64,000 nucleotides of DNA from Parvibaculum lavamentivorans DS-1 (GTDB lineage: Bacteria > Pseudomonadota > Alphaproteobacteria > Parvibaculales > Parvibaculaceae), in assembly GCF_000017565.1 (NCBI RefSeq), contig NC_009719.1:2091001-2155000 (forward strand). Reading direction: 5' to 3'. Position 1 is the stretch's first letter, and every line of letters begins with the position of its first letter. The notes under the pieces are model-generated. The model saw only the letters and a list, made by a program, of their open reading frames with translations. It was not told where the DNA came from and did not search any database. Positions 1 to 64,000 of the stretch are shown here, one piece after another. Position numbers and translations under genes: made by a program.

Positions 1-1
1 C

Positions 2-160
2 CGTGTGATCATAAGTGTGCCGATCATGCTGGGGCCGGTTCTCATCCCCAAGGTGATAAATGCGCAGTTCATTCGCAAGTCAGCCTGGAAATACAGCTTT
101 TCCGAACTTGTGCGGGGGGCGATTTTCCTCAAACCGGTGCCGCGTTACCACGGTTCGTAA
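2..160 (+). CDS. C-terminal fragment of a membrane-associated protein, possibly a glycosyltransferase
   Basis: The reading frame is open from the window edge and stops at TAA 158-160, giving the last 52 residues of a protein. The fragment begins hydrophobic (VIISVPIMLGPVLIP), continues with a basic aromatic stretch (FIRKSAWKYSF) and ends KPVPRYHGS. A hydrophobic segment followed by a short basic tail is common at the C-terminus of membrane glycosyltransferases, and the downstream genes are polysaccharide genes, but I cannot name the family from this piece. It converges with ugd. The 143 bases between the two stops hold only a weak 5-bp hairpin near 206-221. Confidence 0.5.
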   Translation, partial: RVIISVPIMLGPVLIPKVINAQFIRKSAWKYSFSELVRGAIFLKPVPRYHGS

Positions 161-303
161 TATTTGTCGCATAAGGGCTTCGACTGGCGAGAGCTCCGGA
201 CGCAACTCATGCAAGAGTTCAAGCTTCAGGAGGAATGCTTTTCACCATTCCCCGCCTTGCCCTGGGGGTTAAACAGCCAGTGGTTCGGCGTGTTCTCCCC
301 GCG

Positions 304-1608
304 CTAGCGGCCGACACTCGTATAGTCGAATCCGAGGGGAACGATTTCCTCTGATTTGTAGATATTCCGAAGGTCGATCATCACCCGCCGGCGAAGCGCT
401 TTTCCAAGACGCTCGATATTGAGCGCACGATATTCGTTCCATTCGGTGATGATCACCACGGCATCTGCGTCCTTGGCTGTCAAATAAGGGTCATCACAAT
501 AGATCACGCTATCGGGCAAGAGGTGCTTTGCTTCCTTGATGCTTTGTGGATCGTGGGCCTGAACCGTGGCGCCGCGATCAATCAAGCCGGGCACGATATC
601 GAGTGACGGTGCGTCCCGCATGTCGTCCGTTTCCGGTTTGAAGGCAAGGCCCAGAATGGCGATTGTCTTTCCTTTGACCGAGCCGCCACAGGCGCTCTCG
701 ATCTTGTCCACCATGCGCTTCTTCCGGGCGGCGTTGGCTTCCACGACCGCTTCGACGATGCGGGTGGGTGCCTGGTACTGTTCTGCGGTGCGAACGAGCG
801 CCATGGTGTCCTTTGGAAAGCAGGATCCGCCATAGCCAGGTCCGGCATGAAGAAATTTGGATCCGATGCGCCGGTCCAGACCGATGCCTCTCGCGACATC
901 CTGAACATTCGCGCCGGTTTTTTCGCAAATATCGGCCATTTCGTTGATGAAGGTGATCTTGGTCGCCAGAAAAGCATTGGCCGCATATTTGATAAGTTCA
1001 GCGGTGCGCCGGTTTGTGAACATTATCGGCGTCTCGTTGAGGTTGAGCGGGCGGTAAAGCTTTCGAAGAACTTCTCTTGCTCGCTCATCATCGGCGCCAA
1101 CCACAACCCGGTCCGGCCGCTTGAAGTCGTCGATGGCAGCGCCTTCGCGCAGGAATTCAGGATTGGAGGCAACCGAAAAGTCAGCCTCCGGAGCGACGCG
1201 GCGGATGATCGCTTCAACTTCGTCGGCCGTACCGACGGGCACGGTGGATTTTGTCACAATAACCGTGTACCGCGAGAGCAGGGCGGCGATTTCCTCAGCT
1301 GCCGCATAAACATAGGAAAGATCGGCGTGACCATCTCCTCGGCGTGTGGGGGTGCCGACGGCGATGAAGACAGCATCGACATCTTTCATGGCGCTGGAAA
1401 GGTCGGTCGTGAAGGAGAGGCGGCCTGCGAAGCGGTTGCCATTCACCAGGACGTCCAATCCCGGCTCGTAGATCGGAATTTCCCCTTGGAGCAATGCGTT
1501 GATCTTCCGCTCGTCCTTATCGACACACGTGACCGTGTGGCCAAAGTCGGCGAAGCAGGCCCCCGAGACAAGCCCGACATAACCCGATCCAATCATTGCT
1601 ATTCGCAT
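304..1608 (-). CDS. ugd: UDP-glucose 6-dehydrogenase
   Basis: It oxidises UDP-glucose to UDP-glucuronate with two NAD+ in the cytoplasm, supplying uronic acid for polysaccharides. At 434 residues it is the usual length. Visible features are the N-terminal Rossmann motif GSGYVGL (residues 7-13), the NPEFLREG motif (149-156), the conserved lysine in ELIKYAANAF (K207), and the catalytic cysteine C263 in GPGYGGSCFPKD. It is divergent from the epimerase at 1755 with about 146 bases between starts, so the two may share a control region. The epimerase is predicted to use its product. Confidence 0.95.
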   Translation of the reverse strand: MRIAMIGSGYVGLVSGACFADFGHTVTCVDKDERKINALLQGEIPIYEPGLDVLVNGNRFAGRLSFTTDLSSAMKDVDAVFIAVGTPTRRGDGHADLSYVYAAAEEIAALLSRYTVIVTKSTVPVGTADEVEAIIRRVAPEADFSVASNPEFLREGAAIDDFKRPDRVVVGADDERAREVLRKLYRPLNLNETPIMFTNRRTAELIKYAANAFLATKITFINEMADICEKTGANVQDVARGIGLDRRIGSKFLHAGPGYGGSCFPKDTMALVRTAEQYQAPTRIVEAVVEANAARKKRMVDKIESACGGSVKGKTIAILGLAFKPETDDMRDAPSLDIVPGLIDRGATVQAHDPQSIKEAKHLLPDSVIYCDDPYLTAKDADAVVIITEWNEYRALNIERLGKALRRRVMIDLRNIYKSEEIVPLGFDYTSVGR

Positions 1609-1754
1609 ACTACGCCTCTGCTCAAGTTTGCCTCCCGGTTACGTCATAGCGTTTTTGCGAACTTAAATGAAGCGTTCGCGCGGGCTGGGTTGCATTCACC
1701 CTCGCTTGTGGCCCATCTTCTCTCGTGATCGGCGGCTATTCATTCCAAGGGAAC

Positions 1755-2729
1755 ATGATGACGATTTTAGTGACAGGCGCTGCCGGATTTATCGGCAGTT
1801 ATCTTTGCCACTATCTTCTCGACCGGGGTGACGAGGTGGTTGGCGTCGATGATCTTAATGATTATTACGACCCGGCTCTCAAGGCTGCACGGCTCGAACG
1901 GCTAACCGGCCGCAACGGGTTTTCTTTTGTAAGGGCCGATATTTCAGACAAGGATGCTCTCGCTGAAGCCGTCAGCGGGCGTCGTATTGCCAAGGTGGCG
2001 CATCTGGCCGCCCAGGCCGGTGTCCGGTATTCCCTTGAAAATCCGCGGGCCTATGTGCGGTCCAATCTGACCGGCCATCTTGAAATCCTGGAGCTGTGCC
2101 GGGGTCTCGGAACTGTCGAGCATCTGGTCTACGCCTCGTCCAGTTCGGTTTACGGCGGCAATGAGAAGGTGCCTTTCAGCGAGGCCGATCCCGTCGATCA
2201 TCCCGTCTCGCTCTATGCGGCCACCAAAAAGGCCGATGAACTGATGAGCCATGCTTATGCTCATCTTTACGGCATCAAACAGACCGGATTGCGATTTTTT
2301 ACGGTTTACGGGCCCTGGGGGCGCCCCGACATGGCCTATTGGATATTTACCGAGGCCATGCTCAAGGGAAAGCCCATCCGCGTCTTCAACGATGGGGATA
2401 TGTGGCGGGATTTCACCTATATCGACGACATTATAAGCGGGACGGTGGCGGCACTCGACCATGCGCCTGCCGGCAAGGGGGCTCCCCACCGCATTTACAA
2501 TATCGGGCACAATAAGCCCGAACGTCTCGGCCGCTTTATAGACATTCTGGAGGAAGTGCTGGGTGTGAAGGCGGTGCGCCAGTACGAGCCTATGCAGCCT
2601 GGCGACGTACCCCGGACGTTTGCGGATATTACCGCCATTGAGCGCGATCTCGGCTTCTCTCCCAAGACGGGTCTCCGCGAGGGCCTTGCCGCTTTCGCCG
2701 ACTGGTATCGGGGCTATTACAGAATATAG
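1755..2729 (+). CDS. NAD-dependent epimerase, UDP-glucuronate 4-epimerase type
   Basis: This is a 324-residue extended short-chain dehydrogenase that probably converts UDP-glucuronate to UDP-galacturonate. It has the NAD motif GAAGFIG (8-14), the motif LNDYYDP typical of UDP-glucuronate epimerases, the serine run SSSSVYGG, and the catalytic YxxxK pair Y154/K158 in [12 protein letters not shown] 1755 was chosen because AAGGGA lies just upstream; an in-frame GTG at 1725 would add ten residues but has no good ribosome site. Its position next to ugd supports the substrate call. Other UDP-sugar epimerases of this subfamily cannot be excluded. Confidence 0.85.
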
Positions 2730-2815
2730 CGAGGACTTGCGCGGAGGCCGGAAAAACGCTCAATTCCCTCGTTCCGAGGCCGGGTTTGGGCCGAGCATTT
2801 CGATGGGGAAAGAGT

Positions 2816-3895
2816 GTGACGGCTTCGAGACCGAAACGGGCCCTTATAACGGGCATTACCGGACAGGATGGCGCCTGGCTCGCGCGATTGCTGTTGGACA
2901 AAGGCTATATTGTCCACGGTGTGAAGCGCCGCTCTTCATCTTTCAATACCGGCCGCATCGACGATCTTTACCAGGATCCGCATCTCGATAGCGTGCGCCT
3001 GTTTTTGCACTATGGCGACCTGACCGACGCGACGAACCTGATCCGTATCGTGCAGGAAACCCAGCCGGACGAAATCTACAATCTTGCGGCACAAAGCCAT
3101 GTCCATGTGAGCTTCGAAACACCCGAATATACCGCCAATGCAGATGCAGTCGGTACATTGCGCTTGCTGGAGGCGATACGCATTCTCGGCATGTCGGAGA
3201 CGGTCCGGTTCTACCAGGCATCGACTTCGGAGCTCTACGGCAAGGCCCAGGAAACCCCGCAGAATGAGCGAACGCCTTTTTATCCCCGCAGCCCCTATGC
3301 CGTCGCGAAACTTTACGCTTTCTGGACCACGGTGAATTACCGCGAGGCCTACGGGATGCATGCCTCCAACGGCATATTGTTCAATCACGAGGGGCCGACG
3401 CGCGGTGAAACCTTTGTGACGCGCAAGATAACGCGGGCGGTGGCGGCCATTGAGCTTGGTCTGCAGGACGTTCTTTATCTCGGCAATATCGATGCGCGGC
3501 GCGACTGGGGTCATGCGCGCGACTATGCCGAGGGGATGTGGCGCATCGTTCAACAGGATGAACCGGACGATTATGTTCTCGCGACCGGCGAGACGCATTC
3601 CGTGCGCGAATTTGTTGAACTGGCGTTCGCGGAAGTCGGCAGGCATATCGCGTGGAAAGGCGAGGGCGCCGACGAAACAGGCGTGGATGCCGTAAACGGT
3701 AAAGTCCTTGTCCGAATCGACCCGCGCTATTTCCGGCCGACAGAGGTTGACGTTCTTTTGGGTGATCCGAGCAAGGCCCATCAGAAACTCGGCTGGCGGC
3801 ATACGACTCAGTTCCCTGAACTGGTGGCCGAAATGGTCGCTGCCGATCTCAAGACGGTAGCCAGGGAAGCCAGCCGGATCGGGCGGCATGACTGA
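2816..3895 (+). CDS. gmd: GDP-mannose 4,6-dehydratase
   Basis: It converts GDP-mannose to GDP-4-keto-6-deoxymannose, the precursor of GDP-fucose, GDP-rhamnose or perosamine. The 359-residue protein carries the full Gmd signature: TGITGQDG near the N-terminus, the NADP-binding stretch [10 protein letters not shown], the triad residues T137/E139 in QASTSELYG, and Y161/K165 in YAVAK. The GTG at 2816 follows GGGGAAAG at a good distance; an in-frame TTG at 2786 is less likely. A second, divergent copy follows directly. ManC at 8052 supplies GDP-mannose. No fucose synthase or deoxy-rhamnose reductase is seen in the window, so the final sugar is unknown. Confidence 0.92.
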
Positions 3896-3901
3896 GCTTC
3901 A

Positions 3902-3929
3902 ACCTGCTTGAGTTTTGTAAAACTCAGGT
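3902..3929 (+). other. intergenic hairpin between the two Gmd paralogues
   Basis: Seven bases after the gmd stop, GAGTTTT and AAAACTC form a tight inverted repeat, with a further ACCT/AGGT pairing outside and a small bulge on the left arm. There is no T-run after the stem, so it is not a standard intrinsic terminator. It may be an RNA processing or stability element that sets relative expression of the two dehydratase genes. Confidence 0.4.
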
Positions 3930-4007
3930 ATTGTGGGGCTGGCAGCCAGCGGACATGGCATTCCCCTGCGGGCGTCGCGCCTGTTCATAACCAGATAGGT
4001 TCAGTAT

Positions 4008-5102
4008 TTGGCGTTCGTTGAACATAGCAACGCTCCAGTGGAAGCGCCTGTTGCGCTGATTACCGGGATTACCGGCCAGGATGGCGGCTATCTCGCCGAG
4101 TTGCTGCTCGGCAAGGGATATATCGTCCATGGGCTAGCGCGCGCGCCGGCGCGGCTGGACCGGGCGAGGTTTTCCCGTTTCGGGGAGTTGCGCGGCCGGC
4201 TTCACCTTCACGTTTGTGACCTGCGGGACGGCGATACGCTTGAGAATGTGTTGCGTGTAGTGCGGCCGAACGAGATCTACAATCTCGCCGCGCAGACGCA
4301 TGTTCAGACAAGCCTGGAAGATCCAGCCTATACGACCGACGTGAATGCAGCGGGCACCGTGCGGCTGCTCGAGATTTTGGTGAAATTGGGCCACGAGCGG
4401 CACAGCAGGTTCTTTCAGGCGTGCAGCTCGGAAATATTCGGCGATGCGCGGGGTGTTCCTCAAAACGAGAAGACGCCGCTCCATCCTCTCAATCCCTATG
4501 CGGCGTCCAAGCGGGCTGCATTCGAAGCGGCGGTCCATTTTCGCAATGCTACCGGCGTCTTTGCGTCGAATGGCATTCTGTTCAATCACGAAAGTCCCTA
4601 TCGAAGTCCGTCTTTCGTAACGCGCAAGATATCGCTTGCCGTTGCGGCGAGCCAACGAGGGGAGAAAACCCCTCTGAGTTTAGGCAATCTCGATGCGCGC
4701 CGTGACTGGGGGCATGCCGGCGACTACGTTCGTGCCATGTGGCTGATGCTGCAGCGGGAGAAGCCGGACGACTTTGTTCTCGCGACCGGCGAGACTCATT
4801 CGGTAAGGGAATTTGTAGAGCTCGCTTTCGGGGTCATCGGCAGCCGGATCATATGGGAAGGATCGGGAGTGAGGGAGCGAGGCGTTGATGCCGCGAGTGG
4901 CCAGGTGCTTGTCGAAATCGATCCGGCCTTCTTCCGCGCCGCCGATGCCGGCATGACCCTTGGCGATGCATCCAAGGCAAGAGCCGAACTGGGCTGGCGC
5001 CCGGAAGTGGGCTTCGAAAATCTGGTGAGGGAAATGGTGATGGCGGATATCGAACGAATGGCTGCTCCGTCCGAAGCCGAGGCCAGGGTTGCGTCCGATT
5101 GA
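4008..5102 (+). CDS. divergent GDP-mannose 4,6-dehydratase paralogue (SDR family)
   Basis: This 364-residue protein aligns with the preceding Gmd over its full length (TGITGQDG at 19-26, S140/S141/E142 in QACSSEIFG, Y164/K168 in YAASK, the shared motif [12 protein letters not shown]), so it is a tandem duplicate. It has lost the NADP-loop KRRSSSFNT of Gmd, reading LARAPARLDR there, and differs in the active-site surroundings (HPLNPYAASK for [10 protein letters not shown]). The catalytic residues remain, so it is probably an active dehydratase or related enzyme with altered cofactor or substrate. The TTG start at 4008 is weakly supported; translation could begin slightly downstream. Confidence 0.75.
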   Translation: MAFVEHSNAPVEAPVALITGITGQDGGYLAELLLGKGYIVHGLARAPARLDRARFSRFGELRGRLHLHVCDLRDGDTLENVLRVVRPNEIYNLAAQTHVQTSLEDPAYTTDVNAAGTVRLLEILVKLGHERHSRFFQACSSEIFGDARGVPQNEKTPLHPLNPYAASKRAAFEAAVHFRNATGVFASNGILFNHESPYRSPSFVTRKISLAVAASQRGEKTPLSLGNLDARRDWGHAGDYVRAMWLMLQREKPDDFVLATGETHSVREFVELAFGVIGSRIIWEGSGVRERGVDAASGQVLVEIDPAFFRAADAGMTLGDASKARAELGWRPEVGFENLVREMVMADIERMAAPSEAEARVASD

Positions 5103-5391
5103 CGCGGCCTGTCCATTAATTGCCTCCACTTTGGAACTCCTGTTCACTGCTTGTGTTTTCACAAGAGCTTGTATGCGGGGCGGATACAATCACGATCTAT
5201 GGTGACAAAAGCCTGTCGTAAATGCGGGCCCCCGAGGCATTGGACCGAGGTGAACCCGTCAAGATACCGCCATGCTGCGGTAGTAGTAGCAAGCTGCCGC
5301 CGTCCGTTAACCTCACTATGCTTTGTGCGGATGCGAAGGGTCCTGTTATGCGCTATCGTTGGTACACACCGCGACTTGGAGAGACCGCTCA

Positions 5392-6912
5392 ATGAGAGGG
5401 TTTGGCGACCAGACAGACGACGAGATCGTCCTCGCCGCACCGGGTGTAACAGGTGACGTCGCAGCGGCCGCGCGCAGCAGCAGAGAGGCTTATCCGGCCT
5501 CAGGCGACTTCCTCAAAGACCAGCCCCTTATCTCCAAGCAGGTGATTTCGGATATCACCATGTGTGCCGATGGCGTCATCATCTTTGTCGCCGCTCTGAT
5601 TGCTAAATGGGCCTATATCGGCCAGTTCCTCGACCTTACGAGAAATTCAACCCCCTACGCGGTCATCGGCGGGGTGGGCGCGGTCCTTGCCGTTGCGATG
5701 CTGAAGTATCAGGGGATTTATCAGTTCAACGCATTGAGCAATGGGCGAGGCCAGAAGAGGCGGATACTGATAGGCCTCTTCGTCACAGCCTTGTTGCTCG
5801 TTGGTATCGGCTATCTCTTGAAAATTTCGGAACAATATTCCCGCGGCTGGTTTGTCGCGTGGTTCGGCCTATCCACGGTACTTGTTCTGTCGCTTCATTT
5901 TGCCGGTTCGCGCTTCCTCCAATGGCTGGTGGCCCTCGGCTCCTTCGCGCGGAACGTTGTTATTTATGGCAGCGGCGAAATCGCGGAAAGCGTCATACGC
6001 GGTATCGGTACGTCCTCCATGAACCTTCGCGTGATAGGCGTCTTTGACGACCTGCCACCGGACCAGATTCCCCGCGTTCCCGTGCGCGGTGGTCTGTCGG
6101 ATTTGATCGTTTTCGGTCAGAAGCACAGGATCGACGAGGTTCTGATTGCCATGCCGCTGACGAGTGAGCTGCGAATTGCCAATTTGGTGGAACAGCTTTC
6201 CTTGTTGCCTACCGACATCAGGATTTGTCCGAGCGCTGCGGCATTCCGCATTCCGCCCAAGGGATTGCTCAACTATCAAGGGCTGGCGGTGCTCGAGCTG
6301 GAGCGGCGTCCGATGGATGGCTGGGCTCCCATCATCAAGAGCATTGAGGATCGCGTGCTTGCGGCGTTGCTGCTGATAGGCTTTGCGCCGCTGCTTCTTC
6401 TCGTTGCCGCCGCAGTAAAGCTCGACAGCCGGGGGCCGGTAATATTCAAGCAGAAGCGCCACGGGTTTAACCACGAGGTTTTCAACCTTTACAAGTTCCG
6501 GACAATGTATGTTGCGGAAGGTAGTGGCCGCGTCGTTCAGGCAACGCGTAACGATCCGCGCGTAACCCGTGTCGGACGGTTTCTGCGCAAGACGAGCCTC
6601 GATGAGCTGCCGCAGCTTTTCAACGTGCTCATCGGCGAAATGTCGCTGGTAGGACCGAGGCCGCATGCCATCGCGCACAATGAGTACTACTCGGCAGTTC
6701 TCGATCGTTATGCGAACCGCCACAAGGTGAAGCCCGGCATGACGGGTTGGGCGCAGGTCAAAGGCTATCGAGGCGAAACCGATACGCCCGAAAAGATGCG
6801 CCGCAGAGTCGAGCATGATCTCTACTACATCGAAAACTGGTCGGTGTGGCTTGATCTGAAGATCATCATAATGACGCCGTTCTACGGCTTCATCGGCAAA
6901 AACGCCTTCTAG
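5392..6912 (+). CDS. undecaprenyl-phosphate glucose phosphotransferase, WcaJ type
   Basis: This membrane enzyme starts repeat-unit assembly by moving hexose-1-phosphate from a UDP-sugar to undecaprenyl phosphate. Its 506 residues show the polyisoprenyl-phosphate hexose-1-P transferase layout: four to five N-terminal membrane spans, a cytoplasmic Rossmann-like section ([13 protein letters not shown]), another hydrophobic hairpin ([15 protein letters not shown]), and the catalytic domain with [32 protein letters not shown] and [13 protein letters not shown] 5392 follows TTGGAGAGA. The substrate is assigned by similarity to the WcaJ subfamily and is an inference. The 289 bases upstream (5103-5391) hold no gene that I can support. 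Confidence 0.9.
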
Positions 6913-6936
6913 GCTTCGGCGGCGTGTGCGTTCACG

Positions 6937-7824
6937 TTATTTGCGGGTCAATTCGTCGAGGACCGGCCGGAACTTGGGCGCTATATCCGGCCGCGACAGG
7001 GCAAGCGCCACATTGGCGGCGAGATAGCCGATCTTGTCGCCGCAATCATAGGTGGTGCCTTCGAAGCGGTAGGAGAAGAAATCCTGCTCGCCCATCAACG
7101 CAATCATCGCATCCGTCAGCTGAATCTCGCCGCCTGCGCCCGGCTTCTGCACGGCCAGCTTTGAAAAAACCTCCGGCTGCAGAATGTAGCGGCCGGAAAT
7201 GATCAAGTTGGATGGCGCGTCCTCAACTTTCGGTTTTTCGACCATGCCGGTAACCCGATGCGTTTCATTACCGAGGTTTTCCGCGAGAGCGACTACGCCG
7301 TAGCGGTTGACGTGCTCATGGGGCACTTCTTCAACCGCGATCACATTTCCTCCATGAGCTTCGTAAACATCGACCATCTGGGCAAAGCAGCCACGGGCGC
7401 CATGGATCAGCATGTCGGGGAGGGCGAGAGCAAACGGCTCATCACCAATGATGTCACGTGCGCACCATACTGCATGGCCGAGCCCGAGCGGCTCTTGCTG
7501 GCGAACGAAGCTTGCTGTTCCGGCAGCAGGGCGGCTTTCTTGCAGCATTTCGAATTCTGCTTTCTTGCCGCGCGCCTTAAGCGTGGCCTCAAGTTCGTAA
7601 GCGAGATCGAAGTGATCCTCGATGGCGCCCTTGCCGCGTCCTGTCACAAATACAAAATGTTCGATACCCGCCTCGATCGCCTCTTCCACGGCATATTGAA
7701 TGACCGGCTTGTCGACGACGGTCATCATTTCCTTTGGAATGACTTTGGTCGCCGGCAGAAAGCGGGTGCCGAGGCCGGCAACGGGAAAGACGACCTTGCG
7801 GATCTTGCGGGGGGAAGTGGTCAT
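6937..7824 (-). CDS. galU: UTP-glucose-1-phosphate uridylyltransferase
   Basis: It makes UDP-glucose from glucose-1-phosphate and UTP, feeding Ugd, GalT and the sugar phosphotransferases here. The nucleotidyltransferase signature VAGLGTRFLPATK and the following IPKEMMTVVDKP are clear, as is GRGKGAIEDHFD, which is characteristic of bacterial GalU. I start at ATG 7824 (295 residues, MTTSPRKIRKVVFPV) because this matches the family N-terminus. Upstream in-frame ATG 7869 and TTG 7905 would add unconserved residues. None of the starts has a strong ribosome site. It converges with the WcaJ-like gene and is divergent from manC. Confidence 0.93.
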   Translation of the reverse strand: MTTSPRKIRKVVFPVAGLGTRFLPATKVIPKEMMTVVDKPVIQYAVEEAIEAGIEHFVFVTGRGKGAIEDHFDLAYELEATLKARGKKAEFEMLQESRPAAGTASFVRQQEPLGLGHAVWCARDIIGDEPFALALPDMLIHGARGCFAQMVDVYEAHGGNVIAVEEVPHEHVNRYGVVALAENLGNETHRVTGMVEKPKVEDAPSNLIISGRYILQPEVFSKLAVQKPGAGGEIQLTDAMIALMGEQDFFSYRFEGTTYDCGDKIGYLAANVALALSRPDIAPKFRPVLDELTRK

Positions 7825-8051
7825 TTTGAAAGGTGCCCTGGCAGGTTCTCGTGAGATAACTCGCGACATCGATTCTGGTTTCGCATTTATCCCGGCTGCC
7901 CGCAAGTTACGCGGCTGAGGCTTGGATGCGTTAACCTAGAGGTGAAGCAGGATGAAATTTTCTCGCAAATCCACTATCCTGAAGCCTTGATGCCCGGGGG
8001 GCGCCTCGGGCGGTTCGATTGCAGCCTCATTTAAACGGGACGGGCGAGCGC

Positions 8052-9485
8052 ATGATCTATCCGGTCATTCTGTCAGGCGGCGTCGGGTCGCGGCTTTGGC
8101 CGACGTCCCGTGCGCTTTACCCCAAACAGCTCCTCCCTCTCGTTTCCGAGCGCGCCATGCTGCTCGAAACGGCGTTGCGTGTCGTGGAGGATGCGCATTT
8201 CTCCGCGCCGATTATCGTCTCGAACGATGAACATCGTTTCATCATCGCGCAGCAGATGAGAGAAGCAGGTATCACGCCCTTCGCGCATATTCTCGAATCC
8301 CAAGGCCGGAACACGGCACCGGCTGCCGCTGCTGCTGCCGCCTTTGTGCAGGCGCGGGATCCGAAGGGCATCCTGCTTGTTCTGCCCGCCGATCATCACA
8401 TCGCCGACGTTGCAGCCTTCCGTCGCGCAATCGCTCAGGGGGAAGCGCTCGCGGAAGCCGGAAAGCTCGTTACGTTCGGCGTCCTGCCGTCCGCGCCGGA
8501 GACTGGATACGGATATGTGAAGCGGGGACAGCCGCTTCCAGGCGGTGAGGCTTTCGCCGTCGAGCGGTTCGTTGAGAAGCCGGATCGGGCCAAGGCCGAA
8601 GCTTATCTCGCCGAAGGCGGCTATGACTGGAACGCCGGTATTTTCATGTTCCGTGTGGATCGCATTCTGGATGAAATGCGCGCCCATTGTCCCGAGATCG
8701 CGACCTGCGCCGCGGAAGCCGTGGTGAAAGGAGTGCTCGACCTCGACTTTCTCCGGCTCGATCCCCAGGCATTTAATGCCTGTCCCTCCGACTCCATCGA
8801 CTATGCGGTGATGGAACATACATCGGAGGCCGCCGTCGTGCCGGTCGATATGGGCTGGAGCGATATCGGCTCGTGGTCGGCGCTGTGGGAAATTGGCGAA
8901 AAGGATGAGGGCGGCAATGTGCTCGCCGGCGACGTTATCGCGGTGAATACGCGCGACTCTTATATCCGGGCGGAATCGGGCCTTGTGGCCACGATCGGCG
9001 TCGACAATCTGGTTATCGTGGAAACTGGCGATGTTCTTCTCGTCGCTTCGCGGGACCATGTGCAGGATGTGAAGAAAGTGGTCGAGCGTATCGCTGCTGC
9101 CGGACGGATGGAGCACAAGGCGCATAACCGCGTTCACCGGCCATGGGGCTATTACGAGGCGCTGAATGCGGGCGAGCGTCACCAGGTGAAGCATCTGATG
9201 GTTCATCCGGGAGCGGCCCTTTCACTGCAGATGCATCATCACCGTGCGGAACACTGGGTGGTGGTGAAAGGACGAGCGCAGGTCACTGTCGGGGAAACCG
9301 TGAAAGTCCTCGAAGAAAATGAGTCCGTCTATATTCCGGTCGGCACTACCCACCGTCTCGCCAACCCCGGCGACGAACCGCTCAGCATCATCGAGGTTCA
9401 GTCCGGGTCTTATCTGGGTGAGGACGACATCGTCCGCTTTGACGATGTTTATGGGCGCGATGTGAAGAAGCCGGCTGCCGAATAG
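8052..9485 (+). CDS. manC: mannose-1-phosphate guanylyltransferase / mannose-6-phosphate isomerase
   Basis: This bifunctional 477-residue enzyme makes GDP-mannose, the substrate of the Gmd pair. The N-terminal pyrophosphorylase domain has LSGGVGSRLWPTSR and the FVEKPD motif. The C-terminal cupin domain begins at RPWGYYEAL and carries the metal-binding LQMHHHRAEHW and VYIPVGTTHRL of type II phosphomannose isomerases. ATG 8052 fits the family start MIYPVILSGG; an in-frame TTG at 8019 would add eleven unconserved residues. It is divergent from galU across about 227 bases. Confidence 0.94.
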   Translation: MIYPVILSGGVGSRLWPTSRALYPKQLLPLVSERAMLLETALRVVEDAHFSAPIIVSNDEHRFIIAQQMREAGITPFAHILESQGRNTAPAAAAAAAFVQARDPKGILLVLPADHHIADVAAFRRAIAQGEALAEAGKLVTFGVLPSAPETGYGYVKRGQPLPGGEAFAVERFVEKPDRAKAEAYLAEGGYDWNAGIFMFRVDRILDEMRAHCPEIATCAAEAVVKGVLDLDFLRLDPQAFNACPSDSIDYAVMEHTSEAAVVPVDMGWSDIGSWSALWEIGEKDEGGNVLAGDVIAVNTRDSYIRAESGLVATIGVDNLVIVETGDVLLVASRDHVQDVKKVVERIAAAGRMEHKAHNRVHRPWGYYEALNAGERHQVKHLMVHPGAALSLQMHHHRAEHWVVVKGRAQVTVGETVKVLEENESVYIPVGTTHRLANPGDEPLSIIEVQSGSYLGEDDIVRFDDVYGRDVKKPAAE

Positions 9486-9574
9486 TCTCTACCGCGCTGC
9501 ATATTGCTGTCGATTGGAACCAAAGCGGTTTTTGTTCTTGCGAGATTAGGTCCGTAACGGTTGCGTTTTACGGT

Positions 9575-9591
9575 AACCGAAAGGTTTTTTT
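9575..9591 (+). terminator. possible weak intrinsic terminator after manC
   Basis: A short stem AACC/GGTT with a GAAA tetraloop is followed directly by a run of T. A CCGTAA/TTACGG pairing just upstream could support a larger alternative fold. The stem is only four base pairs, so efficiency is doubtful. Confidence 0.35.
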
Positions 9592-9744
9592 ACATCGCTT
9601 CGATGCAGGTTATTCCCTGCGATCGATGGCGGTGAAAATCAGGCTCTCCGAATACGAAGTCAGCTTGCTTTGCCCGCACGTTGCTCACTCGCTGTGAGAA
9701 GGGAGCGGCCGGTCGCAAACGGCTTTGTACGACAGGAGAGACAA

Positions 9745-10332
9745 GTGACACTCACCAACTCAAACGCATCAACCATAGCGGCGCCCGGTCTTTCTCCGAA
9801 AGGCGAAAGCAGACAGCCCGCTCGCGCGGACGCGCCTGTCCGTCTTCTGAGGGCGGGCAATGAAGATATAACGATCGGCGAGAACAGCATCCTTGAGGGC
9901 TCATTCGACACGCAAGGCTCCATGTTCGTCGATGGCGCCGCGATAAACGCGGATTTGCGGGCGGCGCAACTTTCGATCGGCGCTACCGGCCGTGTCGAAG
10001 GGCAGGCAACCGTTCTCCGCGCTGAAATAGCGGGCACGTTCGATGGAACGCTCATGTGTTCGGGCGAGGTCATCCTCCGTTCGTCGAGCAGGATCAGCGG
10101 GGAACTGAAATGTGCCAAGCTCGTCACGCATAGAGGTGCCGTCATCGCTGCCGAGATCCATATCGTCAGCGACGAAGAAGGCGGCGAAGAGGCGATAGCT
10201 GGCCTGTCCGGGTTTCCGCCGTCCTGGCCGACACCGTTCTGGAGCCGGCGCAGGATCAGGAAGCTTCTTCCTTACGGGTACGGCGCCTTCCTGACCCTCG
10301 GGGCCATGGGAATCTGGTCGTTCTTCGCCTGA
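9745..10332 (+). CDS. bactofilin-family protein with a C-terminal membrane helix
   Basis: Bactofilins polymerise without nucleotide into cytoskeletal scaffolds that place cell-wall or polysaccharide machinery. The 195-residue protein has a disordered N-terminus and the beta-helical DUF583 core (ILEGSFDTQGSMFVDG, then repeated GxxxG-type rungs to GELKCAKLVTHRGAVIAAEI). It also has an extra tail of about 50 residues ending in one predicted membrane helix (YGAFLTLGAMGIWSFF). The GTG start at 9745 is chosen because GGAGAG lies four bases before it. Most bactofilins bind the membrane through the N-terminus, so this tail anchor is unusual. It sits inside the polysaccharide block. Confidence 0.82.
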   Translation: MTLTNSNASTIAAPGLSPKGESRQPARADAPVRLLRAGNEDITIGENSILEGSFDTQGSMFVDGAAINADLRAAQLSIGATGRVEGQATVLRAEIAGTFDGTLMCSGEVILRSSSRISGELKCAKLVTHRGAVIAAEIHIVSDEEGGEEAIAGLSGFPPSWPTPFWSRRRIRKLLPYGYGAFLTLGAMGIWSFFA

Positions 10333-10458
10333 GCGAGCGGGCCCTTACGCGTTTATCTCCGTTGCGCGCCCGGTGTTTTCGGGCGGAAACCCGTTTGTCT
10401 TCCGGCTAGGATCGGGACGGAAGGGAAGCTGGTATCCCGCAGCGAAGAGGAAAGCGTA

Positions 10459-11226
10459 TTGAAAATCGCCGGGCGATGGTTTGAGCGCAGGGAGATGGGC
10501 GATGGCATCACGCTCCTGTGGGAGCCGCATGTCCACCCGCTCATCCGTTGCAATATCTGGTTTGCGCGGGGACGTGACCGCGATCTCCTCGTCGATACGG
10601 GTGTGGGTGTCGCCTCGCTCAGAAACGAGATAGCCGATCTCATCGACAAGCCTCTCATCGCGGTGGCAACCCATATCCATTACGACCATGTCGGCTGTCT
10701 GCATGAATTCGATATCCGCCTCATGCATCGTCTCGAGGCGCCGCGCATGGAGGACTACAGGGAGTTCGCGGCCCTTACCGCGTCGGGTTTTCCGGCGGAG
10801 CTTAGGGCAAGCCTGTCGGGCTACGGGCTTGGGGAGGGCGACGCGCCGCTCCTCGATGCATTACCTCATAAGGGCTTCGATCTCGCGGCCTACCGTGTGG
10901 TCTCCACCCATGCCACGGGCCTCGTCGAGGAAGGGGATGCCGTCGATCTCGGTGACCGGCGCTTTTCGGTGTTTCACCTGCCGGGCCATTCGCCGGGGTC
11001 GATCGGGCTTTGGGAGGAGGCGTCGGGCACGCTTTTCTCCGGCGATGCCGTTTATGACGGGCCGCTGCTCGATGAACTTCCCGATTCCGACATCGCCGTC
11101 TATCTGGCGACAATCCGCCGGTTGCGCGGCATGAAGGTGCGAGTGGTTCATGGCGGCCATGACCCAAGCTTCGGGCGCGACCGTCTGGTGGAAATCTGCG
11201 ACGCCTATCTCGCCCTACGCGGCTGA
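10459..11226 (+). CDS. MBL-fold metallo-hydrolase
   Basis: This is a 255-residue metallo-beta-lactamase-fold hydrolase with the zinc motif THIHYDH (H72, H74, D76, H77), a later metal histidine in LPGHSPGS, an aspartate in FSGDAVYDG, and VVHGGHDPSFG near the end. The substrate cannot be told from sequence. Translation starts at TTG 10459, preceded by AGAGGAAAG. Its last 12 bases overlap the 3' end of the convergent gene at 11215-12096, so the transcripts can pair. Confidence 0.85.
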   Translation: MKIAGRWFERREMGDGITLLWEPHVHPLIRCNIWFARGRDRDLLVDTGVGVASLRNEIADLIDKPLIAVATHIHYDHVGCLHEFDIRLMHRLEAPRMEDYREFAALTASGFPAELRASLSGYGLGEGDAPLLDALPHKGFDLAAYRVVSTHATGLVEEGDAVDLGDRRFSVFHLPGHSPGSIGLWEEASGTLFSGDAVYDGPLLDELPDSDIAVYLATIRRLRGMKVRVVHGGHDPSFGRDRLVEICDAYLALRG

Positions 11227-12096
11227 AGCAGCGATCTGCGCTTCGTTGTGCTCCTGCTTCCACGCCGCGACGAGGTCGCGGTTGTCATGGTCCCAGGGGT
11301 GGAAGCCCGGGCGGAACCAGTCGAGATAGGCGGGGATTGCCTTTCGCAGCGAGCCGGGACGCACCCAAAGATAGGCGAAGAGCCTGCCCCATGCGCGCGG
11401 GCTCCAATGCAGCCCGTCCGTCTTCAGCAGGTCGCGAATATGCATGAAGAGATTTGCGTTGAAGAAGAGCGTGGTCATCAGCAGCGCGCGGACGCGGTTC
11501 AGATAAAAGGCGGGCTTTGACGAGACCGCTTTCAGCACATCGAAGGCGACGGCTTTATGTTCCGTTTCCTCCACCGCATGCCACATCCAGAGTTCATATT
11601 CCTCGGGCGTTGCCTGGTCGCGGAATATCTCGCGGTCCGTCAGTAACTGGTCGGCGAGGATCGCGGTGAAATGCTCCAGTGCCACCGTCTGGCCGAGCTG
11701 CGCGCGCGGCGGCAGGACCTTCTTTGCCAGCGCCAGCATGCGGGCGGAGCGCGCTTCAATCTTGCGCATCGGGTAGCCCAGCTCCGCGATCCGGTCGTTA
11801 TATAACTGGTGCTCGCGGGAATGGATCGCCTCCTGCCCTAGAAATTCCCTTATCTCGTCCTGAAGCTTCGGGTCGCCGATCTTGTGTTTCTGCTTTCGCA
11901 CCGTGTCGCAGAAGAAGCGCTCGCCATCGGGAAACATCGCCGAGAGCGCATTGAAATAGGCGGTGATGACCGGGTCGCCATTATACCAGTGGCGCTCGTT
12001 TCCCGCCGCGAAGTGCCGGTTCCTGGTTTTGAACGAAAGCCGGCTCCCGCTCTGGCTGGCGACAGGGGCGGTTGCGGCTTGTTGCGCGGCGCTCAT
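11215..12096 (-). CDS. predicted metal-dependent hydrolase (PF10118-type, ferritin-like di-iron)
   Basis: The 293-residue protein matches the family named predicted metal-dependent hydrolase. Candidate di-iron ligands fall in a ferritin-like pattern: E60, E89/H92 in GQEAIH, E141 in ALEHF, and E176/H180 in HAVEETEH. Function is unproven; relatives lie near fatty-acid and hydrocarbon genes in many aerobes. A good GGAGGAG lies before ATG 12096. The gene overlaps the MBL hydrolase tail to tail by 12 bases. Confidence 0.8.
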   Translation of the reverse strand: MSAAQQAATAPVASQSGSRLSFKTRNRHFAAGNERHWYNGDPVITAYFNALSAMFPDGERFFCDTVRKQKHKIGDPKLQDEIREFLGQEAIHSREHQLYNDRIAELGYPMRKIEARSARMLALAKKVLPPRAQLGQTVALEHFTAILADQLLTDREIFRDQATPEEYELWMWHAVEETEHKAVAFDVLKAVSSKPAFYLNRVRALLMTTLFFNANLFMHIRDLLKTDGLHWSPRAWGRLFAYLWVRPGSLRKAIPAYLDWFRPGFHPWDHDNRDLVAAWKQEHNEAQIAASAA

Positions 12097-12268
12097 CGGA
12101 CACTCCTCCGGGGCTGAATTCCTCCCCTACATCTTTGTCAGCGGAGGCTTATCTTCAATGGGCGCCACAAAATCTTACAAACTCGCGACGGAGTTGCCGC
12201 ATGCATCGCGTATCTACAAGGCCTGCCGCGCGGGCTGCCGCTCCGTTGAACCAGCGTGAACGCTAGAC

Positions 12269-12562
12269 ATGAAGATAAAGATCGGCAAATACCGGCTTCC
12301 CGTTCCGCGCAGCCGTGCCGGCCGCCTGGGGGCTGGCATCGGCCTCGTCATCCTCGGCATCATTCCCGGGCCGCCGGGGCCCGCCGCCATTCCGGTCGGC
12401 CTTACCATCCTCACCCTCGATCACCCGCGCGGCCGCCGCTGGAGGCGTATCGTCATCGTCAAGGTTGGGAGAAGGTGGCAGGAGACGAAGGTGAAAAGAC
12501 GAATGCGCCGGGCGGCAAAGCGCGGCGCATCCGTCGGCAACGATCTTGAACCCGGTCTCTAG
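12269..12562 (+). CDS. small hypothetical membrane protein with a PGPPGP motif
   Basis: A 97-residue basic protein with one central hydrophobic stretch (GIGLVILGIIPGPPGP then AAIPVGLTILTL) and a strongly basic C-terminal half. The pattern loosely resembles the small PGPGW-type membrane proteins. There is no clear ribosome site before ATG 12269, and an overlapping frame is also open, so this is a moderate call. Its stop lies six bases from the stop of the convergent WbaP-like gene. Confidence 0.55.
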   Translation: MKIKIGKYRLPVPRSRAGRLGAGIGLVILGIIPGPPGPAAIPVGLTILTLDHPRGRRWRRIVIVKVGRRWQETKVKRRMRRAAKRGASVGNDLEPGL

Positions 12563-12568
12563 GCGGCT

Positions 12569-14158
12569 TCAGCAGGCGCCCCGGCGCAGCAGAACGGCGG
12601 GGAACGTCTTGAACATGATGGCGATGTCCTGCCAGAGCGACCAGTTCTTCACATACCACGCGTCGAGTTCGACGCGGCGCATATAGGTCGTGTCGTTGCG
12701 GCCACTGACCTGCCACAGGCCGGTAATGCCGGGCTTCGCGGAGAGGTAGTATTCCGCGTCCTCGCCATAGCGCAGCACTTCGGAATAGGTGACGGGGCGG
12801 GGCCCGACCAGGCTCATTTCGCCGCGGATCACGTTGATGAGCTGCGGCAGCTCGTCGAGGCTCGTCTTGCGAAGGAATTCGCCGACGCGCGTCACGCGCG
12901 GATCGTTGCGCAGTTTCTGGTCGCGGGCCCATTCGGCCGCACGCAGAGGATCGTTTTCGAGAACGTTCTTCAGAATGGCATCGCCGTCGACATGCATGGT
13001 GCGGAATTTCCGGCACATGAAGTCGCGCCCCTTCTCTCCCACGCGGCGGTGGCTGAAGAAGGCCGGGCCGCCGTCGAGGCGGATCAGGGCCGATACCGTC
13101 CAGAAGAAAGGCGCGAGCAGAACCAGCGCCAGCGAAGCGACGGCAAGATCGAAGCTGCGCTTCATGAGGCGCGCCATCGGCCGGTTCAGATTATCGGCGA
13201 GTGTCAGCATCACGAGGTCGTGGCTGAAGAAATTGCCGGCTTCGAGCGCCATCACGCCGATGCCCTTGACGGGCGGGATGATCGAGAAGGCGATGCGGGC
13301 GCGATGCAGCGCGCGCAGGATGTGGTCGAGACTCGCCATTTCCTCGGGCGAGGGCGCGAGCACGACGAAACGCGCGCCGTGGCGTTCGCAGGCGAGCTTC
13401 AGCGCGGCGGAGAGCTGGCCGCCGGCGCGATAGAGCAGGCTCGACGGATTGGAGGCGTTCCGGTCCGAGGTCAGTTCGGCGAGGTCGAGCGTGCCGGCCA
13501 CGTCATAGCCAAGATAAGGCTCGGATTCGAGCACCTGCGCGGCTTCAAGAGTGTTCTCTTTCGAGCCGATCAGAAGCACCGGCGCTGTCCAGCTCCCGTA
13601 CCGCTTCAGGACATGTCTCATCGCGATACGTGCCATCGGGATAAAGACCAGCGCCCAGAGCCAGGCTTGCAGCATCCAGAGGCGGGAGAAGTAATCCTTG
13701 GTCAGGTATTGCAGGAAGCCATCGACCAGCGCGACCAGCGCGATGCCTTTGACGATTTCCTTGGCTTCGGCCCAGAAGGGAGTGCGCTTCGAATAATGGC
13801 CTTTGGCAGCCCACCACAGCACAGGCAGCATCAGCAGAAAGCCGATGCGCACGAGACGGCTTGTCAGCTCGCCGGCCTCCAAAGCGCCGAATTCCGTGTT
13901 TAAAACCTGCACATTGATGCCGAAAGCGATTGATCCGGCAACGATCTGCGCCAGCGCCAATGCGCCGAGATCGCCGACCAGCAGCATGAAGCGGTCTGCC
14001 AGCGGCGTGAGCCGCGTGCCGGCGCCCGTCTCCTCGCGATAGGTGTCCTCAAAGCCTGCCACCTCCGAAACGGGGATGGGGGTTGCGGCTTCAAAGGCCG
14101 GGATCTGCTTTTCCAGTACGCTCACGATGCCCACGCTACCTGTATCCGAATGCGACAA
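12569..14158 (-). CDS. undecaprenyl-phosphate galactose phosphotransferase, WbaP type
   Basis: This is the second initiating hexose-1-phosphate transferase of the window, 529 residues. It has N-terminal membrane spans, a Rossmann-like middle (APVLLIGSKENTLEAAQ), a membrane hairpin (LAVASLALVLLAPFF), and the catalytic domain with [34 protein letters not shown] and KPGITGLWQVSGR. The last motif and the longer loop after FRTM point to the WbaP (galactose) rather than WcaJ branch. The divergent galT-galK pair fits a galactose role. The TTG start at 14158 has no strong ribosome site. Confidence 0.88.
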   Translation of the reverse strand: MSHSDTGSVGIVSVLEKQIPAFEAATPIPVSEVAGFEDTYREETGAGTRLTPLADRFMLLVGDLGALALAQIVAGSIAFGINVQVLNTEFGALEAGELTSRLVRIGFLLMLPVLWWAAKGHYSKRTPFWAEAKEIVKGIALVALVDGFLQYLTKDYFSRLWMLQAWLWALVFIPMARIAMRHVLKRYGSWTAPVLLIGSKENTLEAAQVLESEPYLGYDVAGTLDLAELTSDRNASNPSSLLYRAGGQLSAALKLACERHGARFVVLAPSPEEMASLDHILRALHRARIAFSIIPPVKGIGVMALEAGNFFSHDLVMLTLADNLNRPMARLMKRSFDLAVASLALVLLAPFFWTVSALIRLDGGPAFFSHRRVGEKGRDFMCRKFRTMHVDGDAILKNVLENDPLRAAEWARDQKLRNDPRVTRVGEFLRKTSLDELPQLINVIRGEMSLVGPRPVTYSEVLRYGEDAEYYLSAKPGITGLWQVSGRNDTTYMRRVELDAWYVKNWSLWQDIAIMFKTFPAVLLRRGAC

Positions 14159-14289
14159 CTGGTCGGTGAGAGCGCAAGTCGCGCGCCAGAAAGGGCTGTC
14201 CCGCTTCGGTCATTGCGAGCGTGGTTAACTTCAGGTTAGCGCGGCTATAATGGGGCTGTGGGCGATCAGGGGAGGCCGATCTGTACAGC

Positions 14290-15321
14290 TTGAGAGAACA
14301 CCATCTTCCGGGCGGCCGGGAGCTATTGCTCTATGGCCGTGTTCTGCATGATGAGCCGCCGGGAGAGACGCTGCCGGAGGAGCCTCCCGGCGTTGCGCCG
14401 CATCTGCGCTGGCATCCATTGCAGCGTGAATGGGTCGCCTATTCCGGCTCGCGGCAGGGGCGCACATTTCTGCCTCAGGCCGCCGCTTGTCCCTTGTGTC
14501 CGGCGAGGGAGGGGAAGCCTGGAGAAATTCCCTTCAGCTCCTTCGAGATCGCGGTTTTTGAAAACCGGTTTCCGGCTTTCGCGGCGTCATCCGTCGCGCC
14601 GTTGCTGCCGGGCATCGAAACAGCGCCGGCGTCGGGCCGCTGCGAGGTCATTGTCTTTTCAGACGATCACGTGGGCGGGCTCGGCAGCTTTTCTCTCGAT
14701 CGGCTGGCGCTTCTGATCGAAGTCTGGGGCGCGCGCATTTCCGTGCTCGGCGAGAAGTTTCCTTATGTCCTTCCTTTTGAAAACAGGGGCGAGGAAATCG
14801 GCGTAACGCTGCACCATCCGCACGGGCAGGTTTATGCCTTTCCCTTCCTGCCCGCGCGCGCGGCGCGGGCCGCGGAAGCACAAATGGAAGCGCCGGTTAT
14901 TTCGCGCCTGATCGATGGTATCGACCCCACGCTTCTGCTCGATGATGAGGCGGAGGCTCTTGCTCTGGTGCCGCCCTTCGCGACCTATCCATACGAAACC
15001 TGGATCGTGCCGCGGCGCCGCGTTCCCGGTCCCCAGTCGCTGCAGCCATCCGAGATCGAAGCAATGGCGCGCCTTCTCCGCCGTTCGGTGCGCCGGCTCG
15101 ACTTGCTGTTTGAAAAACCGATGCCCTACATCCTCATTGTTCAGACCGCGCCCCGTGGCTTCGAGAACAGTTTCCACATGACGATAGAAATCCGCCCCTT
15201 CCTGCGCGATAGAGACAAACTCAAATATCTTGCCGGCGTCGAGCAGGGCTCCGGCGTCTTTCTGGTGGACGTGCCGCCGGAGCTGGCGGCTGAGCGCTTG
15301 CGAGCGGTAGGCGGCCTATGA
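14290..15321 (+). CDS. galT: galactose-1-phosphate uridylyltransferase
   Basis: This Leloir-pathway enzyme exchanges UDP between UDP-glucose and galactose-1-phosphate. The 343-residue protein has the zinc pair in CPLC (67-70), the active-site HPHGQ with nucleophile H178, and the C-terminal SFHMTIEIRP. No ATG or GTG is available near the front. The strong AGGGGAGG at 14268-14274 lies six bases before an in-frame CTG at 14281 and farther from TTG 14290, so initiation may be at the CTG. The stop overlaps the galK ATG by four bases (ATGA), indicating translational coupling. Confidence 0.9.
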   Translation: MREHHLPGGRELLLYGRVLHDEPPGETLPEEPPGVAPHLRWHPLQREWVAYSGSRQGRTFLPQAAACPLCPAREGKPGEIPFSSFEIAVFENRFPAFAASSVAPLLPGIETAPASGRCEVIVFSDDHVGGLGSFSLDRLALLIEVWGARISVLGEKFPYVLPFENRGEEIGVTLHHPHGQVYAFPFLPARAARAAEAQMEAPVISRLIDGIDPTLLLDDEAEALALVPPFATYPYETWIVPRRRVPGPQSLQPSEIEAMARLLRRSVRRLDLLFEKPMPYILIVQTAPRGFENSFHMTIEIRPFLRDRDKLKYLAGVEQGSGVFLVDVPPELAAERLRAVGGL

Positions 15322-16367
15322 GGGAAATCTTCAAGGAGATATTCAATCGCGATGCGGCGGCGGAAGCCTCCGCGCCCGGCCGCGTCAATCTCATCGGCGA
15401 TCATACGGATTATGCAGGCGGCTTTTGCCTGCCGATGCCGCTCGCGCTCGAGACACGAGTGGCGATGGCACCTGCGCCGGCGTTTCGCGCCCACAGCCTC
15501 GATCTGGACGAGACGGCGCCGTTCGATCCTGCCGCGCCCGCGCGTGGCGACTGGACGGACTATATCGCGGGGCCGCTTGCGGTACTCCGGCAGGCGGGAT
15601 TTGCCGTTCCGCCGGTCGAGGTGCTGGTGAGTTCCGATGTCCCGCAAGGGGCGGGCGTTTCTTCGTCGGCTGCGTTAGAGGTTGCCACCTTGCGCGCGGC
15701 GCTGGATTTGTCAGGTGCCAAGCTGCCGGACATGGAAGTGGCGCGGCTCGCGCAGTCGGCGGAAAACGTCTATTGCGGCGTTCAATGCGGCATCCTCGAT
15801 CAGATGGCGAGTGCCGTGGGCCGTCCCGGTCAGGCGTTGCTCCTCGATTGCCGGAGCAACGGCACGCGCCTTGTGCCAGTGCCGCCTGAATTCCATTTCG
15901 CCATTGTCCATTGCGGCGAGGCACGCCGGCTCGTCGATGGCGAATATAATGAACGCCGCCGCTCGGTGGAAGAAGCGGCGCGGCTCCTTGGCATGGTTTC
16001 ACTGCGCGATGCGGGTCCGGACGATCTTGCCGGGATCTCCGATGTGCGACTTCTCAAGCGCGCCCGTCATGTTGTCAGCGAGAATACGAGGGTAACTGCT
16101 GCCGTGGCGGCGCTTGAGCGGCGCGACCTGCGCGGCTTCGGCATGTTGATGGTGGAGAGCCATCGCTCGCTCGCGGAAAATTTCGAGGTTTCTACGCCGG
16201 TGCTTGACCGTCTTGTCGATGATGCGCTCGAAGCCGGTGCTTATGGCGCGCGGCTCACCGGCGCGGGTTTTGGCGGATGTATTGTCGCGCTGTTGCCGGC
16301 GGGCAGGGAAGTCTGGTGGAAGAAAGTATCGGCCGCTCATCCGAAGGCGTGGCTCGTGCAGGCGTGA
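15318..16367 (+). CDS. galK: galactokinase
   Basis: It phosphorylates galactose with ATP to galactose-1-phosphate, the substrate of GalT, to which it is coupled by a four-base overlap. The 349-residue GHMP kinase has the galactokinase signature APGRVNLIGDHTDYAGG (19-35), the ATP loop VPQGAGVSSSAAL, and the C-terminal GARLTGAGFGGC. No galactose epimerase, mutarotase or sugar transporter is seen beside it. Its stop is one base from the stop of the convergent histidine kinase. Confidence 0.94.
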   Translation: MREIFKEIFNRDAAAEASAPGRVNLIGDHTDYAGGFCLPMPLALETRVAMAPAPAFRAHSLDLDETAPFDPAAPARGDWTDYIAGPLAVLRQAGFAVPPVEVLVSSDVPQGAGVSSSAALEVATLRAALDLSGAKLPDMEVARLAQSAENVYCGVQCGILDQMASAVGRPGQALLLDCRSNGTRLVPVPPEFHFAIVHCGEARRLVDGEYNERRRSVEEAARLLGMVSLRDAGPDDLAGISDVRLLKRARHVVSENTRVTAAVAALERRDLRGFGMLMVESHRSLAENFEVSTPVLDRLVDDALEAGAYGARLTGAGFGGCIVALLPAGREVWWKKVSAAHPKAWLVQA

Positions 16368-16368
16368 G

Positions 16369-17940
16369 CTATGCCCGCATGGGGAGTGGGTGCTGCGCTG
16401 CCGCCACCACGCGTTCAGGCGGGAATGTAACCGTCACCGTGGTGCCACGGCCGAGTTCGCTCGCAATGTCGAGGCAGCCGCCGTGATGTTCCATCAGGCA
16501 TTTGGCAAGCGGAAGACCTAGGCCGGTTCCTTCATATTTTCTGGAGAGATCGGAATCAATCTGTCCGAAGCGTTCCAGTGCCAGCGGAATGTTCTCCGCG
16601 GCGATGCCGATGCCCGTATCGGTGACGCGCAGCAGCATCGCGCCGTCCGCGACCAGGGCTCCGATGTGGACTTCGCCCCCGTCCGGCGTGAACTTCACCG
16701 CGTTGGAGAGAAGGTTCAGCAACACCTGACGGATACGGCGGTGATCGGCGATCAGATGCGGCAGGTCCGCGGCAATCTCATAGTCGAGCGCGATGTTCTG
16801 CGCCTTGGCTTGCGCCGAGATCATGCGAATGGTGTCTGTCACCGCTTCTTCGAGGTCGATATCTTCTTCATGAAGATGCAGCTCCCCCGCATCCACGCGC
16901 GTGAAATCAAGTACGTCGTTTATCAACGACAACAGGTGCTTGCCGCTCTTGAATATGTCCTGCACATAGTCGCTGTAGCGGGCATTGTTGAGCGGGCCGA
17001 AAGTCTCGGCGGCCATGATCTCGGAGAATCCGAGAATGGCATTCAGAGGCGTGCGAAGCTCGTGGCTCATCGTCGCGAGGAATTGCGATTTCGCTTGATC
17101 TGCCGATGAAGCGCTTTGCAGCGCGACGAGAAGCTCGGCAGAGGTCTTTTCGAGCTGCTTGCGGGTCTCATCCAGTTCGAGCACATGCGCGCGGAGACGT
17201 ATCGTTTCCTGCACCGACCGGTCGGCGAGATGCCGCTCCACGGCGGAGCCGACAAAAGCCAGAATAACGATCAGAAGCGTCACCGCGGCGACGGCAATCG
17301 CGACGGTATAAGGCTCGACGGCGTTGGATGCGACCTGTGCAGCCGCGTCGTAGCTCACGGTGACGGCCGCCATGCCGGTAAAATGGAGTGAGGCAATGGC
17401 CAGTGTCAGAAGGCCTGCGCCGATGATGCGTCCCCGCAGGCCCGAAAGAGAACCGGCCGCTTGCGTTGCCGCCGCGCCGAGTACCACGCCAAGGACGATC
17501 GACGCGGCGACATAGTCCCGGTCCCAGATCATCTGGCCGTGCATGCTGGTTGCGGCCATGCCGACATAGTGCATAGCCCCGATGCTCAGGCCCACAACGG
17601 CGCCGCCTGTTCCTGAAGGCCGGTAACGGTCCGCGATGGCGAAGCCGATGGTTGCAAACATGATCGCGATCATGAGCGAGGCGAATGTCAGGCCCGGCTG
17701 GTAGCTTGTCGGCGTTTCCGGCTGGAAGGCGAGCATCGCAATGAAGTGCGTCGCCCATATGCCGCAGCCGGCGACGAATCCGGATGCGAGAACCCAGAGC
17801 GAGCGTTGTCGCAACCCGGCTTCCCGCGCACGCGCGAAAAGGCTGATCGAGGAAAAGCTCGCGAACAGACACAGAAGCGCCGCCAGGACCACGAGGCGCA
17901 GGTCGTGTTCGACCGTTATGCAATTATACACGGTTAACAT
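16369..17940 (-). CDS. MHYT-domain sensor histidine kinase
   Basis: A 523-residue inner-membrane sensor. The first 230 residues form the MHYT domain: about seven membrane helices carrying three repeats, THFIAM (65-70), MHYVGM (123-128) and LHFTGM (185-190). Such repeats are predicted to bind metal and sense oxygen, CO or NO. A short coiled region leads to the HisKA domain with H293 in [10 protein letters not shown] and a HATPase with DTGIGI and GTGLGL. No response regulator is adjacent. A perfect TTAA-N7-TTAA site lies 27 bases upstream of ATG 17940, suggesting CtrA control. Confidence 0.92.
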   Translation of the reverse strand: MLTVYNCITVEHDLRLVVLAALLCLFASFSSISLFARAREAGLRQRSLWVLASGFVAGCGIWATHFIAMLAFQPETPTSYQPGLTFASLMIAIMFATIGFAIADRYRPSGTGGAVVGLSIGAMHYVGMAATSMHGQMIWDRDYVAASIVLGVVLGAAATQAAGSLSGLRGRIIGAGLLTLAIASLHFTGMAAVTVSYDAAAQVASNAVEPYTVAIAVAAVTLLIVILAFVGSAVERHLADRSVQETIRLRAHVLELDETRKQLEKTSAELLVALQSASSADQAKSQFLATMSHELRTPLNAILGFSEIMAAETFGPLNNARYSDYVQDIFKSGKHLLSLINDVLDFTRVDAGELHLHEEDIDLEEAVTDTIRMISAQAKAQNIALDYEIAADLPHLIADHRRIRQVLLNLLSNAVKFTPDGGEVHIGALVADGAMLLRVTDTGIGIAAENIPLALERFGQIDSDLSRKYEGTGLGLPLAKCLMEHHGGCLDIASELGRGTTVTVTFPPERVVAAAQHPLPMRA

Positions 17941-17966
17941 GCCGGCTCAGTGAAGCACGGCGCCGC

Positions 17967-17981
17967 TTAAACCTTGATTAA
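17967..17981 (-). promoter_or_regulatory. candidate CtrA-binding site
   Basis: The sequence is TTAA, seven bases, TTAA, an exact match to the core of the alphaproteobacterial CtrA box. It lies just upstream of the MHYT kinase start, where a promoter would be. Chance matches to eight fixed bases occur, so this needs binding data. Confidence 0.4.
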
Positions 17982-17999
17982 GAGGCGGTGACCGGTGGT

Positions 18000-19697
18000 T
18001 CACACAGTGTCCGTTTGCTCCGTGTGCTGTGCCAGCCGGTCAAGCAGGCGGTAGAGGAAAACGCCCGCCAGGATGGCCACGACGCCCGAAATCACCGTCC
18101 AGTCGAGATTGGTCGGTACATAGGGATGTGCCGCAACGAGACGCGTCTTTTCACCGACCATCTCGTATTGACGGTCCTTGAACGGCCACACGGCCAGCAG
18201 CGAGCCACCCAGTACGCCGATCACCGTCAGGATCGTCTGCCGGTAATAGTGGTTCAGCAGCCAGGCAATCGCGCGCGAGAAGGCGAGCGCACCCGTCACC
18301 ACGCCGGCAAGCAGCGGCAGCAGGAAGGCAGTGTCGAGCCGTCCCAGCGCGTCAATCGCATCCGTGTATTTGCCGAGAATGAGCAGCACGAACGAGCCGG
18401 ATATGCCGGGCACGAGCATTGCGGCGATGGCCGCCATGCCGCACAGAAAAATGAACCACCAGGCATCCGGCGTCTGGACAGGAACGAGAACCGCCGCCAG
18501 GAGGCCAAGGCAGACGCCGAGAGCCATCCATATCCAACTCGCGAAGCCTTTAGGCTCAATATGTGAAATGAGGCCGACGATGGATGCGGCGATGAGGCCG
18601 AAGAAAAAGCCGAAGGTGATTTCCGGCAGATGCGTCACCATCAAAGACAGGGGCACGACACGGCTGAAAATGATCAGCGACAGGAGAACGCCGATGCCCA
18701 GCGGCAGAATGAACATGAAATCGATATGGCGCGCGGCGGCCAACAGCCGTCCGCGAAGCAGAAGCTGCAGAAATTCCTTGTCGACATGCGCGATGGCGGC
18801 GATCAGCCGTTTGTAGATGCCGAGAATAAGCGCCATCGTACCGCCGCTGACGCCGGGAACGAGGTCGGCCGCGCCGACGCACATGCCGCGCAGCACCTGC
18901 CGCGTCGGGTTTGGATTGTCGAGACCCTCGGGGCTCAGTTCGTTCACAAAACCTTGCCAGCGCGAGATCGCCCATCCCGCCGGACGGGCAGCGGCGTGCG
19001 TAATCCATGCGGCGGCGGGCGTGCCGCTCATGATCGCCAATGTCAGCATGGCGAGTGTGCCGCCCGTAACCGCGGCATCTGTGGGCCAGTGTGCGCCTGC
19101 CGCGATGGGGGGCAGCGTGAAGAGGAACGCGAGCGCCGCGCCTGCAAGGCCGAGCCGCCATGTGAGGCCGCGCCACCAGAGGGCAGCAAGCACAATCATC
19201 AGGGATGTGCGGATGTCGGGAAAGCTGGCGGAAGAATTTTCAGTCGTCTGCGCCCAGGGCACCAGATTTCCGATCGAATGATAGGTCTCGAAAACGAGAG
19301 AGGGCGAAAGGCGGGGCTGCGCCACAGTCTTCAAAAGGAAAAAGGCAACCGCCAGAACAAGGGCGGTGAAAACCGCGAAGCCGAGGCCGTCGCGAAAGCG
19401 GTCGAGATCGCCGCGCGCGATGACGCGAAAATAAATGACGAAACTTGCTAACAGCAGAAATGCGAGGAACTGCCCGCTGTCCGCCAGGGCCCAGAAGATA
19501 GCGAAAGGCTCGCCCCAGGCGACAGTTCCGTTCAGCGCGCGGAAGAGCGCCGCATCCAAAAGGTCCCAACAGGCCCGCGTCGCCGGCCACAGCCATGAAG
19601 CAGCGAAAAGCAGCGCCGCTATGCTCCATCCCAGAAGTGGCTTCCACTGCCATTCCGTCGACAGTGACACGTCGCTCGAGGTTCTGCTTGGCGGCAT
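18000..19697 (-). CDS. fusion of a PAP2-like membrane domain and a DUF368/PopT undecaprenyl-phosphate translocase domain
   Basis: A 565-residue polytopic membrane protein with two parts. Residues 15-230 resemble a PAP2 phosphatase: several helices, K123 and R129 in LKTVAQPR, and a late GAHWPTD (H203, D207). The usual central SGH/DH motif is replaced by SFPDIR (158-163) and the third-motif arginine by proline, so phosphatase activity is doubtful. Residues 268-565 are a full DUF368 domain (RGMCVGAADLVPGVSGGT, and LVPGISGSFVLL in its second half). DUF368 (PopT) members move polyprenyl phosphate back across the inner membrane. ATG 19697 follows CGGAG. The gene lies between sugar-lipid transferases that consume undecaprenyl phosphate. 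Confidence 0.85.
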   Translation of the reverse strand: MPPSRTSSDVSLSTEWQWKPLLGWSIAALLFAASWLWPATRACWDLLDAALFRALNGTVAWGEPFAIFWALADSGQFLAFLLLASFVIYFRVIARGDLDRFRDGLGFAVFTALVLAVAFFLLKTVAQPRLSPSLVFETYHSIGNLVPWAQTTENSSASFPDIRTSLMIVLAALWWRGLTWRLGLAGAALAFLFTLPPIAAGAHWPTDAAVTGGTLAMLTLAIMSGTPAAAWITHAAARPAGWAISRWQGFVNELSPEGLDNPNPTRQVLRGMCVGAADLVPGVSGGTMALILGIYKRLIAAIAHVDKEFLQLLLRGRLLAAARHIDFMFILPLGIGVLLSLIIFSRVVPLSLMVTHLPEITFGFFFGLIAASIVGLISHIEPKGFASWIWMALGVCLGLLAAVLVPVQTPDAWWFIFLCGMAAIAAMLVPGISGSFVLLILGKYTDAIDALGRLDTAFLLPLLAGVVTGALAFSRAIAWLLNHYYRQTILTVIGVLGGSLLAVWPFKDRQYEMVGEKTRLVAAHPYVPTNLDWTVISGVVAILAGVFLYRLLDRLAQHTEQTDTV

Positions 19698-19779
19698 GCG
19701 TCGTCTCCGATCGGCAACGGAAGGATGAATCACAGGCGAGTCTATATTCAGGGCCGGGAAATGACACCGAAATCGGCGG

Positions 19780-21093
19780 CTAGCGGTAGGCGGGCAACCA
19801 GTCGCCATGTGCCTCGATCAGGTCGTCGACGAGCGCCCATATCTGGTCGAGCGAAAGCTCCGCCGCCGTGTGCGGGTCCATCATGGCGGCATGGTAGATA
19901 TGTTCGCGCTTGCCGGTGGCTATGGCTTCCATCGTCAGCGATTGCACGTTGATATTGGTCTGCATCATCGCCGCGAGCTGCGGCGGCAGGGCTCCCACCC
20001 GCGTCGGCGTCACGCCGTTCGCATCGACGAGGCAAGGCACCTCCACGCAGGCCCCCGCCGGCAGGTTGTCGATGAGGCCGTTATTGGCGACATTGCCGTT
20101 GATGACGGTGGGCTTGCCCGACACGACCGCGCGCATGATTTTCGCACCATATTCGCCGGAGAACTTCACCTCCAGCCGGTTCGCCGAAACGAGTTCGCGC
20201 TCCTGCGCGTCCCATGCCGCGATCTGCTCCTCGCAGCGGCGGATATATTCGTCGAGCGGAATGTTGAATCTCTCGATCAGGTCCGGCCTGTCGCGCTTGA
20301 TGAACCACGGCACATATTCGGCGAAGTGTTCGCTCGATTCGGTTACGAAATAACCAGTCCGGCGGAGCATTTCATAGCGTACCTTGTTCCAGCCCGGTTC
20401 CTCGCCCCGCGCCGCAATCTCTTTCAGTTTCGGGTAGAGATCCTCGCGCGTGCCGTCCGGCAGTTCGCGTTCGAATTTCGTATAGAACGCCATGTGGTTG
20501 ATGCCGGCGCATTGATAGCGCAGCGACTTGTAGTCGACATCGAGATCCTTGGAGAGTTCGTAAGCCGTACCCTGCACCGAGTGGCAGAGGCCGACATGGG
20601 CGATGTCGGGCGCCAGCCGGTTCAGCGCCCAGCAGTTGATCGCCATCGGGTTTACATATTGCAACATGAGCGCCCTGGGGCAGAGCTCGCGCATATCGTT
20701 TGCGATATCGAGCAGCACGGGCACGGTCCGCAGTCCGCGCATGATTCCGCCCACGCCCAGCGTGTCGGCGATGGTCTGCCGCAGGCCATGCTTTTTCGGA
20801 ATTTCAAAATCGACAACCGTGCCCGGCTTGTAGCCCGCGACCTGGATCATGACGATCACGAAGTCGGCGCCCGCAAGAGCTTCGCGCCGGTCCGTCGTCG
20901 CGGTGATCTCGGGTGAAACCGAAAGCGCATCGGCGATCTTTCCCGCCACGATGGCAGAAGTTTTCAGCCGTGCCTCATCGATGTCGTGCAGCGCGATGTG
21001 GCAATCCGCGAACATCTCGTTCAGCAGGATGTCGCCCACCAGATTTTTCATGAAAACAGTGCTGCCCGCGCCGATCATGCAGACTTTGGTCAT
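19780..21093 (-). CDS. GH4-family alpha-galactosidase-type glycosidase
   Basis: Family GH4 glycosidases use NAD+ and a divalent metal to cleave glycosides by oxidation-elimination. The 437-residue protein has the NAD motif MIGAGSTVF near its start, the motif LQYVNPMAINC (N148), and the likely metal ligands C170 in GLCHSVQGT and H200 in CAGINHMAFY. These match the MelA (alpha-galactosidase) branch rather than 6-phospho-glucosidases. ATG 21093 follows AAAGGGGAAA. It is divergent from the GH42 gene with 95 bases between, which contain an inverted repeat GCGCT/AGCGC at 21135-21150. Confidence 0.87.
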   Translation of the reverse strand: MTKVCMIGAGSTVFMKNLVGDILLNEMFADCHIALHDIDEARLKTSAIVAGKIADALSVSPEITATTDRREALAGADFVIVMIQVAGYKPGTVVDFEIPKKHGLRQTIADTLGVGGIMRGLRTVPVLLDIANDMRELCPRALMLQYVNPMAINCWALNRLAPDIAHVGLCHSVQGTAYELSKDLDVDYKSLRYQCAGINHMAFYTKFERELPDGTREDLYPKLKEIAARGEEPGWNKVRYEMLRRTGYFVTESSEHFAEYVPWFIKRDRPDLIERFNIPLDEYIRRCEEQIAAWDAQERELVSANRLEVKFSGEYGAKIMRAVVSGKPTVINGNVANNGLIDNLPAGACVEVPCLVDANGVTPTRVGALPPQLAAMMQTNINVQSLTMEAIATGKREHIYHAAMMDPHTAAELSLDQIWALVDDLIEAHGDWLPAYR

Positions 21094-21188
21094 GTCGTTT
21101 CCCCTTTTGGCGGGGCCAGCATTGGCCATGAGGAGCGCTCTTGCAAGCGCCGGCGTTTCCGGCAATCTGGTGGGCAGAGGGAGAAACC

Positions 21189-23183
21189 ATGCCGCAAGCT
21201 CAAAGCCTCACCGACGTCTCGATCGGCGTCTGCTATTACCCGGAGCACTGGCCGGAAGCCATGTGGCCGGAGGATGCCCGGCGCATGCGTGAGGCGGGGA
21301 TTTCCCGCGTCCGCATCGGCGAGTTCGCCTGGTCCCGGCTGGAGCCGGAGCCGGGAACTTACGATTTCGACTGGCTATCCCGCGCGCTCGATACGCTGCA
21401 TGGCGAGGGCCTCCAGGTCGTTCTCGGGACGCCGACGGCAACGCCCCCCAAATGGCTGGTCGATTCGATGCCCGACATGTTGCCGGTAGACCGGCATGGG
21501 CGGCCCCGCGGCTTTGCGTCGCGCCGCCACTACTGCTTCTCCCATGCCGGATACCGGCGCGAATGTGCGCGTATCGTGAAGGCGCTGGCTGAGACATTCG
21601 GGCAGCATCCGGCCATCGTCGCCTGGCAGACCGACAATGAATATGGCTGCCACGACACGGTGCTTTCCTATTCCGACGAGGCGCGGCTCGGCTTTCGTCA
21701 TTGGCTGCGCGATCGCTACGGATCGGTCGCCGCGCTCAACGATGCCTGGGGCAATGTCTTCTGGAGCATGGAATATCGCAGCTTCGATGAGATCGACCTG
21801 CCTTCCGGCACGGTCACGGAGGCGAACCCGGCACATCGCGCCGATTTTCATCGCTATTCGTCGGATCAGGTCGCGGCGTTCAATCGCGTGCAGGTCGAAA
21901 TCATCCGCGCCCTTTCGCCCGGCCGCGACATTCTCCACAATTTCATGACCTTCTTTCTCGACTTCGATCACTACGAGGTGATGAAGGACCTCGATATTGC
22001 AACCTGGGATTCCTATCCGCTGGGAAGTCTCGACGTCTTTCCGGGCGACGCCGCTCACAAGACCGCCTTTATGCGCACGGGCGATCCCGATCTTCAGGCA
22101 TTCCACCACGATCTTTATCGGGGTGCCGGCCGTGGCCGCTTCTGGGTCATGGAGCAGCAGCCCGGCCCGGTGAACTGGGCGCATTACAACGTGGATGCGC
22201 AGCCCGGTCTCGTCCGTCTCTGGGGGCTTGAGGGCTTCGCGCATGGTGCGGAGACGATTTCTTACTTCCGCTGGCGGCAGGCGCCTTTCGCGCAGGAGCA
22301 GTTTCATGCCGGGCTCAACCTGCCGGATGGCGAACCGGACCGCGCCTTCCATGAAGTGAAGCAGCTCTCGCAGGATCTCGCCTCGCTCGGTCCGCTCGGT
22401 GCGTCCGCTTCCGCACGGGTGGCGCTCGTCTTTTCCTATGAGGCGGCATGGTTCCTCCGCGTGCAGCCGCAAGGGCGCAGCTTCTCCTATGTGGAGCAGG
22501 TCTTTGCGATGTACCGCTCGCTCCGCCGTCTCGGGCTCGATGTCGATGTCGTCGGGCCCGATGCCGAAGTGAGCGGTTACGCGCTTGTCCTCGTTCCTTC
22601 CATGCCGCATGTGCCGGAGCGTCTCGCCGCGTCGCTCGCGGCTTGCAAGGGAACGCTCCTCATTGCCGCACGCAGCGGCAGCCGCACAGCGTCTCACCGG
22701 ATACCGGACAATCTCGCTCCCGGCATCCTCTCCGGCCTGCTCGGCGTAAAGGTCACGCGCGCCGAGAGTTTCCGGCCCCACGGCGCCGTTCCCGTCCGCT
22801 ACGACAATGAAAACTACAGCTTCGACCGCTGGCGCGAATTCGTCGTTCCGGAGGCGGGCGTCGAGGTGCTGGCGGAGACGGAAGACGGGCATCCGGCCTT
22901 CACCCGCAAGGGCCGCGCGCATTACCTCGCCGGCTGGCCGGACGACGCATTCCTCAACGGGGTAGTGGAGCGGCTGGCGCGGGAGGCGGGCCTCGCAACG
23001 GGCGAGCTTCCAGCCGGCTTGCGCAGCCGCCGGCGTGGGCCTTACCGCTTCGTTTTCAACTACGGCCCGGCCGCCGCCGACATCTCGCCTTATTTCCCCG
23101 CTAGTGAGTTTGTGCTCGGCCAACCCCGGCTTGAAGTCGGCGGTGTGGCGGTTCTGCATACGGACGTTCCAGCGAACGGTTAA
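21189..23183 (+). CDS. GH42 beta-galactosidase
   Basis: A 664-residue retaining beta-galactosidase. The N-terminal TIM barrel starts VCYYPEHWPEAMWPED and carries the acid/base E151 in WQTDNEYGC and the nucleophile E322 in FWVMEQQPGP. A trimerisation domain follows (VALVFSYEAAWFLRVQPQG), then a beta-rich C-terminus. There is no signal peptide, so it acts in the cytoplasm on imported galactosides. AGAGGGAGAAA precedes ATG 21189. With the divergent GH4 enzyme and GalT-GalK it forms a galactose-recovery block, though no transporter is present. Confidence 0.92.
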   Translation: MPQAQSLTDVSIGVCYYPEHWPEAMWPEDARRMREAGISRVRIGEFAWSRLEPEPGTYDFDWLSRALDTLHGEGLQVVLGTPTATPPKWLVDSMPDMLPVDRHGRPRGFASRRHYCFSHAGYRRECARIVKALAETFGQHPAIVAWQTDNEYGCHDTVLSYSDEARLGFRHWLRDRYGSVAALNDAWGNVFWSMEYRSFDEIDLPSGTVTEANPAHRADFHRYSSDQVAAFNRVQVEIIRALSPGRDILHNFMTFFLDFDHYEVMKDLDIATWDSYPLGSLDVFPGDAAHKTAFMRTGDPDLQAFHHDLYRGAGRGRFWVMEQQPGPVNWAHYNVDAQPGLVRLWGLEGFAHGAETISYFRWRQAPFAQEQFHAGLNLPDGEPDRAFHEVKQLSQDLASLGPLGASASARVALVFSYEAAWFLRVQPQGRSFSYVEQVFAMYRSLRRLGLDVDVVGPDAEVSGYALVLVPSMPHVPERLAASLAACKGTLLIAARSGSRTASHRIPDNLAPGILSGLLGVKVTRAESFRPHGAVPVRYDNENYSFDRWREFVVPEAGVEVLAETEDGHPAFTRKGRAHYLAGWPDDAFLNGVVERLAREAGLATGELPAGLRSRRRGPYRFVFNYGPAAADISPYFPASEFVLGQPRLEVGGVAVLHTDVPANG

Positions 23184-23283
23184 TGGACTGACAGGGGAGG
23201 ATGCTATCTGCGATTTTCTTGAGGAGCGTGATAGCGTCTCATCCATGGTTTCCTCTGGCCCGATATCCGTTGGAGTGCGTTCG

Positions 23284-24567
23284 ATGCCCGGCTTCCGTCT
23301 TTCAAGGCTCCGTTCCTTTGTGCGGATAGCGGCGCCGCTTGGCGTCGTGTTCGGGCTTGCCCTTGCAGGCTGCGGCGCCACCGCTTCGACCGATGTGCCG
23401 CGCGGTGTGCCCATGGCTCCGCCGGTCAGTGCCGACGCGCCGGCCTTCGCGGATTGGCTCACCGCCTTCCGCGAGGACGCGCTCAAGGCCGGTATCGCTC
23501 CGGCCACTTTCGACCGGTCCATGAAGGGCGTGCGGCTCGACGAGAAAGTCATAGAGGCCAATGAAAGCCAGCCGGAGTTCACGCGGCCGGTCTGGGAATA
23601 TCTCGAAGGCGCGTTGTCCGATACGCGCGTCGCGACGGGCAAGCGGCTTCTCGCCGAGAACAAGGCGTTGCTTGACCGGATCGAGGCGCGTTATGGCGTC
23701 GACCGTCATGTGCTGGTGGCGATCTGGGGTCTCGAATCCAATTACGGTTCCTTCCAGGGAACGATGAGCGTCGTTCGCTCGCTTGCGACACTTGGCTTTG
23801 AAGGCCGCCGCGTCGAATATGGACGTTCGCAGCTCATCGCCGCGCTTCAGATCATCCAGAACGGCGATATTGCGCCCGAGCGCATGACCGGTTCCTGGGC
23901 GGGCGCGATGGGCCACACCCAGTTCATTCCCACCACCTACAATGCCCATGCCGTCGATTTCGATGGCGACGGGCGCCGCGACATCTGGAATTCGCATGCG
24001 GATGCGCTTGCGTCCGCCGCGCATTATCTCGGCAATTCCGGTTGGCAGCGCGGTGCCGTCTGGGGCTATGAGGTGAAGCTGCCGCAAGGCTTCGATTACG
24101 GCGAGGCAGATATGTCGGTGTCGCAGCCGGTGGGCGAATGGCAGAAGCTTGGCGTCGCCCGCATCGACGGGCGCCCGTTCCCGAGTGGCGAGATGGGCGA
24201 GAAGGCATCGATCTTCCTGCCGTCGGGCTATCGCGGCCCTGCTTTCATCGTCATGAACAATTTCCGTACTGTGCTCGCCTATAACGCCTCGACCTCCTAT
24301 TCGCTCGCCGTGAACCTGCTCGCGGACCGGTTCAAGGGCAGGGGAGAGATCGTCGCCTCCTGGCCCCGCGGCGACCGGCCGCTTGGGCGTCAGGAACGCC
24401 ACGATCTTCAGCAGCTCCTGCTCGACAAGGGTTACGAGACGGGCGGGGTCGACGGCATCATCGGCTTCAATACGCGCAAGGCCATTCGCGCCTACCAGGC
24501 AAGCCTCGGCCTTCCGGCGGACGGCTATCCGACGCATGAGCTGCTGGAGAAGCTGCGCGGCCGTTGA
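23284..24567 (+). CDS. lytic murein transglycosylase, MltB type, lipoprotein
   Basis: It cleaves peptidoglycan glycan strands in the periplasm to 1,6-anhydro ends. The 427-residue protein has a signal peptide with lipobox LAGC (C30), so it is probably outer-membrane anchored. The SLT_2/MltB catalytic domain follows, with E151 in WGLESNYGSFQG and the later GAMGHTQFIP and DFDGDGRRDIW. A C-terminal peptidoglycan-binding domain (LLDKGYETGGVDGIIG then TRKAIRAYQ) ends it. ATG 23284 is chosen because GGAG lies eight bases before it and it places the signal peptide correctly. Confidence 0.93.
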   Translation: MPGFRLSRLRSFVRIAAPLGVVFGLALAGCGATASTDVPRGVPMAPPVSADAPAFADWLTAFREDALKAGIAPATFDRSMKGVRLDEKVIEANESQPEFTRPVWEYLEGALSDTRVATGKRLLAENKALLDRIEARYGVDRHVLVAIWGLESNYGSFQGTMSVVRSLATLGFEGRRVEYGRSQLIAALQIIQNGDIAPERMTGSWAGAMGHTQFIPTTYNAHAVDFDGDGRRDIWNSHADALASAAHYLGNSGWQRGAVWGYEVKLPQGFDYGEADMSVSQPVGEWQKLGVARIDGRPFPSGEMGEKASIFLPSGYRGPAFIVMNNFRTVLAYNASTSYSLAVNLLADRFKGRGEIVASWPRGDRPLGRQERHDLQQLLLDKGYETGGVDGIIGFNTRKAIRAYQASLGLPADGYPTHELLEKLRGR

Positions 24568-24740
24568 GCGCATTGCCTCTTTTCTCGGCGGCTGGAGCCG
24601 CCGCCGACCAAAAACTGGACAGAAGGCGTGGTTTTTTTCCTGCAAAAGCCGAAAACGCCATGTTTCCGGGAATGGCATCGCTTTTGCTCTCCCTATAGGC
24701 TCAAAAGGCGCAGACAAGCGCCACAGTGGCAGGAGAATCG

Positions 24741-26159
24741 ATGGCGCACGCCATCTTCGACGAAATGGGGACGCCCGGCCGCGAGGTTCGTGCGGCGTAC
24801 AGAACGCTGCAGAGCTGGCTGGATGAAACGCCGCTCGATATTCTCACGCTCCGGCGGGAAGAGGCGGAGACGTTTTTCCGCCGCATCGGCATCACCTTCG
24901 CGGTTTATGGCGAGGGTGGCGATCCCGAACGCATCATTCCCTTCGACATCATCCCGCGCATTCTCGAAGCAGCCGAGTGGCGGCAGATTTCCGATGGCCT
25001 GATCCAGCGCGTCAGGGCTCTCAATGCCTTCATCGCCGATATCTATGGCAGTCAGGAAATTCTGCGGGCCGGCATCGTGCCGCGCGACAATGTTCTGTTG
25101 AACGATACCTATCGTTACCAGATGCAGGGCGTCGCCGTTCCGCACAACGTCTACACGCATATCGCGGGCATCGACATGGTGCGTGTGGGGCCGGAAGAAT
25201 TCTATGTGCTGGAGGATAATTGCCGCACGCCGTCCGGCGTCTCCTACATGCTGGAGAACCGTGAAATCACGATGCGGCTCTTCCCCGATCTCTTCTCCCG
25301 CTACAATGTCGCGCCGGTCGATCATTATTGCGACGAACTGATGCGCACGCTCACCTCCGTCGCGCCGCGCAATTGTCCGGGCGAGCCGACCGTCGTCGTG
25401 CTCACGCCAGGCATCTACAATAGCGCCTATTACGAGCATTCCTTCCTCGCCGACCAGATGGGCGTCGAGCTTGTCGAGGGGCCGGACCTCTATGTGATGG
25501 ACGATGTCGTCTATATGCGGACGACGCAGGGGCCGAAGCGCGTCGATGTGATCTATCGCCGCGTCGATGATGATTTTCTCGACCCGCTCACCTTCAAGGC
25601 GGATTCCGCACTCGGCGTCGCGGGCCTGATGAACGCCTATCGCGCAGGCAATGTGAACCTCACAAATGCCGTCGGTGCCGGCATCGCCGACGACAAGGCG
25701 ATCTATACCTATGTGCCGAAGATGGTGGAGTTCTATCTCGACGAAAAGCCGATCCTCAAGAACGTCCCGACATGGCGCTGCGCGGAAAAGGCAGATGCCG
25801 CCTATGTGCTTGAGCATCTCGCCGAACTGGTGGTGAAGGAAGTGCACGGCTCCGGCGGCTATGGAATGCTTGTCGGGCCGAAGGCGGCGAAGGAAGAGCT
25901 GGAACTCTTCGGCGCGCGGGTGAAGGCTTACCCGGAAAAATACATCGCGCAGCCGACGCTCGCGCTTTCCACTTGTCCGACTTTCGTCAATGAAGGCGTG
26001 GCGCCGCGCCATGTCGATCTCCGGCCCTTCATTCTTTCCGGCAAGGAGATCAAGGTCGTGCCCGGCGGGCTCACGCGCGTCGCCATGCGCGAGGGCTCGC
26101 TCGTCGTCAATTCCAGCCAGGGCGGCGGCACCAAGGACACCTGGGTATTGAAGGACTGA
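24741..26159 (+). CDS. circularly permuted ATP-grasp family protein of the Anbu operon
   Basis: A 472-residue protein of the circularly permuted ATP-grasp type 2 family (formerly DUF404/407), predicted to form peptide or amide bonds. Recognisable stretches are RVRALNAFIADIYG, RDNVLLNDTYRYQMQG, EDNCRTPSGVSYMLENR, the glycine-rich VHGSGGYGMLVG, and the C-terminal NSSQGGGTKDTWV. ATG 24741 follows AGGAG at good spacing. It is the first gene of a four-gene run with the alpha-E protein, transglutaminase and Anbu peptidase. Its substrate is unknown; comparative work predicts a peptide-tagging role. Confidence 0.9.
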   Translation: MAHAIFDEMGTPGREVRAAYRTLQSWLDETPLDILTLRREEAETFFRRIGITFAVYGEGGDPERIIPFDIIPRILEAAEWRQISDGLIQRVRALNAFIADIYGSQEILRAGIVPRDNVLLNDTYRYQMQGVAVPHNVYTHIAGIDMVRVGPEEFYVLEDNCRTPSGVSYMLENREITMRLFPDLFSRYNVAPVDHYCDELMRTLTSVAPRNCPGEPTVVVLTPGIYNSAYYEHSFLADQMGVELVEGPDLYVMDDVVYMRTTQGPKRVDVIYRRVDDDFLDPLTFKADSALGVAGLMNAYRAGNVNLTNAVGAGIADDKAIYTYVPKMVEFYLDEKPILKNVPTWRCAEKADAAYVLEHLAELVVKEVHGSGGYGMLVGPKAAKEELELFGARVKAYPEKYIAQPTLALSTCPTFVNEGVAPRHVDLRPFILSGKEIKVVPGGLTRVAMREGSLVVNSSQGGGTKDTWVLKD

Positions 26160-26163
26160 TGCG

Positions 26164-27105
26164 ATGCTGAGCCGCACAGCCGACAGCCTGTTCTGGATCG
26201 CGCGCTATATGGAGCGCGCCGAAAACCTCGCGCGCACGCTCCGCGTCACGGATCGCCTCTCGCTCATGCCGTCGATCGCGGAGGCGGATGGCAGCGAATG
26301 GCATTCGACGGTCGTCGTCTCCGGTTGCGAGGAAGGTTTCTATGCGAAGCATGAGGAGGCGACGCCGGAAAACGTCATCTCCTATCTCGCCTTCGACCCG
26401 GAAAATCCGTCCAGCATCCGCGCCTGCATCGAGACCGCGCGGCGCAATGCGCGCGCCGTCCGCACCGCGCTCACCACCGAGCAATGGGAATGCCTCAACG
26501 CCGCATGGCTCGCGCTGCCCGGCTGGAACGAGGCGCGCGTGCGCGGCAGCGGTCTTCACCGTTTCCTCGACTGGGTAAAGGATTGCTCGCTCCTCTTCAC
26601 CGGCGGCACCGTCGCCACCATGCTCCGCCGCGACAGCTATTATTTCACGCGGCTCGGTACCTTCATCGAGCGCAGCGACAACACGGCGCGCATCCTCGAC
26701 GTGAAGTATCACGTCCTCCTGCCCGAACATGCCGAGGTCGGCGGCGGCATCGACTATTACCAATGGGCGTCGATCCTGCGCGCCGTCTCCGGCTATCGCA
26801 GCTACAACGCCGTCTACCGCGAGGGGCTGAAGCCCTGGCTCATCGCCGAGTTCCTCATCATGCGGGAGGAGATGCCGCGTTCCCTCATCAGCTGTTCGGC
26901 CGAGATCAAGAACTGTCTCGACAAGCTTGCCGAGGAATATGGCCAGCGCCATGAATGCCACCGCATCGCCGGGCAAATCTATTCGCGGCTCCGTTTCGGC
27001 CAGGTCGAGGATGTCTTCCGCCAGGGCCTGCACGAGTTCCTGAGCGACCATATCGAACAGAACGACCGGCTCGGTATTGAGATCAGCCGCAGCTATCTGA
27101 TGTGA
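26164..27105 (+). CDS. alpha-E domain protein (DUF403)
   Basis: A 313-residue, mostly helical protein that nearly always accompanies the permuted ATP-grasp protein. It begins MLSRTADSLFWIARYMERAEN, and has the conserved YYFTRLGTFIERSDNTARI and the late RFGQVEDVF. It starts four bases after the stop of the ATP-grasp gene, so the two are probably translated together. No enzymatic residues are established for the family. Confidence 0.9.
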   Translation: MLSRTADSLFWIARYMERAENLARTLRVTDRLSLMPSIAEADGSEWHSTVVVSGCEEGFYAKHEEATPENVISYLAFDPENPSSIRACIETARRNARAVRTALTTEQWECLNAAWLALPGWNEARVRGSGLHRFLDWVKDCSLLFTGGTVATMLRRDSYYFTRLGTFIERSDNTARILDVKYHVLLPEHAEVGGGIDYYQWASILRAVSGYRSYNAVYREGLKPWLIAEFLIMREEMPRSLISCSAEIKNCLDKLAEEYGQRHECHRIAGQIYSRLRFGQVEDVFRQGLHEFLSDHIEQNDRLGIEISRSYLM

Positions 27106-27117
27106 TACGATCCCCTC

Positions 27118-27939
27118 ATGCGCATCCAGATCCATCAGGAAACCACCTACCGCTACGAGGCGGCGGCCAATTATTCGATGCAGATGCTTCGCCTGCGTCC
27201 GCTCGACAATGGCTGCCAGAAGGTCCTTTCCTGGCGGTTCACGCCACCGCCCTTCGGCACCGTCACCGAAAGCAGGGACGCCTATGGCAATGTCCTGCAA
27301 ACGCTTTATATCGAGAGGCTGCATAGCGAGATCACGCTGACCGTCCATGGCGAGGTCGAGACGCAGGACACGGGCGGCGTGGTGCTCGGCACCTATGAGC
27401 CTTTTCCCCCCGTCTTCTTCCTGCGCCAGACGGAACTCAGCGCGCCCGACGATGCGATCACGGCGCTCAGCGAAACGGTCCGCGAGGCGTCGGACGGGAC
27501 GCCGCTCGATATTGCCCACCGGTTGATGGGCGCGGTGCGGGATGCGGTCGATTACCGGATCGGCGAAACCCATGCCGCCACGACGGCGGCGGAGGCCCTG
27601 GCCAGCGGCTTCGGCGTTTGCCAGGACCACACCCATGTCTTCATCTCGGCGGCGCGGCTTGCGGGCATCCCGGCGCGTTATGTGAGCGGCTATCTCTGGG
27701 ATGTCGGCGACACCGAATATGAGGCTAGCCACGCATGGGCGGAGGCCTATATTGACGGCCTTGGCTGGGTCGGATTCGACGTCGCCAACCGCACCTGCCC
27801 GACGGCTGCCCACGTGCGTGTCGCCTCCGGTCTCGATTATCTGGAGACGGCGCCCATCCGGGGCCTCCGGCGCGGCGGCGGCGAGGAGACGATGGAGGTC
27901 CGCCTCAAGGTGGATGACGCTGCCGCCCAGCAGCAGTGA
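27118..27939 (+). CDS. transglutaminase-like cysteine protease or transferase
   Basis: A 273-residue protein with the N-terminal transglutaminase-associated beta domain (HQETTYRYEAAANYSMQ) and a transglutaminase core. The catalytic triad is C168 in GFGVCQDHTHV, H205 in EASHAWAEAYI and D221 in GWVGFDVAN. Bacterial members usually act as cysteine peptidases or amide-bond hydrolases. Position in the Anbu operon suggests it removes or attaches the predicted peptide tag. It starts 12 bases after the alpha-E gene. Confidence 0.9.
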   Translation: MRIQIHQETTYRYEAAANYSMQMLRLRPLDNGCQKVLSWRFTPPPFGTVTESRDAYGNVLQTLYIERLHSEITLTVHGEVETQDTGGVVLGTYEPFPPVFFLRQTELSAPDDAITALSETVREASDGTPLDIAHRLMGAVRDAVDYRIGETHAATTAAEALASGFGVCQDHTHVFISAARLAGIPARYVSGYLWDVGDTEYEASHAWAEAYIDGLGWVGFDVANRTCPTAAHVRVASGLDYLETAPIRGLRRGGGEETMEVRLKVDDAAAQQQ

Positions 27940-27999
27940 TGCTAACGACAAACAGGTAAGGTCCGGCAGGCGCCGGGCGAAACCGGGAGACGCGACCCG

Positions 28000-28743
28000 A
28001 TGACTTATTGTGTGGCCCTTCGGCTCAAGGACGGGCTGGTGATGCTGGCGGACACGCGCACCAATGCCGGCGTCGACAACATCTCCACCTTCCGCAAGCT
28101 CTCCACGATCGAACATCCCGGCGAGCGCGTCATCGGCATCATGACGGCGGGCAATCTCGCGGTCAGCCAGGCCGCCGTCAACATGGCGGTGGAGCAGGGC
28201 GTGCGGGTGCGCGACGGCGACGAACTGGAAACGCTGCACACCGTGCCCACCATGGTCCGCGCCGCCCAGCTCATGGGCCAGGCCGTGCGCGAGGTCTATC
28301 GCATCGACGGTCCCTCTCTCGAGGCGCAGGCGGGCGATTTCAATGTCTCGATCCTGATGGGCGGCCAGGTCGGCAATGGCGAGATGCGCCTCTTCCAGGT
28401 CTATTCGGCGGGCAACTATATCGAGGCGACGGAAGACACGCCCTATCTTCAGATCGGCGAGCACAAATATGGCAAGCCCATCATCGACCGCGCGCTCAGC
28501 TACGACACTGCGCTGGGAGATGGGCTCAAGCTCGCGCTGATCTCCATGGATTCGACCATGCGCTCCAACCTCTCGGTCGGCATGCCGATCGATCTCATGG
28601 TCTATCGCCGCAACGCCCTCAAGGTCGCGATGCAGCGGCGCATCAAGGATGACGATGCCTATTTCACCGGCCTCCGCCATTCCTGGTCCGATGCGCTGAC
28701 GCAAGCCTATCGGGCAATCCCGGGCCCCGGCTGGGAATTCTGA
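28000..28743 (+). CDS. Anbu-type proteasome-like peptidase
   Basis: A 247-residue member of the Anbu family, related to HslV and proteasome beta subunits. The first residues are MTYCVALRL; removal of the methionine would expose the threonine as the N-terminal nucleophile. The expected partners are present: D17/R19 in LADTRTNAG and a lysine in FRKLSTIE, counting Thr as residue 1. Later motifs include SILMGGQVG and RALSYDT. Anbu proteins form self-compartmentalised rings, but peptidase activity has been hard to show. GGGAGA precedes ATG 28000. It ends the four-gene cluster. Confidence 0.92.
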   Translation: MTYCVALRLKDGLVMLADTRTNAGVDNISTFRKLSTIEHPGERVIGIMTAGNLAVSQAAVNMAVEQGVRVRDGDELETLHTVPTMVRAAQLMGQAVREVYRIDGPSLEAQAGDFNVSILMGGQVGNGEMRLFQVYSAGNYIEATEDTPYLQIGEHKYGKPIIDRALSYDTALGDGLKLALISMDSTMRSNLSVGMPIDLMVYRRNALKVAMQRRIKDDDAYFTGLRHSWSDALTQAYRAIPGPGWEF

Positions 28744-28813
28744 CCTTCCACTAATCCCCGCCTCGCATGGGCTGCTCCAGACTGTCCCCGATCCATTGGA
28801 CAGGAGCATTCCC

Positions 28814-30070
28814 ATGTCGAATATCGGCAGACTGACGTCTTTCCCGCTGGGCGGCGACATCGCCTGGCAGCTCTCCGCGCCGCCGCAATGGCGGCGTTTC
28901 GCGCCCTCGATGCGAGAGGCCGTGTTGTTGCCGGAGCCCGTGGCCTGGTCGGCGGATTTCGCGACAGGTGCCTATCTGCGTGCCGGCCATGCCGCATCGC
29001 CCGGCGACATGTTCGTCTGTGTACGTTCCTCGCCGGCGCTCATGCAAGGCGAAGACGGTCTCCATGTTTTCGCTGCCGATGAAGCGCCCGTTCTGCCCGG
29101 CATCGGCCTCGATGTCTGGGGCCAGTTCCAGAACCGCTGCACCAACCACAACGCCAATCCCGCAGGGCTCGTCAATATCTCGAAGGGCGGCGCGGCGGCG
29201 GTGCTTTCGGTGGTCGACGATGCGGCGGCTCTCGCCGAGGCTGGCCTTTCCGGCGTCTGTTCCTCCGGCAAGGTCTACAAGCTCGACAACAGCGCCGGCA
29301 GCGGCGTTGCGTGGGCATGGGCGGCCGGGCAGTTCGCCTCCGCCACGCCTCACACGCCCTCCCTCTACTACAGGGGTAGCGCCTGCCAGCTCGGCTTTGC
29401 GCAGTCGGGCGGCGCGTCCGTCTCCGGCGCGCGGACGGATCTTCCGGCCTCCGCCGCCTATGTGGCCGCGGAGGGCCCGGCCTACGCGCCCTCCAGTTCG
29501 TCGCGCTGGTGGGCGCTTTATGCAGGGCCGGGCGCCACGGTCCATTTCGTCCTGAACCAGCTCGTCGAAAGCAGCTTCGCCGTCCCGCCCATCGTCACCG
29601 GCGGCGCCGCCGCCACGCGCTTCGCGAGCGATATCGTCATCCCGGCATTCGACGTCCTCGCGCCTGCCTTCGCGCTCGGAGAAGGCTTTCGCGGCCGGGA
29701 CATCATCGATCTCGTCCGGCTTTCCGATCCGTCGCCGCGCACGATCTGGAGCCGAGGCACAGATGACGGCAATTGCATCACGCTTGCCATCGGTACGGGA
29801 AACAAGTTGCGCCTCTCGGTGAGGAATGGCGGCGCCGACGATCTGGTTCTCGAGACGGCCGAAGCTTTCGCCGCGCCCGGCCGTAAGGTCATCGATTATG
29901 TCTGCGCCAACGGCGCGTGGAGCCTTGAGGCGACAGGCGTCGCGGGTGGTGCCCATGGCGGCTCCTGTGTCCTTCCGGCGCTTGCCGCAGCGCGTATCGG
30001 CTCTGCCTTCGGCGGCGGCGCCTGCCTGAACGGCGCCGTCGAGTTCTCGAGCATCGAAAGGATTTCCTGA
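28814..30070 (+). CDS. hypothetical protein, possibly phage-tail-like or lectin-like
   Basis: A 418-residue protein I do not recognise. It has no signal peptide or membrane helix. Composition is rich in Gly, Ala and Ser, with beta-rich stretches (TIWSRGTDDGNCITLAIG, KLRLSVRNGG) that resemble laminin-G or concanavalin-like sandwich folds as found in phage tail fibres. AGGAG lies seven bases before ATG 28814. Its stop overlaps the next start (TGATG), so the pair is coupled. No other phage structural gene is near. It may be a relic of a tail module or an unrelated surface-binding protein. Confidence 0.6.
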   Translation: MSNIGRLTSFPLGGDIAWQLSAPPQWRRFAPSMREAVLLPEPVAWSADFATGAYLRAGHAASPGDMFVCVRSSPALMQGEDGLHVFAADEAPVLPGIGLDVWGQFQNRCTNHNANPAGLVNISKGGAAAVLSVVDDAAALAEAGLSGVCSSGKVYKLDNSAGSGVAWAWAAGQFASATPHTPSLYYRGSACQLGFAQSGGASVSGARTDLPASAAYVAAEGPAYAPSSSSRWWALYAGPGATVHFVLNQLVESSFAVPPIVTGGAAATRFASDIVIPAFDVLAPAFALGEGFRGRDIIDLVRLSDPSPRTIWSRGTDDGNCITLAIGTGNKLRLSVRNGGADDLVLETAEAFAAPGRKVIDYVCANGAWSLEATGVAGGAHGGSCVLPALAAARIGSAFGGGACLNGAVEFSSIERIS

Positions 30071-30357
30071 TGCATATCTACACGCTGAAAGCAGAAAGCC
30101 CCGCCGCGCTCGCGGCTCTTCTCGAAGTGGCGCAAACGGGCAAACCCCGCCCCTTCGTCACGCGAGACAGCGCGGGCGGCCCCCTCTTCGACGGCGCCCG
30201 CATCGTCTACCCCTGGGCGGAAACGGTGCCGGGCACGCCGGAACCCGACCCCGAAACCGGCGAGACGGCGACACCTCTCGTTCCCACCGGCGACTGGCTC
30301 TGCGAAGTGCATCTCCGCACGCCGGACCCGGAAATAGCGGCAATCGCGGTTCCCTAG
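30070..30357 (+). CDS. small hypothetical protein coupled to the preceding gene
   Basis: A 95-residue acidic, proline-rich protein of unknown function (MHIYTLKAESPAALAALLE, and DWLCEVHLRTPDPEIAAI near the end). It overlaps the stop of the 28814 gene by one base, which implies coupled translation and a shared role. Small partner proteins directly after a large tail-fibre-like gene are common in phages as chaperones, but no sequence motif proves this. Confidence 0.6.
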   Translation: MHIYTLKAESPAALAALLEVAQTGKPRPFVTRDSAGGPLFDGARIVYPWAETVPGTPEPDPETGETATPLVPTGDWLCEVHLRTPDPEIAAIAVP

Positions 30358-30376
30358 GCGGCGGTCCAGCTTCTTC

Positions 30377-30405
30377 TTGATACTGCAAAAGAGCTCGCGT
30401 CTAAT
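30377..30405 (+). promoter_or_regulatory. sigma70-like promoter before the tandem acyltransferases
   Basis: A TTGATA element and a TCTAAT element are separated by 17 bases, close to the housekeeping consensus. It lies about 100 bases before the first acyltransferase start and after the end of the unknown pair, so it probably drives both acyltransferase genes. Confidence 0.55.
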
Positions 30406-30503
30406 CGTTACGCTTCCTTCAGCGGCAGCCGGCTCCTCGCGGGGCCGGTCCGGTACATGGAGCGGCAGGTCATGAGTTCGAAGGAAGACGCTTGAACCTC
30501 GAC

Positions 30504-32390
30504 ATGAAGTATCGCCCAGAGATCGACGGGTTGCGGGCTCTCGCCATCCTTCCCGTCGTTCTGTTTCATGCAGGTTTTTCTCAGCTGTCGGGCGGCTATA
30601 CCGGTGTCGACGTCTTCTTCGTCATATCGGGATATCTGATCACGCGCATCATCGTCGGCGAGGCGGAAGCGGGAACATTTTCCATTCTGCATTTCTATCG
30701 CCGAAGGATATTGAGGATCGTTCCCGTCCTGGCCGTGGTCCTGATCGTCACCGCGATCATCGGCTACTACCTGTTTCTTCCCAACGAGTTCGATGAACTC
30801 TCGAAAAGTCTCATCGCCGTCTCGCTGTTTTCGTCGAACATTTTCTTCTGGCAGTCTTCGGGATACTTCGATGCGCCCAGCGCCTTGCGGCCTTTGCTGC
30901 ATACATGGTCGCTGGCGGTCGAAGAACAGTTCTATCTTTTCTTTCCCTTTTTCATCATCGCCATCCATCGTTTCGGCGGCCGGCGATATGGCGCGTGGAT
31001 TTTCGCCGCCGTCGTCCTTTCCTTCGCCGCCAGCGCCGTCGGCGTGGTGACGTCACCCTCGGCTACTTTCTATCTTCTGCCGACACGGGCATGGGAGTTG
31101 GGTGTCGGCGCATTGATCGCCGTCGGATGGGTGCCGCGCGTGTCGTCGCAGCGGCTCCGTCACTTCCTTGCCGCCGCGGGAATCATCGTCATCGGCCTCG
31201 GGCTCTTCCTGCTCGATGAAGAGAGTTATTTCCCCGGCTGGAATGCTCTCTATCCCGTGCTCGGCACCGCTCTTGTCATAGCTTACGGGCAGGGCACATT
31301 TATCGGCGGCGTACTGAGCACCCCGCCGGTCAAATATGTCGGTCTGGTTTCCTATGCCTGGTATCTCTGGCATTGGCCGGTGATCGTCTATTACACATTT
31401 GTGTTCGGGCCATTGGCCGATTGGTGGTCGACTGCCTTTGTCATTGTCGTGTCGTTCCTTCTCGCCGCCGTGTCGCGGCCGCTGGTGGAGCAGCCGTTCC
31501 GCTACGGGCTCGGCTCTCTCCCGACAGGGCGGGTCGTCATGTCCGGCGCCGCCGCCTTGGCGGTGCTGGCTTTCGCGGGCTGGTCGATGGCGGCCATGGG
31601 GCAGGTCGGGCGGACATTTCCGCCCGATGTGCTCAAGGTGGCGCAATATTCCGCCTACAGGGATTTGCCCGCCTATGAGTATCAGTTCCGGCCCGGCGTC
31701 TGCATGTTGGGGCTGGTGCATGAGGGCAGGCCGATCGACAAGAAAGAATGCCTTACGCCCGATCCGGCGAAGCCGGATTTTCTTGTTCTGGGCGACAGCC
31801 ATGCAGGCCATATCTGGCGCGCACTCTCGCTCGAAATCGACGAATGGCATTTCCTCCAGGCGACGGCATCCGGCTGCATGCCGTTCGTGGGCGCAACAGG
31901 CGCGCTGCGCTGCACGAGCACGATGCGGTATATTTTCGAGGATTTTCTGCAAGAGCAGGATATAGACGGCGTCATCATCGCCGCGCGCTGGGAAGAAGAT
32001 GAGCTCGATCAGCTTGACGAGACGCTCGCCTTCCTCAAGCAGCATGTCGAACAGGTAATCGTTCTCGGGCCGGTCCCGGAATATGAGAGTTCGGTTCCCC
32101 TGCTGCTCGCGCGAAGCCTCTATCACGACAGCCCGCGGATCGTTTCCTCGGCGGTCGACTGGTCGCGTGTGGAGGTCGGCAAACAAGTCGCCGCCATAGC
32201 GGAGCGAAACGGCGTGACCTACATATCGATGATCGACATCATCTGTCCCGCCGGAAAATGCGTCTCCATGATTGGAGGCAAGGTACCGGTGGAGTTCGAC
32301 TACGGGCACCTCACTCTTGAAGGTGCCCGTTTCGCTGCGAACAGGATTGAAGCACAACTCGGCCTCGCTGAAGGCAAGCCGCGCCGGTGA
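30504..32390 (+). CDS. OafA-type membrane acyltransferase with SGNH domain (first of a tandem pair)
   Basis: The 628-residue protein has an N-terminal acyltransferase-3 domain of about ten membrane spans (YRPEIDGLRALAILPVVLFH, then the motif LHTWSLAVEEQFYLFFP). It is fused to a periplasmic SGNH domain with GDSHAGHIW and a C-terminal DYGHLTLEGA. Such proteins O-acetylate polysaccharides or lipid A at the membrane. ATG 30504 is chosen because the neighbouring paralogue begins the same way; TTG 30492 lies nearer the AAGGAAG and is possible. The downstream paralogue starts 41 bases after this stop. Confidence 0.92.
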   Translation: MKYRPEIDGLRALAILPVVLFHAGFSQLSGGYTGVDVFFVISGYLITRIIVGEAEAGTFSILHFYRRRILRIVPVLAVVLIVTAIIGYYLFLPNEFDELSKSLIAVSLFSSNIFFWQSSGYFDAPSALRPLLHTWSLAVEEQFYLFFPFFIIAIHRFGGRRYGAWIFAAVVLSFAASAVGVVTSPSATFYLLPTRAWELGVGALIAVGWVPRVSSQRLRHFLAAAGIIVIGLGLFLLDEESYFPGWNALYPVLGTALVIAYGQGTFIGGVLSTPPVKYVGLVSYAWYLWHWPVIVYYTFVFGPLADWWSTAFVIVVSFLLAAVSRPLVEQPFRYGLGSLPTGRVVMSGAAALAVLAFAGWSMAAMGQVGRTFPPDVLKVAQYSAYRDLPAYEYQFRPGVCMLGLVHEGRPIDKKECLTPDPAKPDFLVLGDSHAGHIWRALSLEIDEWHFLQATASGCMPFVGATGALRCTSTMRYIFEDFLQEQDIDGVIIAARWEEDELDQLDETLAFLKQHVEQVIVLGPVPEYESSVPLLLARSLYHDSPRIVSSAVDWSRVEVGKQVAAIAERNGVTYISMIDIICPAGKCVSMIGGKVPVEFDYGHLTLEGARFAANRIEAQLGLAEGKPRR

Positions 32391-32431
32391 GGCGCCGGAT
32401 GGCCTTCGCTTGAAAAGGGATTGCGGTCGAC

Positions 32432-34360
32432 ATGAATTACCGTCCCGATATTGATGGATTGCGGGCTCTGGCGGTGCTGCCCGTCGTTCTGTTCCACGCG
32501 GGTGTCCCACTCTTCTCGGGCGGCTATGTCGGTGTCGATGTCTTCTTCGTCATATCTGGATTTCTGATCACCGGCATCATCAAGACGGAGATCGATGCGG
32601 GCCGGTTTTCCATCATCCGCTTCTACGAGCGGCGCGCGCGGCGCATCCTGCCTGCCTTCTTCGCCGTTGTGGCCGTCACGGCCGCTATCGGCTGGTTCAT
32701 CATGCTGCCGGACGACTACGGAAATCTTGCGGCTAGCATCGTCGCGGCAACGCTTTTCCTCTCCAACATCTTCTTCTGGGCGCAGTCGGGCAGCTATTTC
32801 GACGCGCCGGCCGAAACCAAGCCCATGCTTCACACATGGTCGCTCGCGGTGGAGGAGCAATTCTACCTCTTCTTCCCGGTCGTGCTGATGCTTGCCGTCT
32901 GGGCGCTTGCGCGTCTGAAGCGGTCGCAGGGCTTGCTCATCTGGCTGATCGTTGCGGCAAGTCTGGTCTCCTTCGCGCTTTCGGCATGGGGTGCCTATTA
33001 CAAGCCGGTCGCCACTTTCTATTGGCTGCCGACGCGCGCATGGGAACTGATGCTCGGCTCGCTGCTCGCGCTCGGCGTGCTCGGTCCCGTTCGTGGCCGT
33101 CTGGCGGCGGAGGGGCTTTCCTATTTCGGTATAGGCTTGATCCTTTTTTCGTCCATCTTCTATTCGGCAACGACCGTCTTTCCGGGTGCGGCGGCGCTGC
33201 TGCCAACATTCGGCGCGGCGTTGATCATCTACGCGGTGGGCGGCCGGGAGACGAGTGCAGGGCAGTTGCTTGCCATATGGCCGCTCCGCTTCATCGGCCT
33301 CATCTCCTACTCGTTCTATCTCTGGCACTGGCCGGTGATCGTCTTTGTCAAATATTACTATGGTGCCGCTGCCGGTGCTTATCATCTTGCCGCCGCGGTC
33401 CTTCTCTCGCTCCTGCTCGCCATATTGTCATGGCGATATGTCGAAGCGCCCTTCCGTACCAACAGGCAGTTCTTCACGCGGCGGCGCCTCTTTGCGCTTT
33501 CCGGCGGTGCTATGGCGGTTACAACGGCTGCGGCTGCCTTCGTCTATCTCGGCGATGGTCTTCCGCAGCGTTTACCGCAAGAGGTGCGGAACGTGCTGGA
33601 GAATTCGCAATACCGCGATGCGCGCTTCGAAGAGTGTCACAACGCGACCGAGCGGCAGGCAAGGCTGACAGATCTCTGCATTCGCGGCGCATCGGCGGCC
33701 AAGCCGAGTTTCGTCCTTGTCGGCGACAGTCATGCCGCCGCCACCGCTGCAGGCTTGTTCGAGGCAGCGGAGGAGAAGGAGCTTGCAGGCTATCAGCTCA
33801 CCGATCCCGGCTGGCGGCCTACCTTGAGCTATCGGATGCTTGCGCATGAGAAGCAATATGCCGGAATGGACCGGCGGTTGCGGGCGGTCCTCGCCGATGA
33901 GGCAATCGATCTCGTCATTATCGTCGTCTATTGGGAAGCAGCCATTGACGAGACCTATGTTCGCGGCTCCGAGCTGGTCGAAGGCGAGGATGCCGTCCCG
34001 GACGCCCTGGTCCAGCTCGCGGCGGATTATCCGGACAAGGAGTTCATTCTGTTCCGGGACATCCCGGTCTCCGACAATTTCGGTGCCGAAGCACTGGCGA
34101 AGGCGATGATGTTCGGCGGCTCACGTGACCAGAAAATCTCCGCGCAGGCCTACCGCGAGGAGTGGCGTGAAGTGGCGGCCATTCTTTCTCCCCTCCGGCG
34201 GGCGGAGAATGTGAAATGGATCGGCATCGAGGACGTGTTGTGCGACAGGCGTTTCTGCTACGGCAGGCGCAACGGCGCGATGGTCTATCACGACCCCGAT
34301 CATCTCACGACACGCTTTGCCGAGAAAAATGCCGGTATCTTCGAGCGGGCTTTCGAGTAG
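32432..34360 (+). CDS. OafA-type membrane acyltransferase with SGNH domain (second of a tandem pair)
   Basis: This 642-residue paralogue of the preceding gene has the same layout: acyltransferase-3 membrane domain (RPDIDGLRALAVLPVVLFH, LHTWSLAVEEQFYLFFP) and SGNH domain (LVGDSHAAATAAG, HDPDHLTTRF at the end). The membrane halves are much more alike than the SGNH halves, which suggests that duplication was followed by divergence in acceptor specificity. It is cotranscribed with the first copy and ends five bases before the convergent glutathione transferase. Confidence 0.92.
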   Translation: MNYRPDIDGLRALAVLPVVLFHAGVPLFSGGYVGVDVFFVISGFLITGIIKTEIDAGRFSIIRFYERRARRILPAFFAVVAVTAAIGWFIMLPDDYGNLAASIVAATLFLSNIFFWAQSGSYFDAPAETKPMLHTWSLAVEEQFYLFFPVVLMLAVWALARLKRSQGLLIWLIVAASLVSFALSAWGAYYKPVATFYWLPTRAWELMLGSLLALGVLGPVRGRLAAEGLSYFGIGLILFSSIFYSATTVFPGAAALLPTFGAALIIYAVGGRETSAGQLLAIWPLRFIGLISYSFYLWHWPVIVFVKYYYGAAAGAYHLAAAVLLSLLLAILSWRYVEAPFRTNRQFFTRRRLFALSGGAMAVTTAAAAFVYLGDGLPQRLPQEVRNVLENSQYRDARFEECHNATERQARLTDLCIRGASAAKPSFVLVGDSHAAATAAGLFEAAEEKELAGYQLTDPGWRPTLSYRMLAHEKQYAGMDRRLRAVLADEAIDLVIIVVYWEAAIDETYVRGSELVEGEDAVPDALVQLAADYPDKEFILFRDIPVSDNFGAEALAKAMMFGGSRDQKISAQAYREEWREVAAILSPLRRAENVKWIGIEDVLCDRRFCYGRRNGAMVYHDPDHLTTRFAEKNAGIFERAFE

Positions 34361-34365
34361 CCGCG

Positions 34366-35064
34366 TCAGGCGGCCAGTGCTTCCGTCTTCGAGCTGTGGC
34401 CGAGGCCGCCGTAGAGGTCGAAGCCGCGCTTCAGCCAGTCGTGCAGCGCATCGTCCTTTTCGAGCGGCGGCAGCGTCAGCACCGATGCCGCCCAGAGGAA
34501 GCCGCCCAGCGCGATGTAGTCGGCATAGTTCGGCACCTCGCCGCCGAGCCATTTCTGTCCCGCGAGCGTCATGCGCAGCGGCCGCAGCGCGTGGCGGAGT
34601 TCCGGCAGCTTCTCTTCCCGTCCGGCCACGAATTGCTCCATCGTCGCGCCGCGCATCATCTTCTCGCGGCTCTCGCGAAAATAAGGCTGGTCCTCGGGCC
34701 GCGCGCGGTCGTGAATGTCGAGCACGAACATGCGGAACATACGCGTCATGATTTCGAGCGAAAACCACGTATCGAAAAAGCGCACGCCGGCCTTTTCCTG
34801 CGGCGAGGTGAAGAGCGGCTTGTCGCCATAGGTCGCATCGAGGTAATCGGCGATCGCCCAGCTGTCGCACACGGTCTTGCCGCCATCCTCGATGATCGGC
34901 ACGGTCTTGTATTGGCCGCCGCAAAGCTTCGGAATATCGGTGAAGCCGACAGGCTCCGTCTCGAAAGCGAGGCCCTTATGCGCCAGCGCATATTTACTGC
35001 GCCAGCAGAAGGGGCTGAGGCGGCGGCCTTCCGTCGCGGCGAGATCGTAGAGGCGAATGGTCAT
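34366..35064 (-). CDS. glutathione S-transferase, LigE/FuA-like
   Basis: A 232-residue cytosolic glutathione transferase. The thioredoxin-like N-terminal domain contains SPFCWRSKYALAHKGL and the glutathione-binding TVPIIEDGGKTVCDSW; the helical C-terminal domain follows. The SPFCWR motif and the order of the domain resemble the LigE beta-etherase and fungal FuA group, which cleave or conjugate aromatic ethers and other small compounds. AAGGAGAA precedes ATG 35064. It shares strand with the adjacent beta-oxidation gene but the spacing gives no proof of an operon. Confidence 0.85.
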   Translation of the reverse strand: MTIRLYDLAATEGRRLSPFCWRSKYALAHKGLAFETEPVGFTDIPKLCGGQYKTVPIIEDGGKTVCDSWAIADYLDATYGDKPLFTSPQEKAGVRFFDTWFSLEIMTRMFRMFVLDIHDRARPEDQPYFRESREKMMRGATMEQFVAGREEKLPELRHALRPLRMTLAGQKWLGGEVPNYADYIALGGFLWAASVLTLPPLEKDDALHDWLKRGFDLYGGLGHSSKTEALAA

Positions 35065-35146
35065 GCGGTTCTCCTTAACTGGCGGCGGCGCTGAAGGTCC
35101 CAAAAGCAATTCGGGGCGGCCCTTGCGGTGCCGCCCCGTCATTCGA

Positions 35147-37225
35147 TCAGAAGTCCGAGAACTTCTTGCCTTCCGCGACGATCTTTTCCAGAAGCGCCGC
35201 GGGCTTGAAGTCGTCGCCCATCTGCGCCTGGAATTCCTTCATCTTGGCGAGCACTTTGTCGGCGCCCACCGTGTCGCCGTAGAACATCGGGCCGCCGCGA
35301 TAGACCGGGAAGCCGTAACCGTTGATCCAGACGATGTCGATGTCGGAGGAACGGATCGCCTTGCCCTCCTCGAGGATCTTTGCGCCCTCGTTGATCATCG
35401 GATAGATGCAGCGTTCCAGAATCTCGTCGTCCGAAATCTTGCGGCGGTTGATGCCCTTCTTCTGGGCGAAGTCGAGGATGATCTTTTCCACGACCGGCGA
35501 GGGCTTCGCGTTGCGGTTCTCGTCGTAATCGTAGAAGCCCGCGCCCGTCTTCTGGCCGCGGCGGTCCATCTCGCACAGCACGTCGCGGATCGTCGCGCCT
35601 TGCGACTTCTCCTTCGACCAGCCGATATCGAGCCCGGCAAGGTCCGACATGGCGAAGGGGCCCATCGGCAGGCCGAAATCGTAGAGCACGCGGTCGACAT
35701 CCCAGGGCATGGCGCCTTCGAGGATCAGCTTCTGCGCCTCGCGCTGGCGCTGTGCCAGGATGCGGTTGCCGACGAAGCCGGGGCAGACGCCGACAAGCGC
35801 GGCGATCTTGCCGATCTTCTTCGCGAGCTGCATGGAGGTCGCGATGACGGGTTTCGAGGTCTTGTCGGCGCGCACGACTTCGAGGAGCCGCATGACGTTG
35901 GCGGGCGAGAAGAAGTGGAGGCCGATCACCGCTTCCGGCCGCTTCACGGCGGTCGCGATCTCGTCGATGTTCAAGGCGGACGTGTTGGTGGCGAGGATCG
36001 CGCCCTGCTTCACGATGGCGTCGAGTTTCGAGAAGACCTGCTTCTTCACATCCATGTTCTCGAACACGGCCTCGATCACGAGGTCGCTGTCGGCCAGCGC
36101 CTCCATCTCGAGCGAGCCGGTGAGAAGCCCCATGCGCTTCTCGACTTCCTCCATGGAGAAGCGGCCCTTCTTCGCCGAGTTCTCGTAATTCTTGCGGATG
36201 GTTGCGATGCCCCGGTCGAGCGCTTCCTGCTTCGTCTCCACGATGGTGACGGGGAGGCCGACATTGAGGAAGTTCATGGCGATGCCGCCGCCCATCGTGC
36301 CGGCGCCGATGATGCCGACCTTGTTGACGGGGATGGTCGGCGTGTCGGCCGGCACATCCGGCAGCTTCCAGACCTGGCGTTCGGCGAAGAAGACATGGCG
36401 CTGCGCGGCGGACTGCGTGCCGGTGACGAGTTCGCGGAAGAGCTTCTGCTCCACCTTGATGCCTTCATCGAAAGGCAGGTTCACCGCCGCCTCGATGCAC
36501 TGGATGTTGTATTCGGGCGCGAGGAAGCCGCGGAACTTGCGGGCGTTGGCCTTGCGGAACTCGGAGAAAATCTCCGGCTTGCCGCGCGCCGCTTCCACCT
36601 TGTCGCTCAGGTCGCGCACGCGCTTCAGCGGCCGTTTCTCGGCGACGATCTTCTTCGCGAAGGCGATGGCGCCGTCGCGCAGCTTGCCTTCTTCCGTCAG
36701 CTCGTCGACGAGCCCCATCTCCAGGCACTTCTTCGCGCCGACATGGCTCCCGCTCGTCACCATTTCGAGCGCCTTTTCGGGCCCGACGATGCGCGGCAGG
36801 CGCTGCGTGCCGCCCGCGCCCGGCAGCAGGCCGAGATTCACTTCCGGCAATCCGCATTTGGCGGAGGGCACAGCCACGCGGTAATGGCAGGTCAGCGCCA
36901 CTTCGAGGCCGCCGCCCAGCGCCGTGCCGTGGATGGCGGCGATAACGGGCTTCGAGGCGAATTCGATCATGTTGAGCGCATCGAACAGGCTCGGGCCCGC
37001 CGGCGCCTTGCCGAATTCGGTGATGTCGGCGCCCGCGATGAAGGTCTTGCCTTCGCAGATCAGCACGATCGCCTTCACGGCGTCGTTCTCCATCGCCTGT
37101 TTGATGCCGTTGTTGATCCCCTCGCGCACGGGCGCGGAAAGGGCGTTCACGGGCGGCGAATTCAGCGTGAGTACGGCGACTTCGCCCACCGTCTCAAGCG
37201 TGGTGACATCGTTGATTGCGGTCAT
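35147..37225 (-). CDS. fused enoyl-CoA hydratase / 3-hydroxyacyl-CoA dehydrogenase
   Basis: It performs two steps of fatty-acid beta-oxidation. The 692-residue chain has an N-terminal crotonase domain (residues 1-190; catalytic glutamates E108 in GGGLEVAL and E128 in LPEVNLGLLPGAGG). The NAD-binding domain begins at VGIIGAGTMGGG (303-314), with HFFSPANVMRLLEVV carrying the active histidine, and two C-terminal dehydrogenase domains follow. No thiolase gene follows, unlike fadBA operons. GGGAG lies before ATG 37225. A TetR gene is divergent, with a palindrome in the shared region, so it is probably the regulator. Confidence 0.93.
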   Translation of the reverse strand: MTAINDVTTLETVGEVAVLTLNSPPVNALSAPVREGINNGIKQAMENDAVKAIVLICEGKTFIAGADITEFGKAPAGPSLFDALNMIEFASKPVIAAIHGTALGGGLEVALTCHYRVAVPSAKCGLPEVNLGLLPGAGGTQRLPRIVGPEKALEMVTSGSHVGAKKCLEMGLVDELTEEGKLRDGAIAFAKKIVAEKRPLKRVRDLSDKVEAARGKPEIFSEFRKANARKFRGFLAPEYNIQCIEAAVNLPFDEGIKVEQKLFRELVTGTQSAAQRHVFFAERQVWKLPDVPADTPTIPVNKVGIIGAGTMGGGIAMNFLNVGLPVTIVETKQEALDRGIATIRKNYENSAKKGRFSMEEVEKRMGLLTGSLEMEALADSDLVIEAVFENMDVKKQVFSKLDAIVKQGAILATNTSALNIDEIATAVKRPEAVIGLHFFSPANVMRLLEVVRADKTSKPVIATSMQLAKKIGKIAALVGVCPGFVGNRILAQRQREAQKLILEGAMPWDVDRVLYDFGLPMGPFAMSDLAGLDIGWSKEKSQGATIRDVLCEMDRRGQKTGAGFYDYDENRNAKPSPVVEKIILDFAQKKGINRRKISDDEILERCIYPMINEGAKILEEGKAIRSSDIDIVWINGYGFPVYRGGPMFYGDTVGADKVLAKMKEFQAQMGDDFKPAALLEKIVAEGKKFSDF

Positions 37226-37281
37226 GGCGCTCCCTGCCTCTTTTATCGTTCTGGATTATATCCCGGGGTTTCGAGGCGGGG

Positions 37282-37309
37282 ATTATAGCGCCGGTGCCGC
37301 CCGGCGCTA
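37282..37309. promoter_or_regulatory. candidate TetR operator overlapping a -10 box
   Basis: A perfect inverted repeat of TAGCGCCGG and CCGGCGCTA with a six-base spacer occupies 37286-37309, between the divergent beta-oxidation and TetR genes. On the minus strand a TATAAT box at 37287-37282 overlaps its edge, and a second TATAAT lies at 37260-37255, 30 bases from the dehydrogenase start. A repressor bound here would block the minus-strand promoter. Confidence 0.5.
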
Positions 37310-37401
37310 CCGCCGCCCATGTGCAGTCGCGTTCGGCCCCCGGTCCGGGCATGAACAGGGGCGGCGCCTGTGCTAGCGTCGGGGCCGGTTCGCGTCGCGG
37401 C

Positions 37402-38097
37402 ATGAAGGGGCAGGCGTTGAAAGGCAGCAGCGGAAAATCGGAAACGGGCAGCCGGGCCGTCGGGCGACCTCGCGCCAATGCCGCGCCCTCGGCCGATCCT
37501 CGCGCCGACATCATCGCCGCCGCCGCCCGGCTATTCCGTGCCAAGGGCATCGCCGGCGCTTCCGTGCGCGAAATCGCGGCTGAGGCGGGGCTGAAGAAGG
37601 CCTCCCTCTACTACTACTTCCCCTCCAAGGAAGAGATCGTCCATGCGATGGTCGAGGATGTGCTCGCGCCCGCGCTCGCCACGCAGCGGCGGCTCGGCAA
37701 GGCGGCGCTCTCCGAGGCCGCGCGGCTCTATCTCTATCTCCGTTCCGATATCGAGCTGCTCTGCGCAGCGCCTTACGACTGCACCTGGCTTCTCTCGCAT
37801 GGCAGCCTCTCGGATGCGCGCATGGGCGCCTATTGGAAGCAGCGCCAGAAACTTCTCGCCTGGCTCGCCGCCCGATTGAAGCAGGGTCACGCGAAAGGCG
37901 AATTCGTGGCTTGCGATGCCGCCACCGTCGCACAGGCCATGCTTGCCGCAACGGAATATTCGGTTACATGGGCCGAGCGCGAAGACCGTGCCCGCATGGC
38001 GCAAACCGCGGAGCAGGTCGCCACGCTCCTTGTGCGCGGCGTGCTGGCGGATGGACGAGACATGGACTCGGTGAAGGTGGAAGCGGCAAAACGCTGA
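37402..38097 (+). CDS. TetR-family transcriptional regulator
   Basis: A 231-residue repressor with an N-terminal basic tail, then the TetR helix-turn-helix (IIAAAARLFRAKGIAGASV, EIAAEAGLKKASLYYYFPSK) and a variable ligand-binding helical domain. By position it probably controls the divergent beta-oxidation enzyme and responds to an acyl-CoA or fatty acid. ATG 37402 has no ribosome site of its own; AAGGGG at 37405-37410 would better serve TTG 37417, five codons later. Longer in-frame extensions upstream look unconserved. Confidence 0.88.
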   Translation: MKGQALKGSSGKSETGSRAVGRPRANAAPSADPRADIIAAAARLFRAKGIAGASVREIAAEAGLKKASLYYYFPSKEEIVHAMVEDVLAPALATQRRLGKAALSEAARLYLYLRSDIELLCAAPYDCTWLLSHGSLSDARMGAYWKQRQKLLAWLAARLKQGHAKGEFVACDAATVAQAMLAATEYSVTWAEREDRARMAQTAEQVATLLVRGVLADGRDMDSVKVEAAKR

Positions 38098-38236
38098 GCG
38101 TTTCACTTCGCGCCGATATTTCCTCCTTTCGCGCTCTACAAATTTCGACCCGCTCCACAGAGGGACGGCGATCTGTCGCGCTGGATTCTTTCCGTTTGAG
38201 GCATACATTAAGCCCCAACAACCGGAGGAGGCGGCC

Positions 38237-39550
38237 ATGAGCGAGCAAGTGTCGGTAGGGCGGGATTACACGCGGAGTAACGCGGATCTCGCCGCCAAGT
38301 GGAAGATCGACGTCAATCGGGATCCCTGGTCCATTCCGCTCGAAGAACTCGACCCCGCGCATGACGAGCTTTTCGCCGCCAACACAGTGCTTCCCTATTT
38401 CGAGCGGCTGCGAAAGGAAGACCCGGTTCACCTGAACGAGACCGGGCCTTACGGCCGTTATTGGTCGGTGACGAAATACGAAGACATCATGCATGTCGAC
38501 ACCAACCACAAGATTTTCTCCTCCGACATCCGAAATGGCGGCATCCGCCTCGGCGGCCAGCGCATCGAGGGAGAGCCCGATCCGCTCACCTATCTGCCCA
38601 TGTTCATCATGGAAGACCCGCCCAAGCATGACGAGCAGCGCAAGGCGGTGCAGCCGATGTTCACGCCGCAGAACCTCGCCGATCTCGAGCCGCTGATCCG
38701 CGAGCGCGCCGGCCTCATTCTCGATGCGCTGCCGCGCGGCGAAACGTTCAACTGGGTGCGCCAGGTGTCGGTGGAGCTGACGGGCCGCACCCTCGCCACG
38801 CTTTTCAACGTGCCGCAGGAAGACCGCCACAAGCTCATTCACTGGTCGGACACGGTGGAGCGGCTCGGCGATCCGGAATATTTCGAGACGCCGGAAGAAG
38901 GCTTCAAGGAACTCTGGAACTGCTGGGAATATTTCGACGGCGTCTGGAAAGACAGGCTCGCCAATCCGGGTTCGGATCTCATCTCGCTGCTCGCGCATAG
39001 CCCATCCACGAAGAACATGCCGCCGAACGAATATCTCGGCAACATGCTGCTCCTCATCGTCGGCGGCAACGACACGACGCGCAATTCCATCACCGGCGGC
39101 GTCCTCGCGCTCAATCAGTATCCGGATGAATATGCCAAGCTGATCGCAAACCCGGACATCATCCCGAACATGGTTTCGGAGATCATCCGCTGGCAGAGCC
39201 CGGTTGCCCATATGTGCCGCACGGCGACGGAAGATACGGAGCTTGGAGGCAAGAAGATCAGGAAGTGGGACAAGGTCGCCATGTGGTACGTCTCGGGCAA
39301 CCGCGACGACAGCAAGATCGACCGCGCCAATGAATTCCTGATCGACCGCGAAGGCGCGCGCCACCATCTCTCCTTCGGCTTCGGCATCCATCGCTGCATC
39401 GGCAACCGCGTCGGCGAAATGCAGTTGCGCATCCTCTGGGAAGAGATCATGAAGCGCTTCAAGAAGGTCGAAGTCGTCGGCGACCCCAAATATCTCCGCT
39501 CCAACTTCATCCGCGGCATCACCGAACTCCCGGTCATCGTCCGGGAGTAG
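38237..39550 (+). CDS. cytochrome P450, CYP153 family alkane hydroxylase
   Basis: CYP153 enzymes hydroxylate the terminal carbon of medium-chain alkanes and similar compounds. The 437-residue protein shows the I-helix motif GGNDTTRN (276-283), the ExxR pair E315/R318, and the haem ligand C387 in FGFGIHRCIGNR. It lacks a membrane anchor, as expected for bacterial P450s. The ferredoxin and ferredoxin reductase that it needs are not adjacent. GGAGGAGG precedes ATG 38237. With the nearby beta-oxidation and oxygenase genes it suggests growth on hydrocarbons or fatty acids. Confidence 0.93.
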   Translation: MSEQVSVGRDYTRSNADLAAKWKIDVNRDPWSIPLEELDPAHDELFAANTVLPYFERLRKEDPVHLNETGPYGRYWSVTKYEDIMHVDTNHKIFSSDIRNGGIRLGGQRIEGEPDPLTYLPMFIMEDPPKHDEQRKAVQPMFTPQNLADLEPLIRERAGLILDALPRGETFNWVRQVSVELTGRTLATLFNVPQEDRHKLIHWSDTVERLGDPEYFETPEEGFKELWNCWEYFDGVWKDRLANPGSDLISLLAHSPSTKNMPPNEYLGNMLLLIVGGNDTTRNSITGGVLALNQYPDEYAKLIANPDIIPNMVSEIIRWQSPVAHMCRTATEDTELGGKKIRKWDKVAMWYVSGNRDDSKIDRANEFLIDREGARHHLSFGFGIHRCIGNRVGEMQLRILWEEIMKRFKKVEVVGDPKYLRSNFIRGITELPVIVRE

Positions 39551-39573
39551 GGGAAGCGTTTGGCAAATTCTAC

Positions 39574-39625
39574 CACCCTCCCCCTGTGGGAGGGTCAAAC
39601 GGCTGAAAGCCGTTTGGGGAGGGGG
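39574..39625. repeat. intergenic palindromic sequence after CYP153
   Basis: It consists of a pyrimidine-rich arm ACCCTCCCCC, a partial complement GGGAGGGT, and a perfect inverted repeat AAACGGCT/AGCCGTTT with a three-base loop (39597-39615), ending in GGGGAGGGGG that can pair back to the first arm. There is no T-run. It looks like an interspersed extragenic palindrome rather than a terminator. Confidence 0.6.
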
Positions 39626-39676
39626 ACGTTGATCTACTCACGTCCCGTTTCTCCCGACACCCTCTCAACACACCCC

Positions 39677-39772
39677 CGTCATGGCCCGCTTTAATGCGGG
39701 CCATCCACGTCTTGTCGGCATCTCTGGAAGTTGAAGACGTGGATGGCCCGGACAAGCCGGGCCATGACGACG
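39677..39772. repeat. nested BIME-like inverted repeat
   Basis: A composite palindrome. Outer arms of 12 bases (39677-39688 and 39758-39769) and inner arms of 17 bases (39697-39713 and 39734-39750) are perfect complements. Each half also folds alone: ATGGCCCGC/GCGGGCCAT at 39681-39704, and ATGGCCCGG/CCGGGCCAT in the right half. Two mirror copies of one palindromic unit are typical of REP/BIME elements that are dispersed in bacterial genomes. Together with the repeat at 39574 it fills the 308 bases between CYP153 and the Rieske gene. Confidence 0.75.
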
Positions 39773-39858
39773 TGTTGGAGGGTAGGCCCACGACATCATT
39801 TGACACTCCCCCGCTTCCCATCCTAATTTCAACCGAACGGTCGAAACAGGAGCGGATC

Positions 39859-40989
39859 ATGCAGCCAATCGCGGAACTCCTGAAGGAAGGCGCAGCCGCC
39901 GTCGGGCGGCCGCTTGCCGATGCCCGCCTCCTGCCGTCCCGCTTCTACACCTCGACGGAGATATTCGAGGCCGAGAAGGAACGGATCTTCCGCCGCAACT
40001 GGGTCTCGGTCGGCCATGTCGCCGAAATCCCGAAGCCGGGCGACCGTTTCCGCATCGACGTCGCGGGCGAACCCCTTCTCATCGTGCGCGGCCGTGACGG
40101 CGTCGTGCGCGCTCTCTCCGCCGTCTGCCGTCACCGCGCCATGCTGCTCGCGGAAGGGGCGGGCAATGCCGGCACGATTTCCTGCCCCTATCACAAATGG
40201 ACCTATGCGCTGGATGGCGCGCTCATGGCCGCGCCGCTGATGGAGGGCGCCTCGCCGCTCGATGAAGCTGCCTGCGCGCTCCCCTCCTTCGCCTGCGAGG
40301 TCTGGAACGGTTTCATCTTCGTCAATCTCGACGGGCGTGCAGCGCCGCTCGCCGCGGCCCTCGCGCCGCTTGGCGAAGAGCTGGCGCCCTGGAAGATGGA
40401 CGAGCTCGAAATCGTCGGCCGCGTCGTCTTCGATCAGCGATACAACTGGAAGGTGCTGGCCGACAATTTCATGGAGGCCTATCACCATTTCGCCATCCAC
40501 CCGGAAACCTTCGAGCCGAATTACCCGGCCGCCATGTCCCAAGCGGATGAGGCGCGCGGCCCCTTCGCGGCATTGCGGATGCCGCACAAGGGTAATGAAC
40601 TCTCCGAACCGCTCTTCCCGCCGCTGCCCGACATACCGGACGAAGCGCGGCGCGGCTTCTCCGTCTTCAACATCTATCCCTCGATGCTGCTCGCCGTCTT
40701 TGTGGACACCGTCACCTGGTACCGCATGGAAATCGAAAGTGCCGGCAGCTTCCGCCTCACCATCTATCTCTTCGCCCATCCCCGCTCGCTCGACGTGCCG
40801 GACGCGGAGGCGTTGAAGGAATTTCTCCGCGAAGCGGCCACCGCTGTCCATATCGAGGACATCGCCGCCTGCGAAGGCGTTCAGAAAGGGCTTGAAAGCC
40901 GCATGGCGGTGCCCGGCCGCCTCAGCCCTCTCGAAGCGGCGATCCACCAGCACCAACAATGGCTGATGGGAGAGTTGGTCAAGGCGTGA
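39859..40989 (+). CDS. Rieske-type aromatic-ring-hydroxylating oxygenase, alpha subunit
   Basis: A 376-residue non-haem iron oxygenase. The N-terminal Rieske 2Fe-2S site is C90/H92 and C109/H112 (CRHR and CPYH). The catalytic domain has the mononuclear iron residues H209 and H214, with D202 bridging, in ADNFMEAYHHFAIH. The substrate is not predictable; relatives act on aromatic rings, quaternary amines or sterol side chains. No beta subunit, ferredoxin or reductase gene is adjacent. CAGGAG precedes ATG 39859; upstream in-frame codons lie inside the repeat and are rejected. Confidence 0.9.
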   Translation: MQPIAELLKEGAAAVGRPLADARLLPSRFYTSTEIFEAEKERIFRRNWVSVGHVAEIPKPGDRFRIDVAGEPLLIVRGRDGVVRALSAVCRHRAMLLAEGAGNAGTISCPYHKWTYALDGALMAAPLMEGASPLDEAACALPSFACEVWNGFIFVNLDGRAAPLAAALAPLGEELAPWKMDELEIVGRVVFDQRYNWKVLADNFMEAYHHFAIHPETFEPNYPAAMSQADEARGPFAALRMPHKGNELSEPLFPPLPDIPDEARRGFSVFNIYPSMLLAVFVDTVTWYRMEIESAGSFRLTIYLFAHPRSLDVPDAEALKEFLREAATAVHIEDIAACEGVQKGLESRMAVPGRLSPLEAAIHQHQQWLMGELVKA

Positions 40990-41298
40990 TCAGGCCGACA
41001 GTTTTTCGTCGCGTTCCTCGAGAGCGTCCCGCACCGCTTCTGGCGCGCGCATGATAAGCGTGATGAGCGTTCGCGCCGCCCCGCCCGGCTGCCGCTTTCC
41101 CTGCTCCCATTTCTGCAAACCGGAAACGCTGGTGCCGACAAGCCGCGCGAAATCAGGCTGCGTCATCTTCAGCGCCTTGCGGGCCTTTTTCACATCCACG
41201 GGTGCAACCGTATGAACACGGACGCCGGTCTTGCCGCCCCTGGCATGTTCGAGCGCCTCTTCCATGGAAGAGATGAGTTCCTTGGCGAAATCGCTCAC
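40990..41298 (-). CDS. HigA2-like helix-turn-helix antitoxin
   Basis: A 102-residue antitoxin with an N-terminal toxin-binding region and a C-terminal Xre-type helix-turn-helix (ARKALKMTQPDFARLVGTS, SGLQKWEQGKRQPGG). It is the second gene of a two-gene unit behind the toxin, the reversed order seen for higBA. It should neutralise the toxin and repress the operon by binding the repeats at 41665-41714. Its stop abuts that of the Rieske gene. Confidence 0.87.
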   Translation of the reverse strand: MSDFAKELISSMEEALEHARGGKTGVRVHTVAPVDVKKARKALKMTQPDFARLVGTSVSGLQKWEQGKRQPGGAARTLITLIMRAPEAVRDALEERDEKLSA

Positions 41299-41314
41299 TG
41301 TCGATACTCCTCTT

Positions 41315-41653
41315 CTACTTTCTCTGTTTCGCCGCTTTCTTGATCGCGGCGGCCAGGACCGAAACTGCCTTTCGATCCGCGGCGGAGAGGTCGGCCTTTT
41401 CGTTCTTGTCGTAGATCATCAACGCATAAAGCGGGGCGTTCTCGGCGTAGTAGTAATAGATGACCCGGGCGCCGCCACTTTTACCTTTGCCACCGGCGGC
41501 AAAACGGACCTTGCGCACGCCGCCCGTTCCCACGATCTCATCGCCCGCTTCCGGATTTTCGGCAAGAAACGCGATCAACTCGCTGTATTCGTCCTCGCTC
41601 AGAAGGGCCGCCGCGCGTTTCTGGAAGATGCTGGTCTCGGCCACCGTCTGCAT
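41315..41653 (-). CDS. HigB2/RelE-type mRNA interferase toxin
   Basis: A 112-residue RelE-superfamily toxin, predicted to cut ribosome-bound mRNA. It aligns well with HigB2: SEDEYSELIAFL, GTGGVRKVRFA, the basic GGKGKSGGARVIYYYY and IYDKNEKADLS. ATG 41653 is chosen; TTG 41671 would place the start inside the operator. A minus-strand promoter with TTGAAA (41687-41682), 16 bases, and TATATT (41665-41660) puts the predicted transcription start on or next to the ATG, so the mRNA may be leaderless. The antitoxin starts 16 bases after its stop. Confidence 0.85.
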   Translation of the reverse strand: MQTVAETSIFQKRAAALLSEDEYSELIAFLAENPEAGDEIVGTGGVRKVRFAAGGKGKSGGARVIYYYYAENAPLYALMIYDKNEKADLSAADRKAVSVLAAAIKKAAKQRK

Positions 41654-41659
41654 GAATTG

Positions 41660-41714
41660 AATATAACCCAATGGGCGAGTTTTTCAATTAAAATCAACCC
41701 AATGGGCGAGTTTT
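41660..41714 (-). promoter_or_regulatory. promoter and twin operator repeats of the toxin-antitoxin operon
   Basis: A 19-base sequence containing CCCAATGGGCGAG occurs twice, at 41665-41683 and 41696-41714, in direct orientation and 31 bases apart, about three helical turns. Each copy holds the imperfect palindrome CCCA-A-TGGG. The first copy fills the spacer between the minus-strand -35 (TTGAAA) and -10 (TATATT) of the toxin gene, an ideal place for autorepression by the antitoxin. Confidence 0.75.
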
Positions 41715-41893
41715 GGCAAAAACGGCCGTGATATCCTCTTCGCCTGATGTGTTCAAGGGCGTTCAACATGGCTGCCGGGCCTGTACAGAATGGGGAGGCT
41801 TTGGCATGACGGGGCCTTGTCGCGCTGTGCTAGGTTGCCCCAATAAAAATTACACCAATCAGGGAAGGGGCCGTCGCGCCTCTCGTCGTTCAG

Positions 41894-42841
41894 TTGAATA
41901 AAGTCGAAGAAACAGGCGCTCACGCGGAAATCGAGGCCGTCCGCAAGGGGTTCGAGAGCCGCGGCTATATCTGCAACGCGCATATCGCCACCTCGCTCTT
42001 TCTCGCGGAAAAACTGCAAAAGCCGCTGCTCATCGAAGGCCCGCCCGGCGTCGGCAAGACCGAGCTCGCCAAGGCGACGGCGGAGCTTGTCGGCAAGCCG
42101 CTCATCCGTCTCCAGTGCTATGAAGGTCTCGACGAGGCGAAGGCGCTTTACGAGTGGAAATACGGCAAGCAGCTTCTCTATACGCAGGTGCTGAAGGAGA
42201 AGCTCGGTGATCTGATGTCGGGCGCGCAGGGCTTGAAGGAGTCCATGGCGCGGCTGCATGATTTCGACGACACCTTCTTTTCGGAAGAATTTCTTGAGCC
42301 GCGTCCGCTTCTCAAGGCGCTCTGGCAGCCGGGCGGTGCGGTGCTGCTGATCGACGAAATCGACAAGTCGGATGACGAGTTCGAGGCTTTCCTGCTGGAG
42401 CTTCTCTCCGACTACCAGATTTCCGTTCCCGAGCTCGGCACGATCAAGGCGCGCACGACGCCGATCGTCTTCCTCACCTCCAACAACACGCGCGAGATCG
42501 GCGACGCGCTGAAGCGCCGCTGCCTGCATCTCTACATTCCGTTCCCGGATTCCGATCTGGAGCAGCGCATCATCGCGTCGCGCGTGCCGGAAATGGAGGC
42601 GCGTCTGCGCACGCAGCTTGTCGCCTTCGTGCAGGGGGTGCGCCAGCTCGACCTGAAGAAGCTTCCGGCGGTGAGCGAGACCATCGACTGGGCGCGCACC
42701 ATGGTCCTCCTCCATGCCCGCGAACTCGACGCCGATCTCGTCCGCAACACGCTCAACGTGCTGCTGAAATTCCAGGACGACATCGACAATGTCGATGGCG
42801 AGGTGAACGCACTGGTGTCGAAAGCCGTGCAGGCGGGGTAG
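41894..42841 (+). CDS. MoxR-family AAA+ ATPase
   Basis: A 315-residue AAA+ ATPase with Walker A GPPGVGKT (49-56), Walker B LLIDEIDK (151-158) and the sensor region FLTSNNTREIGDALKRR. MoxR proteins act as chaperones that insert metal centres or mature complexes, in partnership with a VWA protein, which follows here after 11 bases. The front of the reading frame has no ATG; TTG 41894 is the only common start codon near the conserved region, and no clear ribosome site precedes it. The client of the pair is unknown. Confidence 0.88.
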   Translation: MNKVEETGAHAEIEAVRKGFESRGYICNAHIATSLFLAEKLQKPLLIEGPPGVGKTELAKATAELVGKPLIRLQCYEGLDEAKALYEWKYGKQLLYTQVLKEKLGDLMSGAQGLKESMARLHDFDDTFFSEEFLEPRPLLKALWQPGGAVLLIDEIDKSDDEFEAFLLELLSDYQISVPELGTIKARTTPIVFLTSNNTREIGDALKRRCLHLYIPFPDSDLEQRIIASRVPEMEARLRTQLVAFVQGVRQLDLKKLPAVSETIDWARTMVLLHARELDADLVRNTLNVLLKFQDDIDNVDGEVNALVSKAVQAG

Positions 42842-42852
42842 GGGCTTCTCCC

Positions 42853-44298
42853 ATGAGCGAAGTCCTCGGCGATTTCATCAGGGCGCTTCGCGCGGCCGAT
42901 ATTCGTGTCTCGACCTCGGAGTCGATCGACGCCGGCAATGTCGTGGGGATCGTCGGCCTCGACGACAGGCAGACACTTCGCAATGCCTTGTCGCAGGTGC
43001 TCGCCAAAAGCGAGGATGAGAAGCAGGCTTTCGAGGAGACCTTCGATACCTTCTTCTCCTTCGAGCAGTTCAAGGACCGGCCCCCTGCCGCCAATGAAAA
43101 CAGCGAAGAGGCGGAGCCGCAGGAGAGTGACGGCGGCGAGGGCGACAGCGAGGATGGCGAAGAGGGTTCGCAGTCGGGCGGTATGCCAGCGCCGGGCGGC
43201 GGCGGCACGAGCGGCGAGCGGCAAGGCGATGCCGATGCGCCGCCCTCGCCCGATCTCGTGGCAATGCTTGAGCGTGGCGACCAGGCCGAATTGCAGATGG
43301 CGCTTGCCGAGGGTGCGCGCCGCGCGCAACTGAACCGCATAAGGCTTTTCACGCAGCGCGGCATGTATACGCGCCGCATCATGGAAATCATGGGGCTCGA
43401 CGGTCTCAATGACGAGATCGACAATCGCGAGCGGCGCGGCAACGAAGCAGGCGCCGGACGCTTGCGCGAGGCGCGCGACGAGTTGCGCGGGCAGGTTCGC
43501 GACTATGTCGAGAAGCAGCTCGAAATCTTCACCGCCAATGCCGGACGGCAGTTGCGTGAGGAGGTTCTCTCGCAAGTGCGCCTCTCCAACATCGACCGTT
43601 CCGATATGCGGATCATGCGTGAGCTGGTTCGCAAGATGGCGAAGCGGCTGATCGCGCTCCACTCACGGCGCAAGAAGGTGGCGCGGCGGGGAACGCTCGA
43701 TGTCCGGCGCACGATCCGCGCCAATATCGAGTTCGACGGGCTCTTGTTCCACACGATCTGGAAGAAGACGAAGATCGACCGTCCGAAGGTCATGGCGGTT
43801 TGCGATGTGTCCGGGTCGGTCGCGCAGGTGGCGCGCTTCCTGCTCATGTTCCTTTATTCGCTGCAGGAGGTTCTGCCGGGCGTCCGCAGTTTCGCTTTTT
43901 CCGGCCAGCTTGGCGAGACCACGGAATTGTTCGAGCGCGAGACGCTGGAAAATGCGCTGGTCGAGGTATTGCGGGACTTCGGCAGCGGCTCCACGGATTA
44001 CGGTCAGGCGCTGATGGATTTCGAAAACATCGCACTCGATGATGTCGACCATCGCACCACGGTCATCATCCTCGGCGATGCCCGCTCCAACTATGGCGAC
44101 CCGCGCGGCGATATCCTGAAAAAGATTCACGCCCGCGCCCGCCGCGTCATCTGGCTCAACCCGGAGCCGCGCACGATGTGGAATTCCGGGGACAGCGAAA
44201 TGCGCAAGCTCCAGCCCTATTGCGACAAGGCGGTCACCTGCGCCTCGCTCAAGGACCTTGAGCGCGTCGTCTCGGAACTTCTCCGCACCGCGACCTAG
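42853..44298 (+). CDS. VWA-domain protein, CoxE-like partner of MoxR
   Basis: A 481-residue cytoplasmic protein with a helical N-terminal part, a very acidic, low-complexity linker (residues 82-130) and a C-terminal von Willebrand A domain whose metal site begins DVSGS (D318, S320, S322). It has further conserved parts DFGSGSTDYGQAL and IILGDARSNYGDPRG. It is the usual partner of MoxR and probably tethers the ATPase to its client. It forms a two-gene operon with the preceding gene. Confidence 0.9.
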   Translation: MSEVLGDFIRALRAADIRVSTSESIDAGNVVGIVGLDDRQTLRNALSQVLAKSEDEKQAFEETFDTFFSFEQFKDRPPAANENSEEAEPQESDGGEGDSEDGEEGSQSGGMPAPGGGGTSGERQGDADAPPSPDLVAMLERGDQAELQMALAEGARRAQLNRIRLFTQRGMYTRRIMEIMGLDGLNDEIDNRERRGNEAGAGRLREARDELRGQVRDYVEKQLEIFTANAGRQLREEVLSQVRLSNIDRSDMRIMRELVRKMAKRLIALHSRRKKVARRGTLDVRRTIRANIEFDGLLFHTIWKKTKIDRPKVMAVCDVSGSVAQVARFLLMFLYSLQEVLPGVRSFAFSGQLGETTELFERETLENALVEVLRDFGSGSTDYGQALMDFENIALDDVDHRTTVIILGDARSNYGDPRGDILKKIHARARRVIWLNPEPRTMWNSGDSEMRKLQPYCDKAVTCASLKDLERVVSELLRTAT

Positions 44299-44327
44299 GC
44301 CAAAACCGGGGATTAAATATTTTCCGG

Positions 44328-44353
44328 AACCGCGATGGCGCCGCCCGGTTTTT
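44328..44353 (+). terminator. possible intrinsic terminator after the MoxR/VWA pair
   Basis: AACCG and CGGTT pair around a GC-rich loop that contains GGCGCC, and the right arm runs into TTTTTC. The closing stem is short, so this is a weak call. The Pho-box-like repeats begin five bases later. Confidence 0.3.
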
Positions 44354-44357
44354 CTTC

Positions 44358-44386
44358 ATGACAGTCCGGTGACAGTTTGATGACGG
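44358..44386 (-). promoter_or_regulatory. triple Pho-box-like direct repeat
   Basis: On the minus strand three 7-base units CCGTCAT, CTGTCAC and CTGTCAT follow each other with exact 4-base spacers (44380-44386, 44369-44375, 44358-44364). The unit, the spacer and the 11-base period match the PhoB-binding Pho box. It lies 177 bases before the SGNH/MBOAT module and reads opposite to it; the upstream gene ends before it, so the downstream module is the likely target. Confidence 0.55.
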
Positions 44387-44562
44387 TCTAGGCAAATGGA
44401 CCGCCACAGGTTTAAGATTTGTCCCATTCCGGGCCATCAGGGGTGGCTTCCGGCGGGCATGATGTCTGCACAGCAGGGCCATGCGGCGGAAAAAGTTGCG
44501 GCGGCGGATATGCGTCACAACTGCCTGGAATCGTTGAGTATTTTGAGTGTCTTGGGGGCGAA

Positions 44563-45558
44563 ATGGCGGGGCGGGCCATCGTGAAATCCGAATCGGGAAG
44601 CCGGCTGCGTCTCGCGCTGGCACTCGCTTTCGTGCTGCCGCTCGCCGCCTTCTGGTGGGCAAGCGCGCAAGCGGAGCCGCTGCGTCTCGCGCCTCCCTCT
44701 GTCGAGAGCGCGGCGCTGATCACGCCTCCGGTCGATATTCCTGAACAAAAACAAGAGCTTGCGGTTTCCGCTCCGGCGGCGAAGACGGATCGTTACAACG
44801 TCGTCGTGCTGGGAGACTCGCTCGGCGACGGTATGTGGGCGGGCCTCTATCACGTGCTGCGGCAGGACAAACGGTTCAACGTCATCAAGAAATCCCGCGT
44901 CGCCACAGGCTTTTCACGTCAGGATTATTACGACTGGAACGAGGCCGTCCGCGAGATCGCGGCGGAGACGAAAATCGACATCGCCGTCGTCGTCATGGGC
45001 ACCAACGACCGTCAGCCGATCGTCGAAAACGGCGTGCGCTATGCGCTTTTCGACGATAACTGGCGCGAGGTCTACAAGCGTCGCGTCGATGACTTCACAG
45101 CGACGCTGCAGGCAACGGGTGCCCGTATTTACTGGCTCCAATTGCCGGTGATGCGCAGCCCGCGCTTCGGTGCCGATATGGCGAGCTTCAACGAAATATT
45201 CGAGGAGCGGGCGCTCGCCAATGGTGTGGACTTCGTGCGAACCGAGGGCCTCGCATCGGGCGCCGACGGAAGCTACACCGCCTATGGCGAGGACCGTTTC
45301 GGCCGCACGCGTCTCCTCCGCGCGGAAGACGGCATCCATTTCACGATGGCGGGCTATGAACTTCTGAGCGGAAAGGTTGCGGATGCGATCCTGGCCGACA
45401 TCACGGAGGCTACGGCTCCGCGCATCGCTACCACCGCGCCAGTGATGCTGCGCGCCGTGGAAGAAACAACGGCAACGCCCGGCGAGGCGAAGTATGACAT
45501 GGCGGACAGGCGGCCCGGCCGATCCGACGATTGGCTCTGGCTTGGCGCGACAAACTAG
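44563..45558 (+). CDS. periplasmic SGNH-family hydrolase (DUF459-like)
   Basis: A 331-residue protein with an N-terminal signal peptide or anchor (LALALAFVLPLAAFWW then ASAQAEP) and an SGNH esterase/acetyltransferase fold: block I VVLGDSLGDGMW, block III VVMGTNDRQP, and the catalytic DGIHFTMAGYE. In polysaccharide systems such proteins move or remove acetyl groups. GGGGGCG precedes ATG 44563. The next SGNH gene overlaps its 3' end, and an MBOAT acyltransferase follows, so it is probably part of an O-acetylation machine. Confidence 0.85.
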   Translation: MAGRAIVKSESGSRLRLALALAFVLPLAAFWWASAQAEPLRLAPPSVESAALITPPVDIPEQKQELAVSAPAAKTDRYNVVVLGDSLGDGMWAGLYHVLRQDKRFNVIKKSRVATGFSRQDYYDWNEAVREIAAETKIDIAVVVMGTNDRQPIVENGVRYALFDDNWREVYKRRVDDFTATLQATGARIYWLQLPVMRSPRFGADMASFNEIFEERALANGVDFVRTEGLASGADGSYTAYGEDRFGRTRLLRAEDGIHFTMAGYELLSGKVADAILADITEATAPRIATTAPVMLRAVEETTATPGEAKYDMADRRPGRSDDWLWLGATN

Positions 45559-46780
45559 TCGAAAGCGCGCGGCGCGTTGCGTCCCACGCTTCGCATTAGC
45601 GGTGTTCGCGGCTTTCGTTACGCCATTGCAAGCGGCCGAATGTGAAAATTCTCCACGCGGCCTTGAACAATTTCATTCGGCGATAAGAGATATAGAGGCG
45701 GGGGAACGCTCGCGCCCCCTCACCATTCTTCATCTCGGCGACAGCCACATCTCTCTCGACACGTTCACGCGCGGCTTGCGCACCCGCTGGGAGGAACGGT
45801 TCGGCAGTGCAGGCCGCGGGCTGATGCCGGGCGTGCCGTTCCAATACTACGCGCCCGACGGCTTCAACCTCGCGATGACGGGCCCATGGAGTATCGCCTC
45901 AAGCTTGCCCGCCGATGCCTCCGGGCCGTTTGGCTTGCAAGGATTTCGCGCAAGCGCCGAAACATCCGATGCAGTGATGACTCTCGAAGCGGCCGAGCCG
46001 TTCTCGCGGATCGAACTCGAGCTCTATGGCGGGCCGGATACGGGCGCCGTGCTGCTGAAGCTCGACAATGCCGCTGCCTTGAAGCTTGCGACGCGCATGG
46101 CAAAGCCCGGCCTGTTGCGGATTACCGTGCCGGCGGCGGATGCGCGCCGCGCTACGTTGCGGCCGTCGGGTTCCGGCCCTGTGCATCTTCTCGGTTGGGC
46201 GGTGGCGCGCAAAGGGGCCGGCGTTCGCTATGATAGCTACGGCATCGTTGCCGCGACGGCAGCGATCACCAACCGGTGGGACAAGGATATTGTCGGCGCG
46301 CAGGTGGCGGCGCTGAAGCCGGACCTTGTCATTTTCGGCTACGGCACCAATGAGGGATACAATAACGGCCTCGACGTTGAAGCCTACAGCGCCCTGCTCG
46401 GCGGCTTCATCAGTCTTATGGCGTCGGCGGCGCCTGAAGCGTCCATCGCCCTGCTGGGACCGTTCGATGGCGCGCGACGCGGGTCAGGCGAAGCCTGCAG
46501 CGGCGGCTGGGCCACGCCGCCGAAACTCGCCCTCTTGCGCGATGCACAGCGTGCCCTGGCTGAGGGGCGTGGCGGCTTTTTCTGGGATGGTGCGGCGGCG
46601 ATGGGCGGGCGGTGCAGCGCCGATGATTGGGCGCGTGCTTCTCCGCCTTTGATGTATGCCGACCGGGTTCATCTGCGGCGGAAAGGGGCAGAGCGGCTAT
46701 CGGCGCGTCTATGGGAGGCTTTGATGACCGGCTTGCATGGCGAGGGTGTTTGTGCGCCCACGAAACCATCGCCGGATTAA
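45494..46780 (+). CDS. periplasmic SGNH-family protein, second of the module
   Basis: A 428-residue secreted SGNH protein. The signal peptide (RFALAVFAAFVTPLQAAE) follows a long basic N-terminus. The fold motifs are ILHLGDSHISLDT, FGYGTNEGYNNG and the catalytic YADRVHLRRKGAE, with an inserted beta-rich section in the middle. Starting at ATG 45494 gives a 65-base overlap with the preceding gene; an in-frame TTG at 45542 would reduce it to 17. This layout is like the acetyl-handling partner of MBOAT proteins (AlgX or DltD role), but direct homology is not claimed. Confidence 0.8.
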   Translation: MTWRTGGPADPTIGSGLARQTSRKRAARCVPRFALAVFAAFVTPLQAAECENSPRGLEQFHSAIRDIEAGERSRPLTILHLGDSHISLDTFTRGLRTRWEERFGSAGRGLMPGVPFQYYAPDGFNLAMTGPWSIASSLPADASGPFGLQGFRASAETSDAVMTLEAAEPFSRIELELYGGPDTGAVLLKLDNAAALKLATRMAKPGLLRITVPAADARRATLRPSGSGPVHLLGWAVARKGAGVRYDSYGIVAATAAITNRWDKDIVGAQVAALKPDLVIFGYGTNEGYNNGLDVEAYSALLGGFISLMASAAPEASIALLGPFDGARRGSGEACSGGWATPPKLALLRDAQRALAEGRGGFFWDGAAAMGGRCSADDWARASPPLMYADRVHLRRKGAERLSARLWEALMTGLHGEGVCAPTKPSPD

Positions 46781-46894
46781 CTATAAATGCATTGAGTTAT
46801 TGAGCTTTTCGGTCTGTCCGGGGAATATGCAGTTAATGCCGTCATGCCCCCCTGATGGTTAGTTTGGGCGACATGTGCGTGAGTGGCGGACGGC

Positions 46895-48346
46895 ATGCTT
46901 TTTCCGACCATCGAGTTCGGCATATTTTTTCTGATCGTGTTCACGGTCAGCTGGGCCGTGCGCTGGAAGCCGGAAATCCGAAAGCTTGTGCTGCTCGCCG
47001 CCAGCTATTTCTTTTATGGCTGGTGGGACTGGCGTTTTCTCGGCCTGCTGTTTCTTTCGACGCTCATCAATCATCTGGCCGGTCTCGCCCTGGCGCGGAC
47101 AGAAGGGGTGGCGCTTCGAAAACTGATCGTCGGCGTCGCCGTTGCGGCAGGCCTCTCGATCCTCGGTTTCTTCAAATATTACGGATTCTTCCTGACATCG
47201 TTTGCCGCCGTTCTTGAAACGGCAGGGCTCGAGAGGGATCTACCGTTCATGCAGGTGATCCTGCCTGTCGGCATTTCCTTCTTCACCTTTCAGGGCATCT
47301 CTTACGTCGTCGATGTCTATCGAGGGCATGTGAAGGCTGAGCAGTCGCTCGTCAACGTCATGCTTTACATCTCCTTCTTCCCGCAGCTCGTCGCGGGACC
47401 GATTGTGCGCGCGGCGGATTTTCTGCCGCAGCTGCACCGGCCGGTGGCGCTCACCCGGGCGCATATCGATGTCGGCGTGGTGCTGATCCTGTCGGGACTG
47501 GCAAAGAAGATGGTGATCGCGAATTATCTGGCGACCGAGCTGGTCGACCCGGTTTTTTTCGATCCCTCTGCCGTCGGTGCGCTCGATCTTCTCGTCGGCA
47601 TCTATGGCTATGCAATCCAGATCTATTGTGATTTTTCGGGCTACAGCGATATCGCGATTGGTGTGGCGGCGCTTCTCGGCTATCGCTTCCTTGAAAACTT
47701 CGACCAGCCCTATCGTGCATCGAGCCTTCAGGATTTCTGGCGGCGCTGGCACATTTCCCTTTCCACATGGCTTCGCGACTATCTCTATGTGCCGCTTGGC
47801 GGCAACCGTCACGGGGAAGCCAGAACCTACCGCAATCTTTTCCTGACGATGTTTCTCGGTGGCATCTGGCATGGTGCAGCATGGACGTTCGTATTCTGGG
47901 GTGCGTTTCACGGCAGCATGCTTGCGCTGGAACGCTTCGCGCGAAGGAAGCTGGATGAATTCGCGCCCGCGCATCCCGTTCATGCCGGGATACTGGCGTC
48001 CATCGGCAATGGTGCGCAGCATCTTGTCGGCATTGTCTGGACTTTCCATCTCGTCTGCTTCGCCTGGATATTCTTTCGGGCCGACAGCTTCTCGACCGCG
48101 GGCAGTTATCTCGCCGGTTTCTTCCGCTGGTCGGAGACGAGCCAGTATGCAACGCCCTTCGTCGTTGGATTGATTTTGCTCGCGATGTTCTTCCAGTTCA
48201 CGCCGCGCCATCTCGGCCGTTGGCTCGCGCGCGGCATCCAGTGGTTACCGTCACCCGTGCTCGGAATGCTGCTTGGCGGCGGTATCTGGCTCATCTGGGC
48301 GCTCGCGCCGGAGGGCGTCGCACCTTTCATCTATTTCCAGTTCTGA
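46895..48346 (+). CDS. MBOAT-family O-acyltransferase, AlgI-like
   Basis: A 483-residue polytopic membrane protein of the AlgI/DltB group that passes acyl groups, usually acetyl, from the cytoplasm to an exported polymer. It shows ILPVGISFFTFQGISYVVDVYRG-type family features (ends about residue 144), YCDFSGYSDIAIG, FWRRWHISLSTWLRDYLYV with H286, and the catalytic H326 in GGIWHGAAW. ATG 46895 is preferred over GTG 46883. It follows the two SGNH genes after a 114-base AT-richer gap and precedes a small membrane protein by seven bases. Confidence 0.92.
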   Translation: MLFPTIEFGIFFLIVFTVSWAVRWKPEIRKLVLLAASYFFYGWWDWRFLGLLFLSTLINHLAGLALARTEGVALRKLIVGVAVAAGLSILGFFKYYGFFLTSFAAVLETAGLERDLPFMQVILPVGISFFTFQGISYVVDVYRGHVKAEQSLVNVMLYISFFPQLVAGPIVRAADFLPQLHRPVALTRAHIDVGVVLILSGLAKKMVIANYLATELVDPVFFDPSAVGALDLLVGIYGYAIQIYCDFSGYSDIAIGVAALLGYRFLENFDQPYRASSLQDFWRRWHISLSTWLRDYLYVPLGGNRHGEARTYRNLFLTMFLGGIWHGAAWTFVFWGAFHGSMLALERFARRKLDEFAPAHPVHAGILASIGNGAQHLVGIVWTFHLVCFAWIFFRADSFSTAGSYLAGFFRWSETSQYATPFVVGLILLAMFFQFTPRHLGRWLARGIQWLPSPVLGMLLGGGIWLIWALAPEGVAPFIYFQF

Positions 48347-48353
48347 GGCCGCC

Positions 48354-48767
48354 ATGCTCGATTTGCTTCGCGACATAGAAAACGAACTGGATGACGGATG
48401 GGAAGCCGCATCTCGCGCGGAACTCAAGGATGCGGAGGAAACGCGGCGGGCAGTCGCGCGTGTAGCGCGCGCCTTCGCGATTGTCGTCGTTCTTCTACTC
48501 GTGTTCAGCAGCGAGAGGCTCGTGACCTGGGTAAACGGCTTTGAGGTCGGGCCTTTGCAGAATGCGGTGGTGGCGCTCTCCAGCACATGGCACGAACAGA
48601 TGTCGAAGAACGGCTTCGATGCGCCTGCCCATTACATGGACGAAGGCATAGCCGAACTGCGCCGTACGGAATGGTCGGAGGTCAGGTCCCGTCTCGACGG
48701 TGAGCGGGCGAGAACCAGAAATGGTGTGGGGCTTCTGCGCGGTATGTTGAATGACCGGCAGGGCTGA
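48354..48767 (+). CDS. small single-span membrane protein of the MBOAT module
   Basis: A 137-residue protein I do not recognise. Its N-terminus is acidic and helical (LLRDIENELDDGW), followed by one membrane helix (AFAIVVVLLLVFSS) and a charged C-terminal part that is probably periplasmic. It starts seven bases after the MBOAT stop, so it is likely made with it. It may be an accessory or linker subunit that brings the SGNH proteins to the MBOAT channel; this is inference from position only. Confidence 0.65.
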   Translation: MLDLLRDIENELDDGWEAASRAELKDAEETRRAVARVARAFAIVVVLLLVFSSERLVTWVNGFEVGPLQNAVVALSSTWHEQMSKNGFDAPAHYMDEGIAELRRTEWSEVRSRLDGERARTRNGVGLLRGMLNDRQG

Positions 48768-48772
48768 AGCTC

Positions 48773-49102
48773 CTAGAAAATAGCCTGAAGAATCCAGAGA
48801 GCGCACATGCCGGCCGCGAGCGTTGCAAGCACGCTCTTCGTCCACCATGCGATCAGGGTGGCGAACGCGCCGGCGATGAGGCGAGGATTATCGATCGCTA
48901 TGTCGAGGGAGCCATCGGCGCCGCGCAAGACGGCCGGCAGGATGATGGCGCTCAATACTGCGGCCGGTATGAAACGCAACGCCCGCGCTGCCCACGCGGG
49001 AAGAGCAACGCGGCCTGCGAGCTGGATGAACGACAATCTCAGCGCGAAAGTGCCGATGCCAACAGCAATGATGATGAGCCAGACGGTATTGCTGTCCATC
49101 AT
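48773..49102 (-). CDS. azlD: AzlD-family branched-chain amino acid exporter, small subunit
   Basis: A 109-residue protein with three to four membrane helices (VWLIIIAVGIGTFALRLSF, LRFIPAAVLSAIILPAVL) and the AzlD signature. With AzlC it exports branched-chain amino acids or azaleucine. Its start overlaps the azlC stop by four bases. It ends five bases from the convergent small membrane-protein gene. Confidence 0.88.
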   Translation of the reverse strand: MMDSNTVWLIIIAVGIGTFALRLSFIQLAGRVALPAWAARALRFIPAAVLSAIILPAVLRGADGSLDIAIDNPRLIAGAFATLIAWWTKSVLATLAAGMCALWILQAIF

Positions 49103-49821
49103 AAATCCTTCCCGGCGTCCAGGTCCTTGCGGCTAGACCTGTTTTCCACGATATAGCCTGCCGCGATCCCGCACATGGCTGCGAGGAAGAGTCCGAGGTT
49201 GAACGGCAGGGTCCAGGCAGCGACCGCGATGCCAGCACCGACAGCGGCGGCCGTTGCCGTCGAGCTATCTCGAATGCCGGGAACGAGAAGCGCGAGGAAG
49301 CTCAGCGGTACGACGAAATCCAGCGACCAGCTGGGCGGCACCTTGTTGCCGAGAAAATAGCCCGCGGCGGTGGCGGCGATCCAGAAAACCCACATGAGGA
49401 GCGCACCGCCGATATAGAAGCGGAATTTCGCCGCGCCGCTCATTTCGTTGTCACGTGCAAAGCGCGTGATGCTGAGAGCGTAGGACTGGTCCGTCATCAC
49501 ATAGGCGAGCAGGTTGCGCTTCGCACTGGAGAGTCCGGCGAAGTGAGGCGCCAGCGATGCGCTGTACATGGCAAACCGTAAATTGATGACGAGCCCGGTC
49601 AGGACGACGACCAGGGCGGGCGCGTTTTCTGCAATGAGCTGCATGGTGGCGAGTTGTGCCGTGCCCGCAAACATGATGATGGATGCGCCTATGCCTTGCG
49701 CGGCAGAAAGTTTCACCTCCGCCGCCACCGCGCCCGCGATCATGCCGAAGGGTATGGAACCCGGGATGAGGGGCAGCATCACGCGAATGCCGTCGGCATA
49801 GTCTTGCAGGGCAGGGCGCAT
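49099..49821 (-). CDS. azlC: AzlC-family branched-chain amino acid exporter, large subunit
   Basis: A 240-residue polytopic membrane protein with the AzlC start (LPLIPGSIPFGMIAGAVA), the motif MFAGTAQLATMQL and the DQSYALS element. It pairs with AzlD, to which it is coupled by a four-base overlap. ACGGAG lies before ATG 49821. The gltD terminator lies directly upstream. Confidence 0.9.
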   Translation of the reverse strand: MRPALQDYADGIRVMLPLIPGSIPFGMIAGAVAAEVKLSAAQGIGASIIMFAGTAQLATMQLIAENAPALVVVLTGLVINLRFAMYSASLAPHFAGLSSAKRNLLAYVMTDQSYALSITRFARDNEMSGAAKFRFYIGGALLMWVFWIAATAAGYFLGNKVPPSWSLDFVVPLSFLALLVPGIRDSSTATAAAVGAGIAVAAWTLPFNLGLFLAAMCGIAAGYIVENRSSRKDLDAGKDL

Positions 49822-49842
49822 CGAGCTTCGCTCCGTTCATGT

Positions 49843-49875
49843 AAAAAGCCCCCGCGAGTTTTTCACGAGGGCTTT
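49843..49875 (-). terminator. intrinsic terminator of gltBD
   Basis: Read on the minus strand, AAAGCCCTCGTG pairs with CGCGGGGGCTTT over twelve base pairs (two are G-U), around a seven-base loop, and the right arm runs into a run of T. It lies 22 bases after the gltD stop. Confidence 0.8.
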
Positions 49876-49897
49876 GACGTGTCGCGTTGTCATTCTG

Positions 49898-51319
49898 TCA
49901 GCGCGGAAGTGTCGTTTCCCCCATGAGGAACAGGTCTACCTCGCGGGCAGCCTGGCGGCCTTCGCGGATGGCCCATACGACGAGCGACTGGCCTCGGCGC
50001 ATGTCTCCGGCCGCAAACACCTTGCCGAGGTTCGACTTGTAGGTTGCGGTGTCGGCAGCCACGTTGCCGCGCTGATCGAGCTGGATGTCCAGTTCCTTCA
50101 ACATGCCTTCGTGAACGGGGTGCACGAAGCCCATGGCGAGCAGCACGAGGTCGGCCTTGATCTCGAATTCGCTGCCGGCCACCGGCTGCATCTTCTCGTC
50201 CACACGCACGCATTCGATTGCGGTGACGTGACCGTTCTTGCCGATGATGCGACGGGTCATCACCGCGAAATCGCGCGTGGCGCCTTCCGCCTGGCTCGAC
50301 GATGTCCGCATCTTGAGTGGCCAGTCGGGCCAGGTGAGCAGCTTGTTCTCTCTCTCCGGCGGCGCGGGCATGATCTCGAGCTGCGTCACGGACACCGCGC
50401 CCTGACGAAACGAGGTCCCGATACAGTCGGAGCCGGTGTCGCCGCCGCCGATCACCACGACATGTTTGCCGCCGGCGAGGATCGGTTCGACCTGGCCGAT
50501 CGATTCCTCGGACACACGGCGGTTCTGCTGCGGCAGGAATTCCATGGCGAAGTGGATGCCGGAAAGCTCGCGGCCTTCCACCGGCAGATCGCGCGGCTTC
50601 TCGGAGCCACCTGTCAAGATAACGGCGTCGAACTCGGCGAGCAGCGCTTTCGCATCCTTGTTGACGCCGATATGGACGCCATACTGGAAGACCACGCCCT
50701 CGGCTTCCATCTGCGCGACACGCCGGTCGATGTGGAGCTTCTCCATCTTGAAGTCCGGAATGCCATAGCGAAGCAGGCCGCCGGCCTTCTGATGCTTTTC
50801 AAAAAGGTGAACTTCGTGGCCGCGCCGCGCAAGCTGCTGGGCAGCGGCCATGCCTGCGGGGCCCGCCCCGACGATGGCAACACGCTTTCCCGTCTTCGCG
50901 GCCGGAACCTGCGGCGCTATCCAGCCTTCCTTCCAGCCCCGGTCGACGATCGCGCATTCGATCGTCTTGATCGTTACGGGCGCGTCCGTGAGGTTCAGCG
51001 TGCAGCTCGCCTCGCATGGGGCGGGGCAGATGCGGCCGGTGAACTCGGGAAAATTGTTCGTCGAGTGAAGGTTGCGGCACGCTTCCGCCCAATCCGAATG
51101 ATAGACGAGGTCGTTCCAGTCCGGGATCTGGTTGTTCACCGGGCAACCGTTGTGACAATAGGGAATGCCGCAATCCATGCAGCGCGCCGCCTGGTCCTTT
51201 ATCGCCTCCTCGGCGAGCGGAATGACGAACTCGTTGTAATTGCGAATGCGGTCCGCGGCCGGCAGATACTTGCGGTCCTGCCGGTCGATTTCCAGAAAGC
51301 CTGTGATCTTTCCCAACAC
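49898..51319 (-). CDS. gltD: glutamate synthase, small (beta) subunit
   Basis: It feeds NADPH electrons through FAD and 4Fe-4S clusters to the large subunit. The 473-residue protein has the N-terminal cluster-binding region [18 protein letters not shown], a second cysteine group CPAPCEASC, the FAD motif [15 protein letters not shown] and the NADPH motif [15 protein letters not shown]. The GTG start at 51319 abuts the gltB stop with no gap and GGGAGAG before it lies in gltB, so the pair is coupled. Confidence 0.96.
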
Positions 51320-56014
<4,695 letters not shown>

Positions 56015-56590
56015 ACCCATCAATCCTTCCACCCAGACCTGCTCCTGGGACTTCAGGCCCATTCGCGAGGCAGGTCGCCTCTCATTTCTCTATCCGCACG
56101 CCGCCTCCTCCCCGAACCTTCCGGCCGGAGCCCCGATTCCTCGGGGCCGGGGACGCTAGCGGATCGCGCGTTATCGCAAAAGTCCCGGCCCGAAATTCCG
56201 GCGAGACAAGTCACCGCCGGACCGCTTTCGCGGTCCACCTTCCGGTATGCCCGGGACGCCTCCCATCAATCGGACGAGCGGCGCTCTTCGCATACCCTTG
56301 CAGTGCCGCCATCTCCGACGGAGCTTTCTGCTTGGTGCTCCTATTGCCCGGAGCCGAGGCTTACTGGGTCGGCCGTGCCCTTTTCGGGTCGGCCGTTCGC
56401 ACCGGAAAAGCCAAGCTTTGCCAGTGGCCGGATCATGCCAAACCCGCCGGTTTGAATCAAGCAAATAAGACAGGAATGCTGACCTATAGCGGAGCGGGCT
56501 AAACGACAGATATTATGGGGAAAAATCCACAGTTTCGCCTCGCAACTGTCTCTGACATGCTTTCGGGGCAAGAACAAGCGGGAGAGGCGA
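56015..56590. other. long intergenic region with strong hairpins upstream of gltB
   Basis: This region of nearly 580 bases between divergent gltB and the VOC gene holds no convincing gene. It contains perfect hairpins GGACCGC/GCGGTCC with a TTTC loop (56219-56236) and CCCCGA/TCGGGG with a four-base loop (56131-56146), and a near-repeat of GGGTCGGCCGT around 56368 and 56390. It may encode a structured gltB leader or a small RNA on the minus strand. I recognise no known riboswitch class. Confidence 0.5.
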
Positions 56591-57457
56591 ATGTTGAGCA
56601 GGATCGACAGGGTGCAACTGGCGGTGCCGGATATAAAGAAAGCATCTCAGGGCTGGGTCGACATTCTGGGCGCCGAACCCGAAGGCGAGGACCGGATCAG
56701 CGGGCTTGCCGCCAAACGTCTGACCTTGCGCATCGGCACAGGCGCCGTCGAATTGCTGGAGCCGGATGGGACGGGGAAGATTGCGGATGCTGTGGCCCGG
56801 CGCGGCGGACATTTATATGCGGCGGGGGCGGCGAGCGCCGATCTTCCCGCCCTTGAAGCACGGCTTCGCGGCAAGGGTATCGCGCCACTCAGCGAGGGTG
56901 GCCAGCTCCATCTCGATGTTGCGGACACGGGGATCGAGGGCCTGCGCGTGGTGTTGAGCGGCGATGAGGCTCGGGCGCCTGCCGGTCTCATCGACTTTCT
57001 ATATGAAGCGACGCTGCTTTCCGCCGATACGCCGGGAGTGGCACGCCAGCTCAACGAGCTTTTCGGCCTCGACGGCGGCAACTACTCGGAAATCGTATCC
57101 GACAAATTCGGCTATCGCGGCACGCTGACACTGTTCAAGAAGGACAAGCTCGACCGGCTGGAAGTCATCGAGCCGACAACGCCCGGCACCACGATGGACC
57201 GCTATTTCCGGAAATTCGGCCAGAGCCTCTATATGGCTTTCGCCGAAACCTCGCAGATCAATCTGATCGCCGAGCGCGCCATGGCGGCGGGAGCGGGATA
57301 TACCCTGGACAGGCCCACCGACCGTTCGCCGCATCTTCCCTCCGACCAGCTCTGGCTTCATCCGGCCGCGCTTGGCGGAATGATGCTCGGCCTGTCGCGG
57401 CCCAGCATGGCCTGGTTCTGGTCCGGAAAGCCGGAGCGCGTTGAAGCCGTCGCCTGA
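56591..57457 (+). CDS. VOC-superfamily (glyoxalase/dioxygenase-fold) protein
   Basis: A 288-residue protein with two vicinal-oxygen-chelate modules: the first starts IDRVQLAVPDIKKASQGW, the second around FLYEATLLSADTPGVARQL with YRGTLTLFKKDKLDRLEVIEP. Metal ligands are not obvious at the usual positions, so it may be a non-catalytic binding member. CGGGAGAGG precedes ATG 56591. The next gene, a threonine aldolase, starts 47 bases after its stop and may be cotranscribed. Confidence 0.75.
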   Translation: MLSRIDRVQLAVPDIKKASQGWVDILGAEPEGEDRISGLAAKRLTLRIGTGAVELLEPDGTGKIADAVARRGGHLYAAGAASADLPALEARLRGKGIAPLSEGGQLHLDVADTGIEGLRVVLSGDEARAPAGLIDFLYEATLLSADTPGVARQLNELFGLDGGNYSEIVSDKFGYRGTLTLFKKDKLDRLEVIEPTTPGTTMDRYFRKFGQSLYMAFAETSQINLIAERAMAAGAGYTLDRPTDRSPHLPSDQLWLHPAALGGMMLGLSRPSMAWFWSGKPERVEAVA

Positions 57458-57504
57458 CAGATGCCGCATATTCGTGAATACTCGCGCGGAAAATGAGGAT
57501 GGCG

Positions 57505-58542
57505 ATGGATTTCACGAGCGACAATGCAGCCGGCGCGGCACCGGAAATTCTGGAGGCACTGTCCCGCGTCAATGGCGGCACGGCGGCTTCTTACGGCGCC
57601 GACGACGTGACCACGCGCCTGACGCGGCGCTTTTCCGAATTGTTCGAGCGTGAGGTGGCTGTCTTTCCGGTGGTGACCGGCACGGCGGCAAATGCCCTTG
57701 CTCTCGCCACGCTCACGCCGTCCCATGGGGCGGTGATGTGTCATGAACTTGCGCATGTTCACGTGGATGAATGCGGTGCGCCGGAAATGTTCTCCGGTGG
57801 CGCCAAGCTTGTGCCCGTCGGCGGCGCTGCCGCGAAGATAGACCCGCGCGCGCTTGCCGCCTCGCTCGCCGCGCTTCCGCAGGGCGTCGTCCATCATGTG
57901 CAACCATCCGCCCTTACCGTCACCCAATCGACCGAGATGGGCAGCGTCTACTCGATTGCCGAAATCGAAGCGCTTGCCGAAATCGCGCGGGGCCGTGGCT
58001 TGCGCATCCATATGGACGGTGCGCGCTTCGCCAATGCGCTTGCCTCGCTCGAGGTTTCGCCCGCATCGATGACCTGGAAGGCGGGCATCGACATCATGTC
58101 CTTCGGCGCCACCAAAAACGGCGCGCTGGCAGCGGAAGCCGTCCTCGTCTTCAATCCGGACCTGGCGAAGGATCTGGCCTTTCGCCGGAAGCGTGCGGGA
58201 CACCTTCTATCCAAGATGCGGTTTCTCTCGGCCCAGCTCGAAGCCTATCTGACGGATGATCTATGGCTTCGGCTGGCTGCTCATGCAAATGCGATGACTA
58301 CGCGCCTTGCCGCCGGGCTCGCTCAAACCGCCGGCGCCACGCTGCATCTGGAGCCGCAGGCCAACGAGGTTTTCGTGCGGCTGCCCGTTTCTCTCATCAA
58401 GCATCTGCGGGACGCCGGAGCGCGGTTTCATCCCTGGCCTATGCCGGGTGACGACGATCAGGCCCGTTCCGTCCGGCTTGTCACCTCATTTCAGACCAGC
58501 GCCGCTGAAATAGACAGCTTTCTCGGCCTCGCCGCCGGTTAG
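57505..58542 (+). CDS. low-specificity L-threonine aldolase
   Basis: A 345-residue fold-type I PLP enzyme that cleaves threonine or allo-threonine to glycine and acetaldehyde. The PLP lysine is K204 in SFGATKNGALAAEA, and the cofactor aspartate D171 lies in HMDGARFANA. The N-terminus MDFTSDNAAGAAPEI and GTAANALAL match the family. ATG 57505 has TGAGG six bases upstream; ATG 57493 and 57499 are alternatives that add two to four residues. Confidence 0.9.
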   Translation: MDFTSDNAAGAAPEILEALSRVNGGTAASYGADDVTTRLTRRFSELFEREVAVFPVVTGTAANALALATLTPSHGAVMCHELAHVHVDECGAPEMFSGGAKLVPVGGAAAKIDPRALAASLAALPQGVVHHVQPSALTVTQSTEMGSVYSIAEIEALAEIARGRGLRIHMDGARFANALASLEVSPASMTWKAGIDIMSFGATKNGALAAEAVLVFNPDLAKDLAFRRKRAGHLLSKMRFLSAQLEAYLTDDLWLRLAAHANAMTTRLAAGLAQTAGATLHLEPQANEVFVRLPVSLIKHLRDAGARFHPWPMPGDDDQARSVRLVTSFQTSAAEIDSFLGLAAG

Positions 58543-58617
58543 GTTTCAACGTTCATTAACGTACTTTCCGTTACGCTGACCGTCAGGCATCGGGCCTCTG
58601 AGGGCATCGGGTGGGAA

Positions 58618-59049
58618 ATGATTCCGAAGGATGAAAAGGCGTCGGAGTTCGCGGACCTGATCGCGCAAGCGGAAGCCGCGGTCGACGCACTGCGCGACAC
58701 CTATCGCCAGCAACTCGCCATCGACGTCGCCTCTCTTGCGGAAGTCTGGTCGCGGCTGGAAGGCGGTGCTCCCGTCGAGCCTATCCTCGACGAGCTTCAC
58801 AGCATTGCGCACAATATCAAAGGGCAGGGCGGCTCCTTCGGCTACGATCTCGTTACGGACATTGGCGCTTCCTTCTGCCGCTACCTGCGCAGCAGTGCCC
58901 GCGTCACGCCGGCCGAGCTCAATATCGTACAGATGCATATCCGCATGCTGAAGACGGTTTCCGACAATGACATTTCCGGCAGTGGCGGCGAAACCGGCGA
59001 ACGGATCATAGAGAAGCTCCGTATCCTGACCGGTGATTGCGAAGACTGA
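58618..59049 (+). CDS. Hpt-domain phosphotransfer protein
   Basis: A 143-residue helical protein with the histidine phosphotransfer motif AHNIKGQGGSFGY (H65). It is a free Hpt module that can pass phosphate between a receiver and another regulator. Its stop is four bases from the stop of the convergent hybrid kinase, which has a receiver but no Hpt domain of its own, so the two are likely partners in one phosphorelay. Confidence 0.82.
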   Translation: MIPKDEKASEFADLIAQAEAAVDALRDTYRQQLAIDVASLAEVWSRLEGGAPVEPILDELHSIAHNIKGQGGSFGYDLVTDIGASFCRYLRSSARVTPAELNIVQMHIRMLKTVSDNDISGSGGETGERIIEKLRILTGDCED

Positions 59050-59053
59050 CCGG

Positions 59054-61594
59054 TTATCCGGCCATCCGCTCGAGTTCTTCCAGCATTTTTTCAAGCGCGT
59101 CCTCCGCGGGCGAACCCTTGGCTTCCCCGCTGGCGGCTTTCTCGGTTTCGCGTGATGGGGAGGGCGGCATGGAGGCTTCGGACAGAGCGCGCGCCATTTC
59201 TTCCACCAGAACGTCGATCTTGAACGGCTTCGATACGAAGCCGTTCATGCCCGCGGCCATATAAAGCTCGCAATGCCCCTCCATTGCATGGGCGGTCAGT
59301 GCGACGATCGGTATGTCATTCCAGGGTTCGTCGACGGCACGGATCACCTTCGTCGTCTGGATGCCGTCCATCAGCGGCATCTGGATATCCATGAGAATGA
59401 TGTCGAAGCTTTGCTCGCGCAGCTTGCGGATAACTTCCACGCCATTCTCGGCAATGGTCAGTTGATGGCCAAGCCGCTCCATCACCGCACACATGAGCTT
59501 CTGGTTCACGGGCTGGTCTTCGGCGAGCAGCACTCTCAATGGCGCATTCGTTCCCGGCAGCGGGGTTTGTCCGGCCGCGGCCGGTTGCGTGTCTGCCTTT
59601 CCTTCGCTCAACACACGGACAGGCAGGCGCACAGTGAAGCAGCTGCCTTTTCCTTCGGTGCTCTCCACTTCTATGGTGCCGTTCATGAGCGTGGTCAGTT
59701 CTCGTGTAATGGCGAGCCCGAGGCCGGTGCCGCCATATGTGCGCGAGATCGAAGAATCCGCCTGCTGGAAGCGCGTGAAAAGACGCGGCAGCATGGCTTC
59801 CGGAATGCCGATGCCTGTGTCGCGCACCGTGAAGACGAGTTCGGCTGTGTCCGGGTCGTCGCAGGCCCTGGCAGCGAGAGATACGCTGACCTCGCCCTGT
59901 GGCGTGAACTTGATCGCGTTGCCGACAAGATTGAAAAGAATCTGACGAAGCCGCGTCGGATCGCTCATGATCCGTTGCGGGATATGGCCTTCTTCGCTCT
60001 TCGTCAGGACTAGCCCCTTCTCCTTCGCATTCGGGCGCAGCACTTCGACAACCGTCTCGAGAACGGTCATTGGCGATGTCGGTTCCGGTTCGAGTTCGAG
60101 GCGGCCTGCTTCGAGCTTGGAGAGGTCGAGAATATCGTTGAGGATCGTCAGCAGGCATTCGCCCGACTCGCGGATCGTCGTAACGCCGTCGCGCTGTTCC
60201 TGTGTCAGAGGGCCGGAAAGAAGAAGGTCGGCCATGCCCAGGACGCCGTTCATCGGAGTGCGCAGTTCGTGGCTCATCGTGGCGAGGAAGGCCGATTTGG
60301 CGCGGTTCGCGTTTTCCGCCGCCTCTTTCGCAATCGAGAGATCTTGGGCTGTGCGAGTGAGTTTCGCGCGCTCCTGTTCAAGTTGCAGCGATGTGTGTTG
60401 CAGGTCGAGAACGCGGTCCTGAAGCTCGAGCTGGCTTCGTTTCAGTTTGATTTCGGTCTGCTTTGCCCGGCTCACATCGTTCTCGACCACGATGTAGTTG
60501 CGGATCGAACCCTTTGCATCGCGGACCGGCCGTATTTCGATAGAAGCCCAGTATTGAGTTCCCTGTTTCGTCAGGCCGATCATCTCGACGTTGCGGCCCT
60601 CGCCGTCGGCGGCGCTTTCCGCAAGAATCTTCAAGGCGCCGATGCCTGCATGGCGAACCAGAATGTCGCGTGGCAAGCGTCCTTCGATGTCCTCGCGCTC
60701 AAGCCCGGTCATCCGCAGATAGCCCGCATTAGCCCAGACGATCTGCCCCGTGCGGTCGGCTATGAGCACACCGGCGTCAGTGCCGTTGGCGACGAGCGCG
60801 AGCTGCTCGTTGTCGCGAAGACTATGCTGCAACCGGCCGAAAACCTGGCCGAAAAGCAGGGCAAGGTCGCTGAGTTCGCCTTTGGGAATATCGCTGGGCG
60901 GATCGAAATATCCGCCGACACTATTGCGAACGGCGGTGGCCAGTCTCTGCACCGGGCCGATCACGGCGGCGTGCAGCACCAGGAAAAGCGCACCCATGAG
61001 AATAACGGTCGTCAACATTCTGCGCACGAGCGAGGAGAGCGCGGCCGCGGCGAGTTCGCTCTGCATCGATTGCAGGCTGACCACGGTCAAGCTGCCCAGC
61101 CTTGTTCCAGGTATCGCCGCGACATAGACCCAGCCATCGATGCCGTCAAAACTTGCCTTGAAACTTTGCGGGCGCTCGAGGATGAAGCTTGCGTTGATCG
61201 CGGTCCGGATTTCCGGATGAGCAAACAGGGCGGGCGTATTGGCGATGCGCGCCGTCTCCGCGCCCTCCAGCACATTGCCGGTGTCGTCGATGAGATAGAC
61301 CCCCAGCAAATCATCATGCCAGAGCGCCTCGCGGGAAACCGCCTGGCTCGCTTCGCCGACGTTGAAGTCGCCATCGAGCTGCGAACGCATGGCGAGGTGG
61401 TCGGCTACCATCGACGCCCGCTGCTCGACACTGGTGAACATCACGCTGCGCAGCTGGTAATAGTCGACAAGGGATTGGATCAATACGAGCGCGATCAGGA
61501 GGGCGAACATTTTCAGCGCGACGTCGCGGGCCGTCGGCCCCACAAGGGAGCGAAGCATGCGATAGTCGAATCTGGGATAGGCTTGCCCGCGCAT
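59054..61594 (-). CDS. hybrid sensor histidine kinase with PAS and receiver domains
   Basis: An 846-residue inner-membrane kinase. Two membrane helices (28-45 and about 192-212) enclose a periplasmic sensor domain of about 145 residues. A HAMP-like linker, a PAS/PAC pair ([19 protein letters not shown] to [16 protein letters not shown]), a coiled coil, the HisKA domain with H442 in [11 protein letters not shown], the HATPase (DTGIGI, GTGLGL) and a C-terminal receiver with D736 in [12 protein letters not shown] follow. It lacks an Hpt domain; the neighbouring free Hpt protein could supply that. Signal and output are unknown. Confidence 0.94.
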
Positions 61595-61823
61595 GTCCCT
61601 GTCGCTCAGCCGGGCGCAAGGCCCGATTGGTGGTTATCCGGCTCCTAAAAGGTGCCCCCATCCCCCACGGATGACGCAGCTTTCATAGCAGGAAGGGAGT
61701 TAAGAGGTGCCTAAGCCGGATCGATTCGCGTGTTAAGGTTGCGCAAATATTTTCCATGATTTTCAATAGTTTGCGTGGCTTTGCCCGGCGGCGGGCAGGA
61801 GTTGGAGCAATTCAGGAGCCTGA

Positions 61824-64000
61824 ATGTCGATCCGCAATCTCGAGCGTATGTACGCCCCCCGGTCCGTTGCCCTTGTCGGCGCCAGTGCCAGAGAGGGGTC
61901 GGTGGGCAATGTGCTGCTCAGGAATCTTCTGGCGGCCGGATTGCCGGGCCCGGTCTGGGCGGTCAATCCGCGCGGCGGCCGAATAGGCGAGGTGGAGGTC
62001 TACAAGGACGTGGCAAGCCTTCCCGGCACGCCCGATCTCGCCGTCATCGCGACGCCGCCGCAGACCGTTCCCGGCCTCATCTCGGAGCTTGGCGCGCGGG
62101 GGACGAAGGCCGCGGTGGTCATCACGGCCGGGTTCGGCGAGCTGGGCGAAAAAGGCCGCGCCTTGCAGGCGGAGATGCTGGAGGCCGCGAAGCCGCATCT
62201 GCTGCGCATCGCAGGGCCCAATTGTCTCGGTATCATGACACCGGGAAACGGGCTCAATGCGTCCTTCGGGCATGTGCAGCCGGAGAAGGGCAATGTCGCC
62301 TTCGTGTCGCAATCGGGTGCCGTCGTCACCGCCGTCCTCGACTGGGCGACCAGCAGGGGTATCGGCTTTTCGCATGTCGCCTCGCTTGGCGGCATGTCGG
62401 ATGTCGATTTCGGCGACATGCTGGATTTCCTTGCCGCCGATCCGCATACGAAAAGCATCCTGCTCTATATCGAATCCGTCCGGGATGCGCGGAAGTTCAT
62501 GTCCGCAGGGCGTCAGGCGTCGCGCTTGAAACCCGTCATCGTCATCAAGTCAGGGCGCCATGAAGCGGGCGCACGTGCCGCCGCTTCGCATACGGGCGCG
62601 CTTGCCGGCTCGGACGCCGTCTATCAGGCCGCTTTCCGCCGCGCGGGCATGTTGCGCGAAGACGGCATCGAAGACCTCTTCGATGCGGTGGAAACGCTTT
62701 CCGCCCGTTCGGAACGGCGTCCGATCCTCGGCGACCGTCTCGGCATTCTCACCAATGGCGGCGGCGTCGGCGTCATTGCAACCGATTTCCTGATCGACGA
62801 GGGCGGGCGGCTCGCCGATATCTCGCCGGAGACGATCGAGGCACTGGACGCCGTGTTGCCGCGTACATAGAGCCGCGCCAATCCCGTCGACATCATCGGC
62901 GATGCGGGCGCGGAGCGTTACGCACATGCCATGGAAGCACTGCTGAAGGATAAAGGAACGGATGCAGTGCTGGTGATGAACTGCCCCACCGCCGTGGTGA
63001 ACAATCTCTCCGCCGCCCATGCCGTCATCGAGAAGGCTGAGGCGTCGAGCAAGCCCGTCTTTACGAACTGGCTGGGCGACAAGGGTGCGCGCGCCGCGCG
63101 CGAGGCATTTCAGACGCATCGCATTCCCACTTACGAAACGCCCACAAGTGCCGTGCGCGCCTTCATGCTGCATGTCCGGCACGAGCGCAATCAGCGGCTT
63201 CTGCTCGAAATTCCATCCGCGGGCCCGGCGCATCCGAACCATGATCTGCCGGCCGCGCGGCGGCTTGTCGAAACGGCGCTTGCGGAAAAGCGGGAATGGT
63301 TGAGTGAGGCGGAAGCAAAGCATCTGCTCGCCGCCTATGGCGTTCCCGTCGTCGATACGCGCATCGTTTCCTCCGCCTCCGAAGCGGCCAGAACCGCGGA
63401 CGAGATCGGCTATCCGGTGGCATTGAAAATTCTATCTCCCGACATCACGCATAAAAGCGATGTTGGCGGCGTCGCGCTCGGCCTCGACAATGCCGAGGCG
63501 GTGTCGGAAGCCGCCTCGCGCATGCTTTCGCGGGTCGCGCGGTTCTGTCCCGGCGCGGAGATCGAGGGCTTCACGGTGCAGCAGATGGTGAGGAAGCCGG
63601 ATGCTTTCGAGCTTATTCTCGGCATTGTGGACGATGCGACTTTCGGTCCGGTCCTCCTGTTCGGGCAGGGTGGCACCTCGGTGGAGGTGGTGCGCGACAA
63701 GGCGATGGCGCTGCCGCCGCTCAATCGGGCGCTTGCAGACGATCTCATATCCCGCACCCGCGTCTCGCGCCTGCTGGAGGGCTATCGCGGCCGCCCGCCG
63801 GCGGACCGGGAGGGGATCGCATCCGCGCTCATGGCGCTCGGCGATCTTGCCGCCGACAATCCGGAGGTCGCCGAACTCGACATCAATCCCCTGTGGGCGG
63901 ATGAAAACGGAGTGATCGCGCTCGACGCCCGCGTCCGTATCCAGCCGGCGAAAGGCAAGGGCACGTCGCGCTTCGCGATAAGGCCTTATCCCACCTCGCT
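61824..64000 (+). pseudogene. NDP-forming acyl-CoA synthetase-like / GNAT gene broken by an in-frame amber codon, 3' end outside the window
   Basis: The first 348 codons encode the CoA-binding domain (VALVGASAREGSVGN) and a succinyl-CoA-ligase-type domain with H256 in ASHTGALAG. Codon 349 is TAG (62868-62870). The same frame then stays open for 376 codons to the window end and encodes the rest of the family: NPVDIIGDAG, then an ATP-grasp domain (YPVALKILSPDITHKSDVGG, LLFGQGGTSVEV, ELDINPL), and finally FAIRPYPTS, the linker that usually leads to a GNAT domain as in Pat lysine acetyltransferases. The family normally has Trp before the Ser-x-x-Asn-Pro, so one base change TGG to TAG explains the break. 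AGGAG precedes ATG 61824. Confidence 0.85.

Follow-up and report, generated by a model that had tools for sequence, protein, structure and literature searches.

Loss of PAP2 catalytic residues in a PAP2-like/DUF368 fusion protein of Parvibaculum lavamentivorans DS-1 and its relatives

The fusion gene and its neighbourhood

The window, which is the whole stretch of 64,000 nucleotides of Parvibaculum lavamentivorans DS-1 DNA that was analysed, contains a gene that joins a PAP2-like N-terminal half to a C-terminal DUF368 domain (Table 1). Its minus-strand frame of 565 amino acids runs from an ATG at 19697 to a stop at 18000 with no internal stop. A longer start at 19808 (602 aa) was rejected because that frame would overlap the terminal part of the GH4 gene and because none of the relatives aligns upstream of residue 1 of the 565-aa form. 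The DUF368 profile PF04018 was covered from position 1 to 242 of 246 with 259.4 bits, against a gathering cut-off of 26, so the domain is complete, and the single uninterrupted frame with two domains described in the initial annotation was borne out. The signatures GAAD-x-VPGVSGGT and PGISGSF are both present in the window copy, with D278, G285, T287, G434 and F436 all retained. Two NCBIfam equivalog models for polyprenyl-phosphate transporters gave 207.5 bits (NF052564) and 101.9 bits (NF052563), both below the cut-off of 400. The C-terminal half is an intact DUF368 domain that would return undecaprenyl phosphate (Und-P) to the inner leaflet, an activity assigned by membership of the family as described in the available sections of two family papers (PMC9876793; PMC12893004).

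Table 1. Positions of the fusion gene, its domains and motifs, and selected neighbouring genes in the window
Feature	Position	Strand	Basis or remarks
PAP2-like/DUF368 fusion gene	18000..19697	-	565 aa, single open frame
PAP2-like N-terminal half, residues 1-262	18912..19697	-	Relatives match PF01569; window half aligned to them
DUF368 (PF04018) domain, residues 274-517	18147..18878	-	hmmscan E 4.6e-77; genome-wide search gave the same bases
DUF368 signature 1, GAADLVPGVSGGT, residues 275-287	18837..18875	-	Asp278 invariant in 20/20 aligned standalone homologues
DUF368 signature 2, VPGISGSF, residues 429-436	18390..18413	-	Alignment with standalone homologues
C1 motif region, residues 123-132	19302..19331	-	Alignment; Arg129 kept
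C2 motif, SFPDIR, residues 158-163	19209..19226	-	Alignment; His replaced by Arg163
C3 motif, PIAAGAHWPTD, residues 197-207	19077..19109	-	Alignment; Arg replaced by Pro197, His203 and Asp207 kept
GH4 glycosidase, upstream neighbour	19780..21165	-	Pfam; adjoins the fusion at many group A loci
MHYT-HisKA-HATPase histidine kinase, downstream neighbour	16369..17940	-	Pfam; adjoins the fusion at many group A loci
WbaP-like Und-P galactose phosphotransferase, carrier-lipid user	12569..14158	-	TIGR03022, 461.6 bits (cut-off 403)
Second Bac_transf glycosylphosphotransferase	5323..6912	+	Pfam

The GH4 gene, the fusion and the histidine kinase follow one another on one strand, with GH42, galK, galT, lytic transglycosylase and WbaP genes nearby. 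Within the flanks examined, this surrounding is largely conserved across the loci of group A, the paralogue group to which the window copy belongs. The kinase is not beside the fusion in L003/L059 and L004, and galK directly follows the fusion in L004. The flanks examined at L013-L017 gave no GH4 or GH42 match; there the transglycosylase adjoins the fusion at all five loci and the kinase lies beside it at four. The kinase of the window is possibly co-transcribed with the fusion. The initial annotation had placed the gene between two sugar-lipid transferases; two Bac_transf genes are indeed found in the window, but both lie on one side of the fusion, approximately 3.8 and 11 kb away, and the immediate neighbours are the GH4 and kinase genes. 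The farther Bac_transf gene sits among nucleotide-sugar genes, as in an exopolysaccharide cluster, and a bactofilin gene (9670-10332) is located at the edge of that cluster.

Distribution of the fusion

DUF368 was detected in 16 of the 27 genomes of the genus, including that of the window, and all 23 of the genes found carry the same N-terminal half. The remaining 11 genomes, some of which are incomplete, gave no DUF368 match; of the 19 genomes with completeness of 90% or more and contamination of 5% or less, ten had the domain and nine gave no match. The whole protein is therefore dispensable in the genus. The initial annotation had allowed for a join error, and an assembly or frameshift artefact fusing two genes was accordingly considered. 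No point in its favour was found; the fusion is independently present in 15 other genomes of the genus, every DUF368 gene there is fused, and the DS-1 genome is a single contig of 3,914,745 bases listed as 100% complete, so that the artefact was rejected as extremely improbable.

The fusion was also sought beyond the genus. In a sample of 385 genomes of the class, in which the genus was thinly represented, two genomes passed the family cut-off, both of this genus, and one other had a match below it. In a sample of 398 genomes of the phylum, 40 DUF368 matches besides that of the window exceeded the cut-off; 38 of these lie in frames of at most 376 aa, too short for a fusion of such size. The two longer frames (576 and 414 aa), both among the 20 matches retrieved for follow-up, showed no PAP2 domain upstream when read by eye. 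Among plasmids, 18 records matched; in no case did the match span more than 80% of the query, and for the 15 listed it was confined to the C-terminal half. Three scans of viral contigs found no further relatives. Within the class and phylum genomes sampled, the fusion is specific to the genus.

Identity of the N-terminal half

The N-terminal half of the window protein had no Pfam match at E ≤ 1, PF01569 included, and its identity as PAP2 is therefore drawn from its relatives. PF01569 matched 20 of 23 N-terminal halves at E ≤ 0.1, with a best value of 3.1e-9; the set scanned comprised 20 of the 23 fusions (the near-copies L006, L014 and L016 being omitted) and three free-standing copies. When ten such halves were scanned singly, eight of them with intact motifs and two of those eight free-standing, eight exceeded the PF01569 cut-off and two fell just below it. 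A profile search with the N-terminal half found matches in 25 of 289 genomes of the class. Besides that of the window, the five strongest homologues are free-standing proteins from four genomes (E 3e-19 to 2e-37), which carry SFPGDHG (two of them), SFPGNHA, SFPGGHA or SFPSDHA, together with R-x5-H-x3-D. Since the C2 and C3 motifs are intact in these five, the SFPDIR of the window is a derived loss, and descent of the N-terminal half from a PAP2 lipid phosphatase is supported at the sequence level. Two structure predictions, both made from alignments of only three sequences, had mean pLDDT values of 33.8 and 40.6 and were set aside. Searches of PDB sequences gave one match, to an unrelated enzyme at E 0.13, and none for the whole fusion.

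Residue loss in the two halves

The window PAP2 site lacks the C2-His and the C3-Arg and retains C1-Arg129, the C3 nucleophile His203 and Asp207. Alignment confirmed what had been read from the single sequence, namely that SFPDIR stands in place of the Gly-His motif at residues 158-163 and that the Arg of the third motif is gone (P197). Further changes in C2 are D161 and I162, at positions occupied by G and D in intact members of the family, and the residue after the C1-Arg is Leu, as it is in some intact relatives. Catalytic positions were kept in four of nine cases and other invariant positions in 49 of 68 (Fisher P 0.10). In the same comparison across 12 sequences, which are related, so that the tests are descriptive, P fell below 0.05 for L003 (0.006) and L008 (0.02) only.

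Ten residues were tabulated in the 23 fusions: R129, H163, R197, H203 and D207 of the PAP2 half and D278, G285, T287, G434 and F436 of the DUF368 half. The free-standing copies L025-L027 were excluded, as were L028 and L029, which are apparently the same genes as L013 and L014. Five fusions (L005, L009-L012) keep all ten residues. Another five (the window copy, L003, L004, L006 and L007) have lost both the C2-His and the C3-Arg and keep the rest of the PAP2 site and the DUF368 residues, and L008 has lost the C3-Arg only. In L013-L017 the C3-His is replaced by Glu with the DUF368 residues complete, and three of these five also lack the C2-His; having lost the nucleophile, this class should be inactive as a phosphatase. 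The remaining seven (L018-L024, group B) have complete PAP2 residues and four or five of the five DUF368 residues changed. Thus 10 of the 23, the window copy included, retain the DUF368 residues and lack at least one of the two catalytic PAP2 histidines, and no fusion is damaged in both sets. As to which PAP2 motifs the relatives keep, a question raised by the initial annotation, all five tabulated PAP2 residues are present in five group A and seven group B fusions. The proposal that both recycling steps are carried out by one chain fits the five fusions with all ten residues and is doubtful for the window copy, which lacks the C2-His and the C3-Arg.

Group B is a second paralogue group (L018-L024; L055, bases 6091-7731, in genome G001; L056, bases 5775-7424, in genome G012). 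The signature Asp is changed to Gln (D278Q) and PGISGSF to PG-x-SAAL (G434A). All 16 group A fusions have the five tabulated DUF368 residues, which are also invariant in 20 of 20 aligned standalone homologues; these counts are descriptive because the residues were picked after the difference in group B had been seen. Of the alignment columns, 52 are conserved in 19 or more of the 20 standalone homologues, and group A retains 84% of these and group B 64%. Eight neighbours of the window copy were sought at the group B loci, and none was matched there; the gene upstream of the fusion at L055 encodes UvrB-interaction and helicase domains. In three genomes, a free-standing PAP2 copy with intact motifs (L025, L026 and L027) follows the group B fusion on its 3' side at a distance of about 150 bases, and either fission or duplication could have produced these copies. 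Erosion of PAP2 showed no association with the presence of group B: four genomes with group B have an eroded copy and three an intact one, and those without it comprise six eroded, two intact and one intermediate, some of the genomes being incomplete.

Residues needed for hydrolysis of C55-PP

The mutants of Escherichia coli PgpB provide a standard against which these losses can be read. In the portions of that study available (PMC7413402), H163A and R201A kept 27% and 25% of the activity on C55-PP and 0.09% and 0.3% of that on PGP, so loss of either of the two positions missing from the window copy does not by itself mean inactivity on the relevant substrate. On C55-PP, K97A was fully active, R104A kept 2% and D211A 0.07%, and no activity was detected for H207A. 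The C1-Arg, C3-His and Asp, which correspond to R104, H207 and D211 of PgpB, are kept in all 18 fusions outside the L013-L017 clade. It can therefore be argued that the PAP2 half of the window protein is still an enzyme, restricted to C55-PP and passing Und-P to its own importer: the lost positions would matter more for phosphomonoesters (PGP), and Arg163 may replace the phosphate contact of the C3-Arg. Five group A fusions have lost the C2-His and C3-Arg together while keeping the other three residues, and a C2-Arg co-occurs with a missing C3-Arg in four sequences (the window copy, L004, L006 and L007). However, D161 and I162 are further changes in the window copy, and PgpB tolerates substitutions there poorly: S161A kept 0.14% and the activity of G162D was not measurable, even though G and D stand at the two window positions in intact members of the family. 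Moreover, R201A did not complement without inducer, P105A kept 3% (the window has Leu after the C1-Arg, as have some intact relatives), and the double loss of C2-His and C3-Arg is not among the variants described in the available portions of that study (PMC7413402). His-to-Arg substitutions commonly arise by one base change, and the N-terminal half evolves faster than the C-terminal half. A C55-PP-restricted enzyme is considered rather unlikely for the window copy, and little or no hydrolysis is placed ahead of it.

Evolution of the two halves

Loss of the C2-His required at least three changes on the full-length tree and at least four on the tree of the DUF368 half, and loss of the C3-Arg at least three on each; the minimum on these two trees was one and one for the C3-His and one each for D278 and G434. 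On rooted trees of the separate halves, in which the inner order is poorly supported and long branches meet, the stem of L013-L017 measured 1.03 in the PAP2 half versus 0.08 in the DUF368 half, and that of group B 0.19 versus 0.84. A fixed unrooted tree gave an equally directed and strong contrast for L013-L017 (0.93 versus 0.12) and a weaker one for group B (0.51 versus 0.71), with overlapping bootstrap ranges; the window tip measured 0.545 in the N-terminal and 0.135 in the C-terminal half.

Omega in the PAP2 half was 0.19 for the ten eroded fusions, 0.11 for the remaining six group A copies and 0.14 for group B, and in the DUF368 half 0.11, 0.09 and 0.14 respectively, with dS partly saturated and, in the model of all sequences for the C-terminal half, kappa staying at 1. 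The six-sequence set includes the intermediate L008, without which its values were 0.12 and 0.10. Three eroded subsets, one of which includes the intact L005, gave 0.15-0.25 in the PAP2 half. Among close pairs, omega in this half was 0.34 for L004/L007, 0.22-0.25 for L013/L014 and 0.26 for the window copy and L003, and L015/L016 showed no consistent excess (0.12-0.16 versus 0.08-0.16). Intact close pairs gave 0.06-0.21. Constraint on the PAP2 half is thus relaxed once residues are lost and for the most part persists, purifying selection being weaker but present.

These values bear on the view that the N-terminal half is a decaying leftover without a role, kept only as the start of the gene and for its first membrane helices. 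L013-L017 retain just 30-39 of the 68 non-catalytic invariant PAP2 positions, and the close pair L004/L006 had an omega of 0.63-0.76 in the PAP2 half versus 0.10 in the DUF368 half, as decay would predict, although the latter comparison involves very few changes. However, all ten eroded fusions are full length without an internal stop, omega in the PAP2 half of the eroded subsets is well below 1, and several Trp, Gly and Pro residues of this half are invariant in all aligned rows. Simple decay is thus regarded as improbable.

Possible role of the window protein

In the scheme that we favour, at about even odds (approximately 0.5), the window protein would be an Und-P importer whose PAP2 domain acts chiefly as a partner that captures lipid and has a structural role. 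When the fusion first existed, its N-terminal half probably converted Und-PP to Und-P beside the importer. Erosion of the hydrolytic site followed in the window copy and, independently, in other lineages, with the domain kept in frame; the half that is left would assist the importer and hydrolyse little or nothing. Dephosphorylation would be left to other enzymes: the genome of the window also contains one UppP (UppP/BacA) match and one separate Pfam-PAP2 match with C1-C3 motifs, as read by eye. Two DedA matches were also recorded in this genome. The second of them (L061, 101-1474) lies in a long frame with a phospholipase D-like N-terminal part, again by eye, and is perhaps another join of a lipid enzyme with a flippase family. 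The N-terminal half may instead bind or gate the lipid, which is the alternative offered in the initial annotation. Several points count against a partner-only role. The window copy still has Arg129, His203 and Asp207, and PgpB without the C2-His or the C3-Arg is still about one-quarter active on C55-PP. Loss at the catalytic positions of the window copy did not significantly exceed that at the other invariant positions, and the protein as a whole is dispensable.

A broader scheme can be drawn tentatively, with the odds against it. An ancestral bifunctional Und-PP phosphatase/Und-P importer would have been duplicated and its copies would have lost opposite functions, group A keeping import and losing the phosphatase (or narrowing it to C55-PP), and group B keeping the phosphatase and losing or changing import. 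Where both occur (seven genomes) and the A copy is eroded (four of the seven), recycling would be divided between two fusions that each work by half, and these may form a complex. The window class would then be a natural C55-PP-only phosphatase that arose by dropping PGP-specific residues.

We know of no mechanism described for the hand-over of Und-P from phosphatase to importer. Copies with opposite losses within one genus may provide a natural means to separate dephosphorylation from import, and the intact, phosphatase-eroded and importer-altered members of the family are candidate separation-of-function variants. The family is also a natural test of which PAP2 residues are needed for C55-PP, and of the need for Asp278 in DUF368 transport.

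Comparison with known systems

The vertebrate plasticity-related (LPPR) proteins are members of the PAP2 superfamily without activity and are said to lack catalytic residues. In this they resemble the window protein; unlike it, they are eukaryotic and have no transporter fusion. With E. coli PgpB and related PAP2 phosphatases, the window copy has in common the C1-C2-C3 order, the C3-His and the Asp; it lacks the C2-His and C3-Arg, and the PSGH of PgpB is PGDH in the intact relatives of the window copy (PMC7413402, in the portions available).

The DUF368 transporters of the PopT/VCA0040 type (PF04018, NF052564) share the signature residues with the C-terminal half of the window protein, which differs from them by its extra PAP2-like N-terminal half and by scoring below the NF052564 cut-off. 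Fusions of DedA with PAP2, such as Pseudomonas aeruginosa PA4011 (PMC12893004; PMC10127716), likewise combine an Und-P flippase-family domain with PAP2, but the transporter domain is DedA rather than DUF368 and, as far as the available text describes, PAP2 lies at the C-terminal end (PMC12893004). PA4011 failed to compensate for loss of the flippase PA4029, according to the same source (PMC12893004).

The closest likeness is to the dual-domain proteins of Sit et al. (2022), who reported that several microorganisms encode DUF368-PAP2, PAP2-DUF368 or DUF368-BacA proteins (PMC9876793); the second of these orders, PAP2 followed by DUF368, is that of the window fusion. The available part of their account is silent on the catalytic residues, on paralogues and on losses from one half or the other, which are reported here, and a search of the open-access PMC literature found nothing on residue loss in DUF368-PAP2 fusions. 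The PAP2-DUF368 architecture is therefore already published, and the evolution of the two halves, with phosphatase-eroded and importer-altered copies, was described in none of the papers found.
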